Part shown: in pieces, positions 1 through 64,000 of the stretch
Layout of the letters: each line of letters starts with the position of its first letter
How positions within the stretch are numbered: the first letter of the stretch is position 1
Assembly (NCBI GenBank): GCA_903857665.1
Contig: CAIOFV010000043.1
Coordinates: forward strand, 62,001-126,000
Direction: 5' to 3'
Length of the DNA: 64,000 nt
Source of the DNA: an uncultured Myxococcales bacterium
Lineage (GTDB): Bacteria > Myxococcota_A > UBA9042 > DTJE01
Notes under the pieces: generated by a model
Seen by the model: only the letters and a program-made list of their open reading frames with translations
What the model was told of the DNA's origin: nothing
Databases searched by the model: none
Program-made: the position numbers and the translations under genes

Positions 1-2
1 AC

Positions 3-818
3 GCGGCCGCGCGCCGGCTGGCCGACCTGGTCGATGGCCGTGCCGACGCCGAGTTGGCGGTGTTCGGCCTGCTGCAGGCCGCCCGCTGGAACGCGCCAGA
101 CGTAGTGCAAGGCCTGGGCCGGTCCATGCCGACGCTGAGCCGGTACATCGACACGCTGGTGAAGAACCGGAAGCGCCCGGACGCCATCAAGGTGCTGCGG
201 GCCCGACTGGAGGTCGCGACCGACGACCGCGCAACGCTGCAGAAGATGGGGTGGCTCCTGCTGGACGATGGGCGGACGGCCGAAGCTGACGCGGTGGCCG
301 TGCGCTCGCTGGCCGTGTATCCGGAGGACCCGGTCTCGTGGATGCTGATGGCCCAGGTCGCGTGGGCCAGGAGCCAGCACCAGGAGGCCGTGGCGCTGTT
401 CCGGGAAGCGGCGCGGCTGTCGAAGGACCCCATCGACGCCGAGCTGGGCGCCCTGCGCAGCCTGATACTGCTGGGACATGACAAGGAATTCGACGACCTG
501 GCAGACTCGCTGGAGGCCCGCGTCGGCAGGAGTGTCGGTGCACGGACGCAGTTGCTGGAACTGCTGGCGTCCCGCGAATCGCGAGCCGGCAGGGTATCGG
601 AAGCGCTGGGCTACATGGATCAGGCCGAGCGGCTGAGGCCATGGGATGCGACCATCCCTTACGGGCGCGCGGTCATCCGGAAACAGGCCGGCGATCTCAG
701 AGGGGCTCGGCACGAACTGCTTCGGGCCCTTGCGATGGACCCGGCCTATCACCCGGCCCGGGTGGAACTGGACGCGATGGACGCACCGGCACCGGTGGCG
801 CCGCCGGCCGCGCCCTGA
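3..818 (+). CDS. TPR-repeat protein, 5' end outside window
   Basis: The reading frame is open from the first bases of the window to a TGA at 816-818, so the true start lies upstream; a TTG at 54 is probably an internal Leu. About 271 residues are visible. They form helix-turn-helix repeats of the tetratricopeptide kind, with A/G/L patterns spaced about 34 residues apart and Pro-Trp or Pro-Ala-Tyr endings such as MDPAYHPARVEL. There is no membrane segment in the visible part. Downstream lies a converging polysaccharide polymerase gene whose C-terminus overlaps this one by 122 bases. TPR proteins of this kind often scaffold exopolysaccharide assembly, which would fit the neighbours, but the exact function cannot be read from the sequence. 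Confidence 0.75.
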   Translation, partial: AAARRLADLVDGRADAELAVFGLLQAARWNAPDVVQGLGRSMPTLSRYIDTLVKNRKRPDAIKVLRARLEVATDDRATLQKMGWLLLDDGRTAEADAVAVRSLAVYPEDPVSWMLMAQVAWARSQHQEAVALFREAARLSKDPIDAELGALRSLILLGHDKEFDDLADSLEARVGRSVGARTQLLELLASRESRAGRVSEALGYMDQAERLRPWDATIPYGRAVIRKQAGDLRGARHELLRALAMDPAYHPARVELDAMDAPAPVAPPAAP

Positions 819-2163
819 CCGCGGGGGCTGCCTGGGGCGACATCCCTTCGATCCGCGCCAGTATCGCCAGCAGGAACCCGAACGCGGCAGCGGATGTGCT
901 GGACACCAGGAACTCGCTGCCGATCATGGCGGCCATCATCACCACGACCAGGAAGGCGGCACCGGGATTCCGGCTCCGGACGCCCAGCCGGATCGACTTC
1001 CACAGCAGGGCCAGCAGCGCGATCTGCAGGAGCATCCCGAACGGGATGCCGTAGTACATCAGGGGACCCAGGAACCCGCTGTGCGACGATGCGCCGAAGG
1101 TCAGGAACGAGCCCTCCATCCCGCCCACGCCGACCAGCAGTTCCGAGGTGGTCAGGTTGCCGGTCGTCAGCCAGTCCAGCTGGTGCTGCCAAATATCGAC
1201 CCGCGCCTCGGCCGTGCCGGCCATGTGGCCACCGGTGAACGCCGTTTCGAACCGCTGCTCGATCTTCTCGACGACGCCGTAGGATTCCCATTCCGATTGT
1301 CCGAAACGCAGCGTCAACGTCACGATGCCCACGGCGGCCAGGGGGACCAGCAGCCGCCAGCGCGACCGCCAGGAACTGAAGACGCCAACGCCCACGAGCC
1401 CCACGCTCCAGGAAATCATTCCCGAGCGGGACTGCGAAAGCAGCGTCGCAAGAAAGGACGCGACGAACAGCATCGCACCGGAGAGCCGGCCCAGCAGGCG
1501 CCTGCCTCCCCCCCGGACGCCCATCAGGCCCAGCGTGGCGACCGCGACGACTGCGCCCAGCCCCCCCACTTCCCAGGGTCCCGAAAAGCCGCCGACGCTC
1601 CGACGGATGTGATCCGGCCAGGTGGACGGATAGGTCGTGTGGTTGAACAGGTCGTAGACGGCCGGCGTGTACCCGTCCGCGATCACGAGGCCGAATGCCG
1701 CCGTCATCGCGATGGCGAACGACGCGATGGCAAGACGCACCTGCGCCGGGGTGCGGACGTACGCCACCACCATCAGGATCGGGAGCAGGAACCGGAGGTC
1801 CGACGAGACGCTCATCACCGGCATCAGCCGCGAGAACGTCGGGTTCTTGACGATCAGGACCACCGCGCCGAGGGCGTGGGCCAGCATCGTCAGCAGCAGC
1901 AGCACCGCCGCGCTGCCGATCACGCCCGAATCAAGGCTCCTCCGGATGCGCGGGAGGTCCGCCGACATCAGGGCAAGGCAGGCGATCGTGTAGATGTCGC
2001 CGAGGCCGATCGGAAAGGACGGGAACTGGCCGTGCACCCACGCGTAGGGATGCAGCAGCACCAGCGGCCACAGGAAGACCGTCATGTACGTACGCCGCAC
2101 CAGCGTCATGGCGAGGGCCGTCGCCCAGAACAGGAGGTACAGCGCGGGGTACAGGCCAGTCAT
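697..2163 (-). CDS. O-antigen ligase/polymerase family membrane protein (Wzy/WaaL-like)
   Basis: A 488-residue polytopic membrane protein with about ten to twelve hydrophobic segments. A family-typical LLSQSRSG segment lies in the middle and a large loop precedes the SSHSGFLGPLMYYG segment near the C-terminus. This is the architecture of Wzy_C-type proteins, which polymerise repeat units or ligate glycan to lipid A or protein on the periplasmic face. The start is the ATG at 2163, which overlaps the stop of the PIG-L gene as ATGA. The last 50 or so residues are Pro/Arg/Ala-rich, unlike the family, and overlap the converging TPR gene. Substrate specificity (polymerase versus ligase) cannot be told from sequence. 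Confidence 0.8.
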   Translation of the reverse strand: MTGLYPALYLLFWATALAMTLVRRTYMTVFLWPLVLLHPYAWVHGQFPSFPIGLGDIYTIACLALMSADLPRIRRSLDSGVIGSAAVLLLLTMLAHALGAVVLIVKNPTFSRLMPVMSVSSDLRFLLPILMVVAYVRTPAQVRLAIASFAIAMTAAFGLVIADGYTPAVYDLFNHTTYPSTWPDHIRRSVGGFSGPWEVGGLGAVVAVATLGLMGVRGGGRRLLGRLSGAMLFVASFLATLLSQSRSGMISWSVGLVGVGVFSSWRSRWRLLVPLAAVGIVTLTLRFGQSEWESYGVVEKIEQRFETAFTGGHMAGTAEARVDIWQHQLDWLTTGNLTTSELLVGVGGMEGSFLTFGASSHSGFLGPLMYYGIPFGMLLQIALLALLWKSIRLGVRSRNPGAAFLVVVMMAAMIGSEFLVSSTSAAAFGFLLAILARIEGMSPQAAPAVRARPAAPPVPVRPSRPVPPGPGDRPGPSQGPEAVRAEPL

Positions 2164-2813
2164 GGGCACCCCGACCAGAGGAACTTGCGCGTCACGAACG
2201 CCTCGGCACGGGCCACGCCCACCATCCGACCGTACATCCGGGAAGACTCGTCCAGGAAGGGCATCCACTCCGCGCCGGCCCGGGCCCACTCGCCTCGATA
2301 GCACTGGACCGCCCGCACCTTGGCGTCGAAGGTCTCGCTGATGTCCACGAACAGGTTCGGCGCGAACGGCTCCCTCAGGTACGGGTTGATCTGGCCCATC
2401 AGCACGCGAGGCACGCGGCGACTGGCCGCGATGGCCATCCGGGCGGCCATCTCGTGGTCGTGGTGCAGGTCCCCGTCCCACGGGCAGACGATCGTGTCCA
2501 CCGCGAGGCGATCCACGGCAGACAGCAACTGGCAGACGAGGTCGTCGTCATACTGCAGGCGCAGGGCGGGACGGCCCAGGATCTCGAGGGTGATGCCCAG
2601 GGCCGCCGCCGCTTCGGCCGCCTCCCGCGCGGCCTCGCCGGAATCGCGCATCACGCGGCCGTCGGGGGTGGTCCAGACGCCATCGGTCAGCACGACGGCG
2701 TGGACGCTGGCCCCGGCCGCGACCCAGCGGAGGATGGAACCACCCGCCATCACCTCGACATCGTCCGGGTGGGCGCCGACGCACAGGATGCTCCGACCGG
2801 GTTCAGTAGACAT
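2160..2813 (-). CDS. PIG-L/LmbE family deacetylase
   Basis: A 217-residue protein of the PIG-L family, zinc enzymes that remove N-acetyl groups from sugar substrates. The N-terminal strand ends in the hallmark AHPDDVE at residues 14-20 (zinc ligands His15 and Asp18). The second metal motif HHDH is at about 117-120. There is no signal peptide, so it is cytoplasmic. The ATG at 2813 follows a G-rich Shine-Dalgarno stretch. It overlaps the upstream GNAT gene by 11 bases and the downstream polymerase by 4, so all three are co-translated. By context it probably deacetylates a sugar nucleotide or lipid-linked sugar of the glycan made here; the substrate is inferred only. Confidence 0.85.
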   Translation of the reverse strand: MSTEPGRSILCVGAHPDDVEVMAGGSILRWVAAGASVHAVVLTDGVWTTPDGRVMRDSGEAAREAAEAAAALGITLEILGRPALRLQYDDDLVCQLLSAVDRLAVDTIVCPWDGDLHHDHEMAARMAIAASRRVPRVLMGQINPYLREPFAPNLFVDISETFDAKVRAVQCYRGEWARAGAEWMPFLDESSRMYGRMVGVARAEAFVTRKFLWSGCP

Positions 2814-3789
2814 CGGAGTCCCCCATCGAAAGGTGCCACGCGTCCGGATCGGCCAGGCAGGCGGGCGCCCGATCCGACAGCCCCCGGGCGATCAGGTGGG
2901 TGGTCCGGGAGGTCGGCGCGAACCCGACCGCCACGAGGGCCTCCCGATCCGGGCGCAGGGGCTGGATCCACATGCAAAACAGGGCCTGCGCCCGGTTCCC
3001 GACCGATCGGGCCAGGGCATCCAGCATCGCGACCCCGGCCGACGGGTCGCCGGGGACCGCCCACTCCAGCAGGTCCACCGAAGCCTCGGGATCGAACACC
3101 TTGAACACCGCCAGACCGACGGTGTCGCCCTTCCGCAGGGCCCGGACGAACCCGTAGGACTTCCCGGAGGACGGATGATAGCGCCAGCGCATGTAGGCCG
3201 GATCCCGCAACGTCGCCAGGCCGTTTCCCGAATGCCGCTGCAGCCACGCCGCGTCCTGGTCGTCCAGGTCCCGGGACGGACCGAGGCGGACCTCGACTTC
3301 GGGGTCCGTTCCCGCCGAAAGGTCCCGTGCCCGCAGCGTCCACGTGGGGAGATCGGTCACGTGGACGTACCCGAGGGGCCCCCGGAAGGCCGGGAAGGAG
3401 CGGTCGTTCGGAAAGCCCAGCACGAGGTCCACGCCCACGGTCCGCAGGTGCTCGTCCAGGCGCCGGGACGACTCCAGGAACACGCCGCGTCCCCGGGCGT
3501 CCGGATGGATGACGAGGTTCTGCAGCCGGGTGGCGGCGAGCCCGGTGCCGCCGCTGGTCATCCGCAACGGCACCGCGCCCAGTTCCCCGACCAGCCGATC
3601 CCCGTCGAAGGCCAACAGCAGGTCCGTCCGGCCCACCGGGTTCGCACGGAACGCCCAGAACCACTCGACCGCCCGGGAACCCCTTTGGTACTCGAGGTCG
3701 AACAGTTCCAGGACGGCCGGCTCGTCGCCATCCTGAAAGGCCCGAAAGTGCAGGCGCGTGTCATCCACGAGGCGAGGATACTGGGGCAC
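2803..3789 (-). CDS. GNAT-family N-acyltransferase
   Basis: About 328 residues. The acetyl-CoA pyrophosphate-binding signature R-G-R-G (in VIHPDARGRGVFLES) lies about a third of the way in, followed by a strand-rich C-terminal half that includes LRDPAYMRWRYHP. This resembles the larger GNAT proteins found in polysaccharide clusters. The start is uncertain: the frame is open back to 3969, but that would run into the divergent glycosyltransferase. GTG codons at 3789 and 3768 are the most plausible starts, and neither has a clear Shine-Dalgarno sequence. It heads the GNAT, PIG-L, polymerase operon. An acetyltransferase next to a deacetylase suggests remodelling of amino-sugar acylation, which is inference. 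Confidence 0.7.
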   Translation of the reverse strand: MPQYPRLVDDTRLHFRAFQDGDEPAVLELFDLEYQRGSRAVEWFWAFRANPVGRTDLLLAFDGDRLVGELGAVPLRMTSGGTGLAATRLQNLVIHPDARGRGVFLESSRRLDEHLRTVGVDLVLGFPNDRSFPAFRGPLGYVHVTDLPTWTLRARDLSAGTDPEVEVRLGPSRDLDDQDAAWLQRHSGNGLATLRDPAYMRWRYHPSSGKSYGFVRALRKGDTVGLAVFKVFDPEASVDLLEWAVPGDPSAGVAMLDALARSVGNRAQALFCMWIQPLRPDREALVAVGFAPTSRTTHLIARGLSDRAPACLADPDAWHLSMGDSDVY

Positions 3790-3838
3790 CCGTCGGCGGT
3801 CAAACCGCGCGAAGGTCCCCCTTCGCCCCTCCGCCGCG

Positions 3839-3867
3839 TTGTCAGCCCTGCCGACTTGCCCTAGGAT
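3839..3867 (+). promoter_or_regulatory. sigma-70-like promoter for the GT4 glycosyltransferase pair
   Basis: TTGTCA at 3839-3844, a 17-base spacer, then TAGGAT at 3862-3867. Transcription would begin near 3874. This rules out the upstream TTG at 3867 as the gene start and supports the ATG at 3903 or later. Confidence 0.55.
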
Positions 3868-3902
3868 TGCCGCACACTGCGCTGTGCCCCGGGCAGCCTG
3901 GA

Positions 3903-5258
3903 ATGCCCGACTCCGGCCGCACCGGGATCCCGGGCCCGTCGGACGTCGCCGTGAGGAGCGTGAAGCCAATCGACCGCAGACCCATCCGCATCGGGATGCT
4001 CGACGGCATCCCCGGCGGCGACGAAACGGGCAGTGGAACCCGGCGCGTACTCCTGGATCTCGTCGGCGGCCTCGATCCGATGCGATTCCAGTCCGTCGTC
4101 TTCGTCCGCGAGGCGGGACGATTCAGTCGCCAGGTCGAGGGCCTGGGTGGCGAGGTCGTCGTCGGAGGCGTGGCGCCGCTGGCGCCCCTGTACCGTCAGA
4201 TCGGGCGCTTCGTGGTCCCGCGGCCCATGGGTTTCGCGAGGGACGCGGTGCGCCTGCCTCGCGCCATCCTCGAAACCGCGCGACGATTCCGCGAGCACCG
4301 GATCGACGTTGCCTACCTGCCCACGATCCTCGAACACGTCCAGGGCGGCATGGCGGCTCGCGTTGCCGGAATCCCGGCCGTTGCGCACGTCCAGGGGATC
4401 CCCCAGGCCGGCCACCGGGTCAAGCTGATGCTGGCTCCGTACAACGCGTGGTGCAGGGCTTGCGGCTGCGTGCCGATCGCGATCTCGAAGGCCGTCGCCG
4501 AGGCGCTGGGGCCCGGGCCCGCCGGTCCGCCGCGAGTGATCCACAACGGCGTGGACAGCGACCGGTTCCGCCCGGGCAGGCCCGATCCGGCGGCCTTCGA
4601 GGCGCTGGGGCTTCCCCTCGACGGCACGCCGATCGTCGGCATCCTTTCCCGCATCGCCCCGGGGAAGCGCGTGCACCTCGTCGTTCCCTTTGCCAAGGCC
4701 CTCGCCGCCCGGATTCCCGCGGCGCGGATCCTGGTCTGCGGCGACCTGTCGCGGGAGGGACCGACCGCCTCCGGGAACCCCGACGATGGAACGCCCGGCA
4801 TCCCGTTCGCGTCGCGCTGGAGGCAGGATTCGCCCTACTTCCGGGGGATCGCGGAAGGGCTGGAGGCGGCAGGGCTGGATCGATGCGTGACCTTCGCCGG
4901 CCACCGGGACGACCTGCCCACACTGCTGCACGGGATCGACGTGGTCGCCCACCTGTGCGATATCGAGGGGTTCGGCCTCGTGCTGGTCGAGGCGATGTCC
5001 GCAGGCATCCCGGTCGTCGCCTTCGGAACGGCCGGTCCGGCGGAACTGATCGTGGACGGGGTGACCGGGCATCTGGTCGCGGACCCGTCGGACGTCGATG
5101 GCCTGGCCCGAAAGGTCGCGGACCTGCTGATGGATCCCCCGGCCATGCGACGGGTCTCCCGCCAGGCCCGGCAGGAGGTCCAGCGACGATTTTCGAAAGG
5201 GCGGTTCATCGCGCAGTTCCAGGACCTGTTCGCATCCCTGGCGTCGGGAGAACCATGA
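3903..5258 (+). CDS. GT4-family glycosyltransferase
   Basis: A 451-residue GT-B fold glycosyltransferase. The N-terminal Rossmann-like half carries GIPGGDETGSGTRR. The C-terminal half has VGILSRIAPGKR (donor-binding loop) and the EX7E signature in DIEGFGLVLVEAMSAG. It would transfer a sugar from an NDP-sugar to the growing lipid-linked glycan at the inner face of the membrane. The ATG at 3903 was chosen because the predicted transcript begins near 3874; GTGs at 3951 and 3960 are alternatives. Its stop overlaps the ATG of the next glycosyltransferase (ATGA at 5255-5258), so the pair is coupled. Donor and acceptor are unknown. Confidence 0.88.
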   Translation: MPDSGRTGIPGPSDVAVRSVKPIDRRPIRIGMLDGIPGGDETGSGTRRVLLDLVGGLDPMRFQSVVFVREAGRFSRQVEGLGGEVVVGGVAPLAPLYRQIGRFVVPRPMGFARDAVRLPRAILETARRFREHRIDVAYLPTILEHVQGGMAARVAGIPAVAHVQGIPQAGHRVKLMLAPYNAWCRACGCVPIAISKAVAEALGPGPAGPPRVIHNGVDSDRFRPGRPDPAAFEALGLPLDGTPIVGILSRIAPGKRVHLVVPFAKALAARIPAARILVCGDLSREGPTASGNPDDGTPGIPFASRWRQDSPYFRGIAEGLEAAGLDRCVTFAGHRDDLPTLLHGIDVVAHLCDIEGFGLVLVEAMSAGIPVVAFGTAGPAELIVDGVTGHLVADPSDVDGLARKVADLLMDPPAMRRVSRQARQEVQRRFSKGRFIAQFQDLFASLASGEP

Positions 5259-6628
5259 ATCGCCGGATCCTGTTCGTCACCGACCTCGACGTCTGGATGT
5301 TCCAGGAAGGTTCTGCCGCCGCCGGCACCGACCCGGGCACGCCTGCCCAGGCGCCCCGGTCGCTCCAGACCGCCGGCAACCAGTCGCTGTACAACACGCT
5401 GCTCGGCTATGCCCGGGCCGGCTGGGACATCGAAGTCCTGACCGCGAAGTCGCTCCACGCGGGCACCGACACGCTGGCCGACGGGCGGATTCGCATCCGG
5501 CGGGTGGACCTCGCGCTGCAATCGACGGTCCGGGTCGCCCGGCGCCTGCGAAACGCCCTGGTCCCGGCGCGGGCGACACCGAAGGTCCCCGAGCAACCCG
5601 CGACCACCCTGGGGCTGGGCGACATCGAAAACCCCCAGCGATGGCTGGTCTTCCAGGCCGAGATGTTCGCCCGCGCGCTGGCGGAATGCCTGGTCCGGCG
5701 CCCGGACGTCGTCTACGGCTACGAGGTGTACGGGGCGCCGGTCGCGGTGGCGCTGGGGCGCCTGCTGGGAATCCCCAGCGTGACCCGGTTCCAGGGCACG
5801 CTGCTGGGCCAGTGGGCCGACCATCCGGCCAGCATGCGGCGGGTGTGGACCCACTGCGCGGCCATGCGGGCCCAGGCCGACCTCGTGATCATGGCCGACG
5901 ACGGGACCCTCGGGGACGTCGTGCTCCAGCGCCTGGGCGTCGATCCGGGGCGCGTCCGGTTCTGGATGAACGGCGTCGTCAAGGAGGACGTGCTGGCCGC
6001 GCTTGCCCGGGTCGACCGGCCGGCCGCGGGCCCCGGCGAACCGGTCCGGCTGTTCACCGCCAGCCGCCTGGTGCAGTGGAAGCGCGTCGATCGGGCCCTG
6101 GACCTGCTGGCCCGCCTCCCGGCCGATCTTCCCCCGTGGTCGATGGTCATCGGGGGCGACGGCCCCGAACGGGAGGCGCTGGGCCGGAAGGCGGACGCGC
6201 TGGGCCTGGCCGTGCGGGTGCGGTTCGCCGGCTCCCTGGGCCACGATGCGGCGCTGGACGAGCTGGCGCGCAGCGATGTCTACCTGGCCCTCAACGACAT
6301 TTCCAATTTGTCGAACGGCGTCATCGAGGCGATGGTGGCGGGACGCGCCGTGTTCACGCTGGACAACGGCGGCACCCACCACCTCGTACGCGATGGCGTC
6401 AACGGCGTGCTGGTGCCTCCGGACCGCCTGCTGGACGACGGGGTCCTCGCGCTGGCATCGCTGATCGCGGACCCGGGCCGCCGGGCGCGGATCGGCCGCG
6501 CCGCCCGGGCGCATGCGCGCGACCACGTGTCCACCTGGGAACAGCGCATGGATCGCGAGGTGCGCGAGGTGTCCGCGCTGATGCGGGGCACACCTCCTCG
6601 GACGGGGATCCACGCCGGCGAGGTGTAG
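5255..6628 (+). CDS. GT4-family glycosyltransferase with an atypical EX7E motif
   Basis: A 457-residue GT-B glycosyltransferase with an FTASRLVQWKRVDRAL donor-binding loop and the GGDGPEREALG turn typical of GT4 enzymes. In the segment usually holding the EX7E pair, LNDISNLSNGVIEAMVAG, the second Glu is present but the first position is Ser. The DxSNLSNG form is seen in a subset of GT4 proteins, but the exchange is worth noting for activity. It is translationally coupled to the preceding glycosyltransferase. The final 15 residues are low-complexity. Confidence 0.85.
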   Translation: MNRRILFVTDLDVWMFQEGSAAAGTDPGTPAQAPRSLQTAGNQSLYNTLLGYARAGWDIEVLTAKSLHAGTDTLADGRIRIRRVDLALQSTVRVARRLRNALVPARATPKVPEQPATTLGLGDIENPQRWLVFQAEMFARALAECLVRRPDVVYGYEVYGAPVAVALGRLLGIPSVTRFQGTLLGQWADHPASMRRVWTHCAAMRAQADLVIMADDGTLGDVVLQRLGVDPGRVRFWMNGVVKEDVLAALARVDRPAAGPGEPVRLFTASRLVQWKRVDRALDLLARLPADLPPWSMVIGGDGPEREALGRKADALGLAVRVRFAGSLGHDAALDELARSDVYLALNDISNLSNGVIEAMVAGRAVFTLDNGGTHHLVRDGVNGVLVPPDRLLDDGVLALASLIADPGRRARIGRAARAHARDHVSTWEQRMDREVREVSALMRGTPPRTGIHAGEV

Positions 6629-6654
6629 GCCCGGTCCTGCAGCGGAGATCCGTC

Positions 6655-6682
6655 GCGGCCGGGCCGGAAGGGCCGGGGCCGC
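6655..6682. terminator. GC-rich hairpin between converging genes
   Basis: GCGGCC at 6655-6660 pairs with GGCCGC at 6677-6682, with further inner GGCC/GGCC pairing around a GGAA-containing loop. It lies between the converging glycosyltransferase (stop at 6628) and acyltransferase (stop at 6685). There is no T-tract, so it may be a bidirectional weak terminator or an mRNA-end stabiliser. Confidence 0.35.
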
Positions 6683-6684
6683 CC

Positions 6685-7263
6685 CTACTCGAAGCGGTTG
6701 CGGACCGTGCGGCCCGGGGTGCCCGCGATGACGTCGCCGGGCTGGTGGGCCCGCGTGACGATCGCGCCGGCGGCCACCACGCATCCGTCCGGCACAACAG
6801 CGCCGGGCAGCACCATCGAACCCCGCCCCATCCAGACGTCCCGGCCGATGGACGTCGGCTTGACCTCCATGGGCTGGCAGATGATCGGCACGTTCGTCGG
6901 CTCGAACCGGTGGTTGCAATCCGTCAGGTAGGTGCAGGGGCCCATCGTCGTGTAGTCCCCGATCGCGATGGTCCCGCCCACCGTGATCTCGCCGTGGTGG
7001 CCCAGCGAGAAATGGTCGTCCAGCGTCAGCCGCGCCCCGGGGTTCACCAGGATGACCCCGTCGTTCTTGATCACGACGCCCTTCCCGATCCGCAGCGACG
7101 CCCCCTTCGGGACGACCAGCCGCGCGCGGGGCTGCAACTGGACGAAGGACGCCGCCTGGATCCGGGGGTTCAGCGCCACCTGGACCGCGTACCGCGCCAC
7201 CATGCCGGCCGTTCGCAGCAGGCCCACGCGCCACGCCTTGGCCACCAACGACAGCACGCCCAC
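6685..7263 (-). CDS. left-handed beta-helix acyltransferase (hexapeptide repeat, WcaF/Maa type)
   Basis: A 192-residue trimeric hexapeptide-repeat protein. Repeats of the [LIV]GxxxxI type run from about residue 45 to 175. They include GHHGEITVGG, the catalytic-site region TDCNHRFEP (His in the YLTDCNH segment), and the C-terminal GTPGRTVRNRF. These enzymes O- or N-acetylate sugars using acetyl-CoA. The GTG start at 7263 has a good GGGAGG Shine-Dalgarno five bases upstream. It is the last gene of the minus-strand run beginning with the epimerase. A candidate target is the glycan repeat unit or the 4-amino sugar of the PglF-PglE branch, which otherwise lacks a PglD-like acetyltransferase in this window; this is inference. 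Confidence 0.82.
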   Translation of the reverse strand: MGVLSLVAKAWRVGLLRTAGMVARYAVQVALNPRIQAASFVQLQPRARLVVPKGASLRIGKGVVIKNDGVILVNPGARLTLDDHFSLGHHGEITVGGTIAIGDYTTMGPCTYLTDCNHRFEPTNVPIICQPMEVKPTSIGRDVWMGRGSMVLPGAVVPDGCVVAAGAIVTRAHQPGDVIAGTPGRTVRNRFE

Positions 7264-7297
7264 GGATGCCTCCCTCCGGCCCGGGTCGGACGGCCGA

Positions 7298-8419
7298 TCA
7301 CGCGCCTTCGAAGAACGCCCGGATCGCGGCCACGGTTTCGTCGATCTGCGCCGCGGTCAACTCCGGGAAGATCGGGATCGACAGCGCCTCGGCCGACGCG
7401 CGCTCGGCCTCCGGCATGTCCCCGGGCCGGCAGCCCAGGTACGCGAAGCACTCCTGAACGTGCAGCGGCCGGGGATAGTAGATTTCGGTGCCGATGCCGC
7501 GCGCCTTCAGGAAGGCCTGCATCGCGTCGCGCCGGCCGGGAATCCGCAGCGTGAACTGGTTCCAGATGTGCCGCATCCCGGGCGGATCGGAGGGCAGGAC
7601 CAGGCGACCGTCCGAGTGGAGGTCCGCGAGGCGCTCCCGGTAGATCGCGGCGTTGCGCTGGCGCCCGGCGGTCCAGGCGTCCAGGTGCGGCAGCTTCACG
7701 CCCAGCACCGCCGCCTGGATGGCGTCCAGCCGGAAGTTCCCGCCGACCAGCGAATGGAAGTACTTCGGGTGCGAGCCGTGGTTCCGCAGCCGGGTCATGC
7801 GTTCCAGCAGCGCGGCGTCCGTGCACGTGACCAGCCCGCCGTCGCCCACGCCTCCCAGGTTCTTGCTGGGGAAGAACGAAAAGCATCCCACGTCGCCCAT
7901 CGAACCGGCACGCCGTCCCCCGACCTCGGACCCGATGGCCTGGGCGGCGTCCTCGATCACGAAGAGGCCGTGGCGTTTCGCGATGTCCAGGATCGGGCCC
8001 ATGTCGGCGCACCGGCCGAACAGGTGCACCGGCAGGATCGCCCGCGTGCGGGGCGTGATGCGGGCCTCGATCCCTGCCGGGTCCAGGTTGAACGAGGCCG
8101 GATCGATGTCCGCGAAGACCGGCGTCGCGCCGACCCGGTGCACGCACCCGGCGGTGGCGAAGAACGAGAACGGCGAGGTGATGACCTCGTCGCCCGGGCC
8201 GATGCCCAGACCCATCAGCGCCAGCAGCAGCGCGTCGGTGCCCGACGACACGCCCAGCGCGTGGGGCACGGCGCAGTAGGCGGCACACTGCCGCTCGAAA
8301 TCGGCCACGGTGGCGCCCAGGATGAACTGCTGCGAGTCCAGAACCCCGGTGACGGCAGCCACCACCTCGTCGCGAAGCGCCGCGTATTGCGTCTTCAGGT
8401 CCAGCAGCGGGACGGCCAT
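7298..8419 (-). CDS. wbpE: DegT/DnrJ/EryC1 aminotransferase, WbpE-like
   Basis: A 373-residue PLP-dependent sugar aminotransferase. Features are the NGTDAL-type segment [11 protein letters not shown], the cofactor motif EDAAQAIGS, the Schiff-base Lys in [14 protein letters not shown], and [11 protein letters not shown] near the end. The FFPSKxLG form and overall layout match WbpE/WlbC, which converts UDP-3-keto-GlcNAcA to the 3-amino sugar with glutamate as donor. The start at 8419 has AGGAGG five bases upstream. Its partner acetyltransferase (WbpD-like), dehydrogenase (WbpA) and 3-dehydrogenase (WbpB-like) are all in this locus. The symbol is given by similarity and pathway logic; other 3-keto substrates are possible. 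Confidence 0.8.
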
Positions 8420-8427
8420 GGATCCTC

Positions 8428-9165
8428 CTACGAATCGACGGTCCGGGCGCCGGCCAGCTGCCGGGGGAAGCGCTCCGACAGCTTGTCGAACAACAGTTGG
8501 TGCACCAGCCGGTGCCCCTCCCCGGTGAAGTGGCATCCGTCGGGCTGGATGTCCATCCCCGTCCGTCGAACCAGGTCGTGCACGTCCACCAGCACCGCGT
8601 CGTGCTTCCGGCACAGGTCCGCCAGCACGTCGTTGCACGCGTCCACGGACCTTCCCATGCCGGGCAGCAGGCGCTCCATCGTGTCGCTCGGGGGACCGAT
8701 GTTGACCACGAAGGCCGTGCCCGCGCCTTCCCGTCCGATGACCTCCAGCTTCCGATCGTAGATCGCCCCGAACTGCCGCGGTCCGATCCAGCCCCCCGCG
8801 GAGGCCAGCCGGATCAGCCCCGGCTCGACGATCGACTCCAGGCGCCGGACGCCGGACTTCAGCCGCCCGTAGGCCTGGGGCCCCTTCAGCCACATCCACA
8901 AGCCCCGTGGCAGGATCCGGGGCGCCGCCTCGTTGACGCCGAAGTGCATCACGACGGCATCCGCATCGTAGCGCTGGACGTTCGCCATGAACTCCAGCAT
9001 GTCCTCGTCGATCATGTTGCTCTGGCGGGCGATGCTGATGACGCGGCCTCCCACCGGCTCCAGCTGGCGCCGCAGCAGGTCGACGTAGGTGCCCTCCTTG
9101 CGGTTCAGGCGATGCGGCGCGACGTGCAGCGCGATCGAGTTGCCGCAGACCAGCACCCGGAGCAT
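8428..9165 (-). CDS. SGNH/GDSL-family hydrolase
   Basis: A 245-residue alpha/beta hydrolase of the SGNH type. Block I is VCGNSIALH, with the nucleophile Ser at about residue 10. The block III equivalent is [10 protein letters not shown] (Asn). Block V is [10 protein letters not shown], supplying the catalytic Asp and His. There is no signal peptide, so it is probably cytoplasmic unless exported by another route. In glycan clusters such proteins act as O-acetyl-esterases or, less often, acyltransferases on the polysaccharide. It lies 16 bases after the amidotransferase gene and 8 before the aminotransferase, inside the same operon. The Shine-Dalgarno GGAGGG is six bases before the ATG. Confidence 0.82.
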
Positions 9166-9181
9166 CGTTCGCCCTCCGCCC

Positions 9182-11077
9182 TTACGAGGCCACGTCGAAG
9201 GTCCGCGCCCACGCCTCGAGGCACGCGGCCTGCCACAGGACCCCCGAGTGGTCCGCCGCCACCGCGAGGTGCTCGTCGACCAGCCGATCCAGCACGGCGG
9301 GGTCCAGCCACTCCGACGTGCGCCGATCCTTCCGGTTCAGCAGGCGCCGGTACACGGTGCTCGACGGGTCCCGCAGCCAGGCGCACAGGGGCGTCGGGAA
9401 GCCCTGCTTGTCGGTCCGGTCCACGATCTCGGCCGGGACGAACCGTCGGACCGCCTCGCGCAACAGCGGCTTGGCCGCGCGGTCCGGCGTCTTCAGGAAC
9501 ACCGGCAGGCGCGCGGCGAACTCGACCAGGCGATGGTCCAGCAGAGGCAGGCGCGATTCCAGCGAAAAGGCCATGCTGGTGCGATCCTCCACCTGCAGCA
9601 GCCCCGCCAGGAAGTTCTTGACGTCGAAACGGAACATCCGCTGCAGCGGGTCCGCCTCCCCGGAATTGAACGCGGCCAGGAAGCGCCCGCGCGCCGGTTC
9701 CAGCAGGCCGCCACGGACCAGCGTCGTTTCCAGCGCGTGCGGCATCCCCGGTGCGCGTGCCTGCCGCCACCCCGCATCCGCCACGAACGGCGACGCCCGG
9801 CGGATCACCGACAGGCATTCCATCACGGGCTGGTTCGCGAACAGCCTCAGCGCTTCCAGGGCCGAGCCGCCCTGGCCCCGGATTCCCAGGCCCAGCGTGC
9901 CGATGCCGCGCATCAGCAGGCCGTGCCGGTACCACGAGTAGCCGCCGAACAATTCGTCGCTGCCCTGGCCGCCCAGGACCACCTTCACGCTGGCCGCGCA
10001 GACCCGGGACACCTCCATCTGGGGCAGCACGCCCGGGCCCACCACCGGCTGATCCAGCGCGCGCACCGCGCGGACGATGGCCTCGGACAGGTCGTCGTAC
10101 CGCACGTCGATCCACGTGGGGTCGGCGCCGACGCTGTCCACCACCCGCTGGGCGAACGGTCCCTCGTCGAATCCCCCGGCGTCGCGGAATCGCCCCGTGA
10201 ACGTGCGGATGGGACCCGGTTGGAGGCGCGCCGCGATGCACGTCAGGGTGGACGAATCGAGGCCGCCCGACAGGTGGCAGCCGACCGGCACGTCGCTGCG
10301 CAGCTGCAGGCGCACCGCGTCCTGGACCAGTTCCGCCAGCTGCTCGGCCAGTTCCCGGGGATCGCGCGTCGCGTCCGTGACGTAGGCGGGGTCCCACCAG
10401 CAGCACGGCGACGGCAGGCGCCCGGTGTCGAACAGGCGCGCCACGTCGATGTCCAGGCTGCAGCCGGGCTGCAGCGTCAGGATGCCGGCGAACAGGGTCT
10501 GCGAGGTGAGGGTGTACCGGAAGGCGAGGTAGTCCCCCAGCGCCTCCAGGTCCGCCTTCCGCGCCAGTCCCGGCAGTTCCAGGATCGCCTTGATTTCCGA
10601 GGCGAACGCCAGGCATCGGCCGTCGAAGTGGTAGTACAGGGGCTTGATGCCCAGGCGGTCCCGGGCCAGGAACAGGCGCCCCGTGCCCGGCTCGAAGATC
10701 GCGAAGGCGAAGATGCCGTTCAGGCGCTCCAGGCAGGCCGGACCCCACTGGCGCCACGCCGCCAGGATGACCTCGGTGTCGCTGTCGGTCCGGAACGCGT
10801 GGCCGGCCCGGACCAGCTCCTCACGGACCTCGATGTAGTTGTAGATTTCGCCGTTGTAGGTGATCCACTGCGCGCGATCTGCGGACGCCATCGGCTGGTG
10901 GCCGGCAGGCGACAGGTCGATGATCGACAGGCGGCGATGGCCGAAACCCACGGAACCCAGGATCTCGACGCCCCGATCGTCGGGCCCCCGGTGCGCCAGG
11001 ACGTCGGTCATCCGCCCCAGCACGGCACGGTCCGGCGAGTCGCCGGGCGGCACGACCAGGCCCGCGATCCCGCACAT
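9182..11077 (-). CDS. AsnB-like glutamine-dependent amidotransferase
   Basis: A 631-residue asparagine-synthetase-family protein. The N-terminal Ntn glutaminase domain begins MCGIAG (Cys2 nucleophile exposed if translation starts at the ATG at 11077, not the TTG just before). It carries HRGPDDRG, the FGHRRLSIID segment and YNGEIYNY. The C-terminal domain has the ATP-pyrophosphatase loop LSGGLDSSTL. The start codon has GGAGG seven bases upstream and overlaps the stop of the acetyltransferase gene as TGATG. In polysaccharide loci this family (for example WbpS) amidates uronic acid sugars. With the uronic acid pathway next door that is the likeliest role here; free asparagine synthesis is the alternative. 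Confidence 0.88.
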   Translation of the reverse strand: MCGIAGLVVPPGDSPDRAVLGRMTDVLAHRGPDDRGVEILGSVGFGHRRLSIIDLSPAGHQPMASADRAQWITYNGEIYNYIEVREELVRAGHAFRTDSDTEVILAAWRQWGPACLERLNGIFAFAIFEPGTGRLFLARDRLGIKPLYYHFDGRCLAFASEIKAILELPGLARKADLEALGDYLAFRYTLTSQTLFAGILTLQPGCSLDIDVARLFDTGRLPSPCCWWDPAYVTDATRDPRELAEQLAELVQDAVRLQLRSDVPVGCHLSGGLDSSTLTCIAARLQPGPIRTFTGRFRDAGGFDEGPFAQRVVDSVGADPTWIDVRYDDLSEAIVRAVRALDQPVVGPGVLPQMEVSRVCAASVKVVLGGQGSDELFGGYSWYRHGLLMRGIGTLGLGIRGQGGSALEALRLFANQPVMECLSVIRRASPFVADAGWRQARAPGMPHALETTLVRGGLLEPARGRFLAAFNSGEADPLQRMFRFDVKNFLAGLLQVEDRTSMAFSLESRLPLLDHRLVEFAARLPVFLKTPDRAAKPLLREAVRRFVPAEIVDRTDKQGFPTPLCAWLRDPSSTVYRRLLNRKDRRTSEWLDPAVLDRLVDEHLAVAADHSGVLWQAACLEAWARTFDVAS

Positions 11078-11733
11078 CAACGGACCTCCGAGGTGACGAC
11101 CGCCTCAATGCGATCCGTCCCGACCTTCCGGTACCGCAGGCTGCAGGGCGCCTCGCGGCCCTCCCGCTGCAGGGGCTCGGTGCACGTCGCGTGGTCGCCG
11201 GTGAACCGCAGGCGCCCGCCGCAGCGGCAGACCCAGCCGATCACCTTGCCGGGGTTGCCCGCCACCAGCGCGAAGGGGGGGACGTCGCGAACGACCACGG
11301 CGCCGGCCGCCACGAAGCAGGCCTCGCCCAGCTCGTGGCCGCACACGATCACCGCGCCCGCGCCGATCGAGGCGTCCCGGCGGACGACGGTGCGCTGGTA
11401 GGCTTCCCGCCGGGCGATGGCCGCGCGCGGCAGCGGGGACGACAGGTTCGTGAAGGTCATCGAGGGCCCGCAGAAGACGTGGTCCTCCAGCTCGACGCCG
11501 TCGTAGACGTTCACGTTGTTCTGCAGCTTGCACCCGCGGCCCATCACGACGTCCGCGCCCACGAACACGTTCTGTCCCAGGTTGCAGCCCTCGCCCAGGC
11601 GGGCGCCCGCCATCACGTGGGCGTGGTGCCAGATGCGCGTGCCGGCCCCGATGTTCGGGTCGCACCGGCCGTTCGCATCGGTCTCGCCGTCGACGGTCGC
11701 CGTGGGATGCGCGAAATAGGGCTTTGCGGACAT
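11077..11733 (-). CDS. wbpD: UDP-2-acetamido-3-amino-uronate N-acetyltransferase, WbpD/WlbB-like
   Basis: A 218-residue left-handed beta-helix acetyltransferase. It opens with YFAHPTATVDGE and continues through the family signatures GTRIWHHAHVMAGA, LGQNVFVGADV, LQNNVNVYDGVELEDHVFCGPS and FTNLSSP, ending with a WVCRCGGRL tail. The helix coils match the WbpD/WlbB group, which N-acetylates the 3-amino group of UDP-GlcNAc3NA. The tail after about residue 165 contains CxCG and a later Cys, possibly a small metal-binding or rubredoxin-like appendage often seen in this group. The ATG at 11733 lies two bases after the epimerase stop and its own stop overlaps the amidotransferase start, so all three are coupled. 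Confidence 0.85.
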   Translation of the reverse strand: MSAKPYFAHPTATVDGETDANGRCDPNIGAGTRIWHHAHVMAGARLGEGCNLGQNVFVGADVVMGRGCKLQNNVNVYDGVELEDHVFCGPSMTFTNLSSPLPRAAIARREAYQRTVVRRDASIGAGAVIVCGHELGEACFVAAGAVVVRDVPPFALVAGNPGKVIGWVCRCGGRLRFTGDHATCTEPLQREGREAPCSLRYRKVGTDRIEAVVTSEVR

Positions 11734-11735
11734 GG

Positions 11736-12746
11736 TCACCTCGCGGGACGTTCCGGCTGCGCGCGCTCGGCACGCACGGCCTGGACGATTTCCGGGTTGT
11801 CGACGAACCAGCGCGCGAAGGCCGCGACGCCTTCCGCCAGCGATACGCGCGGCCGGAAGCCGACCGCGGCCTCCAGCGACGACGAGTCGGCCCAGGTCGA
11901 GGCGACGTCGCCCGCCTGGGCGGGGAGCAGCTTCCGAAGGGCCGGTCGGCCCATTGCCGCCTCCAGCAGGCGCAGCAGCGTGTCCAGGCCCTGGGGGGCC
12001 CCCGCGCCCACGTTGAAGATGCCGGCGCCCTCGAACCCGGGATGGAACAGGGCCGCGCGCACGGCCTCGACCACGTCCTCCACGAACGTGAAATCCCGCT
12101 GCATGTTCCCGCCGTCGAACAGGGGCACGGGCTCGCCCGACGCGATGGCCTCGGCGAAGGTCCACACCGCCATGTCGGGACGGCCGAAGGGGCCGTAGAC
12201 GGTGAAGAATCGCAGGCCGACCGTGCACAGCCCGTGCGTCGCCGCGTACGCCGTCGCCATCAGCTCGCCCGCCCGCTTGGTGGCGGCGTACAGGCTGACC
12301 GGGGAGTCCGCGCGGTCGTCTTCCCGCCATGGCATGGCGGTCGAATCCCCGTAGACGCTGGAGGACGAGGCATAGACGACGCGCGGCCTGCCGTGGCGCC
12401 GGGCCGCCTCCAGCACCGCCAGCGTGCCCAGCACGTTGGACCGCTCGTACCGGAACGGGTGCTCGACCGAGGCCCGAACGCCCGTCCGGGCCGCGAGGTG
12501 CGCCACGAGGTCCGGCCGGTGGGTCGCGAACAGCGCGTCCGTGGCCTCGACGTCGGCAAGGTCCTGCACGACACCGGTGTATCCCGGGGCCTGGAGCAGG
12601 CGCCGGTGGCGTTCGGCCTTCAGCGACCCGAACGTGCCCGGGTCGAGGTCGTCGACGCCCACCACCGTGTGACCGTCGGCAATCAACCGCAGGGCCAGGT
12701 GGTACCCGATGAAGCCGGCCGTTCCGGTGACCAGGATCGTGGCCAT
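11736..12746 (-). CDS. NAD-dependent epimerase (UDP-glucuronate/UDP-GlcNAc 4-epimerase-like, extended SDR)
   Basis: A 336-residue extended short-chain dehydrogenase. The NAD-binding glycine motif GTAGFIGYH is at residues 7-15, the active-site Ser in ASSSSVYG, and Tyr-Lys in LYAATKRAGE (YxxxK). RDFTFVEDVV near residue 215 is typical of nucleotide-sugar 4-epimerases, and overall it resembles UDP-glucuronate 4-epimerases. It would supply a C4-inverted sugar nucleotide for the glycan. The ATG at 12746 follows a G-rich stretch. It begins the minus-strand operon that runs through the acetyltransferase, amidotransferase, SGNH hydrolase, aminotransferase and acyltransferase. Confidence 0.83.
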   Translation of the reverse strand: MATILVTGTAGFIGYHLALRLIADGHTVVGVDDLDPGTFGSLKAERHRRLLQAPGYTGVVQDLADVEATDALFATHRPDLVAHLAARTGVRASVEHPFRYERSNVLGTLAVLEAARRHGRPRVVYASSSSVYGDSTAMPWREDDRADSPVSLYAATKRAGELMATAYAATHGLCTVGLRFFTVYGPFGRPDMAVWTFAEAIASGEPVPLFDGGNMQRDFTFVEDVVEAVRAALFHPGFEGAGIFNVGAGAPQGLDTLLRLLEAAMGRPALRKLLPAQAGDVASTWADSSSLEAAVGFRPRVSLAEGVAAFARWFVDNPEIVQAVRAERAQPERPAR

Positions 12747-12832
12747 GAAGACGTGCCCCCCGGGCCGGCGCGCCCGACGCCCGCGACGAAATGCCGCGAA
12801 CGCCCGATCGTACGCGTCGCACGCCCGCCGGG

Positions 12833-13792
12833 TCAAACTGCCGGGGGTCCGCCTGCTGCCGGCGAGGCGCCTGCCGGAGCCGGCGCGGACTGGATCGAGC
12901 CGTAGGCCGAAAGGATCGCGGTCCCGCACAGCACCAGCACCATGGCCCCGATCTGCACGGCGATCGTGGCGTCGTCGAACCCGGCCCACTCGCCGAACAG
13001 GGCGACCCCGGCCAGGGCCGGCAGCACCACCGTCGCGACGGTGTAGATGGGCGCCAGCACCACGGCCCGCCCCTTCTGGAACCCGAACTGCTGCATCACC
13101 ATCGACCCGGCGTTGCCCCCGATGACCAGCGCCAGCAGCGGCCACGTCGCGAACCGCCCCGCGATGGCCCCCACCGAGCCCCCGTCGCCCTCGGTCCCGA
13201 GGCCCGCCATCATCAGGCGCGCCGCGATCGTCCCCAGGGAGGCCGCCGCGCCCGAGGCCACGCCGAAGGCCACGTCCGCCGCCCGCCACGCGACCCTCCT
13301 GGAGGCGACGATCGGCAGCACCACCAGGGCCGCCAGGCCCGCCAGGAACAGCATTGCCCGGGGCTGCAGAGCCAGGGCCAGGGCGTCGGCCGCGGCCAGG
13401 GGCGGCGGGTCCGCCGGGTGGGTGGCGCCCAGGATCGCGATTCCCGCGATCACCAGCGCGATCCCGCCTGCCATCGGCCGGGAGATCGTCTCGCCCAGGT
13501 AGAAGTGCGAGAAGGCGGCCAGCACCACCATGCCCACGCCGGCCATCGGTGCGACCAGCGACATCGACCCCAGGCCCAGGGCGGCCCACAGGAACACCAT
13601 CTGCACGTTGGTCAGCAGGAATCCCACCAGCCACGCCCGGTTGGTCAGGAAGTTCTTCAGGCTGCGCAGGGCCCCCGCGCCCTCGATCCCGGGTACCTCG
13701 GAAGCGCCTTTTTTTTCCAGCGCCAGACCGACGTTCAGCAGGCTGAAGGCCAGCGCCGCCAGCCCGATTGACAACAGGGTGCGAGGTTCCAC
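12833..13792 (-). CDS. DMT-superfamily (EamA/NIPA-like) membrane transporter
   Basis: A 319-residue protein with nine or ten hydrophobic helices in two halves, as in drug/metabolite transporters. The segment AWLVGFLLTNVQMVFLWAALGLG followed by LVAPM is reminiscent of the NIPA-like magnesium-transporter branch. The C-terminal 25 residues are Ala/Pro-rich and probably disordered. The GTG at 13792 is preferred over the upstream ATGs because GGAGG sits four or five bases before it. It interrupts the glycan locus; a role in flipping or exporting a glycan precursor is possible, but ordinary ion or metabolite export is equally likely. Confidence 0.75.
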   Translation of the reverse strand: MEPRTLLSIGLAALAFSLLNVGLALEKKGASEVPGIEGAGALRSLKNFLTNRAWLVGFLLTNVQMVFLWAALGLGSMSLVAPMAGVGMVVLAAFSHFYLGETISRPMAGGIALVIAGIAILGATHPADPPPLAAADALALALQPRAMLFLAGLAALVVLPIVASRRVAWRAADVAFGVASGAAASLGTIAARLMMAGLGTEGDGGSVGAIAGRFATWPLLALVIGGNAGSMVMQQFGFQKGRAVVLAPIYTVATVVLPALAGVALFGEWAGFDDATIAVQIGAMVLVLCGTAILSAYGSIQSAPAPAGASPAAGGPPAV

Positions 13793-13830
13793 GGATCCTC
13801 CGATGGGCCGCCCGGCGACCGGTCGCGCGG

Positions 13831-13836
13831 AGCATA
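13831..13836 (-). promoter_or_regulatory. extended -10 element for the DMT transporter
   Basis: On the minus strand TATGCT at 13836-13831 is preceded by TGATGC, giving an extended TGn -10. No good -35 hexamer is visible 17 bases further upstream. It lies about 40 bases upstream of the GTG at 13792. Confidence 0.35.
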
Positions 13837-13900
13837 GCATCACCGGCCACGGGCGGCCCGATCGAACCGACCGTCAGGACGCGGATCGCATATTCGCCCA

Positions 13901-15031
13901 TCAGTCCCCGAACCGATCCTCCTTCACGTGGCAGTAGGGCGTTCCGTGCTTGTGCGCGTAGTAGTCCTGGTGGTACTCCTCGGCGCGCCAGAAGGTCCCG
14001 GCCGGCACCAGGCGCGTGGCGACCCTCAGGCCCCTGCTCTGGAGGCGCCCGATCAGGGACTCCGCGACGCGCTCCTGTTCTTCGTCCACGTAGAACACGA
14101 CCGAGCGGTACTGGTCCCCGATGTCCGGGCCCTGGCGGTCCACCTGGGTCGGGTCGTGGATGTCGAAGAACAGCTTCGCCAGGGCTTCGTAGGTGGTCTT
14201 CGACGGGTCGTACACGACGTGGACCGTTTCGGCGTGGCCCGTGTCGTGGCCGCTGACCTGCTCGTAGGTCGGGTGGTCCACGTGGCCGCCCATGTATCCC
14301 GATTCGGCCGTGATCACGCCGGGCGCCTGGTCCAGCCAGTACTCGACGCCCCAGAAGCAGCCGCCCGCGAAGTACGCGTCGGCGGTCCTGCGCGGGGCTG
14401 GGGCCGGCCCCGCAGGGAGGGGCACCCCGCCGGAGGACGGGTCGCCCGGGTTCGCGCAGGTCCCGGCCAGGGCCACGCCCTCGGGTGGGGCGGTCCGCGG
14501 GCCGCCCCCGGCGACGCCTGCCCCGGCGGCCGGGACGTCCGACGCCGATCCGGACACGAAATCCAGCGAGATCGAATTCACGCAGTTCCGCGTGTTCAAT
14601 CCGGTGAACCCCTCGCCCTTGAACACGTACCCCAGGTGGGCGCCGCAGCGGGCGCAAACGATTTCGGTCCGCAGGCCGTCCGCGTCCGTGACCTCCTTCA
14701 CCGCGCCCGGGAACGCCGAGTCGAACGACGGCCAACCTGTGCCCGAGTCGAACTTGGCCGTGGACGGGAACAGCGGCGCGCCGCAGCGCTTGCAGCGGTA
14801 CACGCCGCTGTCATGGTTCTTCCAGTACTTCCCGGTGAAGGGCATCTCGGTGCCCTTGTGGACGATCACGCGTTCCTCTTCCGGGGTCAGCTTCCTCAAT
14901 TCCATGGGAGATCCCTCCTCGCCGCCGTGCCGTCCTTCGGCCCCGGCCGGCGCAACCTCGCCCGCCACCACCAGCGCCCCGCCGGCCAGGGCGGCGGCCA
15001 GCAGGAAGGCCACGATCGTCCTGGGATTCAT
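13901..15031 (-). CDS. msrBA: exported bifunctional methionine sulfoxide reductase, MsrB-MsrA order
   Basis: A 376-residue fusion. Residues 1-31 form a signal peptide (a basic start, then an Ala/Leu core ending near APAGA). MsrB follows: two CxxC zinc pairs (RCKRCG and CARCG), the TGWPSF motif and the catalytic RNCVNSISLDF. A low-complexity linker rich in Gly/Pro/Ala leads to MsrA with GGCFWGVEYW, SGYMGGH and DIGDQYRS, and a short tail. MsrB reduces the R- and MsrA the S-sulfoxide of methionine, repairing periplasmic proteins. The start ATG is at 15031; the frame is open further upstream but without a signal. No thioredoxin domain is included, so reducing power must come from elsewhere, possibly the DsbD-like protein at 53 kb. 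Confidence 0.92.
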   Translation of the reverse strand: MNPRTIVAFLLAAALAGGALVVAGEVAPAGAEGRHGGEEGSPMELRKLTPEEERVIVHKGTEMPFTGKYWKNHDSGVYRCKRCGAPLFPSTAKFDSGTGWPSFDSAFPGAVKEVTDADGLRTEIVCARCGAHLGYVFKGEGFTGLNTRNCVNSISLDFVSGSASDVPAAGAGVAGGGPRTAPPEGVALAGTCANPGDPSSGGVPLPAGPAPAPRRTADAYFAGGCFWGVEYWLDQAPGVITAESGYMGGHVDHPTYEQVSGHDTGHAETVHVVYDPSKTTYEALAKLFFDIHDPTQVDRQGPDIGDQYRSVVFYVDEEQERVAESLIGRLQSRGLRVATRLVPAGTFWRAEEYHQDYYAHKHGTPYCHVKEDRFGD

Positions 15032-15359
15032 GGTCACCCTCGACGTCAACGGATGCCGGGGAACCCACGGTCCCCGGAGACAACAACCTGGAGTCGATCC
15101 ATCGGAGTTGCAAGCCATGGGCATGGCGTTCGTCGATTCCGGTGGAGAACCGCGGGCCGGGTCCGGGGGTGCCAGCGGGGCGGCCTCCGGAGGCGCGGGC
15201 CACCCTGCAGGGGAAATAATGAAACGGCCCGCGCCGAGTAGGCAGATGCCGGCTGGGGGCAGAGCCCCCGGCCGGACATCGGCCGAAGGCGAAGCCGCAG
15301 GTCCCGCTGGCACCCCCGGGACCCGGCCCTCGACGAAGTCACGCCATCAACAGCGGCGG
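15032..15359. other. 328-base intergenic spacer with two strong hairpins
   Basis: I see no gene here. GCCGGCTGGGGGC (15248-15260), an AGA loop and GCCCCCGGCCGG (15264-15275) form a stem of about 12 pairs with one internal mismatch. A second hairpin pairs GGTCCC (15300-15305) with GGGACC (15318-15323). Both lie just downstream of the UDP-GlcNAc dehydrogenase stop on the minus strand and may end or stabilise that transcript. No T-tract follows either one. Confidence 0.5.
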
Positions 15360-16664
15360 CTAGCTCTTGACGACCTTGGGATGCGGCTTGCGGTATACGC
15401 CACGGGTGTCGATGACCAGCTTCGCCCGCTCCAGCAGCGCCGCCCAGTCGATGCCGTCGTGGTCGGTCGAAATCAGCACCGCGTCGAACTCGCCCGCCCG
15501 GTCCAGCGGCATCGACAGCCGCCCGGCGAACTGGCCGTGCTCACGCGACGGCGGCACCACCGGGATGAAGGGGTCGTGGTAGGACACCTCGACGCCCTGG
15601 TGCTCCAGCAGTTCCCACAGCTTGTATGACGGGGACTCGCGGGCGTCATCGACGTTCTTCTTGTATGCCAGCCCCACCATCAGGATCTTCGACCCGGCCA
15701 GCCCGCGCCCGCGCTTGGAAAACGCCTCCATGGTCTGCATCACGACCCAGTGGGGCATCGAGGTGTTCACCTCGCCCGCTGTCTCGATGAACCGCGACGC
15801 CACGTCGTACTCCCGGGCCTTCCAGGTCAGGTAGAACGGGTCGATCGGGATGCAGTGGCCGCCCAGCCCGGGCCCCGGCGTGAACCGCATGAAGCCGAAC
15901 GGCTTGGTCGCCGCCGCGTCGATGACCTCCCACACGTCGATGCCCATCCGGGTGAACACGACCTTCAGCTCGTTGACCAGCGCGATGTTCACCGCGCGGA
16001 AAGTGTTTTCCAGGATCTTGGCGGCCTCCGCGACCCGTGTGCTGGACACGGGCACGACCCGCTTGATCACCCGGCCGTATAGCGCCACGGCCGCTGCCAG
16101 CGCCTCCGGATGGTCCGCGCCGACAACCTTGGGGATCGTCACCGTCTCGAAGTCGGGGTTGTTCGGGTCCTCGCGCTCGGGCGAGTACGCCAGCCAGAAG
16201 TCCGCGTCCGCCTTCAGGCCGCTGCGTTCCAGGATCGGCCGCATCACCTCGTCGGTGGTGCCCGGGTAGGTCGTCGATTCCAGCACGATCATCTGGCCCT
16301 TGCGCAGGTGCGGCACCAGGCTTTCGCAGGACCCGACCACGTAGGTCATGTCCGGCTCGTGGTTGACCGTCAGCGGCGTCGGCACGCAGATCAGGATGGC
16401 GTCGCACTCCCGTGCCCGGCGGAAATCCGTGGTCGGTTCGAACCCCTCCGCGAGGCACTCGCGGATCAGCGCGTCCGGGATGTGCTGGATGTAGGTCTTC
16501 CCGCGCAGCAGGCTGTCCACCTTGGCCGCGTCGGTGTCCAGGCCGATCACCTTGACGCCCTTCTTCAGGAACGCCGCCGCCAGGGGCAGGCCCACGTACC
16601 CGAGGCCCAGGACCCCCACGATCTCCTCGCCGCGCCCGATCCGCTCCAGCAGTTCCACGCTCAT
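15360..16664 (-). CDS. wbpA: UDP-GlcNAc 6-dehydrogenase, WbpA-like (nucleotide sugar dehydrogenase)
   Basis: A 434-residue UDP-sugar dehydrogenase. The NAD-binding GLGYVGLPLA is at about residues 18-27, followed by ESTTYPGTTDE and SPEREDPNN. The substrate Lys lies in VAEAAKILENTFRAVNIA and the catalytic Cys in GLGGHCIPIDPFYL. This form is characteristic of the WbpA/CapL group that oxidises UDP-GlcNAc to UDP-GlcNAcA, rather than the UDP-glucose group. The ATG at 16664 directly abuts GGGAGG, too close for good initiation. The GTG at 16658 has ideal six-base spacing and may be the real start. It follows the PGT-dehydratase gene by about 50 bases in the same direction. Confidence 0.9.
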   Translation of the reverse strand: MSVELLERIGRGEEIVGVLGLGYVGLPLAAAFLKKGVKVIGLDTDAAKVDSLLRGKTYIQHIPDALIRECLAEGFEPTTDFRRARECDAILICVPTPLTVNHEPDMTYVVGSCESLVPHLRKGQMIVLESTTYPGTTDEVMRPILERSGLKADADFWLAYSPEREDPNNPDFETVTIPKVVGADHPEALAAAVALYGRVIKRVVPVSSTRVAEAAKILENTFRAVNIALVNELKVVFTRMGIDVWEVIDAAATKPFGFMRFTPGPGLGGHCIPIDPFYLTWKAREYDVASRFIETAGEVNTSMPHWVVMQTMEAFSKRGRGLAGSKILMVGLAYKKNVDDARESPSYKLWELLEHQGVEVSYHDPFIPVVPPSREHGQFAGRLSMPLDRAGEFDAVLISTDHDGIDWAALLERAKLVIDTRGVYRKPHPKVVKS

Positions 16665-16716
16665 CCTCCCGGGCCCGCCCAGCGCGGTCCTCTCGAAGTC
16701 CGTGATCCCGAACCCC

Positions 16717-19209
16717 TCACACGCTCCGGCCTTGTACCCCGCCCTGCTCCAGAACCGGCCCGGCGCCACCCACGTCGGCGGGCCTCAGGCCGATGTCCAT
16801 CGCTTCCATCAGGGCGCGAATCGCCGTCCGGTCCGCGACCCGGGCCTCGGCGACCAGTTCGTCCACCTTCCGCATCCAGGCGTCGAAATCCCGCAACTCC
16901 GGCCGCGACACGAACACCTTGTCCACCTGCGTCGGCAGCACCCGGTCCCGGTCCAGCAGCAGTTCCTCGAACAGTTTCTCGCCGGGTCGCAGCCCCGTAA
17001 ATGCGATCGGGATGTCGCCCTCGCGGAAGCCCGACAGCCGGATCATGTCCCGGGCCAGATCGACGATCCGGATGGGCGCGCCCATGTCCAGCACGAACAC
17101 CTCGCCCTCGCGCCCGATGGTGCCCGCCTTCAGCACCAACTGCGACGCCTCGGGGATCGTCATGAAGTACCGCACGACGTCCGGGTGGGTGACCGTCACG
17201 GGACCGCCGCGGGCGATCTGGTCGCGGAACAGCGGGATCACCGAGCCCCGGGACCCCAGCACGTTGCCGAAGCGCACCGACGCGAACCGCGTGCCGCCCC
17301 CCTTCGCCGCCAGCCCGCGGACGATCAGTTCCGCGATGCGCTTGGATGCACCCATCACCGACGTCGGGTTGACCGCCTTGTCGGTGGACAGCATCACGAA
17401 GGTCTGGGACCCGTGGATCTGCGCCAGTTCGGCGACGTTGCGCGTGCCCGCGATGTTGTTTTCCACCGCCTCGAAGGGGTTTTCCTCCATCAGGGGCACG
17501 TGCTTGTAGGCCGCGGCGTGCAGCACGACCTCGGGCCGGCGCTCGGCGAACACGCGCTGCAGTTTGTCCCGCGCCCGCACGTCCAGCACCACCGCCACGG
17601 TCTTGAGGTCCGGCCGCATCCACGCCATCTCGCCGCGGATGTGGAACAGGTTGTTTTCGTCCTTGTCCAGAAGGATCAGGAGGGCCGGGTCCAGCGCAGA
17701 GATCTGCCGGCACAGTTCGGACCCGATCGACCCCCCGGCGCCGGTGACCAGCACGCGCCGCCCGCCGTACACGGGCCCCAGCAACGGGTCGTCCTCGGCC
17801 AGTTCCTGGACTTCGCGGCCCAGAAGGTCCTCGATCGCCACGTCGCGTACCGCCGCCACCTGGGCCTGTCCGGAAATCAGTTGCGACGCGCCGGGCAGCA
17901 CCAGCACCCGCACCCCACGCTCGCCGCACAGTTCCATCACCTCGCGCTTGCGCTGCAGCGGCAGGTCCGCGATGGACAGCAGCGCCTTCGTGAACCCGGT
18001 GCGGGCGTGCAGGTCCCTCAGCACGTCCAGCGTGCCCAGCACCTTGCTGCCCTCGATCTCGCTGCCCTGCTTTTCGGGGTCGTCATCGACGAATCCTACC
18101 AGCGACAGGCCCAGGGCTGGCCGCAGGCGGATCTCGTGGGCGATGGCACGACCGTTGTCCCCGGCCCCGACCACGATCGCCTTTTCGGAATCGCCGGCGC
18201 CGGTTGGCGCCGCGGAGGTGGCCTCGTACAGCCAACGTCGCAGGAAGCGCATGCCCGTCATGCCCAGGAACGACAGGACGCCCTCCATCAGGAGGATGCT
18301 GATGGGGATGCGGTAGTACGGGTTTTCGGTCGGCACCAGGCGGAAGGCCAGCAGGACGACGGTGACGGACGCGATCGCCTTGGCGAACCGTCCGACCTCG
18401 TACAGCGACACGTAGCGCCACATCACCCGGTACACGCCGAACACCAGGTTCATGGCCAGCCGCGCCAGTACCGTGTAGGGCAGCAGCAGGATCAGTTGCT
18501 TGCCGTACAGGTCGGGAATGGGGAAGTCGAACCGCAGCGCGTAGGCGCCGCTGAACGCCACCACCACCACCAGCGCGTCCGACACGACCTGCATCACCCG
18601 GCCGGCTCGGCCCGCCGCGCGCACCGCGGCCACGAAGGCCGTGGCCAGCAGGATGCGGATGTCCTCGATGAACGAGCGGCGCTGGAGGTACAGGTGGTTC
18701 AGGCGCAGCTTGTGCGGCATGATTTCGCGGATGTAGGTCCCTTCCGGGTCCGCCGACCGCGCCAGCAGCACGTTTTCGTCGAAATAGGTGATGGACGCGT
18801 AGTCCGTGATGCCCGGGCGCACGGACAGCACCTGCCGCTGCTCGTCGTCGTACAGGGCCACGTATTTCGGGACCTCGGGCCGAGGCCCGACCAGCGACAT
18901 GTCGCCGGTCACCACGTTCCACAGTTGCGGGAACTCGTCGAACTTGGATGCGCGCAGCACGCGGCCGACCGGGGTGATCCGCGGGTCGCCCTCGACGGTC
19001 AACTGCCCGCCCAGCCGCGGGGCGTCGGCGACCATCGTGCGGAACTTCAGCAGCCGGAACTCGCGCCCGTCCCGGCCCACGCGCACCTGCCGGAACAGCA
19101 CCGGGCCGCGGCTGGACACCTTGACGGCCACCGCGGCCAGCAGAAGCAGCGGTGTCATGACAGCCAGGCCCAGCAGCGACGCGACGATGTCGAAGAGGCG
19201 CTTCGCCAT
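16717..19209 (-). CDS. fused monotopic phosphoglycosyl transferase and PglF/WbpM-like membrane 4,6-dehydratase
   Basis: An 830-residue two-enzyme fusion. Residues 1 to about 195 are a bacterial sugar transferase: a reentrant N-terminal helix, LLKFRTM, the catalytic Asp-Glu in KFDEFPQLWNV, and GPRPE. It transfers a sugar-1-phosphate from a UDP-sugar to undecaprenyl phosphate. Residues of about 205-325 form four membrane helices, followed by a degenerate Rossmann domain with VVGAGDNGR. The catalytic SDR dehydratase domain then has TGAGGSIGSE, STDKAVNPT and VMGASKR (Met in place of the usual Tyr, as in PglF/FlaA1/WbpM) and LRPGEKLFEELL. Making and loading the 4-keto sugar branch in one chain would couple precursor synthesis to glycan initiation. 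The ATG at 19209 has AGGGG upstream. Confidence 0.9.
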   Translation of the reverse strand: MAKRLFDIVASLLGLAVMTPLLLLAAVAVKVSSRGPVLFRQVRVGRDGREFRLLKFRTMVADAPRLGGQLTVEGDPRITPVGRVLRASKFDEFPQLWNVVTGDMSLVGPRPEVPKYVALYDDEQRQVLSVRPGITDYASITYFDENVLLARSADPEGTYIREIMPHKLRLNHLYLQRRSFIEDIRILLATAFVAAVRAAGRAGRVMQVVSDALVVVVAFSGAYALRFDFPIPDLYGKQLILLLPYTVLARLAMNLVFGVYRVMWRYVSLYEVGRFAKAIASVTVVLLAFRLVPTENPYYRIPISILLMEGVLSFLGMTGMRFLRRWLYEATSAAPTGAGDSEKAIVVGAGDNGRAIAHEIRLRPALGLSLVGFVDDDPEKQGSEIEGSKVLGTLDVLRDLHARTGFTKALLSIADLPLQRKREVMELCGERGVRVLVLPGASQLISGQAQVAAVRDVAIEDLLGREVQELAEDDPLLGPVYGGRRVLVTGAGGSIGSELCRQISALDPALLILLDKDENNLFHIRGEMAWMRPDLKTVAVVLDVRARDKLQRVFAERRPEVVLHAAAYKHVPLMEENPFEAVENNIAGTRNVAELAQIHGSQTFVMLSTDKAVNPTSVMGASKRIAELIVRGLAAKGGGTRFASVRFGNVLGSRGSVIPLFRDQIARGGPVTVTHPDVVRYFMTIPEASQLVLKAGTIGREGEVFVLDMGAPIRIVDLARDMIRLSGFREGDIPIAFTGLRPGEKLFEELLLDRDRVLPTQVDKVFVSRPELRDFDAWMRKVDELVAEARVADRTAIRALMEAMDIGLRPADVGGAGPVLEQGGVQGRSV

Positions 19210-19215
19210 GTTCCC

Positions 19216-20412
19216 CTACGCCCCGCCCGGGTTCGAGGCGACGTCCAGGCTGTCGCGCACCGCCGACACCACGCGGTCCACGTCCGCATCGGACATCCGC
19301 GAGTAGATGGGCAGCGACACGGACCGGACGTACGACGCGTGGGCCGCCGGGAAATCGCCGGGCTGCCAGCCGTACCGCCCGCGCCAATACGGGTGCAGGT
19401 GCAGCGGGATGAAGTGCACCGAGGTGCCGATGCCACGAGCGGTCATCGCGGCCACGAAGCGGTCGCGCGCCACGCCCCGCAGGCGCACCACGAACAGGTG
19501 CCACGCGTGGCGATCGCCGGGCGGCGCGCAGGGGGGCAGGTCCATGCGCGGGTCGCCGGCAAACGCGGCCCGGTAGGCGTCCGAAATGGCCGAGCGACGG
19601 GTCCACATGTCGTCGCACCGCGCCAGTTGCCCCAGTCCCAGCGCGGCCGCCGGGTCCGTCAGGTTGTACTTGAAGCCCGGCGCCACGACCTCGTAGAACC
19701 ACTGCGGGCGGTCGCTGACGTAGCGATCCCAGACGTCCCGGTTGATGCCGTGCAGACGCATCAAGCGCATGCGAGCCGCCACGTCCGGGTCGGCGGTCAC
19801 CGCCATGCCGCCCTCGCCCGTCGTGATCGTCTTGGTGGCGTAGAACGAAAACACGGTCGCGTCGCCGATCGTGCCGACCATCCGCCCGCCGGAGGTGGCC
19901 GGCAGCGCGTGGGCGGCGTCCTCGACGATGCGCAGGCCGCGCGCGGCCGCGATCGCCTGGATCGCCGCCATGTCGCACGCCAGCCCGCCGAAGTGGACCG
20001 GCAGCAGCACCTTCACCCGCGCAGCCTTCGCCGGGTCGGTCTGCGCCAGCCGATCCAGCGTGGCTTCCAGCCCGGCCGGGCCCAGGTTCATCGTCGCCGG
20101 GTCGATGTCCGACAGCAGGATTTCGCCGCCCAGGTAGCGGACCACTTCGGCCGTCGCGGTGAACGTGTTCGGCGTGGTGACGACCACGTCGCCCGGCCCC
20201 ACGCCCACGGCCTCCAGGGCCAGGTGCAGGCCGGCGGTGGCCGAGTTCACCGCCACGGCGTGCGGCGCCCCCACGTAGGCGGCGAACGCCTCCTCGAACC
20301 GCTTCGCACGGGGGCCCGTCGTCACCCACCCGCTGCGCAGGGCCTCGCCCACCGCGGCGATCTCGTCCTCCGAGATGTCCGGCAGCGCGAACGGCAGAAA
20401 CGGTCGATCCAC
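19216..20412 (-). CDS. DegT/DnrJ/EryC1 aminotransferase, PglE/PseC/ArnB-like
   Basis: A 398-residue PLP-dependent sugar aminotransferase. It has the [12 protein letters not shown]-terminal segment, [20 protein letters not shown], and the Schiff-base Lys in [14 protein letters not shown]. That ATK-TTGEGG form belongs to the enzymes that aminate 4-keto-6-deoxy sugars (PglE, PseC, ArnB), unlike the WbpE-type paralogue at 7.3 kb. Six bases downstream begins the fused PGT-dehydratase, so the two probably make and use a UDP-4-amino-4,6-dideoxy-HexNAc (bacillosamine-type) precursor. The GTG at 20412 is preceded by GGAGGGAG at good spacing. The exact stereochemistry cannot be read. Confidence 0.85.
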
Positions 20413-20444
20413 CGACGACTCCCTCCGGGGGGGACCGGGACAGT

Positions 20445-21476
20445 CTACAACTTCACGGGCCGGCCCTCCCGGGCGGACTCGTAGATGGCCAGGATCAGTT
20501 CCAGCGACCGGCGACCCTCGCGACCGTCCGAGGACGGTTCCGCGCGCCCGCGCAGCACGTCGATGACGTTCCGGTAGTAGCCCGCGTGCCCGTGGCCGTA
20601 GACGGTCGGTGGCGTGTAGCCCGCCTCCCGCACTTCCCGATCCTCGTCCTGGTACTGGTCGAAGTCCCACTGCTCGATGCGGTTCAGCGCGATCCCGCCG
20701 ACACGCGCGGTCCCCCGCAGCCCCATCATCGTGATCGAGCCTTCCAGGTTCTTCGGGTACACCAGCATGGTCACGTTCAGCGTGCCGATGGCGCCGCTCT
20801 TGAACCGCACGACGGCCGCGCCGGTGTCCTCGGCCTCGATGTCCCGGCCCAGCGTCCCCGTCAGCGACACGACCTCGTCCACGTCCCCGCCCAGCCACTG
20901 CGCCAGGTCCACGTAGTGCGACGCCTGGTTCATGAACGCGCCGCCGTCCAGCGCCCACGTCCCGCGCCAGGGCGCCTGGTCGTAGTAGTCCTGGGGCCGC
21001 GTCCAGAAGACGTTCACCTCGACGAAGCAGGGCTTGCCGAAGCGCCCCTTGTCCAGCGCCTGCCGCAGCAGTTGCACCGTCGGGTTCAGGCGGTTCTGCA
21101 GCACCGTGAACAGCCGCACGCCCTTCCGGTCGCACGTGTCGATCAGCCGGTCCACCCTCGGAAGGTCGATCCCGACGGGCTTTTCCGTGAGGACGTGGTA
21201 CCCGGCCTCGGCCGCGGCGATCCCGTGCTCCGGGTGCAGGCCCGACGGCGTGCATACCGACACCACGTCGAATCCGCCCGCCCGCAGCATTTCGTCCAGG
21301 CTCGTGAACCACGGCACCCCGCCGGCCTTCCGCGCCGCGGATTCCGCGCGCTCGGGCACGACGTCGCACACCGCGGCCACCTCGGCCTCGTCCCGGTTCG
21401 CCGCCAGCGCGTCCAGGTGGAAGCCGGAAATCCGGCCGCACCCGACGATCGCGAAGCGCAATCGCTTGAGATCCAT
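20445..21476 (-). CDS. wbpB: Gfo/Idh/MocA oxidoreductase, WbpB/WlbA-like UDP-GlcNAcA 3-dehydrogenase
   Basis: A 343-residue NAD-dependent oxidoreductase. The Rossmann glycine motif [10 protein letters not shown] is at about residues 11-20, with TEKPVG (catalytic Lys) near residue 100. [11 protein letters not shown] and the segment [23 protein letters not shown], then NQASHYVD, follow; these are hallmarks of the WlbA/WbpB group that oxidises C3 of UDP-GlcNAcA. With WbpA, WbpE and WbpD homologues in this locus it completes a UDP-2,3-diacetamido-2,3-dideoxy-uronate route. The ATG at 21476 has GGGAG five bases upstream. It lies at the head of the 21.5 to 15.4 kb minus-strand gene run. Confidence 0.85.
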
Positions 21477-21535
21477 GGGGACTCCCGTCCAGCGCAGGGC
21501 CTGCGGTCGTCCCGCGGCGCGCTGGCGTTTCGCGA

Positions 21536-21886
21536 TCAGGCGCGGAAGACGATCCGCTTGACCTGCACCAGGGGGATCTTTTCGTTGGCGCCGTCAGTCT
21601 GCAGCGTCGCCCACGACTGGTCCACTTCGACCAGCGTCGCGCCATCCGGCAGGCCCACCTCGAGGGTCCCGTCGGGGAACAGTTTGACGTGCTTGCCGAC
21701 GGCGGGCTTCATCATCTGGGTCAGGGCGTCGTTGACCACCGGTTCATCGCCGTCCTTCAGCCCCTTCTTGAACTCCTTGATGCCCTGGCCCAGGCCGCCC
21801 ATCACCGCGGGAATCCGCCCGGCTCCGAACAGCAGCAGGATCACGATCACGATCAGGATCAGCTCGCTCGTCCCGACTCCGAACAT
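21536..21886 (-). CDS. tatA: TatA/TatE-type translocase subunit with extra C-terminal domain
   Basis: A 116-residue protein. Residues 1-20 form a single short membrane helix of the TatA kind ([19 protein letters not shown]), then the FGAGRIP hinge and the amphipathic helix [14 protein letters not shown]. Multiple copies form the twin-arginine pore. The usual acidic tail is replaced by about 65 residues predicted to be strand-rich ([24 protein letters not shown] and onward to [14 protein letters not shown]), which I do not recognise. The ATG at 21886 is chosen over 21946 and 21898 because GGAGG lies five bases before it. No tatC is in the window. Confidence 0.85.
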
Positions 21887-21900
21887 CGAAGCCTCCATGG

Positions 21901-21916
21901 GGGGATCGCGATCCCC
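21901..21916. repeat. 16-base perfect palindrome upstream of tatA
   Basis: GGGGATCGCGATCCCC at 21901-21916 is a perfect inverted repeat lying 15 bases upstream of the tatA ATG on the minus strand. It could be an operator or an mRNA hairpin occluding the region just before the Shine-Dalgarno sequence. Seen directly; function unknown. Confidence 0.5.
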
Positions 21917-21938
21917 TCCTGCAACGTCCCGTGCGGCG

Positions 21939-21954
21939 CGAGGCAAACGCCTCG
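21939..21954 (-). terminator. hairpin downstream of the secreted TPR gene
   Basis: CGAGGC (21939-21944), AAAC loop, GCCTCG (21949-21954). On the minus strand it lies eight bases after the TPR gene's stop and before tatA. There is no T-run, so it is probably an attenuator or RNA-end stabiliser rather than a full terminator. Confidence 0.35.
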
Positions 21955-21961
21955 TCCCGGT

Positions 21962-23215
21962 TCAGAACTTTATCTTCCCCAGTCCCTTCACGGCGTCCAC
22001 GGCCTTTCCGGCCTTGTCGCCCAGGCCCTTCACCGAATCCAGCGTCTTCGTCACGGAATCGACGCCCTGCTGCGGCTCGGACAGGACCTTGTCCGCCTTC
22101 GCCACGTATTCGTCCGGCTTCGCCAGCGCGTCGTCCTGGGACTTCATCGCCGCGTCCAGCCGTTTCGTGGGGTCGTTCCCGTTCTTGTCCTTCTTGCTGA
22201 AGGAATTCTTCGCGACCTTTTCGCCGTCCACCATGTCCACCGCGTCCGCCCACGACACGATCAGGTCCCAGGGGGTGTCCCAGTCGATGGGTACCAGCCG
22301 CACCCGCGGATGCCCCAGCAGCTTCATCAGGATGTAGGCCTGCACCTTGCTGTGCGGCTTGAACCAGATGTGCGGCTGGGCGCGGGCGTGCTTGTCGTCG
22401 CCCCCCTCCTCGACCACCCAGCCCAGCTTCGGCGTCCGCAGGGTTTCCACCAGCTTGAAGACGCTTTCCTCGCCCAGGTCCTTGTCCTCGGCGGGCATGC
22501 CGTTCAGCACCTTCACCTTCGCGTATCCCGTGGCCCGCTTGAAGCCGGGCTCGTCCCGCATCGCCTCGAAATCCTCGTCGGCCCGCGCCTTCTTCAGGTG
22601 GGCGATGCTGTCCGGCGTGCCCAGGTCCGACAGGCGCATCAGGTACTCGACGGCGTTCGGCCGATCGCCGTCCCGCGAATACGCGCAGGCCATGTCGTAG
22701 TTCAACTGCGCGCTGGCCGGATCCTTGTCGAGTGCCTCCCCGAATTCGTGGATCGCCGCCCGCCACTGCTTCCTTTCGAAACTCGCCATGCCCTTCTTCC
22801 GCAGTTCCAGGGCCGCCTTCTGGTCGCCGTCGGAGGCCGCGTGGGCGCGGTACTTCTTGCGTTTCGCCTCGACAACCGCCTTCGGCGCGTTCGGGTCATC
22901 GGCGGCGGGCGCGAAGCCCAGCCGCCCCAGCGCACCCTTCGCCAGGTGCTTCGCCTCCTCGTCGCCCTCGCGGTACACGCGCTGGAAGGCCCGGGCCACC
23001 ACCTGCTTCTTCGCGGCATCCAGCCCGGACACGTCGCGGTAGGCCTCCCACAGCCCCAGGCAGGACCGCAGGTCGGCAAGCGGCGCCTGGTCCGGGGACT
23101 GGAACAGCGCCTCGCAGTTGCCCTTTTCGCGGGTCCAGGCGGGCTGCGCGACGGCAGGCGCGGCCACCACCCCGATCATGACCAGCAGGAAGGCCCCTTG
23201 CAGCAGACGGCGCAA
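21962..23215 (-). CDS. secreted TPR-containing protein of unknown function
   Basis: 417 residues with an N-terminal signal peptide (RRLLQGAFLLVMIGVV, cleavage near AVAQ). A helical region with at least one TPR hairpin (FERKQWRAAIHEFGEAL to LNYDMACAYSRDG) spans about residues 140-200. A central strand-containing domain with LVPIDWDTPWDLIVSW follows, and then a Lys/Asp-rich helical tail with heptad-like VKGLGDKAGKAVDAVKGLG. The start appears to be the TTG at 23215, as no in-frame ATG or GTG lies nearby; a GGGGG stretch is six bases upstream. It is likely periplasmic. The tail may form amphipathic helices at the membrane. No family is recognised beyond the TPR. Confidence 0.7.
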   Translation of the reverse strand: MRRLLQGAFLLVMIGVVAAPAVAQPAWTREKGNCEALFQSPDQAPLADLRSCLGLWEAYRDVSGLDAAKKQVVARAFQRVYREGDEEAKHLAKGALGRLGFAPAADDPNAPKAVVEAKRKKYRAHAASDGDQKAALELRKKGMASFERKQWRAAIHEFGEALDKDPASAQLNYDMACAYSRDGDRPNAVEYLMRLSDLGTPDSIAHLKKARADEDFEAMRDEPGFKRATGYAKVKVLNGMPAEDKDLGEESVFKLVETLRTPKLGWVVEEGGDDKHARAQPHIWFKPHSKVQAYILMKLLGHPRVRLVPIDWDTPWDLIVSWADAVDMVDGEKVAKNSFSKKDKNGNDPTKRLDAAMKSQDDALAKPDEYVAKADKVLSEPQQGVDSVTKTLDSVKGLGDKAGKAVDAVKGLGKIKF

Positions 23216-23240
23216 CGCACACCCCCGTGCGAACGGAAGG

Positions 23241-23246
23241 ATTCTA
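23241..23246 (-). promoter_or_regulatory. -10 element (TAGAAT) for the secreted TPR gene
   Basis: TAGAAT on the minus strand at 23246-23241 places a transcript start near 23234, about 20 bases before the TTG start at 23215. The -35 region is poor. Confidence 0.4.
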
Positions 23247-23258
23247 CCCGAAATGCCC

Positions 23259-25187
23259 CTACTTCACCGGTTCGGCGAGCACCTTCTCGATGTCGTCCAG
23301 CGTCTGCGCGAACAGGTCGTATGCCGCCTGCATCGCGTCGGTCCGCGTGAGGTCCACGCCGGCCTTCTGGAGGGTCCGCACGGGGAAGTCGGACCCGCCG
23401 GTCTTCAGGAACGCCAGGTACGATTCCACCGCGCCGGGTTCGCCGGACAGCACCTTCCGGGACAGCGCGATCGACGAAATCAGCCCGGTCGCGTACTGGT
23501 ACACGTAGAAATTGTAATAGAAATGAGGGATGTACGACCACTCGTAGGCGTCGTCCGGCCCCATCACGAAGTCCGGCCCGTAGTACTTGCGCACCAGGCT
23601 CCCGTAGATCTCGGCCATCCGCTCGGCGGTCAGCGCGCCGCCACCTTCGACCTCGACATGCAACGCGCGCTCGAACTCGGCGAACATCGTCTGGCGGAAC
23701 ACGGTGGTGCGGATCCCTTCCAGGCGCCGGTTCAGCAGGTACAGCCGCTCGTCCTTCGTCTTCGCGCCCTTCAACAGGTGGTCCAGCAGCATTTCCTCGT
23801 TGAAGGTGGACGCGATCTCGGCCAGGAAGATGGGCGCGTCGGCGTTGATGAACTCCTGGGACTGGTTGGCCAGGTGGAAGTGCATCGCGTGGCCGAACTC
23901 GTGGGCCAGCGTGAATGCGTCCTCCAGTTCGTCCATGTGGTTCAGGAACACGATCGGGTGCTCGCGGTACGCCGCGTTGCAGTAGGCGCCCGGACGCTTG
24001 CCCGCCGCGGGGTACACGTCCACCCAGCCCGATGCCGGGTCCAGGCCCTTCGACAGGACGTCCAGGTACGCCTTGCCCATCGGCTTCAGCGCTTCCTTCA
24101 CCATCGCCACGGCCTGGGGATAGGACGCCTTGCTGCGCGCCGAGGGGAACATCGACACGTACAGGTCGTAGTAGTGCACCGCGTCGATCTTCAACAGCTT
24201 CTTTCGCAACGCCACGTACCGGTGCAAGGTCCGCGACAGGTTCTTTTCGGTCACCCGGATCAGGGAGTCGTACACGCTGGTGGGCACCGCGCTGTCGTCG
24301 ACCGAGGCCTCCAGCGCGGACCCGTAGCCGCGTGCCTTCGCGATGAAGATGTTGCCCTTCACGGCGGCATCCAGCGACGCCGCGAAGGACCGGGCGTGGG
24401 CCCTCATCGTGCCCAGGAACGCGTCCACCGCCGCCTGGCGCACCTCGCGCACCGTCGATGACCGGAAGCGCGGGAAGGACGCGAAGGTCAACGCCTGCTC
24501 GACGCCCTTCTCGTCCTTCACCTTCGGGAAGGCGACGTCCTCCTCCAGCGCACCGTAGATGAACTGGGGCGCGGCGCGCAGGTCCCCCGACAGGGCGAGG
24601 ATCTTCTCCTGCTCCTTCGACAGCACGTGCGGCCGGCGACGGATCAGGTCGTCCACGAAGTGGGCGTACCGCGCCAACCCTTTGTCCTCGCCCAGGCGAG
24701 CCTGCAGCATCGCCGGATCCAGGGACAGCAGTTCGGGCTCGACCCACGCCGCGTCCTTCTCGAACTTCGTGAACAGCGCCTGGGCGCGGTCGGTCCGGAC
24801 CTTCGCCTCGGGGCGCGTGCGATCCGTCGTGTAGTCCGCATCGGCATAGACCGACAGCCGCAGGACCTCCCGCTTGACGTCGAAGACCAGGTCCAGGCAC
24901 TTCCGCAGCGTCGCGGCGTCCTTCGACAGCTTCCCGGCGCACGGGCCCAGCGTCGCAAGGCGCGCTTCGGCCTTGGCGTATGCGACCTCCCAGGCCTTCG
25001 CGTCGGCATACAGGTTCGCGAGGCTCCAGCGGTATTCGCCGGGGATCTCGACACGCTTCGCGTCGCCCTTCGGGGCGTAGGCAGGCCAGCCGGCGGCTGC
25101 ATCGGCCGGGGCCATCAGGCCGGCGGCGCACAGCACGCAGCCGCAGGCGAACAGGGGTCGGTGGTTCATCCGGCCGGGAAGGGGCAT
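23259..25187 (-). CDS. pepF: exported M3-family oligoendopeptidase (PepF-like)
   Basis: A 642-residue thimet/PepF-type metallopeptidase. The zinc motif HEFGHAMHF is at about residue 425 and the third ligand Glu in STFNEEMLLDHLL some 30 residues later. LRKCLDLVFDVKREVLRLSVYA in the N-terminal helical part fits the PepF lid domain. PepF enzymes are normally cytoplasmic, but this one starts with a hydrophobic signal (NHRPLFACGCVLCAAGLMAPADA), possibly with a lipobox-like Cys, so it should act outside the inner membrane. The ATG at 25187 has GGAGG with 5-6 base spacing. The divergent neighbour is a HELGH metalloprotease lipoprotein. It would degrade short peptides during nutrient scavenging or signal turnover. 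Confidence 0.9.
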   Translation of the reverse strand: MPLPGRMNHRPLFACGCVLCAAGLMAPADAAAGWPAYAPKGDAKRVEIPGEYRWSLANLYADAKAWEVAYAKAEARLATLGPCAGKLSKDAATLRKCLDLVFDVKREVLRLSVYADADYTTDRTRPEAKVRTDRAQALFTKFEKDAAWVEPELLSLDPAMLQARLGEDKGLARYAHFVDDLIRRRPHVLSKEQEKILALSGDLRAAPQFIYGALEEDVAFPKVKDEKGVEQALTFASFPRFRSSTVREVRQAAVDAFLGTMRAHARSFAASLDAAVKGNIFIAKARGYGSALEASVDDSAVPTSVYDSLIRVTEKNLSRTLHRYVALRKKLLKIDAVHYYDLYVSMFPSARSKASYPQAVAMVKEALKPMGKAYLDVLSKGLDPASGWVDVYPAAGKRPGAYCNAAYREHPIVFLNHMDELEDAFTLAHEFGHAMHFHLANQSQEFINADAPIFLAEIASTFNEEMLLDHLLKGAKTKDERLYLLNRRLEGIRTTVFRQTMFAEFERALHVEVEGGGALTAERMAEIYGSLVRKYYGPDFVMGPDDAYEWSYIPHFYYNFYVYQYATGLISSIALSRKVLSGEPGAVESYLAFLKTGGSDFPVRTLQKAGVDLTRTDAMQAAYDLFAQTLDDIEKVLAEPVK

Positions 25188-25217
25188 CGTGTCCTCCAGG
25201 TTGAACGGCCCGGGGGG

Positions 25218-25223
25218 ATTCTA
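25218..25223 (-). promoter_or_regulatory. -10 element (TAGAAT) for the exported PepF gene
   Basis: TAGAAT on the minus strand at 25223-25218, with a start point near 25211, about 25 bases before the ATG at 25187. It lies back to back with the plus-strand promoter at 25232-25260. The -35 match is weak. Confidence 0.4.
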
Positions 25224-25231
25224 GCGCACGT

Positions 25232-25260
25232 TTGCGATGTGCGGAGGCGACGCATAGAAT
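25232..25260 (+). promoter_or_regulatory. sigma-70-like promoter for the HELGH lipoprotein operon
   Basis: TTGCGA at 25232-25237, a 17-base spacer, TAGAAT at 25255-25260. The predicted start near 25267 leaves a 30-base leader to the GTG at 25297. Confidence 0.55.
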
Positions 25261-25296
25261 TCCGCGTGTTTGGTGGCCCGTTCCCTGGAGGCGCCC

Positions 25297-26568
25297 GTGT
25301 CGGGTCGGCTCAACGTCGGGTTCCTCCCGTGGCTGCTGGTCGGCGTGGCCGGGGGTCTGGTTTCCTGCCCGTCGCACGACGACGGTGCGTTGACGGGCGT
25401 GGTCCGAGGTTCCCTGAGCTACCAGGCGCGCCTTCCCACCGTCCAGGGCGGCGCCCTCCACCTGGATCGCGTCGAAACCCTTCCGGCCGCCGGGCTGCTG
25501 GCCCTCGTGCTGGACGGCGACAGCGCGGTGATCGGTTCGGGACGGCTGGGCCAGGACGGGTCGTTCCGCATCGACGTCACGCCCCCGCCGGACGGGAACG
25601 AGCGCCTCCTCTTTTCCACGTTGTGGACCCCGGATCCTGCCGGCGGCCGCGTGGACCTGGCCATCCTGGACGGGACCGGCGGCGACATCGGCACGGTCCA
25701 GGCGAACCCGTGGACCTGGAGCGCCGGCGTTCCGGCGGACGGCCTCGTGGGCGACCTGACCATCACCGAGGAACAGGGCTCGGGCGCGATGTACCTGTAC
25801 CTGTTCACCCTGCACGCGATGCAGGCCCTCCTCGCGGACCTGTGCGGCGGGGACGAATCGTGCCTGCGTCCCCTGGCCGTCCTGTGGCATCCCGGAGCGT
25901 CATGGTCGTGCGGCACCTGCTACGACCACGATGCGCCGCAAGCCATCGGCACCGACGGCAGCCTCGTGCTGGGACAGTCCCTGTTCGTCGGCGGCCAGCC
26001 GGGAGGGGCGTCGGCCTGGGGATACGCGGTGGTGCTGCACGAACTGGGGCACTACGCGGCGGCGAACTGGTCCCGGGACGACTCCCCGGGCGGCCCCCAT
26101 GCCTTCGGTACCCGCCTGCCGCCGCCCTTCGCCTGGAGCGAGGGCTGGGCTTCGTTCTTCGCGGTCGGCACGTTCAGCCAATGGAACCGGGACTCCCTTC
26201 CCCTGTACTGGGACCTCCAGAACGGGAACTCGGTGTGGATCGATTACCAGAAGGCCACGTATTCGGGCGGCGACCTGCTGCGCCCCGACCCGGGGGGCGG
26301 CCTGGGCCAGGACCTCGACGAGTCGTACGTCGCCTGCATGCTGTGGCACCTGTGCGAGGGCGGCCCCGACGAGGCCGACCTGGGCACCGGGACGATCCTG
26401 GAGGCCTTCGGTTCCAGGCGACTCCGCGACCTGGATCGGGGGGCGAAGGGCGCCGACTTCGTGGACTTCGTGGACGCCCTGGCATGCGCCGGGCACGCCG
26501 ACCCGGCGGAACGGGTCGTGACGGACGCCCTGGGCTTTCCCTACGACGACAGGCCCTTGTGTCCGTGA
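25297..26568 (+). CDS. putative zinc metalloprotease lipoprotein (HELGH)
   Basis: 423 residues. A signal peptide ends in a clean lipobox, GGLVSC, followed by an Asp-rich linker, so it should be lipid-anchored. Residues of about 45-170 look like a beta-sandwich prealbumin-like domain (SGRLGQDGSFRIDVTPP). The C-terminal domain carries LHELGHYAAAN with the zinc-binding HExxH at His248-His252, and WSEGWASFF (Glu282) is a plausible third ligand and gluzincin helix. Several Cys pairs may form disulfides. The GTG at 25297 is chosen because GGAGG is five bases upstream. It is not a standard named peptidase family as far as I can tell, so its target is unknown. Confidence 0.75.
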   Translation: MSGRLNVGFLPWLLVGVAGGLVSCPSHDDGALTGVVRGSLSYQARLPTVQGGALHLDRVETLPAAGLLALVLDGDSAVIGSGRLGQDGSFRIDVTPPPDGNERLLFSTLWTPDPAGGRVDLAILDGTGGDIGTVQANPWTWSAGVPADGLVGDLTITEEQGSGAMYLYLFTLHAMQALLADLCGGDESCLRPLAVLWHPGASWSCGTCYDHDAPQAIGTDGSLVLGQSLFVGGQPGGASAWGYAVVLHELGHYAAANWSRDDSPGGPHAFGTRLPPPFAWSEGWASFFAVGTFSQWNRDSLPLYWDLQNGNSVWIDYQKATYSGGDLLRPDPGGGLGQDLDESYVACMLWHLCEGGPDEADLGTGTILEAFGSRRLRDLDRGAKGADFVDFVDALACAGHADPAERVVTDALGFPYDDRPLCP

Positions 26569-26606
26569 CGATGTCGGCGAGAATGGGTCCGCGCAGGGAG
26601 GCGGTG

Positions 26607-27113
26607 ATGTTCCGGTCCCGTGCAACGGTGGTCCTTGCGGTGGCGGTCGTCGTGGCGGCCCTGCCGGCCCGCGCGGCGCCATCGACGGCCCCGCACGTGC
26701 AGGCCCCGCTGGCCCTTTCCCTGGACGTGACCGCCCGCGGCGACGCCGTCGAGGTGACCGCGACCGTGTCGGCACGGGGGCGCCTGGCGGCGGCTCCGGT
26801 CCTGCGGATGCTGCTGCCCGAGGGCGCGACCCTCCTGGAAGGGGCGGCCGAGGAGGCCCTGATCGTTTCAGGTGACGGGGGCGACGTGGTCCGTCGGTTC
26901 GCGGTAACGGGCCTGGGATCCGGGCGCCTGCGACTGACCGCTGACGCCGTGTCCGATGCCTCGGGAGCCCATGCCGAGGCCTCCTGGCCGCCGTTCGAGG
27001 CCGATCGGCTCCGGGTCGCCCCGCGCACCGAATCCATCCCGCCCGTGACCGTGGGCGGCGTCCGGATCGACCACGCCATCCCCCTTGCTCCCGCGAAGAG
27101 GCAGGTCCCATGA
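26607..27113 (+). CDS. exported protein of unknown function
   Basis: 168 residues beginning with a signal peptide (MFRSRATVVLAVAVVVAALPARA). The mature part looks like a single immunoglobulin-like or DUF11-type beta domain: alternating hydrophobic strands such as LALSLDVTARGDAVEVTATVS and LRMLLPEGATLLEG, without Cys or an obvious catalytic motif. The ATG at 26607 has GGGAGG five bases upstream. It lies 38 bases after the metalloprotease and overlaps the next gene by ATGA, so it belongs to a three-gene unit with a protease and a PIG-L deacetylase. Function not recognised. Confidence 0.65.
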   Translation: MFRSRATVVLAVAVVVAALPARAAPSTAPHVQAPLALSLDVTARGDAVEVTATVSARGRLAAAPVLRMLLPEGATLLEGAAEEALIVSGDGGDVVRRFAVTGLGSGRLRLTADAVSDASGAHAEASWPPFEADRLRVAPRTESIPPVTVGGVRIDHAIPLAPAKRQVP

Positions 27114-28099
27114 AGCACTTCCCGCGGTCCCGCGTCTGCCCCTGGCCCGGCGCAGTCCTCGCCCCGACCACCCGCGTGCTGGTGGTACTGGCCCATCCCG
27201 ACGATGAAATCGCGTGCGGCGGCCTGGCCCAGCGCCTGCCCCCGACCGCGCGGTTCCTGTGGGTGACCGACGGCGACGCCCTGGCCGAAGGCGCCGGGCT
27301 GCGGCGGCCCGAGTACGCCGCCGCCCGCCACCTCGAAAGCGAGGCTGCCATGGGCGCCATCGGCGTGTCCGTGGACCGGTTGCGGTTCCTGGGCAACAGC
27401 GAGGTCGGGATCTTCGAGGCCCTGGCCCGATGCGCGGCGAAGCCCAACGCCCGCCACGACGTGTTCGAGCACGCCCGGTCGCTGGCGCGCCAGATCACGG
27501 CCGAAGTGCTGGCCTTCCGGCCCGAGGTGGTCTTCACGGTGGCATGGCAGGGCGCCCATCCCGTGCACGACCTCGTCCACCTGCTGGTTCGTCACGCGCT
27601 GCGGCCGCCCGAGCACGGAGGCTGCGGCGAGGGATTGCGCATGCAATCCCTTGCCGCAGCCGGAGTCGCCTCGGGCCGATCCAACATTCGCCTGCCCGAC
27701 ACGCTGCTGTTCGAAATGCCGCTGTTCGATCCATGGGGCGTGCTGCCGCTGCGGTTCCCCCCGTGGCACCAGGGCCCGGTCCACGAGGTCCGGCTGACGT
27801 CCGACGAGGCGGCCGCCAAGCGGCGCATGACGCGGTGCTGGCCGTCGCAGGACGTCGTCCTCAAGCCCCTCGAGGCGATCGTGACGGTGGCCGGCGGCAT
27901 CGCAGCGCTGGCCGGGCATCCCTTCGACCTCGATTCCCTGCTGGCCGTGGAGCGATTCGCACCCGTGCCGCGCGATCGGGACTACGTGAAAAGCCCCCAC
28001 GGGTTCGAGTTCCTGGATCACCCGCTGGAACGCTGGCAGGGGGCGCGCATCTCCCATTCCGCCTCCATCGCTCCCATCGCCCAGGCGCTGATGGCATAG
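27110..28099 (+). CDS. PIG-L/LmbE family deacetylase carrying an in-frame palindrome
   Basis: A 329-residue PIG-L-type zinc deacetylase with VLAHPDDEIACGG (His and Asp zinc ligands) near residues 27-40 and a GAHPVHDLVH segment around 147-155 that supplies the later His ligand. There is no signal peptide. It is larger than the 217-residue paralogue at 2.2 kb. Around residues 171-184 the sequence GCGEGLRMQSLAAA is encoded by a 19-base-pair-stem inverted repeat (27620-27661), which looks like an inserted palindromic element. Translationally coupled to the exported protein upstream. Substrate unknown; N-acetyl sugars, or small thiol precursors as in MshB/BshB, are options. Confidence 0.82.
   Translation: MKHFPRSRVCPWPGAVLAPTTRVLVVLAHPDDEIACGGLAQRLPPTARFLWVTDGDALAEGAGLRRPEYAAARHLESEAAMGAIGVSVDRLRFLGNSEVGIFEALARCAAKPNARHDVFEHARSLARQITAEVLAFRPEVVFTVAWQGAHPVHDLVHLLVRHALRPPEHGGCGEGLRMQSLAAAGVASGRSNIRLPDTLLFEMPLFDPWGVLPLRFPPWHQGPVHEVRLTSDEAAAKRRMTRCWPSQDVVLKPLEAIVTVAGGIAALAGHPFDLDSLLAVERFAPVPRDRDYVKSPHGFEFLDHPLERWQGARISHSASIAPIAQALMA
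27620..27661. repeat. 42-base palindromic element inside the PIG-L gene
   Basis: The left arm 27620-27638 and right arm 27643-27661 are inverted copies of one another over 19 positions with a single G/T mismatch, closing on a GCAT loop. The core reads GGGATTGC-GCAT-GCAATCCC. It keeps the host reading frame open. I did not see a second copy in the window. Confidence 0.8.
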
Positions 28100-28144
28100 C
28101 GCAGGCAGGACCGCCCCGACCCCATCGGGGACACGGCTATCCCA

Positions 28145-28305
28145 TCGTACCCGTACCCGTACCCGCGCGCTCTGGCCCCATCGGGAACGGGCACGGGGAC
28201 GGGGCGGGGACGGGGACGGGAACGGGGACGGGGACGGGAACGGGGACGGGCACGGGGACGGGGCGGGGACGGGGACGGGAACGGGGACGGGCACGGACGC
28301 TCAGC
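28145..28305. repeat. G-rich hexanucleotide microsatellite
   Basis: Three TACCCG units (about 28149-28167) precede, from about 28186, an array of GGGGAC, GGGAAC and GGGCAC hexamers with two pentamer interruptions (GGGGC). A larger unit, GGGCAC-GGGGAC-GGGGC followed by four more hexamers, occurs twice. The array lies between the PIG-L stop at 28099 and the lipoprotein promoter at 28323. The runs of three or four G every two bases could fold into G-quadruplexes. Not coding. Confidence 0.85.
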
Positions 28306-28322
28306 GCCCAGGGCGCTTCGCG

Positions 28323-28351
28323 TTGACCGATGCCAGCCACAGGCGTATCCT
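28323..28351 (+). promoter_or_regulatory. sigma-70-like promoter for the large lipoprotein
   Basis: TTGACC at 28323-28328, 17 bases, TATCCT at 28346-28351, with a start near 28358 and a GTG at 28382. It begins about 20 bases after the G-rich hexamer array, so array length could influence it. Confidence 0.55.
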
Positions 28352-28381
28352 CGGGCGACTTTTTCCTCCCAGGAGGATCAC

Positions 28382-30262
28382 GTGAAAATGAATTCGCTTC
28401 GGTGGTTCGCGGTGCTGGCGACCGTGGTTGCGATGGTCGGGACCACGTCGTGCAAGAAGAAGGACGCCGCCGCGGAAAGCGCGGCCAAGGGTCCCTTGAA
28501 GGCCGAGGTCGGTGCCGTCGCGCTGCCCACGGGCATCCTGGGATTCGCCGGCGCGAAGTCGCTGGACGACCTGACGGGCACGATCGGGGCCATCGCCACG
28601 AAGTTCGCCCCGGAACTGGGCGCCATGATCGGCGCGCAGATTCCCGCGCTGCTCCAGGGCCAGATCCTGGGCGTCAAGAACCTGTCCTGGATGGACACCC
28701 AGAAGCCGATCAAGGTCGTCGTGCTGGACTACAAGCAGTTCAAGAGGCCGATGGTCGTCCTGCTGCCCGTGAAGGCCAAGGACCTGCTGACCGCGGCCCT
28801 GCCGGACAACAAGACCGCGGGCGCGCCCGACAACGAAACCAAGTTCGCCCAGGCCAACGGCACCCCGACGTTCGTGAACGTCGTCGGCGACTATGCCGTC
28901 TTCACGACGGACGAGAAGGCGTTCGCCACGGCCAAGGCCTTCCTGGAAGGCGACTTCGCGCGGTACGCGTTCACCGATCCGCTGGATGTCCAGGTGTCGT
29001 CGGCGAACCTCCAGCTGGTCGCCGCGACCGAACTGGCCTCGGTCAAGGAGACCCTCGCGCAGAACCTCGCCGCCGCGCCCGCCACCTCGGCGATGCCCGG
29101 CATGTCCGACCTGATCCAGAAGGAAGTCGATATGCTGCTCGACGTCCTCAAGCAGACCCAGACCCTGCGCGCGACCCTGCTGTGGGACAACGCCGACCTG
29201 ACGATCGCCACGTCCCTGAAGGTGGTCGAGGGCCAGGGCCTGGCGAAGTTCGCCGGTGACACCCAGAACCGCAAGATGGAACTGTTCAAGACCCTGCCCG
29301 CCGACGGCTGGCTGGTGTTCGCCAGCAACGTGGATCCGAAGATCTTCGCCGGCTGGAGCGATCTGGGCTTCGACTTCTGGTCGAAGTCGCTGGCGCTGAC
29401 TCCCGAGGAAACGGCGAAGCTGAAGGAACTGTCGGCGCAGGCGATGGACGTCCAGACCGGCGACAACGCCCTGTACTTCGGCCGCGAAGGCGAGTTCCCG
29501 CTGCGCGTGCTGACCGCCACCGCGGTGAAGGACGGCGCGAAGGCCAAGGCCCTGACTTACGCCCTGTACGGCATGCTGCTGAGCAAGGCCGGCGGGGTCA
29601 TCGAAAAGAACGCCGGCCCGGAACTGAAGGCCCTGCCGAAGCTGGACTGGGCGACCACCACGACGCTGATCGCCAGCCTTCAGCCGGTTCTGGCCACCAC
29701 GGGCGTCTCCATGGCGATCAAGGAAGCCGCCCTGGGCGATCTGAACGCCGACGTGCTCGAGATCGCGGTGGACTACTCGAAGGTCCCCGGCGCCTCCTCG
29801 GGCGAAATGGAACGCGTGGCGAAGATGATCGGCAACAAGGTCACTGGCGCCCTCGCCTTCGACAAAGGCCACATGTACTTCGGCTTCGGCCGGGACTCGG
29901 TCGCGGACCTGGACAAACTGTCGAAGGCCCAGGCCGGCGGCGCCACGCCCCTGACCGCCCTGATCGACAAGGCGGGCTTCACGCCTGCCATTGCGATGTG
30001 GCTCTCGTTGGTCGACCTGCTGAAGGTCGTTTCGTACTTCCAGGAAGGCTTCGCCCGCAACCTGCCGGGCCTCGCGACCGCCAAGCCCGACGCGGGCATC
30101 TCGCTGATCATCGGCAGCCACGGCGGCACCATCGTCGATGCGCGCCTGGGCATCCCGGTGGCGCGGATCTCCGAACTGATGCCGAAGCCCGGCCAGGCTC
30201 CCATGGGCGGCGCCCCGATGGGCGGCGCGCCGATGGCCCCGGCGCCGGCAGCGCGCCCGTAG
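28382..30262 (+). CDS. large lipoprotein of unknown function
   Basis: 626 residues. The signal peptide ends VGTTSC followed by KKKD, a lipoprotein-like site, and the rest is probably periplasmic. The body alternates long helices with strands and is built of two or more similar-looking halves (KSLDDLTGTIGAIATK and SVADLDKLSKAQ), reminiscent of DUF3352-type proteins, without catalytic motifs. The C-terminus has three GAPMGG/APMAP repeats. Start: GTG at 28382 with AGGAGG five bases upstream; an ATG two codons later is possible. It has its own promoter and no operon partner before 30394. Function not recognised. Confidence 0.7.
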   Translation: MKMNSLRWFAVLATVVAMVGTTSCKKKDAAAESAAKGPLKAEVGAVALPTGILGFAGAKSLDDLTGTIGAIATKFAPELGAMIGAQIPALLQGQILGVKNLSWMDTQKPIKVVVLDYKQFKRPMVVLLPVKAKDLLTAALPDNKTAGAPDNETKFAQANGTPTFVNVVGDYAVFTTDEKAFATAKAFLEGDFARYAFTDPLDVQVSSANLQLVAATELASVKETLAQNLAAAPATSAMPGMSDLIQKEVDMLLDVLKQTQTLRATLLWDNADLTIATSLKVVEGQGLAKFAGDTQNRKMELFKTLPADGWLVFASNVDPKIFAGWSDLGFDFWSKSLALTPEETAKLKELSAQAMDVQTGDNALYFGREGEFPLRVLTATAVKDGAKAKALTYALYGMLLSKAGGVIEKNAGPELKALPKLDWATTTTLIASLQPVLATTGVSMAIKEAALGDLNADVLEIAVDYSKVPGASSGEMERVAKMIGNKVTGALAFDKGHMYFGFGRDSVADLDKLSKAQAGGATPLTALIDKAGFTPAIAMWLSLVDLLKVVSYFQEGFARNLPGLATAKPDAGISLIIGSHGGTIVDARLGIPVARISELMPKPGQAPMGGAPMGGAPMAPAPAARP

Positions 30263-30327
30263 CATCGCGGCAATCCCCGTGTCTGGCCCCCCTTTCCGGT
30301 GATTTCAGCCGGTTCTGCAACTCGGAC

Positions 30328-30356
30328 TTGAAGCGTCCCGCAGCGTAGGCTAGGCT
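30328..30356 (+). promoter_or_regulatory. sigma-70-like promoter upstream of 30394 gene
   Basis: TTGAAG at 30328-30333, 17 bases, TAGGCT at 30351-30356, predicted start near 30363, ATG at 30394. Confidence 0.45.
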
Positions 30357-30393
30357 TGCGCACTGGCAGAATTCGTTGCTCTCTGGAGGTTGC

Positions 30394-31221
30394 ATGGACA
30401 AGTCGAATCTGGTGCTGACCATCCCTCAGGGTTCCGTGATCGCCACGAGCCTCGGCATCGAGGGACTGGCGAAGCACCTGAGTCCAGGCTCGGGGAAGCA
30501 CTTCCAGGGCCGGGCGATCTACCTGGACCTGGCCATCAAGGACGGCAAGGCCGGCTTCCAGTACATGGAGCAGGGCAGCTGGCGCGACGCCCAGGGCGAC
30601 ACGGACAAGGCTCTCGCGGGCGTGGCGGGCGGCAAGCGGACCAAGACCGCGCTGTCGAACTCGGGGTTCGGCGCGACGCCGCTGGACGCCTACAAGGCGG
30701 CCTACGTCATCAAGACGGGCGGGCAGGTCCTGCCGATGGAATCGTTCGTCGACCTGATCAAGTTCGGCCCCGGCGAGTGCCCGGACGGCTTGACGCCCCA
30801 GGCCATCGCCAAGGCGATCGGGACGCCCGAGCCGATGAACCGCAACCCCAGGATGTACCTGGTGTTCGCGCCCATCGAACTGCTGGTGATCAGCAACCTG
30901 ACGCCGATCGAGTACGCGTGGTACGCGACGCGGCGCCCCGGCAAGGTCTTCCGGCAGGTCTGCTTCGCCGAGCTGAAGACGGTCCAGACGCAGCTGGCGG
31001 CCCACGCGCGGTACGCCGAGTGCTTCAAGGAGATCGCCGAGAAGCCGACCAAGAAGACCAAGACCGTGGCGTTGACCAACCTGCTGAACAACGTGCCGTT
31101 CCAGGCGTGGGTGGGCTTCGACCGGAAGGCGGAAGGCGGCCTGTACTTCGGCGACCGGAACCACGTCCGCGTGGCCCGCTTCCCGGAAAGCCTGCCCTAC
31201 GACTGGGAGAAGGCGCTCTAG
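30394..31221 (+). CDS. hypothetical cytoplasmic protein
   Basis: 275 residues without a signal peptide or membrane segments. It is soluble-looking, Lys-rich and mixed alpha/beta, with patches such as GRAIYLDLAIKDGKAGFQYMEQ, RMYLVFAPIELLVISN and PFQAWVGFDRKAEGGLYFGDRNHV. No catalytic signature or known family is recognised. The ATG at 30394 has GGAGG five bases upstream; the in-frame upstream codon at 30376 is unlikely. It stands alone, with its own promoter, and converges on the outer-membrane protein gene. Codon use matches the neighbours. Confidence 0.65.
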   Translation: MDKSNLVLTIPQGSVIATSLGIEGLAKHLSPGSGKHFQGRAIYLDLAIKDGKAGFQYMEQGSWRDAQGDTDKALAGVAGGKRTKTALSNSGFGATPLDAYKAAYVIKTGGQVLPMESFVDLIKFGPGECPDGLTPQAIAKAIGTPEPMNRNPRMYLVFAPIELLVISNLTPIEYAWYATRRPGKVFRQVCFAELKTVQTQLAAHARYAECFKEIAEKPTKKTKTVALTNLLNNVPFQAWVGFDRKAEGGLYFGDRNHVRVARFPESLPYDWEKAL

Positions 31222-31279
31222 GACGCCGGGACCGCCGCTTCCTTCGCGCCTCGCACCCGACCTCAGCCCGTGAACATCC

Positions 31280-32281
31280 CTACCAGTAGTACCTCAGCCG
31301 GAACTGTCCCTCGATGGTCGTCTGGCTGAAGCCGAGGAGCCCGGATTTGGTCGCGATGGCCTCGACGCCCAGGGCCAGATCCTTGCGGCCGGTATACCAG
31401 ATACCTCCACCGCCGTAATGCTGCAAGTCCTTGGATGCATTGTACGTCTTCACCAGTTCGTACACGCCCTGAAGCCCGATGGGAACGGACAGCACCGTGT
31501 TTAGGTCCAGGCTGAGGACGAGACCCCAGTCCAGCATGTGATCCGTCGCTCCGCCGTCCACGTGCTCCCAGACGTACCGCAGGCTGCTCATCAGCCCGAT
31601 GACCTTGTAGGGCGAAAGGGCCAGCGACAGCCCCGGGACCAGGTCCGTCGTGTTCGACTTCGACAACAGGCCCTTGCTGGTCAGCGAACCCTGGTCCAAG
31701 GAGTTGTGCAGGGCGGTCTCCGGGCTCAGCAGGTAGGACGTGTTGCGATCGAAATCCAGGGACAGCGCGAACTGGAAGTAGCGGCAGCCCCAGGGCTTGG
31801 CCACCAGCCCGACGCCGTAGTCGTACCCCAGCGACGCCGGCACGTACAGGGCCGAATCGGCGTTGACGCCCACGACGGCGTTGGCAGCCGCGCGCACACG
31901 GAGGGCGAAGGACGCCGGCCCGATGGCCCCCATCCCGACCTGGAGGTCCAGGCTCTGCCGGATCATGAGGAGCTTGAAATCCAGCTTCTGCGTGGTCCCG
32001 TCGCCGTTATCGACGGTCGCGCCGATCCGAAGGTAGCCGAACGCGGTGGACGATCCGAAGTGCGTGCTGGTGAAGGGATCTGGAACCTTCTCGGACGGCA
32101 GGAAATAGTGGCCGTTCAAGGCCCGCTGGTTCGTCTGGTCGTCCCAGTGGAAGCCGTCCGAGGCCGAAGGCGGCGGCGGGGCCTTTTCCGCTCGAGCGGC
32201 GGCCGGGATCAGCACCGTGGCGAGGAACAGGAATGCCCGTGCGCATGGGTGCCCGACGATGGACGTCCTGATCGTGGACAT
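31280..32281 (-). CDS. outer-membrane beta-barrel protein
   Basis: 333 residues. A signal peptide (ARAFLFLATVLIPAAARA) is followed by about 300 residues of alternating amphipathic strands separated by Asp/Gly/Asn turns, ending RLRYYW; the aromatic C-terminal residue is the signature of a barrel sorted by BAM. Repeated patterns such as FGYLRIGATVDNGDG and LGYDYGVGLVAKPWG fit an 8-14 strand barrel. There is no plug or ligand motif. It follows the NtrC-type regulator gene at 32390 on the same strand by about 110 bases, so it could be controlled by it, but I see no good sigma-54 site there. A TATCCT -10-like sequence lies just upstream. Confidence 0.72.
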   Translation of the reverse strand: MSTIRTSIVGHPCARAFLFLATVLIPAAARAEKAPPPPSASDGFHWDDQTNQRALNGHYFLPSEKVPDPFTSTHFGSSTAFGYLRIGATVDNGDGTTQKLDFKLLMIRQSLDLQVGMGAIGPASFALRVRAAANAVVGVNADSALYVPASLGYDYGVGLVAKPWGCRYFQFALSLDFDRNTSYLLSPETALHNSLDQGSLTSKGLLSKSNTTDLVPGLSLALSPYKVIGLMSSLRYVWEHVDGGATDHMLDWGLVLSLDLNTVLSVPIGLQGVYELVKTYNASKDLQHYGGGGIWYTGRKDLALGVEAIATKSGLLGFSQTTIEGQFRLRYYW

Positions 32282-32389
32282 CGCAGGTCTCCTCTGTTGT
32301 TGCCCATGTAGGATAGCGCGGGGGGTGAAGAGCGGGAATCGAGGGGGCCCGGAAGCCGTGGCGGGGCGCGGCGAAGCGATGTGGAAGGG

Positions 32390-33763
32390 CTAGACCTCGC
32401 CCCGCTCGGCCCAGCGATCGCGCTGCCGGTACAGGGTGCGGCGATTGATGCCCAGGATCTTCGCCGCCCTCTCCTTGTTCCCCCCGGTCTGCAGCAGCAC
32501 GTGCAGGATGTACCGACGCTCGACCTCGCGCAGGGGCGGCAGCGGGCCCGTGGTCGGCCACGGCGCGAACGACGCCTCGGCGGGCGCATGGGCGGGCAGA
32601 TCGTCCTCGTCGATGACGTCGGCGTGGGTCAGCACCACCAGGCGCTCGACGATGTTTTCCAGTTCGCGGACGTTGCCCTCCCAGGGCCGACGCACCAGGG
32701 CGTCCATGGCACGCGGGGTCAGGCGCCGGGGTTCGGAACCCGTCCGGGTGGCGAACTGCTTCAGGAAGTGGTCCACCAGCATCGGGATGTCCTCGACCCG
32801 CTCCGCCAGCGGCGGCACCCGGATCGGGATGACGCTGAGGCGGTAGTACAGGTCCTCCCGGAAGGTACCCTCGCGCACGGCGGCCTTCAGGTCGCGGTGC
32901 GTGGCCGCGATCACTCGGCAGTCCACCGACGAGGCCTTCGACGAACCCACCGGCCGGACCTCGCGGTCCTGCAGCACGCGCAGCAGCTTGGCCTGCAGGG
33001 CCATGCCCAGGTCGCCGATCTCGTCCAGGAACAGGGTGCCGCCCGTCGCCTCGGCGAACAGGCCCCGGCGCGTCGTGTAGGCGCCCGTGAAGGCCCCCCG
33101 GGTGTGCCCGAACAGCTCCGATTCCAGCAGGCCTTCGGGGATGGCGCTGCAGTTGACGGGCACGAAGGGGCCGTGGGCGCGGCGACCGCCGAAGTGGATC
33201 GCCCGGGCGACCAGTTCCTTGCCGGTGCCCGAATCGCCCAGGATCAGCACGTTGCTCATCGAGTCGGCGACCAGCTCGACCAGCCGGAAGACCTCCCGCA
33301 TGGCCTTGCTGCGCCCGATCATCTGCTGGAGGCCGAAGCGGTCGCCCACCTCGCGACGCAGGCGGCGGTTTTCCAGGACCAGCCTGCGCTGGTCCACCGC
33401 CTTGGCCACCAGCGCCTCCATTTCGCGCATCTTGAAGGGCTTGGTGACGAAGTAGAATGCGCCGGCCTTCATGGCCTCGATGGCGCGATCGATGGACCCG
33501 AACGCGGTGACGATGATGACCGGGACGTCGGGCCGGTCGGTACGGACCCCCTGCAACAGGTCCATGCCGTCGCCGTCCCGCATCCGCAGGTCCGTGACGA
33601 TCACGTCGAAGTCGCCGTTGCGGACCTTTTCCAGGCCTTCCAGGCCACCCCGGGCGCCTTCGGCCTCGTAGCCGGCGCGCCCCAGGAAGTCCACCAGCAG
33701 TTCGCACATCTCCTGCTCGTCATCCACGACGAGCACGGATGGCTTCCGATCGCCCTCCGCCAT
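32390..33763 (-). CDS. NtrC-family sigma-54-dependent response regulator
   Basis: A 457-residue response regulator. The receiver domain at residues 8-120 carries VVDDEQEM, the phospho-acceptor Asp in VIVTDLRM and Lys in FVTKPFK. An AAA+ domain follows with Walker A GDSGTGKE near 175, the sigma-54-contacting GAFTGA loop, and LFLDEIGD. The C-terminus is a Fis-type helix-turn-helix (AAKILGINRRTLYRQRDRW). It should activate sigma-54 promoters when phosphorylated. The partner histidine kinase is divergent at 33933. The ATG at 33763 has GGGAGG five bases upstream. Targets unknown; the adjacent outer-membrane protein and Kazal lipoprotein are candidates. Confidence 0.95.
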   Translation of the reverse strand: MAEGDRKPSVLVVDDEQEMCELLVDFLGRAGYEAEGARGGLEGLEKVRNGDFDVIVTDLRMRDGDGMDLLQGVRTDRPDVPVIIVTAFGSIDRAIEAMKAGAFYFVTKPFKMREMEALVAKAVDQRRLVLENRRLRREVGDRFGLQQMIGRSKAMREVFRLVELVADSMSNVLILGDSGTGKELVARAIHFGGRRAHGPFVPVNCSAIPEGLLESELFGHTRGAFTGAYTTRRGLFAEATGGTLFLDEIGDLGMALQAKLLRVLQDREVRPVGSSKASSVDCRVIAATHRDLKAAVREGTFREDLYYRLSVIPIRVPPLAERVEDIPMLVDHFLKQFATRTGSEPRRLTPRAMDALVRRPWEGNVRELENIVERLVVLTHADVIDEDDLPAHAPAEASFAPWPTTGPLPPLREVERRYILHVLLQTGGNKERAAKILGINRRTLYRQRDRWAERGEV

Positions 33764-33808
33764 CGACGCCTCCCTTCCCGTTCCCCGGGTCCGGACCGGT
33801 ACGCGGGC

Positions 33809-33814
33809 AGTTTA
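33809..33814 (-). promoter_or_regulatory. -10-like element for the NtrC-type regulator
   Basis: TAAACT on the minus strand at 33814-33809, about 45 bases upstream of the ATG at 33763. The -35 is poor (GGGACC at 18-base spacing). Confidence 0.3.
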
Positions 33815-33932
33815 CCACGCACCGTGGCGTTTGGTCCCGGTCCCCGTGCCGGCCACCCGGAGGCCCACCGACGGCCCACGCCGCCTCCCGCCCATGCTAC
33901 GCTCCCGGCGTGAGGCGAACCGAGGACGGCCC

Positions 33933-35258
33933 GTGGATCGACCCGAGGACCCGGACATGCTGCTGACCGGGGACGGCCCCTCCGCCCCCCCGGGGACCGC
34001 CACGGCCCGGCACGCGGCCCGCCTGGACCAGCGCCGCCGCGAAATCCAGGGCGTGCTGTCGGAAGCCCTGGTGGTGGCGGTCGGGCCCGAGGACGTCGCC
34101 CGCGCGGCCGTGGACGCCGTCGTGCGCATGGGTTCCTTGCAGGTGGCCGTTCTGGTCAACGAAACGGTCCCCGAGGGGCGCGGCCGAGGGAACACGCCGT
34201 CGCGGCCCCGGGTGCTGGCGTCCGCGGGCTTCGATCCTGCATCGCTGGACGATCTGGCGAACCTCGACGAGGTCCGCGACAGCCTGGCGGGGCCGGCGGG
34301 GCCCTCCCCCTGCGCGGTGGTGCCCCGGGACGACCTGGACGGCGGCGTGCTTGCGTTGTTCCGGTTGCGGGGACGCACCAGCGACCTGGGCTGCCTGGCC
34401 GTGGGCGCCCTGCGGTCCGCCAGCCGCGACGAGGCCTACTGGGACCTCCTCGCGATCGTCGCGAACTGGACGGGTGTCGCCCTCGAGCGCAGCCTGCTGT
34501 ATCGCCGGCTGGAGGTGGCCTTCAGCGAGGCGCGGGACGCCCAGCGTCGCCTGCTCCAGGCCGAGAAGCAGTCCGCGATCGGGCGGCTGGCCGCGGGACT
34601 CGCCCATGAAATCGGCACGCCCCTGAACGTCATCTCGGGCCGGGCCGAAATGCTGCAGGAGGAACTGGCCGGCAATCCGCGGGCGACGCAGGCCCTGCAC
34701 ACCATCGTCAGCCAGATCGATCGCATCACCGGCCTGGTGGGCGAGATGCTGGACTTCGCCCGCGAGCACACGCCCGCCCGCGGCCTCGAATCGTTGAACG
34801 GCATCGTGTCGGCGGTCGTCGAACTGCTCCAGCGCTCGTTCCAGCGGTCCGGCATCGAGGTGCGGGCGGACATTCCGCGGGACCTGCCCCAGGTGCGGGT
34901 GAACCGGAACCAGATGCAGCAGGTGTTCCTGAACCTGCTGATCAACAGCGTCGATGCGGTCGTGATGGACCCGGAACGGGCCTCGAAGGGGCTGGGCCAC
35001 ATCCTGGTCCACGCCGAGGCGATATCCCGGAACCTCGTGCAGGTACGGATCGAGGATGACGGCCACGGGATCGAGCCCGCCCACCTGGACAAGGTGTTCG
35101 ACCCCTTCTTCAGCACCAAGCCCGTGGGACAGGGCACGGGACTGGGGCTGGCCGTGGTGTACGGGATCGTCACCGAGCACGGCGGCACCGTCGATATCCA
35201 GAGCCGGTGGACCCGCGGGACCACCGTGACGTTCACGCTGCCGGCAGGCGCGGACTAG
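33933..35258 (+). CDS. histidine kinase of the NtrB type with GAF-like sensor
   Basis: About 441 residues. The N-terminal 200 residues have the look of a GAF sensor (VAVLVNETVPEG, LGCLAVGALRSASRDEAYWDLLAIVANWTGVALERSLL), with no transmembrane segments, so the kinase is cytoplasmic. The dimerisation helix has AAGLAHEIGTPLNVISG (phospho-acceptor His near 224). The ATPase domain has the N box NLLINSVDAV, DDGHGIE, and the FDPFFSTKPVGQGTGLGL G-box. The GTG at 33933 and the ATG at 33957 both have a GAGGA Shine-Dalgarno; the first is reported. It is divergent from, and surely pairs with, the NtrC-type regulator, and sits 11 bases upstream of a Kazal lipoprotein gene. Confidence 0.92.
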   Translation: MDRPEDPDMLLTGDGPSAPPGTATARHAARLDQRRREIQGVLSEALVVAVGPEDVARAAVDAVVRMGSLQVAVLVNETVPEGRGRGNTPSRPRVLASAGFDPASLDDLANLDEVRDSLAGPAGPSPCAVVPRDDLDGGVLALFRLRGRTSDLGCLAVGALRSASRDEAYWDLLAIVANWTGVALERSLLYRRLEVAFSEARDAQRRLLQAEKQSAIGRLAAGLAHEIGTPLNVISGRAEMLQEELAGNPRATQALHTIVSQIDRITGLVGEMLDFAREHTPARGLESLNGIVSAVVELLQRSFQRSGIEVRADIPRDLPQVRVNRNQMQQVFLNLLINSVDAVVMDPERASKGLGHILVHAEAISRNLVQVRIEDDGHGIEPAHLDKVFDPFFSTKPVGQGTGLGLAVVYGIVTEHGGTVDIQSRWTRGTTVTFTLPAGAD

Positions 35259-35269
35259 AGGAGGAAGCC

Positions 35270-36136
35270 ATGAAAAGGATTCGCACGGTACTGGCGCTGG
35301 CATTGCTGGTCGCGGCGTCGGGCCGGGTCCTGGCGGGCTGCGATACCAGCTCCATTCCGGACGCGGCCTCTGCGGTGGATTCGGGCGCGGATCCGGGAAC
35401 GGACGCGACATTCCCCCTGGACAACTGCCATCTCGATCTCGGGGCGGACCTTCCCGACACCGCCCCGGACGTGATCCCCATCGACGCGGCATCGGACATC
35501 CTCCAGGACACCTCCATCGACGCGACGAGCGACCTCCCGCCCTCTCCGGACACGCCTCCGGTCGACGTGGTCCCCGGCGAGGACGTGATCCCGGTCGATG
35601 TCCCGCCGCTCAGCGACACCCTCCCGGACGCCGACGTGCCGCTGGACGACCCTGGCGTTGTCGATGTCCCACCGACGACCTGCGGCGGCAAGATGGGGCA
35701 CACCTGCACGGCGGACCAGTTCTGCGACTACCAGCCCGGGGCCCTCTGCGGCGCCGCCGACGCGGCCGCGCTGTGCCAGCCTCGGCCCGTGTCCTGCACC
35801 AAGGAACTGGCCCCCGTCTGTGGATGCGACGGGCAGACCTACGACAATTCCTGCATGGCGAACCAGGCCGGCACGGGCGTCCTGAGCGCGGGAGCCTGCG
35901 AGGGGGCCGGTTGCGGAGGGTTCGCTGGCTTCCGCTGCGCTGCCACCCAGTACTGCAAGTACACACTGGACGCGATGTGCGGCGCGGCCGACGCGATGGG
36001 GACCTGCACCAACATCCCCGTCGTCTGTTCGCAGATCGCCGCCCCGGTGTGCGGTTGCGACGGCAGCTCCTACGGCAACGAGTGCCTCGCGGCGCAGGCG
36101 GGAACCGGCGTCGCACACACGGGGGCCTGCACGTAG
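35270..36136 (+). CDS. lipoprotein with two Kazal-type inhibitor domains
   Basis: 288 residues. The signal peptide ends VLAGC, a perfect lipobox. Residues of about 25-140 form a flexible Asp/Pro/Val-rich stalk (repeats of xDxPPxDVP type). Two homologous Cys-rich modules follow, each with CTADQFCDY or CAATQYCKY, then PVCGCDGQTYDNSCMA or PVCGCDGSSYGNECLA, the Kazal signature. Kazal domains inhibit serine proteases by a substrate-like loop. The protein would sit on the cell surface as a protease shield, for predation or self-protection; this is inference. It lies 11 bases downstream of the histidine kinase, so it is co-transcribed with it. Confidence 0.85.
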   Translation: MKRIRTVLALALLVAASGRVLAGCDTSSIPDAASAVDSGADPGTDATFPLDNCHLDLGADLPDTAPDVIPIDAASDILQDTSIDATSDLPPSPDTPPVDVVPGEDVIPVDVPPLSDTLPDADVPLDDPGVVDVPPTTCGGKMGHTCTADQFCDYQPGALCGAADAAALCQPRPVSCTKELAPVCGCDGQTYDNSCMANQAGTGVLSAGACEGAGCGGFAGFRCAATQYCKYTLDAMCGAADAMGTCTNIPVVCSQIAAPVCGCDGSSYGNECLAAQAGTGVAHTGACT

Positions 36137-36189
36137 GCCTGCTCGCTGGCCTTGCGCAGACCGCGCGCGACGGCCGTGCCGGTCCCCCG

Positions 36190-37800
36190 CTACATTTTCG
36201 GCACGCCGACCGTGAACAGCAGCCCCTTGATGTCGCTGTCGGTGAACCGGATGCCGGCCCCGACAAAGAAGTCGCGCCCGCGGTAGTTCAGGGCGTCGTC
36301 GATGCCCGCCGCCACGTAGAACACGTTGAACAGGGTGTACAGCACCGAGCCCTTGATGCGCGGCCACTTGTCGCCCGAGAAATCGAACACGTCGGCGCTG
36401 AACTTCAGCGAGTCCTTGAAGAACTCGAAGTCCATGCCCACGCCGCCGGTGCTCTCGATCAACCCGAAGCGGCCCGTCCAGAACGCGAATCGCCGGGCGT
36501 ACTCCAGCGTGAACTTCAACTGGTCCGCCTTCGTTTCGGTGATGCGTTCGGTCACGGCGCCGGGCACGCGCGGGTCGTTGGTCAGGGTCAGCCGGTTGGT
36601 GACCGTGGTCTTGCCCCGGGGATCGAAGACCAGCTCGATCAGGAAGTACTTGTTCGGATCGGGCTGCAGGCGAAGGGTCAGGTAGTTCTTCAACGCCCGC
36701 TGGTACAGGTTGAACTCGCTGCGGAAACCGATCTGGGTCTGCAGCCGGGACACCGACTTCACCAGGCCGCCGACGTCATCGACGACGCCCTCGACCTTCC
36801 GGACCACCGCGTCGTCGTTGACCAGCGCGCCGATCGTGCCCTGGCCGTTGTCGATCTTCTTCGCGATGTTGGCGACCGACTGGGTCGCTTCCTGAAGGTT
36901 CGCCAGGGAGGCGTTCAAGCGGGTCAACGACTCGTCGATCCGCGACACGCGCTGGTCGGACCCGGGGCCGCTCATCGCGTCCTTCAGCTCGCGGGTGATG
37001 ACCTCGATGTTCTTGATGGACGCCGCCAGGCTCTCGGCCGAGGCGCCGGTGATCCGGGCCGCGTCGCTGGTGAAGCGCTCCACGTTCATGGCGATCCGGT
37101 CCAGGCGCCCGCCCTGGTCGCCGGTGGTCTGGCGCGCGACGAAGGTCCGGACGTCCACCGCCGCCTTCGCGATGGCGTCCGCGGATTTGGCGACGTCGGC
37201 CAGCACCTGGTCGATCCGCGCGGTGCCCGCGGGACCGCCCATCGTGCTCGCCATGGACCTGGTCACGACCTCGATGTTGTCCACGATCTGCCCGACCTTC
37301 CCGATCAGGTCGGAGGACTTTTCCAGGCGGCTCGCGATGGCCATCAGGCCCGACTCGCCCACGACGTTGGGGATGGCGTCGCCGTCCACCAGCGGCTCGC
37401 CACCGGCGCCGGGGGTGATTTCCAGGTAGTAGTCGCCCAGCATCGTGGCGGCGCGCCGGGTGATGGTGGCCGCGTGGACCGGGCGACCGTCGGGGCCTGG
37501 CAGCCCGGAGTACAGCACGATGTCCGGCCGCAGGCGAATGGTCACGCGGGCCTTGGTGAACCCGTCGCCAAGCGTCACCAGTTCGATCGCTTCCATGGTG
37601 CCGACGGGGATGCCGGACACGGTCACGCGGCTGTAGGACGCCAGGCCGGACACGTCGTCGAAGTCCGCGTGGACCCGGTAGCCGTCGCCCTTGCCGACGA
37701 TGGGGCGTTGCACCGTGCCGAACAGCGCGACGAAGACGGCCACCGCGGCGACGGCCACGAGGCCCACCATCAAGGGCGCACGGATGCGCTTGAACGTCAT
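36190..37800 (-). CDS. MCE (MlaD-like) protein with C-terminal outer-membrane-type domain
   Basis: 536 residues. One N-terminal membrane anchor (MVGLVAVAAVAVFVALFG) precedes a single MCE domain at about 40-120 (VHADFDDVSGLASYSRVTVSGIPVGTM, LGDYYLEI). A long helical and coiled-coil stretch spans about 150-340 with VASIKN-like heptads. The last 180 residues are strand-rich with aromatic turns (FRSEFNLYQRALKNYLTLRLQP, GVGMDFEFFKDSLKFSADVFDF, DFFVGAGIRFTDSDIKGLLFTVG), resembling a YjbH/LptD-like outer-membrane strand set. Such proteins can bridge the envelope for lipid transport. Translationally coupled (ATGA) to the ABC ATPase. Confidence 0.85.
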   Translation of the reverse strand: MTFKRIRAPLMVGLVAVAAVAVFVALFGTVQRPIVGKGDGYRVHADFDDVSGLASYSRVTVSGIPVGTMEAIELVTLGDGFTKARVTIRLRPDIVLYSGLPGPDGRPVHAATITRRAATMLGDYYLEITPGAGGEPLVDGDAIPNVVGESGLMAIASRLEKSSDLIGKVGQIVDNIEVVTRSMASTMGGPAGTARIDQVLADVAKSADAIAKAAVDVRTFVARQTTGDQGGRLDRIAMNVERFTSDAARITGASAESLAASIKNIEVITRELKDAMSGPGSDQRVSRIDESLTRLNASLANLQEATQSVANIAKKIDNGQGTIGALVNDDAVVRKVEGVVDDVGGLVKSVSRLQTQIGFRSEFNLYQRALKNYLTLRLQPDPNKYFLIELVFDPRGKTTVTNRLTLTNDPRVPGAVTERITETKADQLKFTLEYARRFAFWTGRFGLIESTGGVGMDFEFFKDSLKFSADVFDFSGDKWPRIKGSVLYTLFNVFYVAAGIDDALNYRGRDFFVGAGIRFTDSDIKGLLFTVGVPKM

Positions 37801-38564
37801 CGGGCCTCCTCCAGCGTCAGCGGGCCCGTGCCCGACAGGTAGATGAACCGCCGCACGGTCTCGTTGCGGCTGCTGCGGACCTCCTCGGAGGTGCCCTGGA
37901 CCTCGACCCGGCCGTTGAACAGCATCGCCACCTTGTCGGCCATGCGGAAGGTCGATGCCATGTCATGGCTGACGACCAGGGACGTGATCTTCAGTTCCTG
38001 CCGGGCCGTCAGGATCATCTCCTCGACGTTTTCGCACATGATCGGGTCCAGTCCCGTCATCGGTTCGTCGTAGATGACGATTCGCGGGTCCAGGATGGTG
38101 GCCCGGGCCAGCCCGACGCGCTTGCGCATGCCACCGGACAGTTCGGACGGGAACTTTTCCTCGACGTCGGTCAGGCCCAGTTGCTGCAGGCGCTGGATGG
38201 CGAGGTCGCGCATCTCGCGCTGGTTCAGGTGCGTGTGCTCCACCAGCGGGAACGTGACGTTGTCCAGCACGGACATGCTGTCGAACAGCGCCGACTGCTG
38301 GAACAGCATGCCGAACTTCCGGCGGACGGCCGTCATCTGGCGCTCGGGCAGTTGCGTGATTTCCTGGCCGTCGATCTCGATGGTCCCCGAGTCGGGCTTC
38401 AGCAGCCCGATCACGTGCTTGACCAGCACGGACTTGCCGCATCCAGACGGCCCGATGACCACGGTGATGCCCCCCTCCTCCACCTCCAGGTCCACCCCCT
38501 TCAGCACCGCGTTGTCGTCAAACGACTTTCGCAGCCCGCGGATGGAGACGATGGGGGCGGCCAA
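37797..38564 (-). CDS. mlaF: MlaF-like ABC transporter ATPase
   Basis: A 255-residue ABC ATPase. Walker A GPSGCGKS is near residues 38-45, then the Q-loop LFQQSALFDSM, signature LSGGMRKRVGLARA, Walker B IVIYDEPMTGLDP and the H-loop VSHDMAS. The LSGGM form and C-terminal extension (RFIYLSGTGPL) match MlaF, which powers phospholipid transport to or from MCE proteins. The MCE gene follows by ATGA overlap. No MlaE-type permease is seen in this window, so the membrane subunit must be elsewhere. Confidence 0.92.
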   Translation of the reverse strand: MAAPIVSIRGLRKSFDDNAVLKGVDLEVEEGGITVVIGPSGCGKSVLVKHVIGLLKPDSGTIEIDGQEITQLPERQMTAVRRKFGMLFQQSALFDSMSVLDNVTFPLVEHTHLNQREMRDLAIQRLQQLGLTDVEEKFPSELSGGMRKRVGLARATILDPRIVIYDEPMTGLDPIMCENVEEMILTARQELKITSLVVSHDMASTFRMADKVAMLFNGRVEVQGTSEEVRSSRNETVRRFIYLSGTGPLTLEEAR

Positions 38565-38594
38565 CGGTTGCCTCGGACATTCGAAGTGGCGGTC

Positions 38595-38624
38595 ATTCTA
38601 GCGCGGGGCGGGTCGCGCCGACAA
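38595..38624 (-). promoter_or_regulatory. sigma-70-like promoter for mlaF-mlaD
   Basis: On the minus strand TTGTCG at 38624-38619, an 18-base spacer, TAGAAT at 38600-38595. The start would fall near 38588, about 24 bases before the ATG at 38564. Confidence 0.5.
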
Positions 38625-38760
38625 CGTGGGGCGGTGCGGGGCGTTTCCCACGCGTGGCTCGGCGCCGATCGCGGGATCGCGTAGGCGGACCGGTGCCGTT
38701 GCGTGCCTGAACCCATGACGTGCAGAGTGGTGTGCTGGAGGATCGGCGCGGGAGCCTGGC

Positions 38761-39165
38761 CTAGCGCTTGCTGTACTGGAAGCGCTTGCGGGCACCGGGC
38801 TGGCCGTACTTCTTTCGTTCCTTCGCGCGCGGATCGCGGGTGAGCAGGCCGGCCTTCTTGATCGGGCTGCGCCACTCGTCCGTGTTCATCGCCGACAGGC
38901 AGCGGGCGATGCCGTGGCGGACCGCGCCGGCCTGGCCCGTTTCGCCGCCGCCACGCACGGTGGCGATGACGTCGAACGCCTCGGCCTGCTCGATCAGGGT
39001 CAGCGGCTGCCGTACCATCACGACGTGGTTCGCGCGGCAGAAATAGGTGGATACCTCGCGACCGTTCACGGTGATCTTGCCGGTGCCGGGCACCAGCTTG
39101 ACGCGCGCGGCGGCCTGCTTCCTGCGACCGGTAGCCAGGGGGGACGGGTTCACTGCTTCCGACAT
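38761..39165 (-). CDS. rpsI: 30S ribosomal protein S9 (uS9)
   Basis: 134 residues. The S9 core has [26 protein letters not shown], the [20 protein letters not shown] segment, and the tRNA-contacting basic tail [17 protein letters not shown], ending with the invariant SKR. The ATG at 39165 has GAGGAC upstream. It lies 12 bases after rplM, the classical rplM-rpsI pair. The first 10 residues ([10 protein letters not shown]) are a short non-conserved extension. Confidence 0.97.
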
Positions 39166-39176
39166 GACGTCCTCGC

Positions 39177-39623
<447 letters not shown>

Positions 39624-39659
39624 GGTCCCTGACCTCGCGTTCCAAACAACAGGGCGCCT

Positions 39660-39684
39660 CTTGTACCCGAATCCGAAACCGGAG

Positions 39685-39688
<4 letters not shown>
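39660..39688 (-). promoter_or_regulatory. sigma-70-like promoter for rplM-rpsI
   Basis: On the minus strand TTGACT at 39688-39683, 17 bases, TACAAG at 39665-39660. Its -35 overlaps the last codons of the preceding methyltransferase/reductase gene. Confidence 0.6.
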
Positions 39689-41565
<1,877 letters not shown>

Positions 41566-41595
41566 CGTGCCTCCGGACGGCGTTCGGGCGCCAGA

Positions 41596-41624
41596 AATAT
41601 AGGGGACGCCCGGAAGCGGGTCAA
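41596..41624 (-). promoter_or_regulatory. sigma-70-like promoter for the methyltransferase/reductase gene
   Basis: On the minus strand TTGACC at 41624-41619, 17 bases, TATATT at 41601-41596, start near 41589, ATG at 41565. Confidence 0.6.
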
Positions 41625-41643
41625 TCGAGCAAGGGGAGTGGGG

Positions 41644-41649
41644 TACAAT
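41644..41649 (+). promoter_or_regulatory. -10 element for pdxA, probably giving a leaderless mRNA
   Basis: TACAAT at 41644-41649 lies only seven bases before the first ATG of pdxA (41657), so transcription would start at or next to the start codon. No Shine-Dalgarno sequence can fit. The -35 region is poor. Confidence 0.45.
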
Positions 41650-41656
41650 CCAGGCC

Positions 41657-42580
41657 ATGATGGATGGAAAGACCATCGGCCTGACATTGGGCGACCCGGC
41701 CGGCGTCGGTCCGGACCTGGTCGACATCGCGCTGGCGCGCGTGCCCGACGCCCGGCCGGCGCGCCTCTACGGAACGCAGGAACTGGTCGACCGGCTCGCG
41801 CTGGTCCACGCCGGGTGCGAAGCGGTCCCCACCTCGACCGGGCTGGACGACGTGGAGCCCGGCCGCTACACGGCCGGTTCCGGGCGGGCCAGTTTCCTGG
41901 CCCTGCAGGCCGCAACGGCCGACCTCGCTTCGGGCCGTCTGGCGGCCCTGGTCACCGGCCCCATCGACAAGCACGCGCTGTCGGACGCCGGCCTGTCCCA
42001 CCCGGGCCAGACCGAGTACGTGGCCGAGGCCTGCGGAGTGCGGCGGTTCGCGATGATGCTGGCCGGCCCTCGCCTGCGCGTGGTGCTGGTGACGACGCAC
42101 CTGGCCCTGCGGGACGTGGCGGCCGCCATCACGCAGGACGGGGTCTTCGATGCGGCCTCGCTGGTCGCAGACCACCTGCGCCGGTTCGAGGCCATCCCCG
42201 CGCCCCGGATCGCGGTGCTGGGCCTGAATCCGCACGCGTCCGACGGGGGCCGGTTCGGGGACGAGGAGGCCCTCGTGATCTCGCCGGCCGTGGCCCGGTT
42301 GCGGGAGGCCGGCATCGACGCGTCGGGGCCGCTCCCCGCAGACACTGCCTTCCACCGGGCCGTGGGCGGCGCCTATGACGCGGTGGTGGCGATGTACCAC
42401 GACCAGGGGCTCGGGCCGCTGAAGCTGCTGCACTTCACGTCGGCCATCAACGTGACGCTGGGCCTGCCGCGCCCCCGCTGCGCCCCCGACCACGGGCCCG
42501 CGTTCGACCTTGCGGGCACCGGGCGCGCCGATCCCGGAAGCCTCGTGGAAGCCCTGCGTTTCGCGGCCCGGTGCCGGTGA
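41657..42580 (+). CDS. pdxA: 4-hydroxythreonine-4-phosphate dehydrogenase (PdxA)
   Basis: 307 residues, slightly short of the usual 320-335. PdxA signatures are GLTLGDPAGVGPDL, VTGPIDKHAL, the first metal His in VTTHLALRDV, the second in LGLNPHASDGG, and the third in AMYHDQGLGPLKLLHF; NVTLGLPRPRCAPDHGPAFDLAGTG is at the end. It oxidises 4-phospho-hydroxythreonine with NAD in pyridoxal phosphate synthesis. The conserved PGHTE substrate motif reads PGQTE here (Gln for His), an unusual exchange. The start is either ATG of the ATGATG at 41657/41660. It is divergent from the homocysteine methyltransferase gene. Confidence 0.9.
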   Translation: MMDGKTIGLTLGDPAGVGPDLVDIALARVPDARPARLYGTQELVDRLALVHAGCEAVPTSTGLDDVEPGRYTAGSGRASFLALQAATADLASGRLAALVTGPIDKHALSDAGLSHPGQTEYVAEACGVRRFAMMLAGPRLRVVLVTTHLALRDVAAAITQDGVFDAASLVADHLRRFEAIPAPRIAVLGLNPHASDGGRFGDEEALVISPAVARLREAGIDASGPLPADTAFHRAVGGAYDAVVAMYHDQGLGPLKLLHFTSAINVTLGLPRPRCAPDHGPAFDLAGTGRADPGSLVEALRFAARCR

Positions 42581-42629
42581 ACGCCCCCTCCCCCTGTCGA
42601 ACCCGGTGTCCCCCCATCCACAAACCCAC

Positions 42630-42657
42630 TTGACAGTGCACCCGGTTCTAGTAATAA
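42630..42657 (+). promoter_or_regulatory. sigma-70-like promoter for etfBA
   Basis: TTGACA at 42630-42635 (perfect -35), 16 bases, TAATAA at 42652-42657, start near 42664, GTG of etfB at 42731. Confidence 0.55.
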
Positions 42658-42730
42658 CGATCGCCATTCGTCTCGTCCGACGGCCTGCGGCGATGGGCCC
42701 TGGCCGAACCCTTTTGCAAGAGGAGGCGCC

Positions 42731-43480
42731 GTGAAGATCCTTGTCACAGCCAAGCGGGTCACAGACCCCGACGCGAAGATCCGGGTCAAGCCGGACGGCA
42801 CGGGCATCGAGACCGCCGGTCTCGAGTACAAGCTCAACCCGTTCTGCGAAAACGCCATCGAGGCCGCCGTGTCGCTGATCGAAAAGCACACCGGCGAAGT
42901 CGTGGCCGTCACCATCGGGAACGCCGACGTGGAGCAGAACCTGCGCGCCGCCCTTGCGATGGGCTGCGATCGGGGCATCCGCATCGACATCGCCGACGAG
43001 CAGCTCGATTCCGATCTGGCCGCTCGCATCCTGGCGAAGGTCTACGAAGCGGAAAAGCCGGACCTGTTCCTGTTCGGCAAGCAGGCCGTCGATGGCGACT
43101 CGAACCAGGTCACCCAGCTGGTCGCCGAATACCTCGACCTGCCGCAGGCGTGCTTCGCGTCCAGCATCACGATCGAAAACGGCGAGGCGGTCGTCCTTCG
43201 CGAAGTGGACGGCGGCCTGGAAACCATCGCAGTCAAGCTGCCGGCCGTGATCTCGGCGGACCTCCGCCTGAACACGCCGCGCCTGCCCACGCTGCCGAAC
43301 GTCCTCAAGGCCAAGCGGAAGCCCCTCCAGGTGCTGACGCCGGCCGCGCTGGGCGTGGACACCGCGCTGAAGGTCGCGACGGTGTCCTACGAAGCGCCTC
43401 CGCAGCGCAAGGGTGGTATCAAGGTCAAGACGGTCCAGGAGCTGGTCGAAAAGCTCCGGGACGAGGCGAAGGCCCTGTAG
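42731..43480 (+). CDS. etfB: electron transfer flavoprotein beta subunit
   Basis: 249 residues. EtfB features are the N-terminal KILVTAKRVTDPDAKIRV, NPFCENAIEAAV, ALAMGCDRGIRI, LFLFGKQAVDGDSNQV and the recognition-loop-like segment LREVDGGLETIAVKLPAVISADLRLNTPRLPTLPN. It binds AMP and, with EtfA, carries electrons from acyl-CoA and other dehydrogenases to the quinone pool. The GTG at 42731 has AGGAGG four bases upstream. etfA follows after 42 bases. Confidence 0.96.
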   Translation: MKILVTAKRVTDPDAKIRVKPDGTGIETAGLEYKLNPFCENAIEAAVSLIEKHTGEVVAVTIGNADVEQNLRAALAMGCDRGIRIDIADEQLDSDLAARILAKVYEAEKPDLFLFGKQAVDGDSNQVTQLVAEYLDLPQACFASSITIENGEAVVLREVDGGLETIAVKLPAVISADLRLNTPRLPTLPNVLKAKRKPLQVLTPAALGVDTALKVATVSYEAPPQRKGGIKVKTVQELVEKLRDEAKAL

Positions 43481-43522
43481 GCTTACGCCGGTGGCGGCTC
43501 GACCGCCCCAAGGAGGCATTCC

Positions 43523-44500
43523 ATGGGTACCATCCTCGTGATCGCCGAGACATTCGGCGGAAAGCTTCGCAAGTCCACGCTCAACGCGATCACCTTCGCC
43601 CGTACGCTGGCCGGCAAGACGGGCGGCGACTTCGCGATCGGGATCATCGGCTCGGGCATCGCCGCGGTCGGCGGCGAACTGGCCGGCTACGGCGCGAAGG
43701 GCGTCTACGTCATCGACAACCCCGGCTTCGCCAACTACCTCGCCGCTCCGTTCGCGAAGGCGATCGTGGCGCTGGCCGACCAGGTCGGCGCGACGTCGGT
43801 CGCCGCCACCTCCTCGACGTTCACCCGCGACCTGCTGCCGCGCGTGGCCGCCCGCCTGGGCGCCGGCATGGTCAGCGAAGTCGTGGCCGTCATCGGCGAC
43901 GGCGCGGGCGTCAAGTTCACGCGTCCGATGTGGGCCGGCAACGTGATGGCCACCGTCGAAGTCAAGTCCGCGAAGGCCGTCTTCGGCGTCCGCGGCACGG
44001 AATTCGAGGCGGCGGCTCCCAGCGGCGGCGCGTCCCCGGTCCAGACCGTGGCCATCGCCCCCGACGCCGGCGCCAACCAGCGCTACGTCAAGTTCGAGCC
44101 GGTCGTTTCGTCCCGCCCGGACCTGGGCGAGGCGTCGGTCGTCGTGGCCGGCGGCCGCGGCTTGAAGGACAAGGCGGGCTTCGCGATCCTCGACCCGCTG
44201 GCCGACCTGCTGAAGGCGGCGATCGGCGGCACCCGCGCCGTGGTCGATGCCGGCATCGCGCCGAACGACCTGCAGATCGGGCAGACCGGCAAGGTCATCG
44301 CGCCGAACCTGTACATCGGCGTCGCCCTGTCCGGCGCCATCCAGCACCTGGCCGGCATGAAGGCCTCGAAGACGATCGTCGCGATCAACAAGGATCCCGA
44401 AGCGCCGATCTTCTCGGTTGCCGACTACGGCCTCGTCGCCGACGCGTTCAAGGCGGTCCCGGAACTGGTCGAAGAAATCCGCAAGATCAAGGGCGTCTGA
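43523..44500 (+). CDS. etfA: electron transfer flavoprotein alpha subunit
   Basis: 325 residues. The N-terminal domain starts [21 protein letters not shown]. The C-terminal FAD domain has [15 protein letters not shown], the [10 protein letters not shown] and [29 protein letters not shown] segments, and [16 protein letters not shown]. All the FAD-binding signatures of EtfA are intact. The ATG at 43523 has AAGGAGG seven bases upstream. No etf:quinone oxidoreductase or acyl-CoA dehydrogenase lies within the window. Confidence 0.96.
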
Positions 44501-44575
44501 TCCGCTCCCGGGTCGTCGTCCCGCCCGTCGCGAACCCTCTGCAGCGTGACATCGAGGAAACTGGAAGGCCGGAAT

Positions 44576-45253
44576 CTATCCCTGCGGGGGGGCGATGCGT
44601 TCCCACGAACGGCCGTCGGTGGCGATCGTTCGGGGTTCGCCGGCCGCGTCCAGCGAGACCGTGAACGTCCCGCAGTCGCCGCTGACCTTCCACACGTCGG
44701 CCCCATCGACCGAGCCCTCCTTGTGGACCTGGGCCTTGCCGACGGACGTGGACGACGTTCCCATGCAGGCAACCCCGCGTTCCACGCGTTCGCGCACCAG
44801 CAGCCATGCCAGGAAGGGCTGATCAGGCTCCAGCGGGACCACGTCGGCCGCCGCGCCAAGTTCCGTCACCTTCGAGTGCTGCCCGTCCTCGGGCTCGAAC
44901 CGGATCTTCGCCTTGCCCTCGAACACGAACGCCATCCAGTACAGGGACGCCTTGCCCCTGGCCTTCCAGCGCTTGTACCGGCCCAGGAGCCCCTTGGTGT
45001 CCAGTTCCGCGTAGGCTCGCACCTCGGGCCTGCCCGGGGACTTGCGGCCCAGGGCCTTGGCATCCCCGAAGCTCATGGAAACGGCGAACACCCCGCTTTC
45101 GCGCGCCACCACGCTGAAATCGTACCGCCCCGTCACCTTGCCGCCCTTCAGGGCCTTGAACACCCAGGGCTCGACCTTCTCCTTCTCCCCGGCGCGAGCC
45201 GTCGCCACGACGCCGAACGCCAGGATCCCGGCCAGCACCATCGCACCACGCAT
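44576..45253 (-). CDS. exported protein of unknown function (DUF3108-like)
   Basis: 225 residues starting with a signal peptide (MRGAMVLAGILAFGVVATARA). The mature protein is strand-rich: GRYDFSVVARESGVFAVSMSF, YAELDTKGLLGRYKRWKARG, IRFEPEDGQ and VVPLEPDQPFLAWLLVRER. This plan is like DUF3108-type periplasmic proteins, in which a substrate-binding beta sheet is followed by a conserved VVPL segment. The assignment is tentative. The ATG at 45253 has GGAG six bases upstream. It converges on etfA and is divergent from the phosphatidyltransferase gene. Confidence 0.65.
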   Translation of the reverse strand: MRGAMVLAGILAFGVVATARAGEKEKVEPWVFKALKGGKVTGRYDFSVVARESGVFAVSMSFGDAKALGRKSPGRPEVRAYAELDTKGLLGRYKRWKARGKASLYWMAFVFEGKAKIRFEPEDGQHSKVTELGAAADVVPLEPDQPFLAWLLVRERVERGVACMGTSSTSVGKAQVHKEGSVDGADVWKVSGDCGTFTVSLDAAGEPRTIATDGRSWERIAPPQG

Positions 45254-45317
45254 CGTCGTCTCCTTCCCGGTTCCAGCCGACCTCGCCCCAGCGGCAGGAC
45301 GGTCCATACGCGGCTGT

Positions 45318-45323
45318 ATTCTA
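45318..45323 (-). promoter_or_regulatory. -10 element (TAGAAT) for the exported protein gene
   Basis: TAGAAT on the minus strand at 45323-45318, start near 45311, about 58 bases before the ATG at 45253. The -35 is not convincing. Confidence 0.35.
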
Positions 45324-45439
45324 TCCCACCCGAGCGACCAGACGTAGGCGACGGCTTGGTGCAGGAAACTCTCGCCGGAGACGAAGCCGCCTTGGGTGCA
45401 TCCATGCCAGGCGGGTGATTCGGGGGAAACGCACGCCGG

Positions 45440-45468
45440 TTGACGTCGAACAGAGGGGCGCCTAGGAT
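45440..45468 (+). promoter_or_regulatory. sigma-70-like promoter for pssA operon (leaderless)
   Basis: TTGACG at 45440-45445, 17 bases, TAGGAT at 45463-45468. The predicted start point (about 45475) coincides with the ATG at 45476, so the mRNA should be leaderless; no Shine-Dalgarno sequence is present. Confidence 0.6.
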
Positions 45469-45475
45469 CTGCCCG

Positions 45476-46231
45476 ATGAACCCGAGCCGCCTCAGATCTG
45501 CAGCCCCCAGCATCGTCACGGCGGGCAACCTCGTGGTCGGCCTGGTCTCGATCGCGCTGTCGGCCCTGGGCCATTTCGAAGGCGCGGCATGGGCCATCGT
45601 CTATTGCGGGATCCTCGACAAGGCCGATGGCACGCTGGCCCGGGCCCTCAAGGTCCAGAGCACCTTCGGCATGGAAATGGACTCCTTCGCGGACTACACC
45701 TCCTTCGGCCTGGCCCCGGCCGCCCTCGCCTGGTTCGTATGCGCCGGGCACGGGGTCCCGGCCTTCCCGCTGTGGCTGTGGGTCGCGGGCTGCGCGGCCC
45801 TGGTTCCCGTCATGGCCGCCATCCGGCTGGCCCGCTTCAACGCGATCAGCCACGAGGACCCGACGTATTTTTCGGGCGTCCCGACCACGATGGTGGCGGG
45901 GATGTTCGCGACGCTGTACCTCAGCCTGGTGGACCTGAAGATCCCGGTGGACCCGGCCTGGGTCCTGCCGTCGGCCGCCGTGGCGGGCTCGGCCCTGATG
46001 GTGTGCGGGCTGCGCGTGCCGAAGTTGAAGGGCCGGCCCCAGCGCTGGAAGAACGTCCTGCTGGTGGGAACCCTCCTGGCCTTGACCGTCTTCGCGGTCC
46101 TCCAGGTGTTCCCGGAAGTGATGTTCGGCCTGGGCTGCGTGTACGTCGTCATCGGCCCCTTCCTGTCGCGCCACCCGGATGGACAAGGCTCGGGGGTCAG
46201 GGTATCGTCCCCGCCCGGAGGTGAGGCGTGA
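45476..46231 (+). CDS. pssA: CDP-alcohol phosphatidyltransferase, phosphatidylserine synthase-like
   Basis: A 251-residue membrane protein with about seven hydrophobic helices. The CDP-alcohol signature DG(x)2AR(x)8G(x)3D(x)3D is complete: Asp51-Gly52, Ala55-Arg56, Gly65, Asp69, Asp73. IRLARFNAISHEDPTYFSGVPTTM, typical of phosphatidylserine synthases, follows. It would join CDP-diacylglycerol and serine, the entry to phosphatidylethanolamine. The ATG at 45476 is taken as the start because the transcript appears to begin there. It is overlapped by the GTG of the AglZ/FrzS-like gene. No phosphatidylserine decarboxylase is in the window. Confidence 0.88.
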   Translation: MNPSRLRSAAPSIVTAGNLVVGLVSIALSALGHFEGAAWAIVYCGILDKADGTLARALKVQSTFGMEMDSFADYTSFGLAPAALAWFVCAGHGVPAFPLWLWVAGCAALVPVMAAIRLARFNAISHEDPTYFSGVPTTMVAGMFATLYLSLVDLKIPVDPAWVLPSAAVAGSALMVCGLRVPKLKGRPQRWKNVLLVGTLLALTVFAVLQVFPEVMFGLGCVYVVIGPFLSRHPDGQGSGVRVSSPPGGEA

Positions 46232-47637
46232 GCACGTCGCAGGCAAACCGTCCCCGTGCCGGCGCGCGAGGGCACGCCGTGGTGATCGAGGACGTGGCGG
46301 CAGATCGGGGCCTACTGGAGGGGCTCCTGCTGTCCCACGGCTATTCCCCGTCGATCCACGATCGCCCCGACGTCGAGCCTGCCCAGTTGGCCGGCGCCCA
46401 GCCTCGGGTGATCCTCCTGTCGGCCGATGTCAAGAACGGCTTCAACCTGTGCCTGCGCTTCAAGAAGGACCCGGTGCTGCGACGCGTGCCGCTGGTGTTG
46501 ATGACGGCCAAGGCCAGCCCGGAAGTGATCCGCAAGCACCGGCTCCTGCCGACCCGGGCCGACGCCTACCTGTCAAAGCCGCTGACGGAATCCGCTGTCC
46601 TCAAGACCCTGGCCGAACTGCTGCCCGAGGACTTCGGGCCGAACGCGAAGGACTTCGAAGAAAGGGTCGAGGACATCCCGGACCGCACGCTGGTGTCCAA
46701 CGGCACGCTCGAAAGCGCGGTGGTCAACTACGTCGAGGAGGAGGTCCGCACCCTCAAGTCGGCCGTCGAACGGCTGATGAGCGACAAGTCCAACCTCGGC
46801 GGGAAGGTCGTGGACCTCGAGTCCCAGTTGCGCAGCCAGCGGGAACTGCTGGACTCGGGGCTGGAACGGATGGTGCCTCGCAAGGAAGGCGCCGGGGCAT
46901 CGGCCCCGGAAGCGGCAACCGAGGACGTGGAAGAACTCCTGGAAACCACCCGGAAGGAAGCGTACGACGCAGGCATGGAGGCGGGTCGCCAGGATCGCCG
47001 CGCGAAAGGCATCGAACAGGGACGCCGGGAGGGCCGGGCGGAAGCGCAGGCCGAGTTCCAGGGCGAGCGGGAGGACCTGGAAGCGAGCGTCGCGGCCCTC
47101 GAAGCCAACGTCGCCACCCTGCAGGCGCGCCTCCGGGACCTGGAGGCGCGCTCTGTCGAACTGGCAGGCCGGGAAACCGGGTACCGGTCCGAACTGGCCC
47201 AGACCACCGAGTTGTTCGAACGCCTCGAAGGCGGGTACAAGGACGCCCTGTCCAAGGCCGAAGCCGAGCGGGCGAACGTCGAGGAAGCGTTGTCCCGGGC
47301 CGAAGCCGAGCGCGACGAACTGGCGGATCGCCTGGCGTCCGCTGCCGAAAACGCGCAGGCACTGGCCGAACGCGACGAGCGGATCGCGGCCCTCGAAGCG
47401 GAAATCGCGCCGCTGCAGCGACGGATGGAAGCGTCCACCGCCGCCGGCGCGAGGGTCGGGGAGCTCGAACAGGAATTGCTGGACCTGACCGGTGAACTGG
47501 AGGCGTCCCGCGAGGCCCTGGCCGACCTGGAGCCCCTCCGGCAGGCCGAGGCCGCAGGCCGGGCCGAAGTCGAGCGCCTGCTGGCCCGAATGCAGCGCGC
47601 GCGGGAGGCCCTGGAGGCCGTGGAGGATCCCTCGTGA
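46228..47637 (+). CDS. AglZ/FrzS-like pseudo-receiver coiled-coil protein
   Basis: 469 residues. Residues of about 15-130 form a CheY-like receiver with ILLSADVKNGFNLCLRFKKDP and LPTRADAYLSKPLTESAVL. The position of the phospho-acceptor Asp is Ser (ILLS), so it is probably a pseudo-receiver. The TRADAYLSKP form is distinctive of AglZ and FrzS, the gliding-motility and polarity proteins of Myxococcus. Residues of about 160-460 are a long Glu/Ala/Arg/Leu coiled coil with heptads. The GTG at 46228 overlaps the phosphatidylserine synthase stop, and its own stop overlaps a small lipoprotein start. It would act at the cell pole as a scaffold, if the homology holds. Confidence 0.82.
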   Translation: MSTSQANRPRAGARGHAVVIEDVAADRGLLEGLLLSHGYSPSIHDRPDVEPAQLAGAQPRVILLSADVKNGFNLCLRFKKDPVLRRVPLVLMTAKASPEVIRKHRLLPTRADAYLSKPLTESAVLKTLAELLPEDFGPNAKDFEERVEDIPDRTLVSNGTLESAVVNYVEEEVRTLKSAVERLMSDKSNLGGKVVDLESQLRSQRELLDSGLERMVPRKEGAGASAPEAATEDVEELLETTRKEAYDAGMEAGRQDRRAKGIEQGRREGRAEAQAEFQGEREDLEASVAALEANVATLQARLRDLEARSVELAGRETGYRSELAQTTELFERLEGGYKDALSKAEAERANVEEALSRAEAERDELADRLASAAENAQALAERDERIAALEAEIAPLQRRMEASTAAGARVGELEQELLDLTGELEASREALADLEPLRQAEAAGRAEVERLLARMQRAREALEAVEDPS

Positions 47638-48059
47638 TCGTGCGCCTCGTGATCCTTGCGGCAGTCCTCCTTGCGACCGCCTGCTCCGCCGGAATCGGCG
47701 ACTCGTGCAGCGTCAACTCGGATTGCGGGACCGATCGGATCTGCGACACGTCGCAGCCCAACGGCTACTGCACAAGCGCCGACTGCCTGCGCGTACCGTG
47801 CCCCAGCGACGCCGAATGCATCGAGTACGCCGACCAGGTGTCGTACTGCATGCAGCGCTGCGGCCCCTTCTCGTTCTGCCGCGACGGGTTCACCTGCGTC
47901 GAGGGCGTCAAGAGCCCCGACGGAACAAAGACATACGCGGGATTCTGCAACCAGGCCGCGTCGTCGCCCGATGCCGTCTTCCCCCCGGATGACGGTCTGG
48001 GTGGCATGGACATCCCGGCGATCGACACGTCGGTGGCCGATGCGCCGGCCGGCGGTTGA
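47634..48059 (+). CDS. small Cys-rich lipoprotein
   Basis: 141 residues. The signal peptide ends LLATAC, a lipobox-like site. The mature part has eleven Cys in the pattern CSVNSDCGTDRICD...YCTSADCLRVPCPSDAECIEY...YCMQRCGPFSFCRDGFTC, a knottin-like, disulfide-rich domain common in myxobacterial surface proteins. The Asp/Pro-rich tail may be disordered. The GTG at 47634 overlaps the stop of the AglZ-like gene, so it is co-translated with it. It is presumably on the outer membrane. Function unknown. Confidence 0.75.
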   Translation: MIVRLVILAAVLLATACSAGIGDSCSVNSDCGTDRICDTSQPNGYCTSADCLRVPCPSDAECIEYADQVSYCMQRCGPFSFCRDGFTCVEGVKSPDGTKTYAGFCNQAASSPDAVFPPDDGLGGMDIPAIDTSVADAPAGG

Positions 48060-48128
48060 TGGCCGTCCTGGGTCCCGCCCTGAAACACTTTCTTCCGCAG
48101 GTCGATTGGCCGGGGTCCCGTCGAGGCA

Positions 48129-48157
48129 TTGACGCGTGCACCCCCGGGTCCTAGAAT
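48129..48157 (+). promoter_or_regulatory. sigma-70-like promoter for rsfS-comF
   Basis: TTGACG at 48129-48134, 17 bases, TAGAAT at 48152-48157, start near 48164, ATG of rsfS at 48224. Confidence 0.6.
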
Positions 48158-48223
48158 GCCATCAGGGCGGCGGCGCAGAAGGCTGCGCGGCCTCCCCCGT
48201 ACCGGTTCCGCCGCAGGAGGTCC

Positions 48224-48685
48224 ATGGACGCCAAGCCGAGCACCTTTCCCGCCCTTCGGACCCGGAAGGCCCCCGTCCTTCCGGAATCGCTCAGCGATCC
48301 AAAGGCACTGGCGATGGCGATCGTCGAGGCCGCGTGGTCCAAGAACGGGTACCACACTCGCATCTACGATGTCCGCAAACTGGTCGATTACACCGACCTG
48401 TTCGTCATCCTGACGGGCCGGTCCGATCGCCATGTCAGCGCCGTCGCCGAGGCGATCGAAACCGGGCTGAAGGCCAAGGGGGCGCTCCCGGCCGGCGTCG
48501 AGGGGAAGAAGTCCTCGACGTGGGTCCTGATCGATTACGGCAACGTCGTGGTCCACGTCTTCGAAAAGACGGCCCGCGATCACTACGATCTGGACAAGCT
48601 CTGGGCCGAGGCCGAGGTCGTCGAGGCTACGGAACCGACCTGGGTCCAGGATTTCGCCCGCGTCGAGAACGGCGAGGACTGGTAG
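48224..48685 (+). CDS. rsfS: ribosomal silencing factor RsfS
   Basis: 153 residues. The RsfS fold follows an N-terminal extension of about 25 residues: ALAMAIVEAAWSKNGYHTRIYDVRKLVDYTDLFVILTGRSDRHVSAVAEAI, then EGKKSSTWVLIDYGNVVVHVFEKTARDHYDLDKLW. It binds L14 and blocks subunit joining during starvation. The ATG at 48224 has AGGAGG five bases upstream. comF follows in the same direction after a short gap. Confidence 0.95.
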   Translation: MDAKPSTFPALRTRKAPVLPESLSDPKALAMAIVEAAWSKNGYHTRIYDVRKLVDYTDLFVILTGRSDRHVSAVAEAIETGLKAKGALPAGVEGKKSSTWVLIDYGNVVVHVFEKTARDHYDLDKLWAEAEVVEATEPTWVQDFARVENGEDW

Positions 48686-48717
48686 ACCGGATCGCCGCAG
48701 CCGCGCGATGGGTCGTC

Positions 48718-49446
48718 GTGATCCTTTCCGTGCTGGTCGATGCCCTCCTGCCCCGTTCGTGCGCCTCGTGCCGCACCCCCCTTTCCCGCCGTCCGGAAGA
48801 CCCTGTCGGGCTGTGTCCTTCGTGCCGCGAGGGCATCGCCCTGGTGCCATCGCCCGTCTGCCCCCGCTGCGGCCAGCCGTTCGGCGACGACGACGACCCC
48901 ACCTGCCGCCGGTGCGCGACCCGTCCCCCACCCTTCCGGTACCTTCGGGCCGTTTTCGTCTATGGCGGCACTGCCCGCGACCTGGTCCTGCGGTTCAAGC
49001 ACGGCAAGGCGTTCGCACTGTCTCGCCCGCTCGGGACGCTGCTGGCCGCGGTAGCCGCGCGCGAAGGCCTTCTGGAAGGGACCGATGTCGTCGTGCCGGT
49101 TCCCGCCTGGCCTCCGCGTGCGGTGCAACGGCGCTATTCGCCCCCGGCGCTGCTGGCCCGGGTCCTGGGCCGTCGAACCGATCTCCCGGTGGACGCGCGC
49201 GCGCTGGCCCGGGTCCGGGCGCCTTCGGCCGACGGCCATGCCGGGCCGCGGGCGCGCGCCGGGCGCGTCGCAGGGGCCTTCGCGGTCAGGCGGGTGGAAG
49301 CGGTCCGCGGCAAGCGCGTGCTGGTGGTCGATGACGTCGTGACCACGGGCGCCACGGCGGCCGAGATCGCGGCCGTGCTGAGGGCCGCGGGCGCGACCCG
49401 GGTGGACGTGGTCGCAGTGGCGCTGGCGGCCCCCGATGCGGTTTGA
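48718..49446 (+). CDS. comF: ComF-family phosphoribosyltransferase-like protein
   Basis: About 242 residues. An N-terminal zinc-finger-like region has four CxxC pairs (CASCRTPL, CPSCREG, CPRCGQPF, CRRCATRP). A phosphoribosyltransferase-fold domain follows with LRFKHGKAFALSRPLG, VVPVPAWPPRAVQRRYSPPALLA and the PRPP-binding loop VLVVDDVVTTGATAAE. ComF proteins act in DNA uptake or related DNA metabolism. The start is unclear: the frame is open upstream into rsfS and no ATG is available. The GTG at 48718 follows the rsfS stop by 33 bases without a strong Shine-Dalgarno; a later GTG is at 48730. Confidence 0.88.
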   Translation: MILSVLVDALLPRSCASCRTPLSRRPEDPVGLCPSCREGIALVPSPVCPRCGQPFGDDDDPTCRRCATRPPPFRYLRAVFVYGGTARDLVLRFKHGKAFALSRPLGTLLAAVAAREGLLEGTDVVVPVPAWPPRAVQRRYSPPALLARVLGRRTDLPVDARALARVRAPSADGHAGPRARAGRVAGAFAVRRVEAVRGKRVLVVDDVVTTGATAAEIAAVLRAAGATRVDVVAVALAAPDAV

Positions 49447-49471
49447 CTCACTGTCGCGGAACCCTTACCCT
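49443..49471 (+). promoter_or_regulatory. sigma-70-like promoter for the TPR/sigma-54 regulator
   Basis: TTGACT at 49443-49448, 17 bases, TACCCT at 49466-49471. The predicted start near 49478 is 13 bases before the ATG at 49491. The -35 overlaps the end of comF. Confidence 0.55.
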
Positions 49472-49490
49472 TGCCCGCAAGGATGATCGC

Positions 49491-52400
49491 ATGCTGGACC
49501 GCATCCACGCAGGCCGGGTCACGGAATTTCGACGGGTGCTGCGCACCTGCGCGATCGCGGTATCCGCGGGTCGGCACGGGCTGGTCCTGCGCGTCCCTCA
49601 AGGCCAGGACCCCGACGGCTTCGCTCGCGCCTTCCACCGCCACTGCCGCGAACGAGCCGGCCGGCCGGTGCGGATCCTGGGCGGCCAGCCCGGCAACCGT
49701 CCCTGCATCCGTCGTCTTGCGGACCTCCTGGGCCTGGAAGGTCCGGCAGTCTCGCCGGAAATCGCTCTGCCCGACCTCCTGGGGGCCCGGGAACGCTGGT
49801 TCGAGCGCCTTCGCGCCGCCCTGGCGGCCGACCTCGCCACCGACGGCGTTTCCACCGGACCGGGCCTGCTGATCATCGAAGGGGATTTCCGCGACAGCCC
49901 GACGCTGGCCGCCTTCCTTTCGTTCCTGTGCCCCGGGGCATCGCCCTGGACGTCGATGCCCTCCGTCCGTCCCCGTACCGAGCAGTTCGCCGTGGTGGCC
50001 GTGGTCGAGGCCGGCGACGGGGTTTCCGTCGCCGACGGACTTCCCCCGGGCGTCGAGTCGCTGGCGGTCAGGCCGCTCGATGCCGAGGATCTTCGCGTCG
50101 CAGCCGACGCCGCGCACGACCTGCTGTTCCGCGACGGTCCCCACCGGGTCGCCGGGACGTCGAAACGCCGCACCCCCAGGCCGGCCGATGCGGCCTCCCG
50201 GGACGAGGCCGTGATTCGCCTGATGGCCGACGGGGCGCTGCTGGAAGCGCTGGACCTGGCCGCCGCGCCGGGTGTCGGAGTGTCCATCGCGACCGCGGCA
50301 AGGGTGCGGGTCGCTTCAGGCCTGAACCGGGAGGCCCTGGACCTCCTGGCGGAGGCTGCCGGCGACCTGGACGCGGCGACGCTGGTCGATGCGGGGCGGT
50401 TGGCCGTCGCCCTGGGCCTGCCGGATCTCGCCGCGCCGTTCGTGCGCGCCCTGGATCGCCCTCGCATTCCCTCGCGTCGCACGTCCTGGCTCCGGGACCT
50501 TCTGGGTGCGGAACTGGCCTTCGCCCGCGGCGACGCCGTCGCGGTGGAAGCCGCGCTGCCCTGCGCTCGAACCGCCGACCCCGACCTGGCCTCGGCCCTC
50601 CATAACGTGATCGGCGCGGCGCGTTTCCGCTCGGGCAATGCCGACGGCGCGATGGAGGCCTTCGAGGCCGTGCTGTCCATCCCCGACGCCCCGGCTCGCG
50701 AAACGGCCCGCGCTCATCACAACCTGGGCCTCGTGGCGCTCCGGGAAGGGCGGTACACGGCGGCGACGGCACTCCTCCAGGAGGCGGTCGTCGAGGCCGA
50801 CGACCTGGGCGAATCGCACGGCGGCGCCATGGCACGCCGCAGCCTGGCCATCACGCTGGAACATTCCGGCCGGTACGCACCCGCCCTGGAACTGGCCGTC
50901 GAGGCCGCGGATCGGCTTTCGCGCCAGGACCGTCCCGCGGACCAGGCGGCTGCCTTCCTGACCATCGCCGACCTTCTGCTGACGTTCGGGGAATGGGACC
51001 GGGCGCTGGCCCTGGTGGCCGACGCCGAGGATCGGGCGGGAGCATCCGCCGTGGTCCCGGCCCGCTGCGCTTTCAAGCGTGCCGAATGCCTGCTTCTGCG
51101 AGGCGATCCCGTCGCCGGCGCCCGCGACCTTCGTGCGGCGATCGACCAGCTGGAACGGGCGGGCCTGCCGGACCTGTCCCGGTTCGCCGAGGCCCGAGCC
51201 GCCGAGGCCTGGCTGGGAGCCGGCGATCGTGTCCGCGCGTCCGCCTCCGCCCGTCGCGTCCTCGATCGGGACCCTCCGCGGGAGGACGAAGCCGCGGGCC
51301 GCGCCCTGAGGGTGCTGGGCCGCCTGGACCTGGACGACGACTCGCCCGCCCTCGCCGCGCGCTCGCTGGACGCCTCCCGGCGGATCCTGGCCTTGTCCGG
51401 CCAGCGCGAACCGCTGGCGCTGGTCCTTTCCGACCTGGCCGAGGTGTCCTCCCGCCTGGGCGACGGCGACGCTGCCGTGGTGCTGGCCGAGGAAGCCCGC
51501 TCCCTGGCGTTGGAAATCGCCGAATCGATCCCGCCCGCGCACCGCGCCACCTTCCGGGCCCGCCCCGGCATCGCGGGCCTCCTGTCCGGCGGCGAAGCGG
51601 CGCCCGCGACGGCCCTCCCGATCGCCCGCCCCGTTCCCGTACCGACCGACCTGGTGTCGCTGGCGCCCCGGCCCCGACTGAGGCACCTCGTCCCGAAGAT
51701 CGTCGGAACGTCGGCAGCCCTCGACCGGGTCCTGATGGCGATCGAGCGCGTTCGCGACGTCCCGGTGCCGATCCTTCTGCAGGGCGCGTCCGGCACCGGC
51801 AAGGAATTGTTCGCCGAGGCCCTCCATTGCCTCTCCCCCAGGTCCGACCGGCCCTTCGTGAAAGTCAACGCCGCGGCCTTCCCCGACACCCTGCTGCTGA
51901 CCGAACTGTTCGGCCACGAGAAGGGGGCCTTCACCGGCGCCCATGCGCGCCGCATCGGCCGCTTCGAATCCGCCCATGGCGGCACGCTGTTCCTGGACGA
52001 GATCGGCGACGTCAGCCAGGCCACGCAGGCGGCGCTGTTGCGGGTCATCGAGGAGCAGCGGTTCACCCGGATCGGCGGTTCGGAAACGGTGTCGGTCAAC
52101 GTGCGCCTGGTCTTCGCGACGAACCGCAACCTCGAGGAGCGCATGCGGGCAGGATTCCTCCGGCGCGATTTCTACCACCGCATCGCCGGCCTGACGATCC
52201 CGGTGCCCCCGCTGCGGGAGCGCCGGGAGGACATCCCGGCCCTCGTCGATGCCTTCCTGGCGGACCTGTCGCGGGAAGGCGGTCGGACCATCTCCGCCGC
52301 CCCTGACGCGATCGAACTGCTGCAGGGCCACGACTGGCCGGGCAACGTCCGCGAATTGCGAAACGTCGTCCGACGATCGGTGCTGCTGTCGGGCGGACCG

Positions 52401-52691
52401 CTGCTGACCCGCGCAGCCCTGATGCGCGAGGCCCCGGAACTGGCACGCTCGGCGCGGCAGGTCGAAGGGTCCCTGGACGTGTTCGACCTCGTGTTCGCCC
52501 GGGGGATGCCGCTGTTCGACGCCCGGCAGCAGGTCGAGGTCGCCCTGATCCGCGAGGCGCTGGCCCGAAGCGGCGGGAACATATCGGCCGCTGCGACGTT
52601 GCTGGGGATGAAACGCCCGCGGCTGTCGCAGATGGTCAAGGAATACGACCTGAAGGTTCCATCGACCGGAAAGGTCAGGGAGGGACCATGA
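49491..52691 (+). CDS. sigma-54 activator with TPR-rich regulatory region
   Basis: 1066 residues. About 1-260 is a globular Arg/Leu-rich region of unknown type. About 260-700 contains TPR-like helical hairpins (AHHNLGLVALREGRYTAATALLQEA, AARRSLAI-like, ADLLLTFGEWDRALALVADA). The AAA+ domain begins near 740: Walker A GASGTGKE near 764, GAFTGA near 812, LFLDEIGD and VRLVFATNRNLEERM. The C-terminal Fis-type helix-turn-helix is NISAAATLLGMKRPRLSQM. There is no receiver, GAF or PAS domain, so control is by protein-protein contacts through the TPRs. The ATG at 49491 has AAGGA seven bases upstream. It overlaps a small lipoprotein gene by ATGA. Confidence 0.9.
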   Translation: MLDRIHAGRVTEFRRVLRTCAIAVSAGRHGLVLRVPQGQDPDGFARAFHRHCRERAGRPVRILGGQPGNRPCIRRLADLLGLEGPAVSPEIALPDLLGARERWFERLRAALAADLATDGVSTGPGLLIIEGDFRDSPTLAAFLSFLCPGASPWTSMPSVRPRTEQFAVVAVVEAGDGVSVADGLPPGVESLAVRPLDAEDLRVAADAAHDLLFRDGPHRVAGTSKRRTPRPADAASRDEAVIRLMADGALLEALDLAAAPGVGVSIATAARVRVASGLNREALDLLAEAAGDLDAATLVDAGRLAVALGLPDLAAPFVRALDRPRIPSRRTSWLRDLLGAELAFARGDAVAVEAALPCARTADPDLASALHNVIGAARFRSGNADGAMEAFEAVLSIPDAPARETARAHHNLGLVALREGRYTAATALLQEAVVEADDLGESHGGAMARRSLAITLEHSGRYAPALELAVEAADRLSRQDRPADQAAAFLTIADLLLTFGEWDRALALVADAEDRAGASAVVPARCAFKRAECLLLRGDPVAGARDLRAAIDQLERAGLPDLSRFAEARAAEAWLGAGDRVRASASARRVLDRDPPREDEAAGRALRVLGRLDLDDDSPALAARSLDASRRILALSGQREPLALVLSDLAEVSSRLGDGDAAVVLAEEARSLALEIAESIPPAHRATFRARPGIAGLLSGGEAAPATALPIARPVPVPTDLVSLAPRPRLRHLVPKIVGTSAALDRVLMAIERVRDVPVPILLQGASGTGKELFAEALHCLSPRSDRPFVKVNAAAFPDTLLLTELFGHEKGAFTGAHARRIGRFESAHGGTLFLDEIGDVSQATQAALLRVIEEQRFTRIGGSETVSVNVRLVFATNRNLEERMRAGFLRRDFYHRIAGLTIPVPPLRERREDIPALVDAFLADLSREGGRTISAAPDAIELLQGHDWPGNVRELRNVVRRSVLLSGGPLLTRAALMREAPELARSARQVEGSLDVFDLVFARGMPLFDARQQVEVALIREALARSGGNISAAATLLGMKRPRLSQMVKEYDLKVPSTGKVREGP

Positions 52692-53080
52692 GACACATGG
52701 CATGCCTTGGGCTTGTGGCCGCGCTCGCCGCTGCCGCAGGCGGGGGGTGCGACTACGGCACGGCGGCGCCCGAGGACGGCGCGTCGATCGAATCGAGCCT
52801 CCGGGTGCCCGGCCAGCCATTGACCCAGGGAAACCCGGGGATCAGCGTGTCCCCGGACAAGTCATCGACGACCGTCGCCGACGACTCGGGCGACCCGGAT
52901 CCCGATCCCGCGGCCGCCCCGGTCGTCGTGGACCGGGCCCCCTCGGCGGACTGTATCGACTTCAGTTCCGGAATGGCCCGGCTGGTGCTGTGCAACACTC
53001 GCGGGTCCCTGACGAACCCCATCGGCCACGATGACCCGGACCCCTGGCGCCCGGCCCCGACCCCGACCACCCCCTACTGA
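52688..53080 (+). CDS. small lipoprotein of unknown function
   Basis: 130 residues. The signal peptide (MACLGLVAALAAAAGGGC) ends in a lipobox-like GGGC, so it is probably lipid-anchored. The rest is low-complexity, with Asp-Pro repeats (SGDPDPDPAAAP), two further Cys (SADCIDF, VLCNTRGS) and a Pro/Thr tail (PTPTTPY). Nothing catalytic is seen. The ATG overlaps the stop of the sigma-54 activator, so the pair is co-translated; the DsbD-like gene begins 15 bases downstream. Confidence 0.65.
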   Translation: MRHMACLGLVAALAAAAGGGCDYGTAAPEDGASIESSLRVPGQPLTQGNPGISVSPDKSSTTVADDSGDPDPDPAAAPVVVDRAPSADCIDFSSGMARLVLCNTRGSLTNPIGHDDPDPWRPAPTPTTPY

Positions 53081-53095
53081 CGGGTATCGAACATC

Positions 53096-54355
53096 ATGCT
53101 GGAACTGGCCGTCGGCACCGCCCTCGTGGTCCTCGGAGCGCTCCTCGGGGCGTTCCGCGCGGACCTCTCGTCGCTGAGCCTCCCTCGCCGCCTGTGGAAG
53201 GCGGTCACCGTGCTGCTGGTGGCCGCCGGACTGGCGCTCGCACTGGGCGTGCTCCACCTGCCCGGCGGCGGCGCCCCGGCATCCCCGCTGACGTGGCGCA
53301 CCGACGTCGAGCCCGCCCTGGCCGACGCGAAGGCCGACGGGCGCATGGCGCTCCTCGACGGCGGCGCAGAGTGGTGCGGCGCCTGCAAGGAACTCGAGCA
53401 CGTCACGTTCGCCGACCCCCGGGTCGTGGCTGCGCTGGCGGGCTGGGTCGTCATCCGCATCGACATGACCGACTTCGACGCCGCCCAGAAGCGGCTGGCC
53501 GCCCTGGGCATCAACGTCGCTTCGCTCCCCTGGGTGGGCTTCTTCCTGCCCGACGGGCGGCTCAACCCCGGCGCGGTCCTCACGGACTTCGAGCAACCCG
53601 GGCCCTTCGTGCGACGCATCGAGGACGCCAGGGCCTTCCGCGAGAAATCCGTGGGGCCGGTCGAAGCCTGGATCGCGGAAAAGGGCCTGTTCATCGCCCT
53701 GCTGCTGGTCTTCGCGGCCGGGATCGGCGTCAGCCTGACCCCGTGCGTCTACCCGATGATCCCGATCACCCTGGGCGTGCTCGGCGGCGGCGCACGGCCC
53801 GGCGAAACCCCGCGCTCCTTCGGTTCCCGCGTGCTCCGGGCGGGCGTGTTCGTGTCCGGCATGGTGCTGACGTATGCCATCCTCGGGGTCGCCTCCGCGC
53901 TGCTGGGCAAGGGATTCGGTTCCTGGCTCCAGCATCCCGTCGTCACGCTGGGCATGGCGCTCCTTTTCGCCGCGATGGCCGCGTCCTACCTGGGCTTCTT
54001 CCGGCTGGACCTGCCCGAGGGGCTGAAGTCCCGGATGGGGAAGCGCCGGGGCGGGCTGCTGGGGATCGCGCTGGTCGGCGGCACCACGGGCCTCCTGGCG
54101 GCACCCTGCGCGGGTCCCGTCGTGGTGGGCATCCTGGCGCTGGTCAGCGGGACCGGCGACCTGGGCCTCGGGCTTCTGTTGATGCTGGCGTTCGGGCTGG
54201 GGATGGGCCTGCTGTTCTTCGCCCTCGGCGTGTCCTCGGCCCTCGTATCCCTGCGTCCCCGCAGCGGCGGCTGGATGGAGCGCGTCGAAATCCTGTTCGC
54301 CCTCGCGCTGCTGGTCGTTTCAATCTACTACGCGCGCATCGGGCTGGGGCTGTGA
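53096..54355 (+). CDS. DsbD-like thiol transporter with N-terminal thioredoxin domain
   Basis: 419 residues. A membrane anchor or signal lies at about 5-55. A thioredoxin-like domain spans about 65-185 with EWCGAC (Cys94, Cys97), IRIDMTDF and SLPWVGFF. A DsbD/CcdA-type membrane domain of six helices follows, with its Cys in SLTPCVYPMIPIT (Cys217) and LLAAPCAGPVVVG (Cys338). In E. coli DsbD the membrane domain precedes the thioredoxin domain; here the order is reversed and the alpha domain is missing. It should carry reducing power from the cytoplasm to the periplasm, perhaps for the exported MsrB-MsrA protein. Start at ATG 53096, upstream of the TPR-free region; no strong Shine-Dalgarno is seen. 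Confidence 0.87.
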   Translation: MLELAVGTALVVLGALLGAFRADLSSLSLPRRLWKAVTVLLVAAGLALALGVLHLPGGGAPASPLTWRTDVEPALADAKADGRMALLDGGAEWCGACKELEHVTFADPRVVAALAGWVVIRIDMTDFDAAQKRLAALGINVASLPWVGFFLPDGRLNPGAVLTDFEQPGPFVRRIEDARAFREKSVGPVEAWIAEKGLFIALLLVFAAGIGVSLTPCVYPMIPITLGVLGGGARPGETPRSFGSRVLRAGVFVSGMVLTYAILGVASALLGKGFGSWLQHPVVTLGMALLFAAMAASYLGFFRLDLPEGLKSRMGKRRGGLLGIALVGGTTGLLAAPCAGPVVVGILALVSGTGDLGLGLLLMLAFGLGMGLLFFALGVSSALVSLRPRSGGWMERVEILFALALLVVSIYYARIGLGL

Positions 54356-54407
54356 GCCGCACCCGGGCCCGAAAGGCCGCGCTGCGATTCGCCTTGCGTT
54401 CCCCGGC

Positions 54408-54436
54408 TTGAAAGCCTCGTCTCCAATGGCTAGGTT
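54408..54436 (+). promoter_or_regulatory. sigma-70-like promoter for the interrupted amidotransferase-like gene
   Basis: TTGAAA at 54408-54413, 17 bases, TAGGTT at 54431-54436, start near 54443, ATG at 54499 with a GAGAGG Shine-Dalgarno. The promoter and Shine-Dalgarno are intact although the gene is broken downstream. Confidence 0.5.
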
Positions 54437-54498
54437 TAGACAGACGCGATTGGGATCGCGCCTCCGTCTCCGTGTTCGGGCGGAAGAGAGGTTTCCCG

Positions 54499-55332
54499 AT
54501 GGAACGCTTCATTGGAGTCTTTTCCAGCGATCACCGGCACCTGGCGTGCGCGGTGGCGCAGGCGTGGTCCGGCTTTCCGCCCTCCGACCCGACGTTTTCG
54601 GGCCGCATGGGCCTGGGAACGTATGGCAGCGACGAGGTGCTGCTGATGCGCCGTCCGGTCGGGCCGGACGTCCGGGGCGACACCTGGATCCCTTCCGCGC
54701 CGGGCAACCATGCGTTGTTCGCGCTGGATGACACCCGGCAGGTCCGGTTCACCCCGGAAACCACCGCGCCATGGCGGTACCGCAACCTCCTGGGAGTCGT
54801 TGCCCTCAGCGCGGTCCCGGATCCCGGTTTCGGGGATCGGGTCCGCGCGATGATTCCCGATTTCATGGCCCGCTAGGCGCTGAACGAACCGCCGGAGGCC
54901 CTCGCGTTCCGTCTGGTCCTTTCGGTCCTCCACGACATGGGCCGCCTGGACGCCCGGACCATCCCGTCGGACGCGCTGTCCGAGGCCATGAGGACCGCGA
55001 TCCGCCTGTGGGCCCGAACTGCCGGCGACGCGGGGGTCCCGGTCGGCATGGCCGCCTGCGTCACCGACGGGCGGAGCCTGGTGGCCGGCGCCACCGGCCT
55101 GCCGTTGTACGCGTGGCCCTCGAACGACATCGCCGACTGCGCGCGATGCTCGGAACCCGCGAGGTCCAAGGACCACGACCCGATTCGCGTCCGCCACGAA
55201 GGCCTCCGGACGGTGGCGCTGACCGGAGGCGACATCCAGCCCCGGAACCCGGGCTTCCAGGCCGTGAGCGACGGTGCCGTGGCCGTCGTGGATGAAACCG
55301 GGGCCTTCCGGGTCCGGTCGCCCGCGTCCTGA
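54499..55332 (+). pseudogene. class II glutamine-amidotransferase-like gene interrupted by one in-frame TAG
   Basis: The first part (54499-54876) encodes 125 residues starting MERFIGVFSSD and ends at a TAG at 54874-54876. The same frame continues open for 151 codons from 54877 to a TGA at 55330-55332. The joined sequence of about 277 residues has the plan of the YafJ/class II GATase family: a GLGTYGSDEVLLMRRP segment, the LSVLHDMGRLD helix, a CxxC-type DCARCSEP, and the C-terminal VAL...GFQAVSDGAVAVVDETG strand region. Position 2 is Glu, not the catalytic Cys. The break is a single substitution without a frameshift. Codon use is still strongly GC-biased, so decay is recent, or the stop is read through, or the base is an error. 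Confidence 0.7.
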
Positions 55333-55347
55333 ATTGGCCCCCCCGCT

Positions 55348-55375
55348 TTGACACCGGGCCCCTGCGGGGGATAAT
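55348..55375 (+). promoter_or_regulatory. sigma-70-like promoter for the beta-barrel protein
   Basis: TTGACA at 55348-55353 (perfect -35), 16 bases, GATAAT at 55370-55375, start near 55382, ATG at 55409. An 18-base spacing to TAATCT is an alternative. Confidence 0.6.
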
Positions 55376-55408
55376 CTGTGTCACGTCCCTGGGCGAACGC
55401 GAGGCGCA

Positions 55409-56734
55409 ATGGCGCGGCTTCGGTTTCCGGCAATCCTTCTGATCCTGGCCGTCTGTGCTCCGGCGACCGCGCAGGCGGCCGACTTCACGGCCGTCAGTTC
55501 GTCGGCCGACAAGGGCGATCCCTTCGACGGGACGCTGACGGTCAAGTACGACTGGGCCCAACGCCAGTCCCGCATCAGCCGCGAGTTCGCCTGCACCCCG
55601 GGCCTTCCCGGCTGCCCTGCCAGGCCAACCACGGTCACGCGTGCCGAACTGGAGTCGTCGCGGGTCCAGCACACGATGACCATCGATGCGCGGATCGGCC
55701 TGTATCACGACCTGGAACTGTTCGCGACGCTGCCGGTGGTGATGGGCGACCGCACCAGCCTGGGGTTCGCCCCGGGGGTCGATGGCACCAATTCCACCGT
55801 GAACCCGAATTTCGGGCCGTCGCTGTTCCAGGCCCGGAAGACCTTCCGCAGCCGCAGCGGCCTGGGCGACATGACCGTCGGCCTTCGCTGGGCCCCGGCA
55901 TGCCAGTGGCGCAACGCCTATCAGCCCACGGTGCTGCTCGGGGTTTCCTATACCGCGCCCACGGGCACGGTCCGGCGCGCCACGAACCAGGCCGTGGGCA
56001 TGGGCCTCCACACGCTCCGGTTGGACGTCGCAGCCAGCCGCAGGATCCGGTTCGCGGAACCCTACCTCGGGGTGTCGGGAACCCTCCGGATGGCCAACTC
56101 CCCGGGGACCACCCTGTTCAAGAACTACGACTCGTCCACCCAGAGCAAGGTGAACCCCGGCTCGATCCTGGGCCTGACCGCCGGCACCGAGTTCTATCCC
56201 TGGCTGCGGACCAGAGCAGACGGCAAGCCCGAACGGTTCGTGTCCATCGACGTGGGCCTGGCAGCCACCTACACGTTCGCGGGTCGGGAGCAGACGGACC
56301 TCTTCGAGGCGCTCGGGGCGTCCACGTGCGCCGGGGATCCGCAGTGCGCCGGGGCGCCCGGCAACAAGAACCTGCTGGCCTACGATCGGACCCTGGACGG
56401 CAAGCCCCAGGCGATCACGTCCACGGACGGCGTGACGGACGTCAGTTCCTACGGCACCGTGGCGACCTGGGCCGGCGTCACCGTCCAGCCGATCCCGTGG
56501 GTTTCGATGTCCCTGCGCTTCACCTACACCCGTGAAACGTCGCATTTCCTGACCAACGCGAACACGGGCGTGAACTCGGACTCTGGCAACAACACCATCG
56601 AACTGGTCAACGACAGCAAGAAGAACGAATACAACCCGGTCTACGACAGCGCGATCGACGACCCGGGAAAGCGCTTCCGGTCCGACGGGACGAACATCTA
56701 TGGCGTGATGCTGACGCTGTCCGGGAAGCTCTAG
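55409..56734 (+). CDS. outer-membrane beta-barrel protein
   Basis: 441 residues. A signal peptide (LRFPAILLILAVCAPATAQA) precedes a strand-rich body with alternating aromatic residues and Asn/Asp/Gly turns (IGLYHDLELFATLPVVMGDRTS, LGDMTVGLRWAP, YQPTVLLGVSYTAPTG, VSIDVGLAATYTFAGREQTD, WVSMSLRFTYTRETSHF). The terminal strand YGVMLTLSGKL ends in Leu. This is typical of 12-18-stranded transport barrels. Two short Cys pairs in loops may be disulfide-linked. There is no TonB box or plug domain. It has its own promoter and converges on coaD, overlapping by four bases. Substrate unknown. Confidence 0.75.
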   Translation: MARLRFPAILLILAVCAPATAQAADFTAVSSSADKGDPFDGTLTVKYDWAQRQSRISREFACTPGLPGCPARPTTVTRAELESSRVQHTMTIDARIGLYHDLELFATLPVVMGDRTSLGFAPGVDGTNSTVNPNFGPSLFQARKTFRSRSGLGDMTVGLRWAPACQWRNAYQPTVLLGVSYTAPTGTVRRATNQAVGMGLHTLRLDVAASRRIRFAEPYLGVSGTLRMANSPGTTLFKNYDSSTQSKVNPGSILGLTAGTEFYPWLRTRADGKPERFVSIDVGLAATYTFAGREQTDLFEALGASTCAGDPQCAGAPGNKNLLAYDRTLDGKPQAITSTDGVTDVSSYGTVATWAGVTVQPIPWVSMSLRFTYTRETSHFLTNANTGVNSDSGNNTIELVNDSKKNEYNPVYDSAIDDPGKRFRSDGTNIYGVMLTLSGKL

Positions 56735-57216
56735 GTCGGGTTGGTCATCCGGGCCCGCAGCCGGGCCTCCACGCACGCAGGCACGAAGGTCGATACGTCG
56801 CCCCCGAAGCACGCCACTTCCTTGACCGCGGACGAACTGATGAAGAACTCCTCGGGGCCGGCGACCAGGAACACGGTTTCGATCCCGGGCCGCAACTGGC
56901 GGTTCATGTGGGCCATCTGGAACTCGAACTCGTAGTCCGAAACGGCGCGCACGCCCCGGATGACGACCTTGGCGTCCGTGTGGTCGAGGTAGTCCACCAG
57001 CAGCCCCTCGAACGCGTCCACCTCGACACCGGGAATGCCCTCGAGGGCGTCCTTCAGCATCTCGACGCGCTCGTCCACGCTGAACGTGGCGGACTTGCGA
57101 ACGTTGCTGGCCACCGCCACGATCACGCGACCGAAGACCGACGCGGCGCGCCTGACGACGTCCACGTGGCCGCGGGTCACCGGGTCGAACGAGCCGGGGT
57201 ACACGACGGGTGTCAC
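56731..57216 (-). CDS. coaD: phosphopantetheine adenylyltransferase
   Basis: 161 residues. CoaD signatures are VVYPGSFDPVTRGHVDVVRRA (nucleotidyltransferase TxGH loop), the IRGVRAVSDYEFEFQMAHMNRQL segment, and ISSSAVKEVACFGGDVS near the C-terminus. It forms dephospho-CoA from 4'-phosphopantetheine and ATP. Its ATG overlaps the rsmD stop as ATGA, the usual rsmD-coaD pairing. The length matches the family (about 160). Confidence 0.97.
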   Translation of the reverse strand: MTPVVYPGSFDPVTRGHVDVVRRAASVFGRVIVAVASNVRKSATFSVDERVEMLKDALEGIPGVEVDAFEGLLVDYLDHTDAKVVIRGVRAVSDYEFEFQMAHMNRQLRPGIETVFLVAGPEEFFISSSAVKEVACFGGDVSTFVPACVEARLRARMTNPT

Positions 57217-57857
57217 GACTCTTCCTCCTCCGGGCCTTCGTCCCCGGACCCTGGCGCCGCCTCGCCGTCGGCCTCACCGCCCGCCGTCGCGGGGGCCTGG
57301 GCTTCGGGGCGCCGGTAGTAGGTCACGTACGTGTCGCCATACTGGCGCACCCGGTCCAGCACCAGGTGCCCGTAGGACGGCGACAGTTTGATGTTCTTCG
57401 AATGCTCGACCGCCACCACCCCGCCGGGGGCGACGCGGCTGGACAGCGACAGCGCCAGGAGGGTTTCATCGTACAGGTCGGCTTCGTACGGGGGGTCGAA
57501 GAACACGACGTCGAAGGGCTCGCCGCCCTTGGCGATGCGCCACACCGCGTCCAGCACCGGCATCGCGTACAGCGACTTGGCAGTGAGGACCACGCCCAGC
57601 CGTTGGGCGTTTTCCCGGATCGTGTCGATGCATCGGTGATCGGCGTCGCACCAGCGCACGCGACGGGCGCCGCGCGACAGGGCCTCGAATCCCAGCGCCC
57701 CCGAACCCGCGCACAGGTCCAGCACCACGGCGTCGGGGATGTCCGCCTGGAGCACGTCGAACATGGCCTCGCGGACCCGCTCGAGGGTCGGGCGGATCCC
57801 GCGCCCCTTCGGGATGGCGAGGTGACGCCCCCGCCACTGGCCGGCGACGATGCGCAT
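57213..57857 (-). CDS. rsmD: 16S rRNA (guanine(966)-N2)-methyltransferase RsmD
   Basis: 214 residues. A class I SAM methyltransferase: VAGQWRGRHLAIPKGRGIRPTLERVREAMFDVLQ, the AdoMet loop DLCAGSGALGFEALSRGA, and the catalytic FFDPPYEADLY. The last 35 residues are an acidic Gly/Glu tail (GGEADGEAAPGSGDEG) not usual in RsmD, probably disordered. It is second in the order TPR, rsmD, coaD on the minus strand and coupled to coaD. Confidence 0.95.
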   Translation of the reverse strand: MRIVAGQWRGRHLAIPKGRGIRPTLERVREAMFDVLQADIPDAVVLDLCAGSGALGFEALSRGARRVRWCDADHRCIDTIRENAQRLGVVLTAKSLYAMPVLDAVWRIAKGGEPFDVVFFDPPYEADLYDETLLALSLSSRVAPGGVVAVEHSKNIKLSPSYGHLVLDRVRQYGDTYVTYYRRPEAQAPATAGGEADGEAAPGSGDEGPEEEES

Positions 57858-57874
57858 GGAACGCCTCCAGGAGT

Positions 57875-59293
57875 CTAGGAACCGGCCTCGATCAGGATGC
57901 GGTAGCGCTCGAGGACGGGCAGGTCCCCGGCCTTGCGTCGGATCTCGTCAAGAAGGGTGCCCGCGTCCTCGAAGAGGCCGGCGTCCACCAGGAACTCGAG
58001 GTTCTGGACGTCGTCCTGCAGCTCGGCGGGCACCGAGGACAGGTCCAGCACGCCCGTGCCGGACGAACCCTGCGGCACGAACGAGGGCACCGCCTCGAAC
58101 ACGGTCGCGGCGTCCACGGCGTCCAGCGAGATCTCGGCCGACACCTGCGAGATGTCCTGGGCGGGCGCCCTGCGCGCCGCCTCGAGGTCCAGGGCGGGAA
58201 CCGGCGGGATCGTCGGCGGACGAGAGGACTCGACCTCGGCGGTCGGAAGCTCCTCCACGGACGACGCCTCGGGGCTCGTGTCTTCCACCAGTTCGTCGAT
58301 CCCGATTTCCTCCTCGTCCGGGACGAGGATCTCCTCGGGACGCGACGTGCCGGCCTCGAACTCCAGTTCCTCGCCGGACGGGACCGCCGCAATCGGGGCA
58401 TACCGCAGGGCTTCCGCCGCCGACCGGTCCCCCGGCACCAGCCGAAGGACGCGCTGGAAGATTTCGTCGCGGTCCCGGATCAGGCCGGTCCGGTCGTACT
58501 GGCGCGCCAGGGCCTTCAGCACCGCGGCCGCCTTCTGGGGCTGGCCCAGGAACTCGAACACCTGGCCCAGCAGTTCCAGCACTTCCGGGTCGTTGGGCCG
58601 GGCGCGGTAGCACGCCTGCAGCCGCGACAGGGCGCGCAACCCGTCCTTCAGCGCGATGTAGTGCGCGGCGACCGCCTTGCTGACTTCCCAGTCGTCGGGC
58701 TGGTGGTACAGCAGGCGCTCGGCGATCACGACGGCTTCCTCGTCCAGGCCGTTGCGGCGCAACGCCTCGTAGGCCGACCGGAATTCGTGGACGGCCTCCT
58801 CGATCATGCCTTCCTTGGAAAAGTCTTCCGCCAGCTCGATCCGCAGGCGGGCGTTTTCCGGGTCCAGTTCCAGCATCTTCTGTGCGGTCTTCAGGCGTTC
58901 CAGCGAGTTGCCGGTCTTGCCCAGCAGCGAAATCGCCTCGCGATACTGCCCCACCGCGTCGCTGACCAGGCCGATCTGCTGGTACAGGCCCGCAAGCGCC
59001 TGGTGCACGTCCACGTCGTCGGGCTTCAGCTTCTGGACCTGCTTGAACACGGCCACGGCCTTCAGCAGGAAGCCCTGGCTGGCATAGAACTGGGCCACCT
59101 CCTCGAACGTGGCGGTGGCGCGATCCTTGTCCCCCAGTCGGAACAGCAGGTCCGCCACCTTCAGTTTGGTGCGGATGTCGGACGGGTCGTCCTTGAGGAC
59201 CTTTTCGTATTCCTTGACGGCCCGCTTGAGGTTGCCCTTGGCGAGGTAGTTGTGGGCCGACGCGATGACCTTGGCTCGATTCACCTTGCCCAA
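57875..59293 (-). CDS. TPR-repeat protein with acidic C-terminal half
   Basis: 472 residues. About 1-260 is a run of six or more TPRs starting KVNRAKVIASAHNYLAKGNLKRAVKEYEKVLKDDPSD and including RLKTAQKMLELDPENARLRIELAEDFSKEG. The remainder is an acidic, Glu/Pro-rich linker (LVPDEEEIGIDELVEDTSPE) ending in a small helical motif (LEFLVDAGLFEDAGTLLDEIRRKAG) that repeats once more like a TPR. This layout is common in deltaproteobacterial TPR proteins of unknown role. The start is a TTG at 59293 with GAGAGG six bases upstream. It overlaps the small upstream gene by 13 bases and precedes rsmD by 17. Confidence 0.8.
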   Translation of the reverse strand: MGKVNRAKVIASAHNYLAKGNLKRAVKEYEKVLKDDPSDIRTKLKVADLLFRLGDKDRATATFEEVAQFYASQGFLLKAVAVFKQVQKLKPDDVDVHQALAGLYQQIGLVSDAVGQYREAISLLGKTGNSLERLKTAQKMLELDPENARLRIELAEDFSKEGMIEEAVHEFRSAYEALRRNGLDEEAVVIAERLLYHQPDDWEVSKAVAAHYIALKDGLRALSRLQACYRARPNDPEVLELLGQVFEFLGQPQKAAAVLKALARQYDRTGLIRDRDEIFQRVLRLVPGDRSAAEALRYAPIAAVPSGEELEFEAGTSRPEEILVPDEEEIGIDELVEDTSPEASSVEELPTAEVESSRPPTIPPVPALDLEAARRAPAQDISQVSAEISLDAVDAATVFEAVPSFVPQGSSGTGVLDLSSVPAELQDDVQNLEFLVDAGLFEDAGTLLDEIRRKAGDLPVLERYRILIEAGS

Positions 59294-59556
59294 GCCGCAC
59301 CTCTCCCGGAGTCGCCCCGGGCGCGCACTCGCCGCACCCGGGAGAGCAGACGCTTCAAGGTTTCGACCCGCGCCCGGCGCCGCACCTCTTCGGCCGCGAC
59401 GGTCCAGCGCATTTCCAGATCGGCCGGCGCACGACCACCGTGCAGCGCCGCCAGGGCATCGAGCATCGTCCGGGCGCGTCCCAGGTAGCCCTGATCGATG
59501 TGCAGCCGCACCAGCGTCGGGGTCGGCCGCATCCTTCGCCCGTCCGTCGAAACCAT
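59281..59556 (-). CDS. small TPR-like protein upstream of the large TPR gene
   Basis: 91 residues. One helical hairpin, TPTLVRLHIDQGYLGRARTMLDALAALHG, closely resembles the single-TPR adaptors that precede larger TPR proteins in deltaproteobacteria. A basic C-terminus (VRRRARVETLKRLLSRVRRVRARG) follows. The ATG at 59556 has no Shine-Dalgarno, and a candidate promoter ends five bases upstream, so the transcript may be leaderless. Its stop lies inside the start region of the next gene (13-base overlap), which ties the two together. Confidence 0.6.
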   Translation of the reverse strand: MVSTDGRRMRPTPTLVRLHIDQGYLGRARTMLDALAALHGGRAPADLEMRWTVAAEEVRRRARVETLKRLLSRVRRVRARGDSGRGAAWAR

Positions 59557-59560
59557 CGTT

Positions 59561-59589
59561 TCTATGTCTGACAATGCCTGAAAAGTCAA
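59561..59589 (-). promoter_or_regulatory. sigma-70-like promoter for the TPR-rsmD-coaD operon
   Basis: On the minus strand TTGACT at 59589-59584, 17 bases, CATAGA at 59566-59561. The ATG at 59556 begins four bases after the -10, so the mRNA is predicted leaderless. Confidence 0.4.
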
Positions 59590-59667
59590 GGTGCGACGGG
59601 GGCATCGTATGGCCTTCCCCTCCCGGCCGTGGTACAGAATCCAGGTTGGCAACCCACCGGAGATCCC

Positions 59668-60684
59668 ATGCGATTCCTGGACGCCTGCTACGGCCGACCC
59701 GTCGATACGACGCCCCTGTGGATCATGCGCCAGGCGGGACGCTACCTCCCCGAGTACCGCGACCTGCGCAAGGGCAACGACTTCATGACCTTCTGCAAGA
59801 CGCCGGCGTTGTGCACCGAAGCGGCCCTCCAGCCCATGCGCCGCTATGACCTGGACGCGGCGATCCTGTTCAGCGACATCCTTGTGGCCGTCGAGGCCAT
59901 GGGCGTCCCGGTGGAATTCAACCCCGAGCCGCGGCTGCCCCGCCCCGTGCGCACCGCCGCGGACATCGCCGCACTGCGGATCCCGGACCCCCTGAAGGAC
60001 ATGGGTTTCGTGATGGAGGCCGTAGCCAAGATCCGCGCCGCCGTCCCCGCTGACAAGGCGCTCCTGGGGTTCGCCGGCGCGCCGTTCACGCTGGCCACCT
60101 ACATGATCGAGGGTGGCGGGTCCCGGGAATTCCTGCACGCCAAGTCCCTGATGTTCAACGACCCGACGGCCTTCCGCGACCTGTTGGAGCGCATCGCCGA
60201 CACCATCGCACCCTACCTGATCGCCCAGATCGACGCGGGCGCCAGCGCGGTCCAGTTGTTCGACACCTGGGCGGGTCTGCTGTCCCCGGCCGACTTCGAG
60301 GCATTCGCGCTGCCCGCGGCCCGGGCGGTCATCCGCCGCGTGCGCCGCGAGGGCGTGCCGGTCATCTACTTCGTCAACGGGATCGCGCCGCTGGTGGAAC
60401 TGGCCGCGGCCAGCGAGGCGGACGTGCTGGGCGTGGACTTCCGGGTGCGCCTGTCGGACGTCATCGCCCGGGTCGGCAGCGACGCGGTGGTGCAGGGCAA
60501 CCTGGACCCGTCGCTGCTGCTGGGACCGGCCGACCTGCTGCGCGAACGGGCCGCTTCGATCGTGGCCGAGGGCCGCGCCGCGAAGGGTCACGTGTTCAAC
60601 CTGGGCCACGGCATCACCAAGGAAACGCCGCCCGACAACGTGACGGTGCTGGTGGACGCGGTCCACCAGGCGGGCCGGCGGTAG
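59668..60684 (+). CDS. hemE: uroporphyrinogen decarboxylase
   Basis: 338 residues. The hallmark N-terminal PLWIMRQAGRYLPEYR, then AAILFSDILVAVEAMG, GFAGAPFTLATYMIEGGGS, the AQIDAGASAVQLFDTWAGLLSP segment and the C-terminal FNLGHGITKETPPDNV. It decarboxylates the four acetate side chains of uroporphyrinogen III to coproporphyrinogen III. The ATG at 59668 has GGAGA four bases upstream. hemH follows five bases after the stop. Length fits the family (about 340). Confidence 0.97.
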   Translation: MRFLDACYGRPVDTTPLWIMRQAGRYLPEYRDLRKGNDFMTFCKTPALCTEAALQPMRRYDLDAAILFSDILVAVEAMGVPVEFNPEPRLPRPVRTAADIAALRIPDPLKDMGFVMEAVAKIRAAVPADKALLGFAGAPFTLATYMIEGGGSREFLHAKSLMFNDPTAFRDLLERIADTIAPYLIAQIDAGASAVQLFDTWAGLLSPADFEAFALPAARAVIRRVRREGVPVIYFVNGIAPLVELAAASEADVLGVDFRVRLSDVIARVGSDAVVQGNLDPSLLLGPADLLRERAASIVAEGRAAKGHVFNLGHGITKETPPDNVTVLVDAVHQAGRR

Positions 60685-60689
60685 ATCCC

Positions 60690-61685
60690 ATGGATACGCC
60701 CGAGGCGGCTGCCCCCCCCACCGTCGTGCTGCTCCTGCAGATGGGAGGCCCGGCCACGGTGGCCGATGTCCGGCCGTTCCTGCGGAGCCTGCTGTCCGAC
60801 CCGGCGATCCTCGCCGCGCCGGCCTTCGTCCGCATTCCCCTGGCCCGCCTGATTGCCTGGAAACGGGCGCCCCACGTGGCCCTGCAATACCACGCCATCG
60901 GCGGATCCCCCATCGGGACGACCACCGCGCGACAGGCCGCCGCGCTGGAAGCGGCGCTGGCCTCTGCGGGCCGGCCGATGCCCGTCCGCGTGGCGATGCG
61001 CTACGTCGAGCCCCGCGCGGCGACCGCCCTGAAGGACGTCGCGGCCCTGGGCGCCCGCCGCCTGGTCCTGCTGCCGCTGTATCCCCAGCATTCGCGGACC
61101 ACGACCGGTTCGTCGGTCGACGAGGTACGGTCGCTGGTTCCCCGCCTTTGCCCGGGCGTGGACGTCGTCGAGATCCCCGATTGGGCCGATCACGCCGGGT
61201 ACATCCAGGCCCTCGCGGCAACGGTCGCCCGGGCCCTCGACGACGTGCCGACGGCCCTCCGCGACCGCACGCGCCTGCTGTTTTCGGCCCACGGGCTGCC
61301 GGTGCGATACGTGGCAGCCGGCGATCGCTACCCCGACCGGATCGCCGCCACCGTATCCGCCGTCCTGGCTCGCCTGGGCGATGCCGCCCCGCCCGCGACC
61401 ACCTGCTACCAGAGCCGTGTCGGCCCGGTGAAGTGGCTGGTGCCGTCCACCGAAACCGCGATCCGCGAGGCCGCCGCGGACGGCGTGAAGGCGCTGGTGG
61501 TGGTGCCGGTGGCCTTCGTGTCCGACCACCTGGAAACCCTGTACGAAATCGAGGTGACCTACCGCGACCTGGCCCGTCGTGCCGGAATCGAGGCGTTCGT
61601 GAGGGTTCCGGCCCTCAACGACGACGTGTTGCTGACCCGCGCATTGGCGGATATCGTTGCGCAGGCAATGGATCGGCAACCCTGA
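60690..61685 (+). CDS. hemH: ferrochelatase
   Basis: 331 residues. HemH features are VVLLLQMGGPATVADVRPFL, YHAIGGSPIGTTT, LLPLYPQHSRTTTGSS, the active-site His in FSAHGLPVRYV, CYQSRVGPVKWLVPST, and VPVAFVSDHLETLYEIEVTY. It inserts iron into the porphyrin (proto- or copro- type not decided from sequence). It begins with a 9-residue Ala/Pro-rich extension. Its stop overlaps the start of the lipoprotein gene downstream as TGATG. Confidence 0.97.
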   Translation: MDTPEAAAPPTVVLLLQMGGPATVADVRPFLRSLLSDPAILAAPAFVRIPLARLIAWKRAPHVALQYHAIGGSPIGTTTARQAAALEAALASAGRPMPVRVAMRYVEPRAATALKDVAALGARRLVLLPLYPQHSRTTTGSSVDEVRSLVPRLCPGVDVVEIPDWADHAGYIQALAATVARALDDVPTALRDRTRLLFSAHGLPVRYVAAGDRYPDRIAATVSAVLARLGDAAPPATTCYQSRVGPVKWLVPSTETAIREAAADGVKALVVVPVAFVSDHLETLYEIEVTYRDLARRAGIEAFVRVPALNDDVLLTRALADIVAQAMDRQP

Positions 61686-63985
61686 TGAATCACCTGGCCC
61701 TTTGGCGACCTGTCCTCGTGGTGGCGACCTGCCTGGTCGCCTGCGGCGGCGGCAGCGGGGTTCGGGCCAGCAACGAGTTCCCGCCGCTCAACCCGGACGT
61801 CCCCGACCCCGGGATCGACGTCCCCTCCTGCGACGCCGCCGACGCTCCCTGCGGCCCCTGCGACGACGGCGACCCGTGCACGGTGGACCGGTGCGAGTGC
61901 GGCACCTGCGTGCACGAGCATGTCGCGCTGCAGGCCTGCGATGCGCCGCCGTGCTCGCCCGAGGGGTCCTGCCTGTGGGTCGTGTCGCGGGCCTCCCTGT
62001 CCCCCGCCGAAAAGGTCGTGGCGCTGACGCTGCAGGGCATCGTCGCGAAGAACCGGCCGGGCCTGTGGATCGACGGCGCGGGGTGGACGGGGTTCATCAC
62101 CGACCTCGCGGACCGGCACCACGTCACGTTCCGGCCGGCCCCCGCCGGCGTGCCCGCGCTGCTTTCGGCCTTCCGCCCCGCGATCCGCGGCTATGTCCTG
62201 TACGACCTCGGCCAGGCGTCCCAGACCGTCGCGGCCGCGCTGGCAGGCCCGTGGAGGGCGGTTGCCATCGACGCCTCGATCGAGCCGATGGCCATGGAGG
62301 CGGGGTTGCCCCTGCTGCTGGATGCCCGGGGCCGCGACGCGGCCTGGTGCCTGGGGCAGTATGCGCCCCTGTTCGCCCACGACGTGCTGGCGTCGCCCAC
62401 GAAGAACGACCAGTTCAGCGGCTTCCTGCTGGACTTCGCGGCCGCCCGGAACGCCTTCGTGTTCCACGGCGGCAACGACGACTTCACCACCGCGGCCGTC
62501 GCGGCGGCCGGGGGCGCACCGGTCGTGTACGGGTGGGGCCCCGACGAGCACGACCTGGTGATGCGCGTGTCCAAGGGTGGGGGCGGCGTGGTCGGGGGCG
62601 ACTGGTCATCGAACCTCTCGACCCTCTCCCTCGTCAAGGAGCCGGTGCTGAAGCAGCCCGCGTCGCCGGTGGACGTGCCGGCCGTCGAGGACGGCACGCA
62701 CTACGTGGCCTTCGTGATGAGCGATGGCGACAACCTGCACTTCCTGCAGAACGTGCTCAACACCGAACCCTGGTATGCCAGCCCCCTGCGCGGGACCTTC
62801 CCGATGACCTGGGAGGTGACACCCGCCGCGGCCGAGACGACGCCCAGCATCCTGCAGTGGTACTACGCCCACGCGACCGCCGTGGACACGTTCATCGCGC
62901 CCCCGTCGGGCATCGCCTACTCGTACCCCTGCTACAACCCGTCGCTGGACGCCCTGGTGGCCCACACCGCGACGGCGATGGCCGCGGCGGACCTGCGGAT
63001 CGTCACGGTGATGGACGACGACGAGCAGATGGGCGCGGTGGATCGCTACCTGGACCAGCCCGGAATCGCAGGCGCGCTGTACAAGGACTACGCCGGCTAC
63101 AACGACCACAAGGGCGCCGTCCGGTACCGCAACGGCAAGGCGGCGATGGCCTACCGGTACAGGATCTGGCAGACGGGTAGCGCCGCCGACACTCCCAAGG
63201 GGGTGGCGAAGGCCCTGAACGCCGCGCCAGCCAACCCCCGGCGCGATTCGGCGTCGTACTCGCTGGTTTCCATCCACGCCTGGAGCACCTGGCCCGATTC
63301 CCCGTTCGGCGAAGGTTCGATGGGTGCGATCGCCTGGACCATTTCGCTGCTGCAGCCGCACGTGCGGGTCGTGTCGGCCGAGGAGATCCTGGGGCACCTG
63401 ACCCGCGACCTCGAGGGCGCCGGGCCCCTGTGCGGCAACGGCGCGTGCGATCCCGGCGAAACATGCGGCGGGTGCGGCGCGGACTGCGGGCCCTGCATCG
63501 ACTTCTGCACGTTCAGCGCTTGCAGCGGTACCCAGACCTGCGACTCGTGCCCGGAGGACTGCGGTCCCTGCAAGACGACCGCCCCGATGCGGTTCGAGGC
63601 GGAAACCGATCTTTCGCACGACTTCGGGCACCTGGACGGCGACGGGTGGGCCGCGACCATCGACGATCCGTCCTCCGGGTACCTGGTCCGCGGGCCGCCG
63701 ACGACGAAGGTTCCCGGAGGCTGGCACACGGCGGGCTTCCTGCTGGCGATCGACGCGCCGGACGCCACGGACAACCCGGTGGTGGCGAAACTGGACGTGT
63801 ACGACGGCTCGGCCGGCAAGGTGCTGGCGCACCGGGACGTGACCCGGCACGAGTTCCAGGCCGCGGGCGCCTTCCAGCCCTTCCCCCTGGTATTCGACGC
63901 CCTCGCCGGGCACGCGCTGGAGTTCCGTGTGCAGTTCACGAAGAAGTCCTGGCTTTCCGTGGACGCGGTCGTCGTCGATGGGTGA
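61685..63985 (+). CDS. GxGYxYP-domain lipoprotein with Cys-rich repeats
   Basis: 766 residues. The signal peptide ends in a perfect lipobox, CLVAC, then Gly/Ser. A Cys-rich segment (about 45-90: CDAADAPCGPCDDGDPCTVDRCECGTC) resembles the myxobacterial CGxC repeats. Residues of about 100-560 are a GxGYxYP-type domain with LSPAEKVVALTLQGIVAKNRP, FVMSDGDNLHFLQN and PSGIAYSYPCYNP. A second Cys-rich set follows (CGNGACDPGETCGGCGADCGPC). The C-terminal 130 residues look like a carbohydrate-binding beta-sandwich (MRFEAETDLSHDFG). GxGYxYP proteins are putative carbohydrate-active enzymes, so a surface glycan hydrolase is possible. Coupled to hemH by TGATG. Confidence 0.85.
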   Translation: MNHLALWRPVLVVATCLVACGGGSGVRASNEFPPLNPDVPDPGIDVPSCDAADAPCGPCDDGDPCTVDRCECGTCVHEHVALQACDAPPCSPEGSCLWVVSRASLSPAEKVVALTLQGIVAKNRPGLWIDGAGWTGFITDLADRHHVTFRPAPAGVPALLSAFRPAIRGYVLYDLGQASQTVAAALAGPWRAVAIDASIEPMAMEAGLPLLLDARGRDAAWCLGQYAPLFAHDVLASPTKNDQFSGFLLDFAAARNAFVFHGGNDDFTTAAVAAAGGAPVVYGWGPDEHDLVMRVSKGGGGVVGGDWSSNLSTLSLVKEPVLKQPASPVDVPAVEDGTHYVAFVMSDGDNLHFLQNVLNTEPWYASPLRGTFPMTWEVTPAAAETTPSILQWYYAHATAVDTFIAPPSGIAYSYPCYNPSLDALVAHTATAMAAADLRIVTVMDDDEQMGAVDRYLDQPGIAGALYKDYAGYNDHKGAVRYRNGKAAMAYRYRIWQTGSAADTPKGVAKALNAAPANPRRDSASYSLVSIHAWSTWPDSPFGEGSMGAIAWTISLLQPHVRVVSAEEILGHLTRDLEGAGPLCGNGACDPGETCGGCGADCGPCIDFCTFSACSGTQTCDSCPEDCGPCKTTAPMRFEAETDLSHDFGHLDGDGWAATIDDPSSGYLVRGPPTTKVPGGWHTAGFLLAIDAPDATDNPVVAKLDVYDGSAGKVLAHRDVTRHEFQAAGAFQPFPLVFDALAGHALEFRVQFTKKSWLSVDAVVVDG

Positions 63986-64000
63986 CAGAGGCCCGCACGG

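Follow-up and report, generated by a model that had tools for sequence, protein, structure and literature searches.

How does a deacetylase gene come to carry a near-perfect inverted repeat within its reading frame? The question arises in a 64-kb window, by which we mean the whole 64,000-nucleotide stretch of DNA analyzed here, from an uncultured Myxococcales bacterium. A first-pass annotation of the window reported a 42-base inverted repeat with 19-base arms and a GCAT loop, in frame in a PIG-L gene, and it is present exactly as stated. The two arms (27620-27638 and 27643-27661) are 19 nt each and 95% complementary; no other long spaced inverted repeat in the window comes close to this complementarity. 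The surrounding 82 nt, folded as single-stranded DNA, reach -33.7 kcal/mol, compared to -20.6 ± 2.6 for shuffled sequences (z = -5.15; none of 200 shuffles was as low). The gene and its insert are laid out as follows:

27110..28099, + strand: PIG-L deacetylase gene hosting the element (329 aa; PF02585, E 9e-15)
27602..27685, + strand: 84-bp in-frame insertion encoding 28 residues, with edges uncertain by a few bases; orthologues are without it
27607..27676, + strand: 70-nt hairpin unit of the repeat family (GCCCGAGCACG...CGGAGTCGCCTCGGGC), defined by the alignment of copies and the covariance model
27620..27661, + strand: the palindrome first reported, which is the apical part of the hairpin

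We aligned the PIG-L protein with orthologues from two genomes of the same genus (G001 and G002) and two of another genus (G005 and G011). Residues 165-192 are missing in all four, and the flanking residues and DNA are contiguous across the gap. The suspicion that the block is foreign to the PIG-L core and absent from orthologues was therefore sound, but the block comprises 28 residues rather than about 14. Similarly, the palindrome was correctly located, but the real unit is a 70-nt hairpin in an 84-bp insertion, not 42 bases. Codon usage changes at the same place, with a score of +7.0 before the block, -3.9 in its middle, and +10.3 after it. The host gene retains both its N-terminal HPDDE motif and its later HPVHDLVH motif, and the codons flanking the insert have a dN/dS of approximately 0.16 relative to G002, a value that spans the whole time since the split. 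A search by sequence found no relative of the protein in the PDB. Just 3' of the gene, at window positions 28120-28300, the + strand is G-rich and contains short GGGACG-type repeats, preceded by CCCGTA repeats; the GGGACG-type run could form a quadruplex.

The simplest account of the block would be an ordinary, lineage-specific stretch of PIG-L coding sequence that is palindromic by chance. Being in frame and free of stops, the block has the appearance of such a stretch. However, it is missing from the four orthologues, the codon-usage score drops inside it, and about 120 relatives of it lie elsewhere in the same genome, mostly between genes. The refuting condition stated in the first-pass annotation, turned on the idea of an ordinary coding stretch, goes against it, and we give this account practically no weight.

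Those relatives were found in several ways. When the core motif was run against the genome of origin (G000; 173 contigs, 93% complete; the window is C43:62001-126000), 10 places, counting the window copy, agreed with it at a tolerance of up to 3 mismatches in 34 bases, and a reversed control had none. A DNA search of the same genome found 45 places, nearly all of them over one same stretch of the query. We then trained a covariance model on 67 distinct copies; the counts it gives are lower bounds, since it scores a limited number of candidates. It matched at least 121 places in the genome of origin and at least 118 in G002, a same-genus metagenome-assembled genome (MAG; CAINDP01) of about 270 contigs, bearing out the expectation that copies exist elsewhere in the genome and in relatives. 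Copies are arranged head to tail in arrays with a period of approximately 81-90 bp in both genomes, and the nearest non-tandem copies are a median of 96% identical.

Beyond these two genomes, the family is hard to find. In the third genome of the genus, G001, the covariance model has one weak match (E 8e-7), perhaps an old copy or the family's source. Across 49 further genomes from the same family, order, and class, the model had no matches, and when 84,980 species genomes were scanned with a pattern, CAINDP01 ('uncultured Myxococcales bacterium Loclat_bin-06029') was the sole hit. No copies occurred in the viral contigs or plasmids searched. The window and six element loci had no Rfam match at gathering thresholds, and no prior description appeared among the open-access papers listed for Myxococcales REP and MITE sequences. 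As far as tested, the family is confined to one genus. A left-half pattern gave 27 hits against 7 in the control in another genome of the same bacterial family (G007), in which the covariance model finds none; this excess may reflect a distant related repeat or base composition.

The aligned copies define the architecture of the hairpin. The unit ends in GCCCGAG...CTCGGGC, and its stem is interrupted by two symmetric internal loops, each with 5'-C GNA G-3' opposite 5'-C GNA G-3'. In the window copy, the basal loop lies immediately outside the palindrome:

27617..27619, + strand: left half (GGA) of the basal C-GNA-G / C-GNA-G internal loop
27662..27664, + strand: right half (GGA) of the same loop

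Across the 67 copies, the basal loop is almost invariant at its outer positions (left half, G in 67 and A in 66; right half, G in 65 and A in 66), and the upper loop is nearly so (G in 60 and A in 60 in one half; G in 65 and A in 67 in the other). The middle base of GNA varies, and in the basal left half all four bases occur. In the window copy and three relatives, three Watson-Crick pairs (TGC/GCA) replace the upper loop, which accounts for the 19-nt arm that was first noticed. By established nucleic-acid structure, an unpaired N.N in GNA/GNA loops can be framed by sheared G.A pairs, and the element's C-GNA-G loops may fold in this way.

Pairing in the stem is strongly conserved in the face of sequence change. 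In the covariance-model alignment, 96.3% of cells are paired, compared to 29-43% in slid controls. Both sides have changed at 10 of the 24 hairpin pairs, and 92 cells are compensated, compared to 27 ± 3.5 in shuffles. Columns 29-42, for example, hold A-U in 40 copies and U-A in 26; at columns 32-39, the split is 41 G-C to 24 C-G. We conclude that hairpin pairing is maintained, either by selection or by the copying process.

Seventeen element sites in the genome of origin could be aligned with G002, the sister species. The element is recognizable in both species at a single site (L018); the other 16 are without it in G002, indicating that the element has been mobile. At two of these (L028 and L052), the G002 sequence looks like a decayed remnant by eye, although an HMM gives no confirmation. 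Insertion lengths read from the alignments are 84 bp in PIG-L and 81 bp in each of two other genes, encoding an HD-domain protein (L030) and a HAD-like protein (L237). An intergenic insertion (L027) and one at a gene end on the other strand (L045) each measure 77 bp, and further insertions are approximately 78 bp (L239), approximately 84 bp (L245), and, in a gene, 66 bp (L241).

These comparisons also bear on the quality of the assemblies. Misassembly or contamination of a MAG might produce both repeats and apparent in-gene copies; both genomes are fragmented, at least one is a MAG, and two contigs (C68 and C71) end inside element arrays. However, the family appears in two separate assemblies, and most of its sites, flanked by orthologous sequence, differ between them. 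Moreover, the lengths of in-gene insertions are multiples of three, with host domains resuming in frame. An artifact of this kind is very improbable.

A functional RNA or protein-binding site deserves more consideration. The family might act as a regulatory RNA, an mRNA stabilizer, or a terminator, and be kept for that intergenic role with in-gene copies as by-products. Most copies do lie between genes (51 of 72 in the genome of origin and 46 of 58 in G002), several sit just upstream of ribosome-binding sites, and the strong covariation and conserved GNA/GNA loops are what such a role would leave. Set against this, copies occur in every orientation relative to neighboring genes, only 1 of 17 sites is common to both species, and the element is absent from the rest of the bacterial family. 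It matches nothing in Rfam and has no T-run of an intrinsic terminator. We therefore regard maintenance for an intergenic function as unlikely and favor a mobile element.

Two short motifs adjoin the hairpin in the window:

27600..27606, + strand: 5' flank motif TGCGGCC (family consensus roughly YTGNNCC)
27677..27686, + strand: 3' tail CGATCCAACA (family consensus CGATCCAATG)

In the 77 single copies, position -2 of the 5' flank is C in 66, and positions +3 to +10 of the 3' tail are significantly conserved. The conserved tail is part either of the element or of its preferred target. A similar motif already exists at some of the empty G002 sites, including L237 (ACATCCACAAC) and L045 (TCATCCAGTGT), with a combined p of only 0.013; the empty PIG-L site is without it. 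The left flank resembles the tail slightly more than permuted pairs do (4/500), which lends weak support to target duplication; a clear 9-base repeat accompanies the insertion at L027, and none is seen at PIG-L. Because apparent insertion lengths span 66-84 bp and target duplication is weakly supported, the ends of the element cannot be fixed to the base. The tail also suggested an integron attC site, a candidate we dropped since the left flank is without a paired core site.

Which enzyme could move such an element? High-copy, mostly intergenic hairpins with tandem copies and a short conserved flank motif are reminiscent of REP/REPIN families, which are moved by a Y1 transposase (RAYT) and could land in genes at times. 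Indeed, G002 contains one Y1_Tnp gene. However, no Y1_Tnp gene was found in the genome of origin, despite its 121 or more copies, or in G001. Around the G002 gene lies a different repeat (GTGGGACAGTCACC), and no significant element was detected by nhmmer in the 20-kb stretch that holds it. In addition, the foot of the hairpin reads CC|GCCCGAG rather than carrying a GTAG/GGAG tag. We consider a REP/REPIN family quite unlikely and reject RAYT as the mobilizer, given that Y1_Tnp is missing from G000 and unlinked to the element in G002. The Y1/RAYT-type gene itself (L135:14800-16000, on G002 contig C82) is flanked by unrelated repeats of its own, AAGTGGGACAGTCACC, which occur in both orientations. 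Movement through an RVT_1 reverse transcriptase is not supported either: G002 contains none and G000 one fragment, while the element-poor G001 contains five.

To see where copies sit, we called genes with a finder that had learned codon usage from the window. Of the 145 copies left once duplicates were removed, 19 lie strictly inside genes and have good coding scores to either side. According to comparisons with Pfam and the PDB, the element interrupts domains that can be followed on each side of it, namely HD_3, Pkinase (twice), the HHH_6 domain of DnaE, and transketolase. The DnaE insert is 49 residues long and falls between Taq residues 881 and 884, and an APH-family phosphotransferase is interrupted just after its domain. 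Thus the behavior proposed in the first-pass annotation, that of the palindromes of Rickettsia and Wolbachia, is seen in other copies, which lie in frame inside unrelated genes. Its broader suggestion of a new family of coding-compatible mobile palindromes in this lineage holds for the family, its mobility, and its in-frame copies, but most copies are intergenic.

The 19 internal copies are not spread evenly over the six frames of the element: 10 use +f1, 5 use -f1, 3 use +f2, and 1 uses -f0. Fifteen of 19 in two frames corresponds to P = 6e-5, which is optimistic because the two frames were picked after inspection of the data. Stops do not cause the bias, since the unused frames are almost equally stop-free; of 91 copies, 4 have stops in +f0 and 2 in -f2, which are unused, compared to 1 in +f1 and 9 in -f1, which are used. 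The frames do differ in the peptides they encode. Small and polar residues make up 0.77 of -f1 and 0.72 of +f1, followed by 0.65, 0.54, 0.41, and 0.33 in the others. Arg accounts for 36-42% of residues in the unused frames, whose mean charge is +7 to +9. The predicted peptides are PEHAGAGDGF..SLAAAGVASG on one strand and PEATPAPAR..SPAPACSG on the other. Peptide character, small, polar, and linker-like in the used frames, explains the frame bias.

Individual loci illustrate the range of settings. At L242:1995-2145 (G000 contig C10), a protein ends in two tandem in-frame copies with a period of 81 bp: its C-terminus reads PPERAGEGDGFPKETLAVDEAASGRSN and then runs into the second copy. An in-frame element occupies the extreme N-terminus of an argininosuccinate-synthase-like protein at L054:379-448 (G000 contig C113; MPEPI[HPSTQAQAMGF...]HPIVLAFSGGLDTSF), although the start codon may instead lie after the element. 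At L039:1994-2560 (G000 contig C105), the element is antisense in a small Cys-rich protein, with GGTGCGGGCAG repeated on both sides.

Taken together, these results make it highly probable that the window copy is a non-autonomous mobile palindromic element of approximately 77-84 bp, with a 70-nt hairpin core, that survives in frame in PIG-L. It would have entered the gene after the split from the sister species. The movement would occur in trans, with the element probably single-stranded and folded into its hairpin. The mobilizing enzyme may recognize the conserved C-GNA-G/C-GNA-G loops and insert the element next to a short ATCCAA-like motif. Selection would then purge gene-wrecking insertions, and in-gene copies would persist if their length and phase keep the frame and their peptide is a soluble linker of small and polar residues. 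The data show the spread of the family, its mobility, its in-frame survival, and its frame bias; the trans mobilization, the single-stranded step, the target motif, and the loop recognition are inferred. More tentatively, and with somewhat less than even confidence, we suggest a single-hairpin element of a new type, in which an enzyme reads the tandem C-GNA-G/C-GNA-G loops and an ATCCAA-like target and which is a recurrent source of benign 27-28-residue linkers outside the Rickettsiales.

Protein-coding palindromes are known chiefly from the reduced, AT-rich genomes of intracellular Rickettsiales, where their tolerance can be attributed to relaxed selection. The family described here is high in copy number, its host genome measures 5-6 Mb, and a sister species has empty sites; no such setting is therefore needed for the phenomenon. 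The family also provides a natural experiment on the peptides that proteins tolerate, as two of six frames hold most in-gene insertions, and it raises a testable question about the enzyme that mobilizes it.

The closest parallel in behavior is with the palindromic elements of Rickettsia (RPE) and Wolbachia (Ogata et al. 2000, 2002, 2005, as described or cited in PMC2229807 and PMC10969869), which are small, non-autonomous, hairpin-forming palindromes found between genes and in frame in many unrelated conserved genes. In both cases, a many-copy hairpin palindrome adds a short peptide in frame to unrelated genes whose orthologues are without the insert. However, RPEs are given as 105-146 bp in PMC2229807, whereas the present element measures approximately 77-84 bp with a 70-nt core. 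Its host is a Myxococcales-lineage bacterium, not one of the Rickettsiales, with a 5-6 Mb genome that is GC-rich in the window. Unlike RPEs, the family has GNA/GNA loops, an ATCCAA-like tail, approximately 120 or more copies per genome, and a preference for two frames, one per strand. It works like RPE, a likeness of behavior drawn from descriptions rather than from compared sequences; because host and length differ, we do not file it as a member.

With REP, REPIN, and BIME sequences, the family shares high copy number, mainly intergenic hairpins, and tandem arrangements. Unlike REP/RAYT systems, it has neither a linked Y1 transposase nor a GTAG/GGAG-type tag at its foot, and its 19 strictly in-gene copies of 145 set it apart from the essentially extragenic REP. 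Miniature elements such as ERIC, Correia/NEMIS, and RUP are likewise small, non-autonomous, and built on inverted repeats, and PMC2229807 notes open reading frames in ERIC and the 107-bp Correia element. In contrast to these MITEs, the present element is without TA ends or a clear target duplication, and nearly its whole unit is one hairpin.
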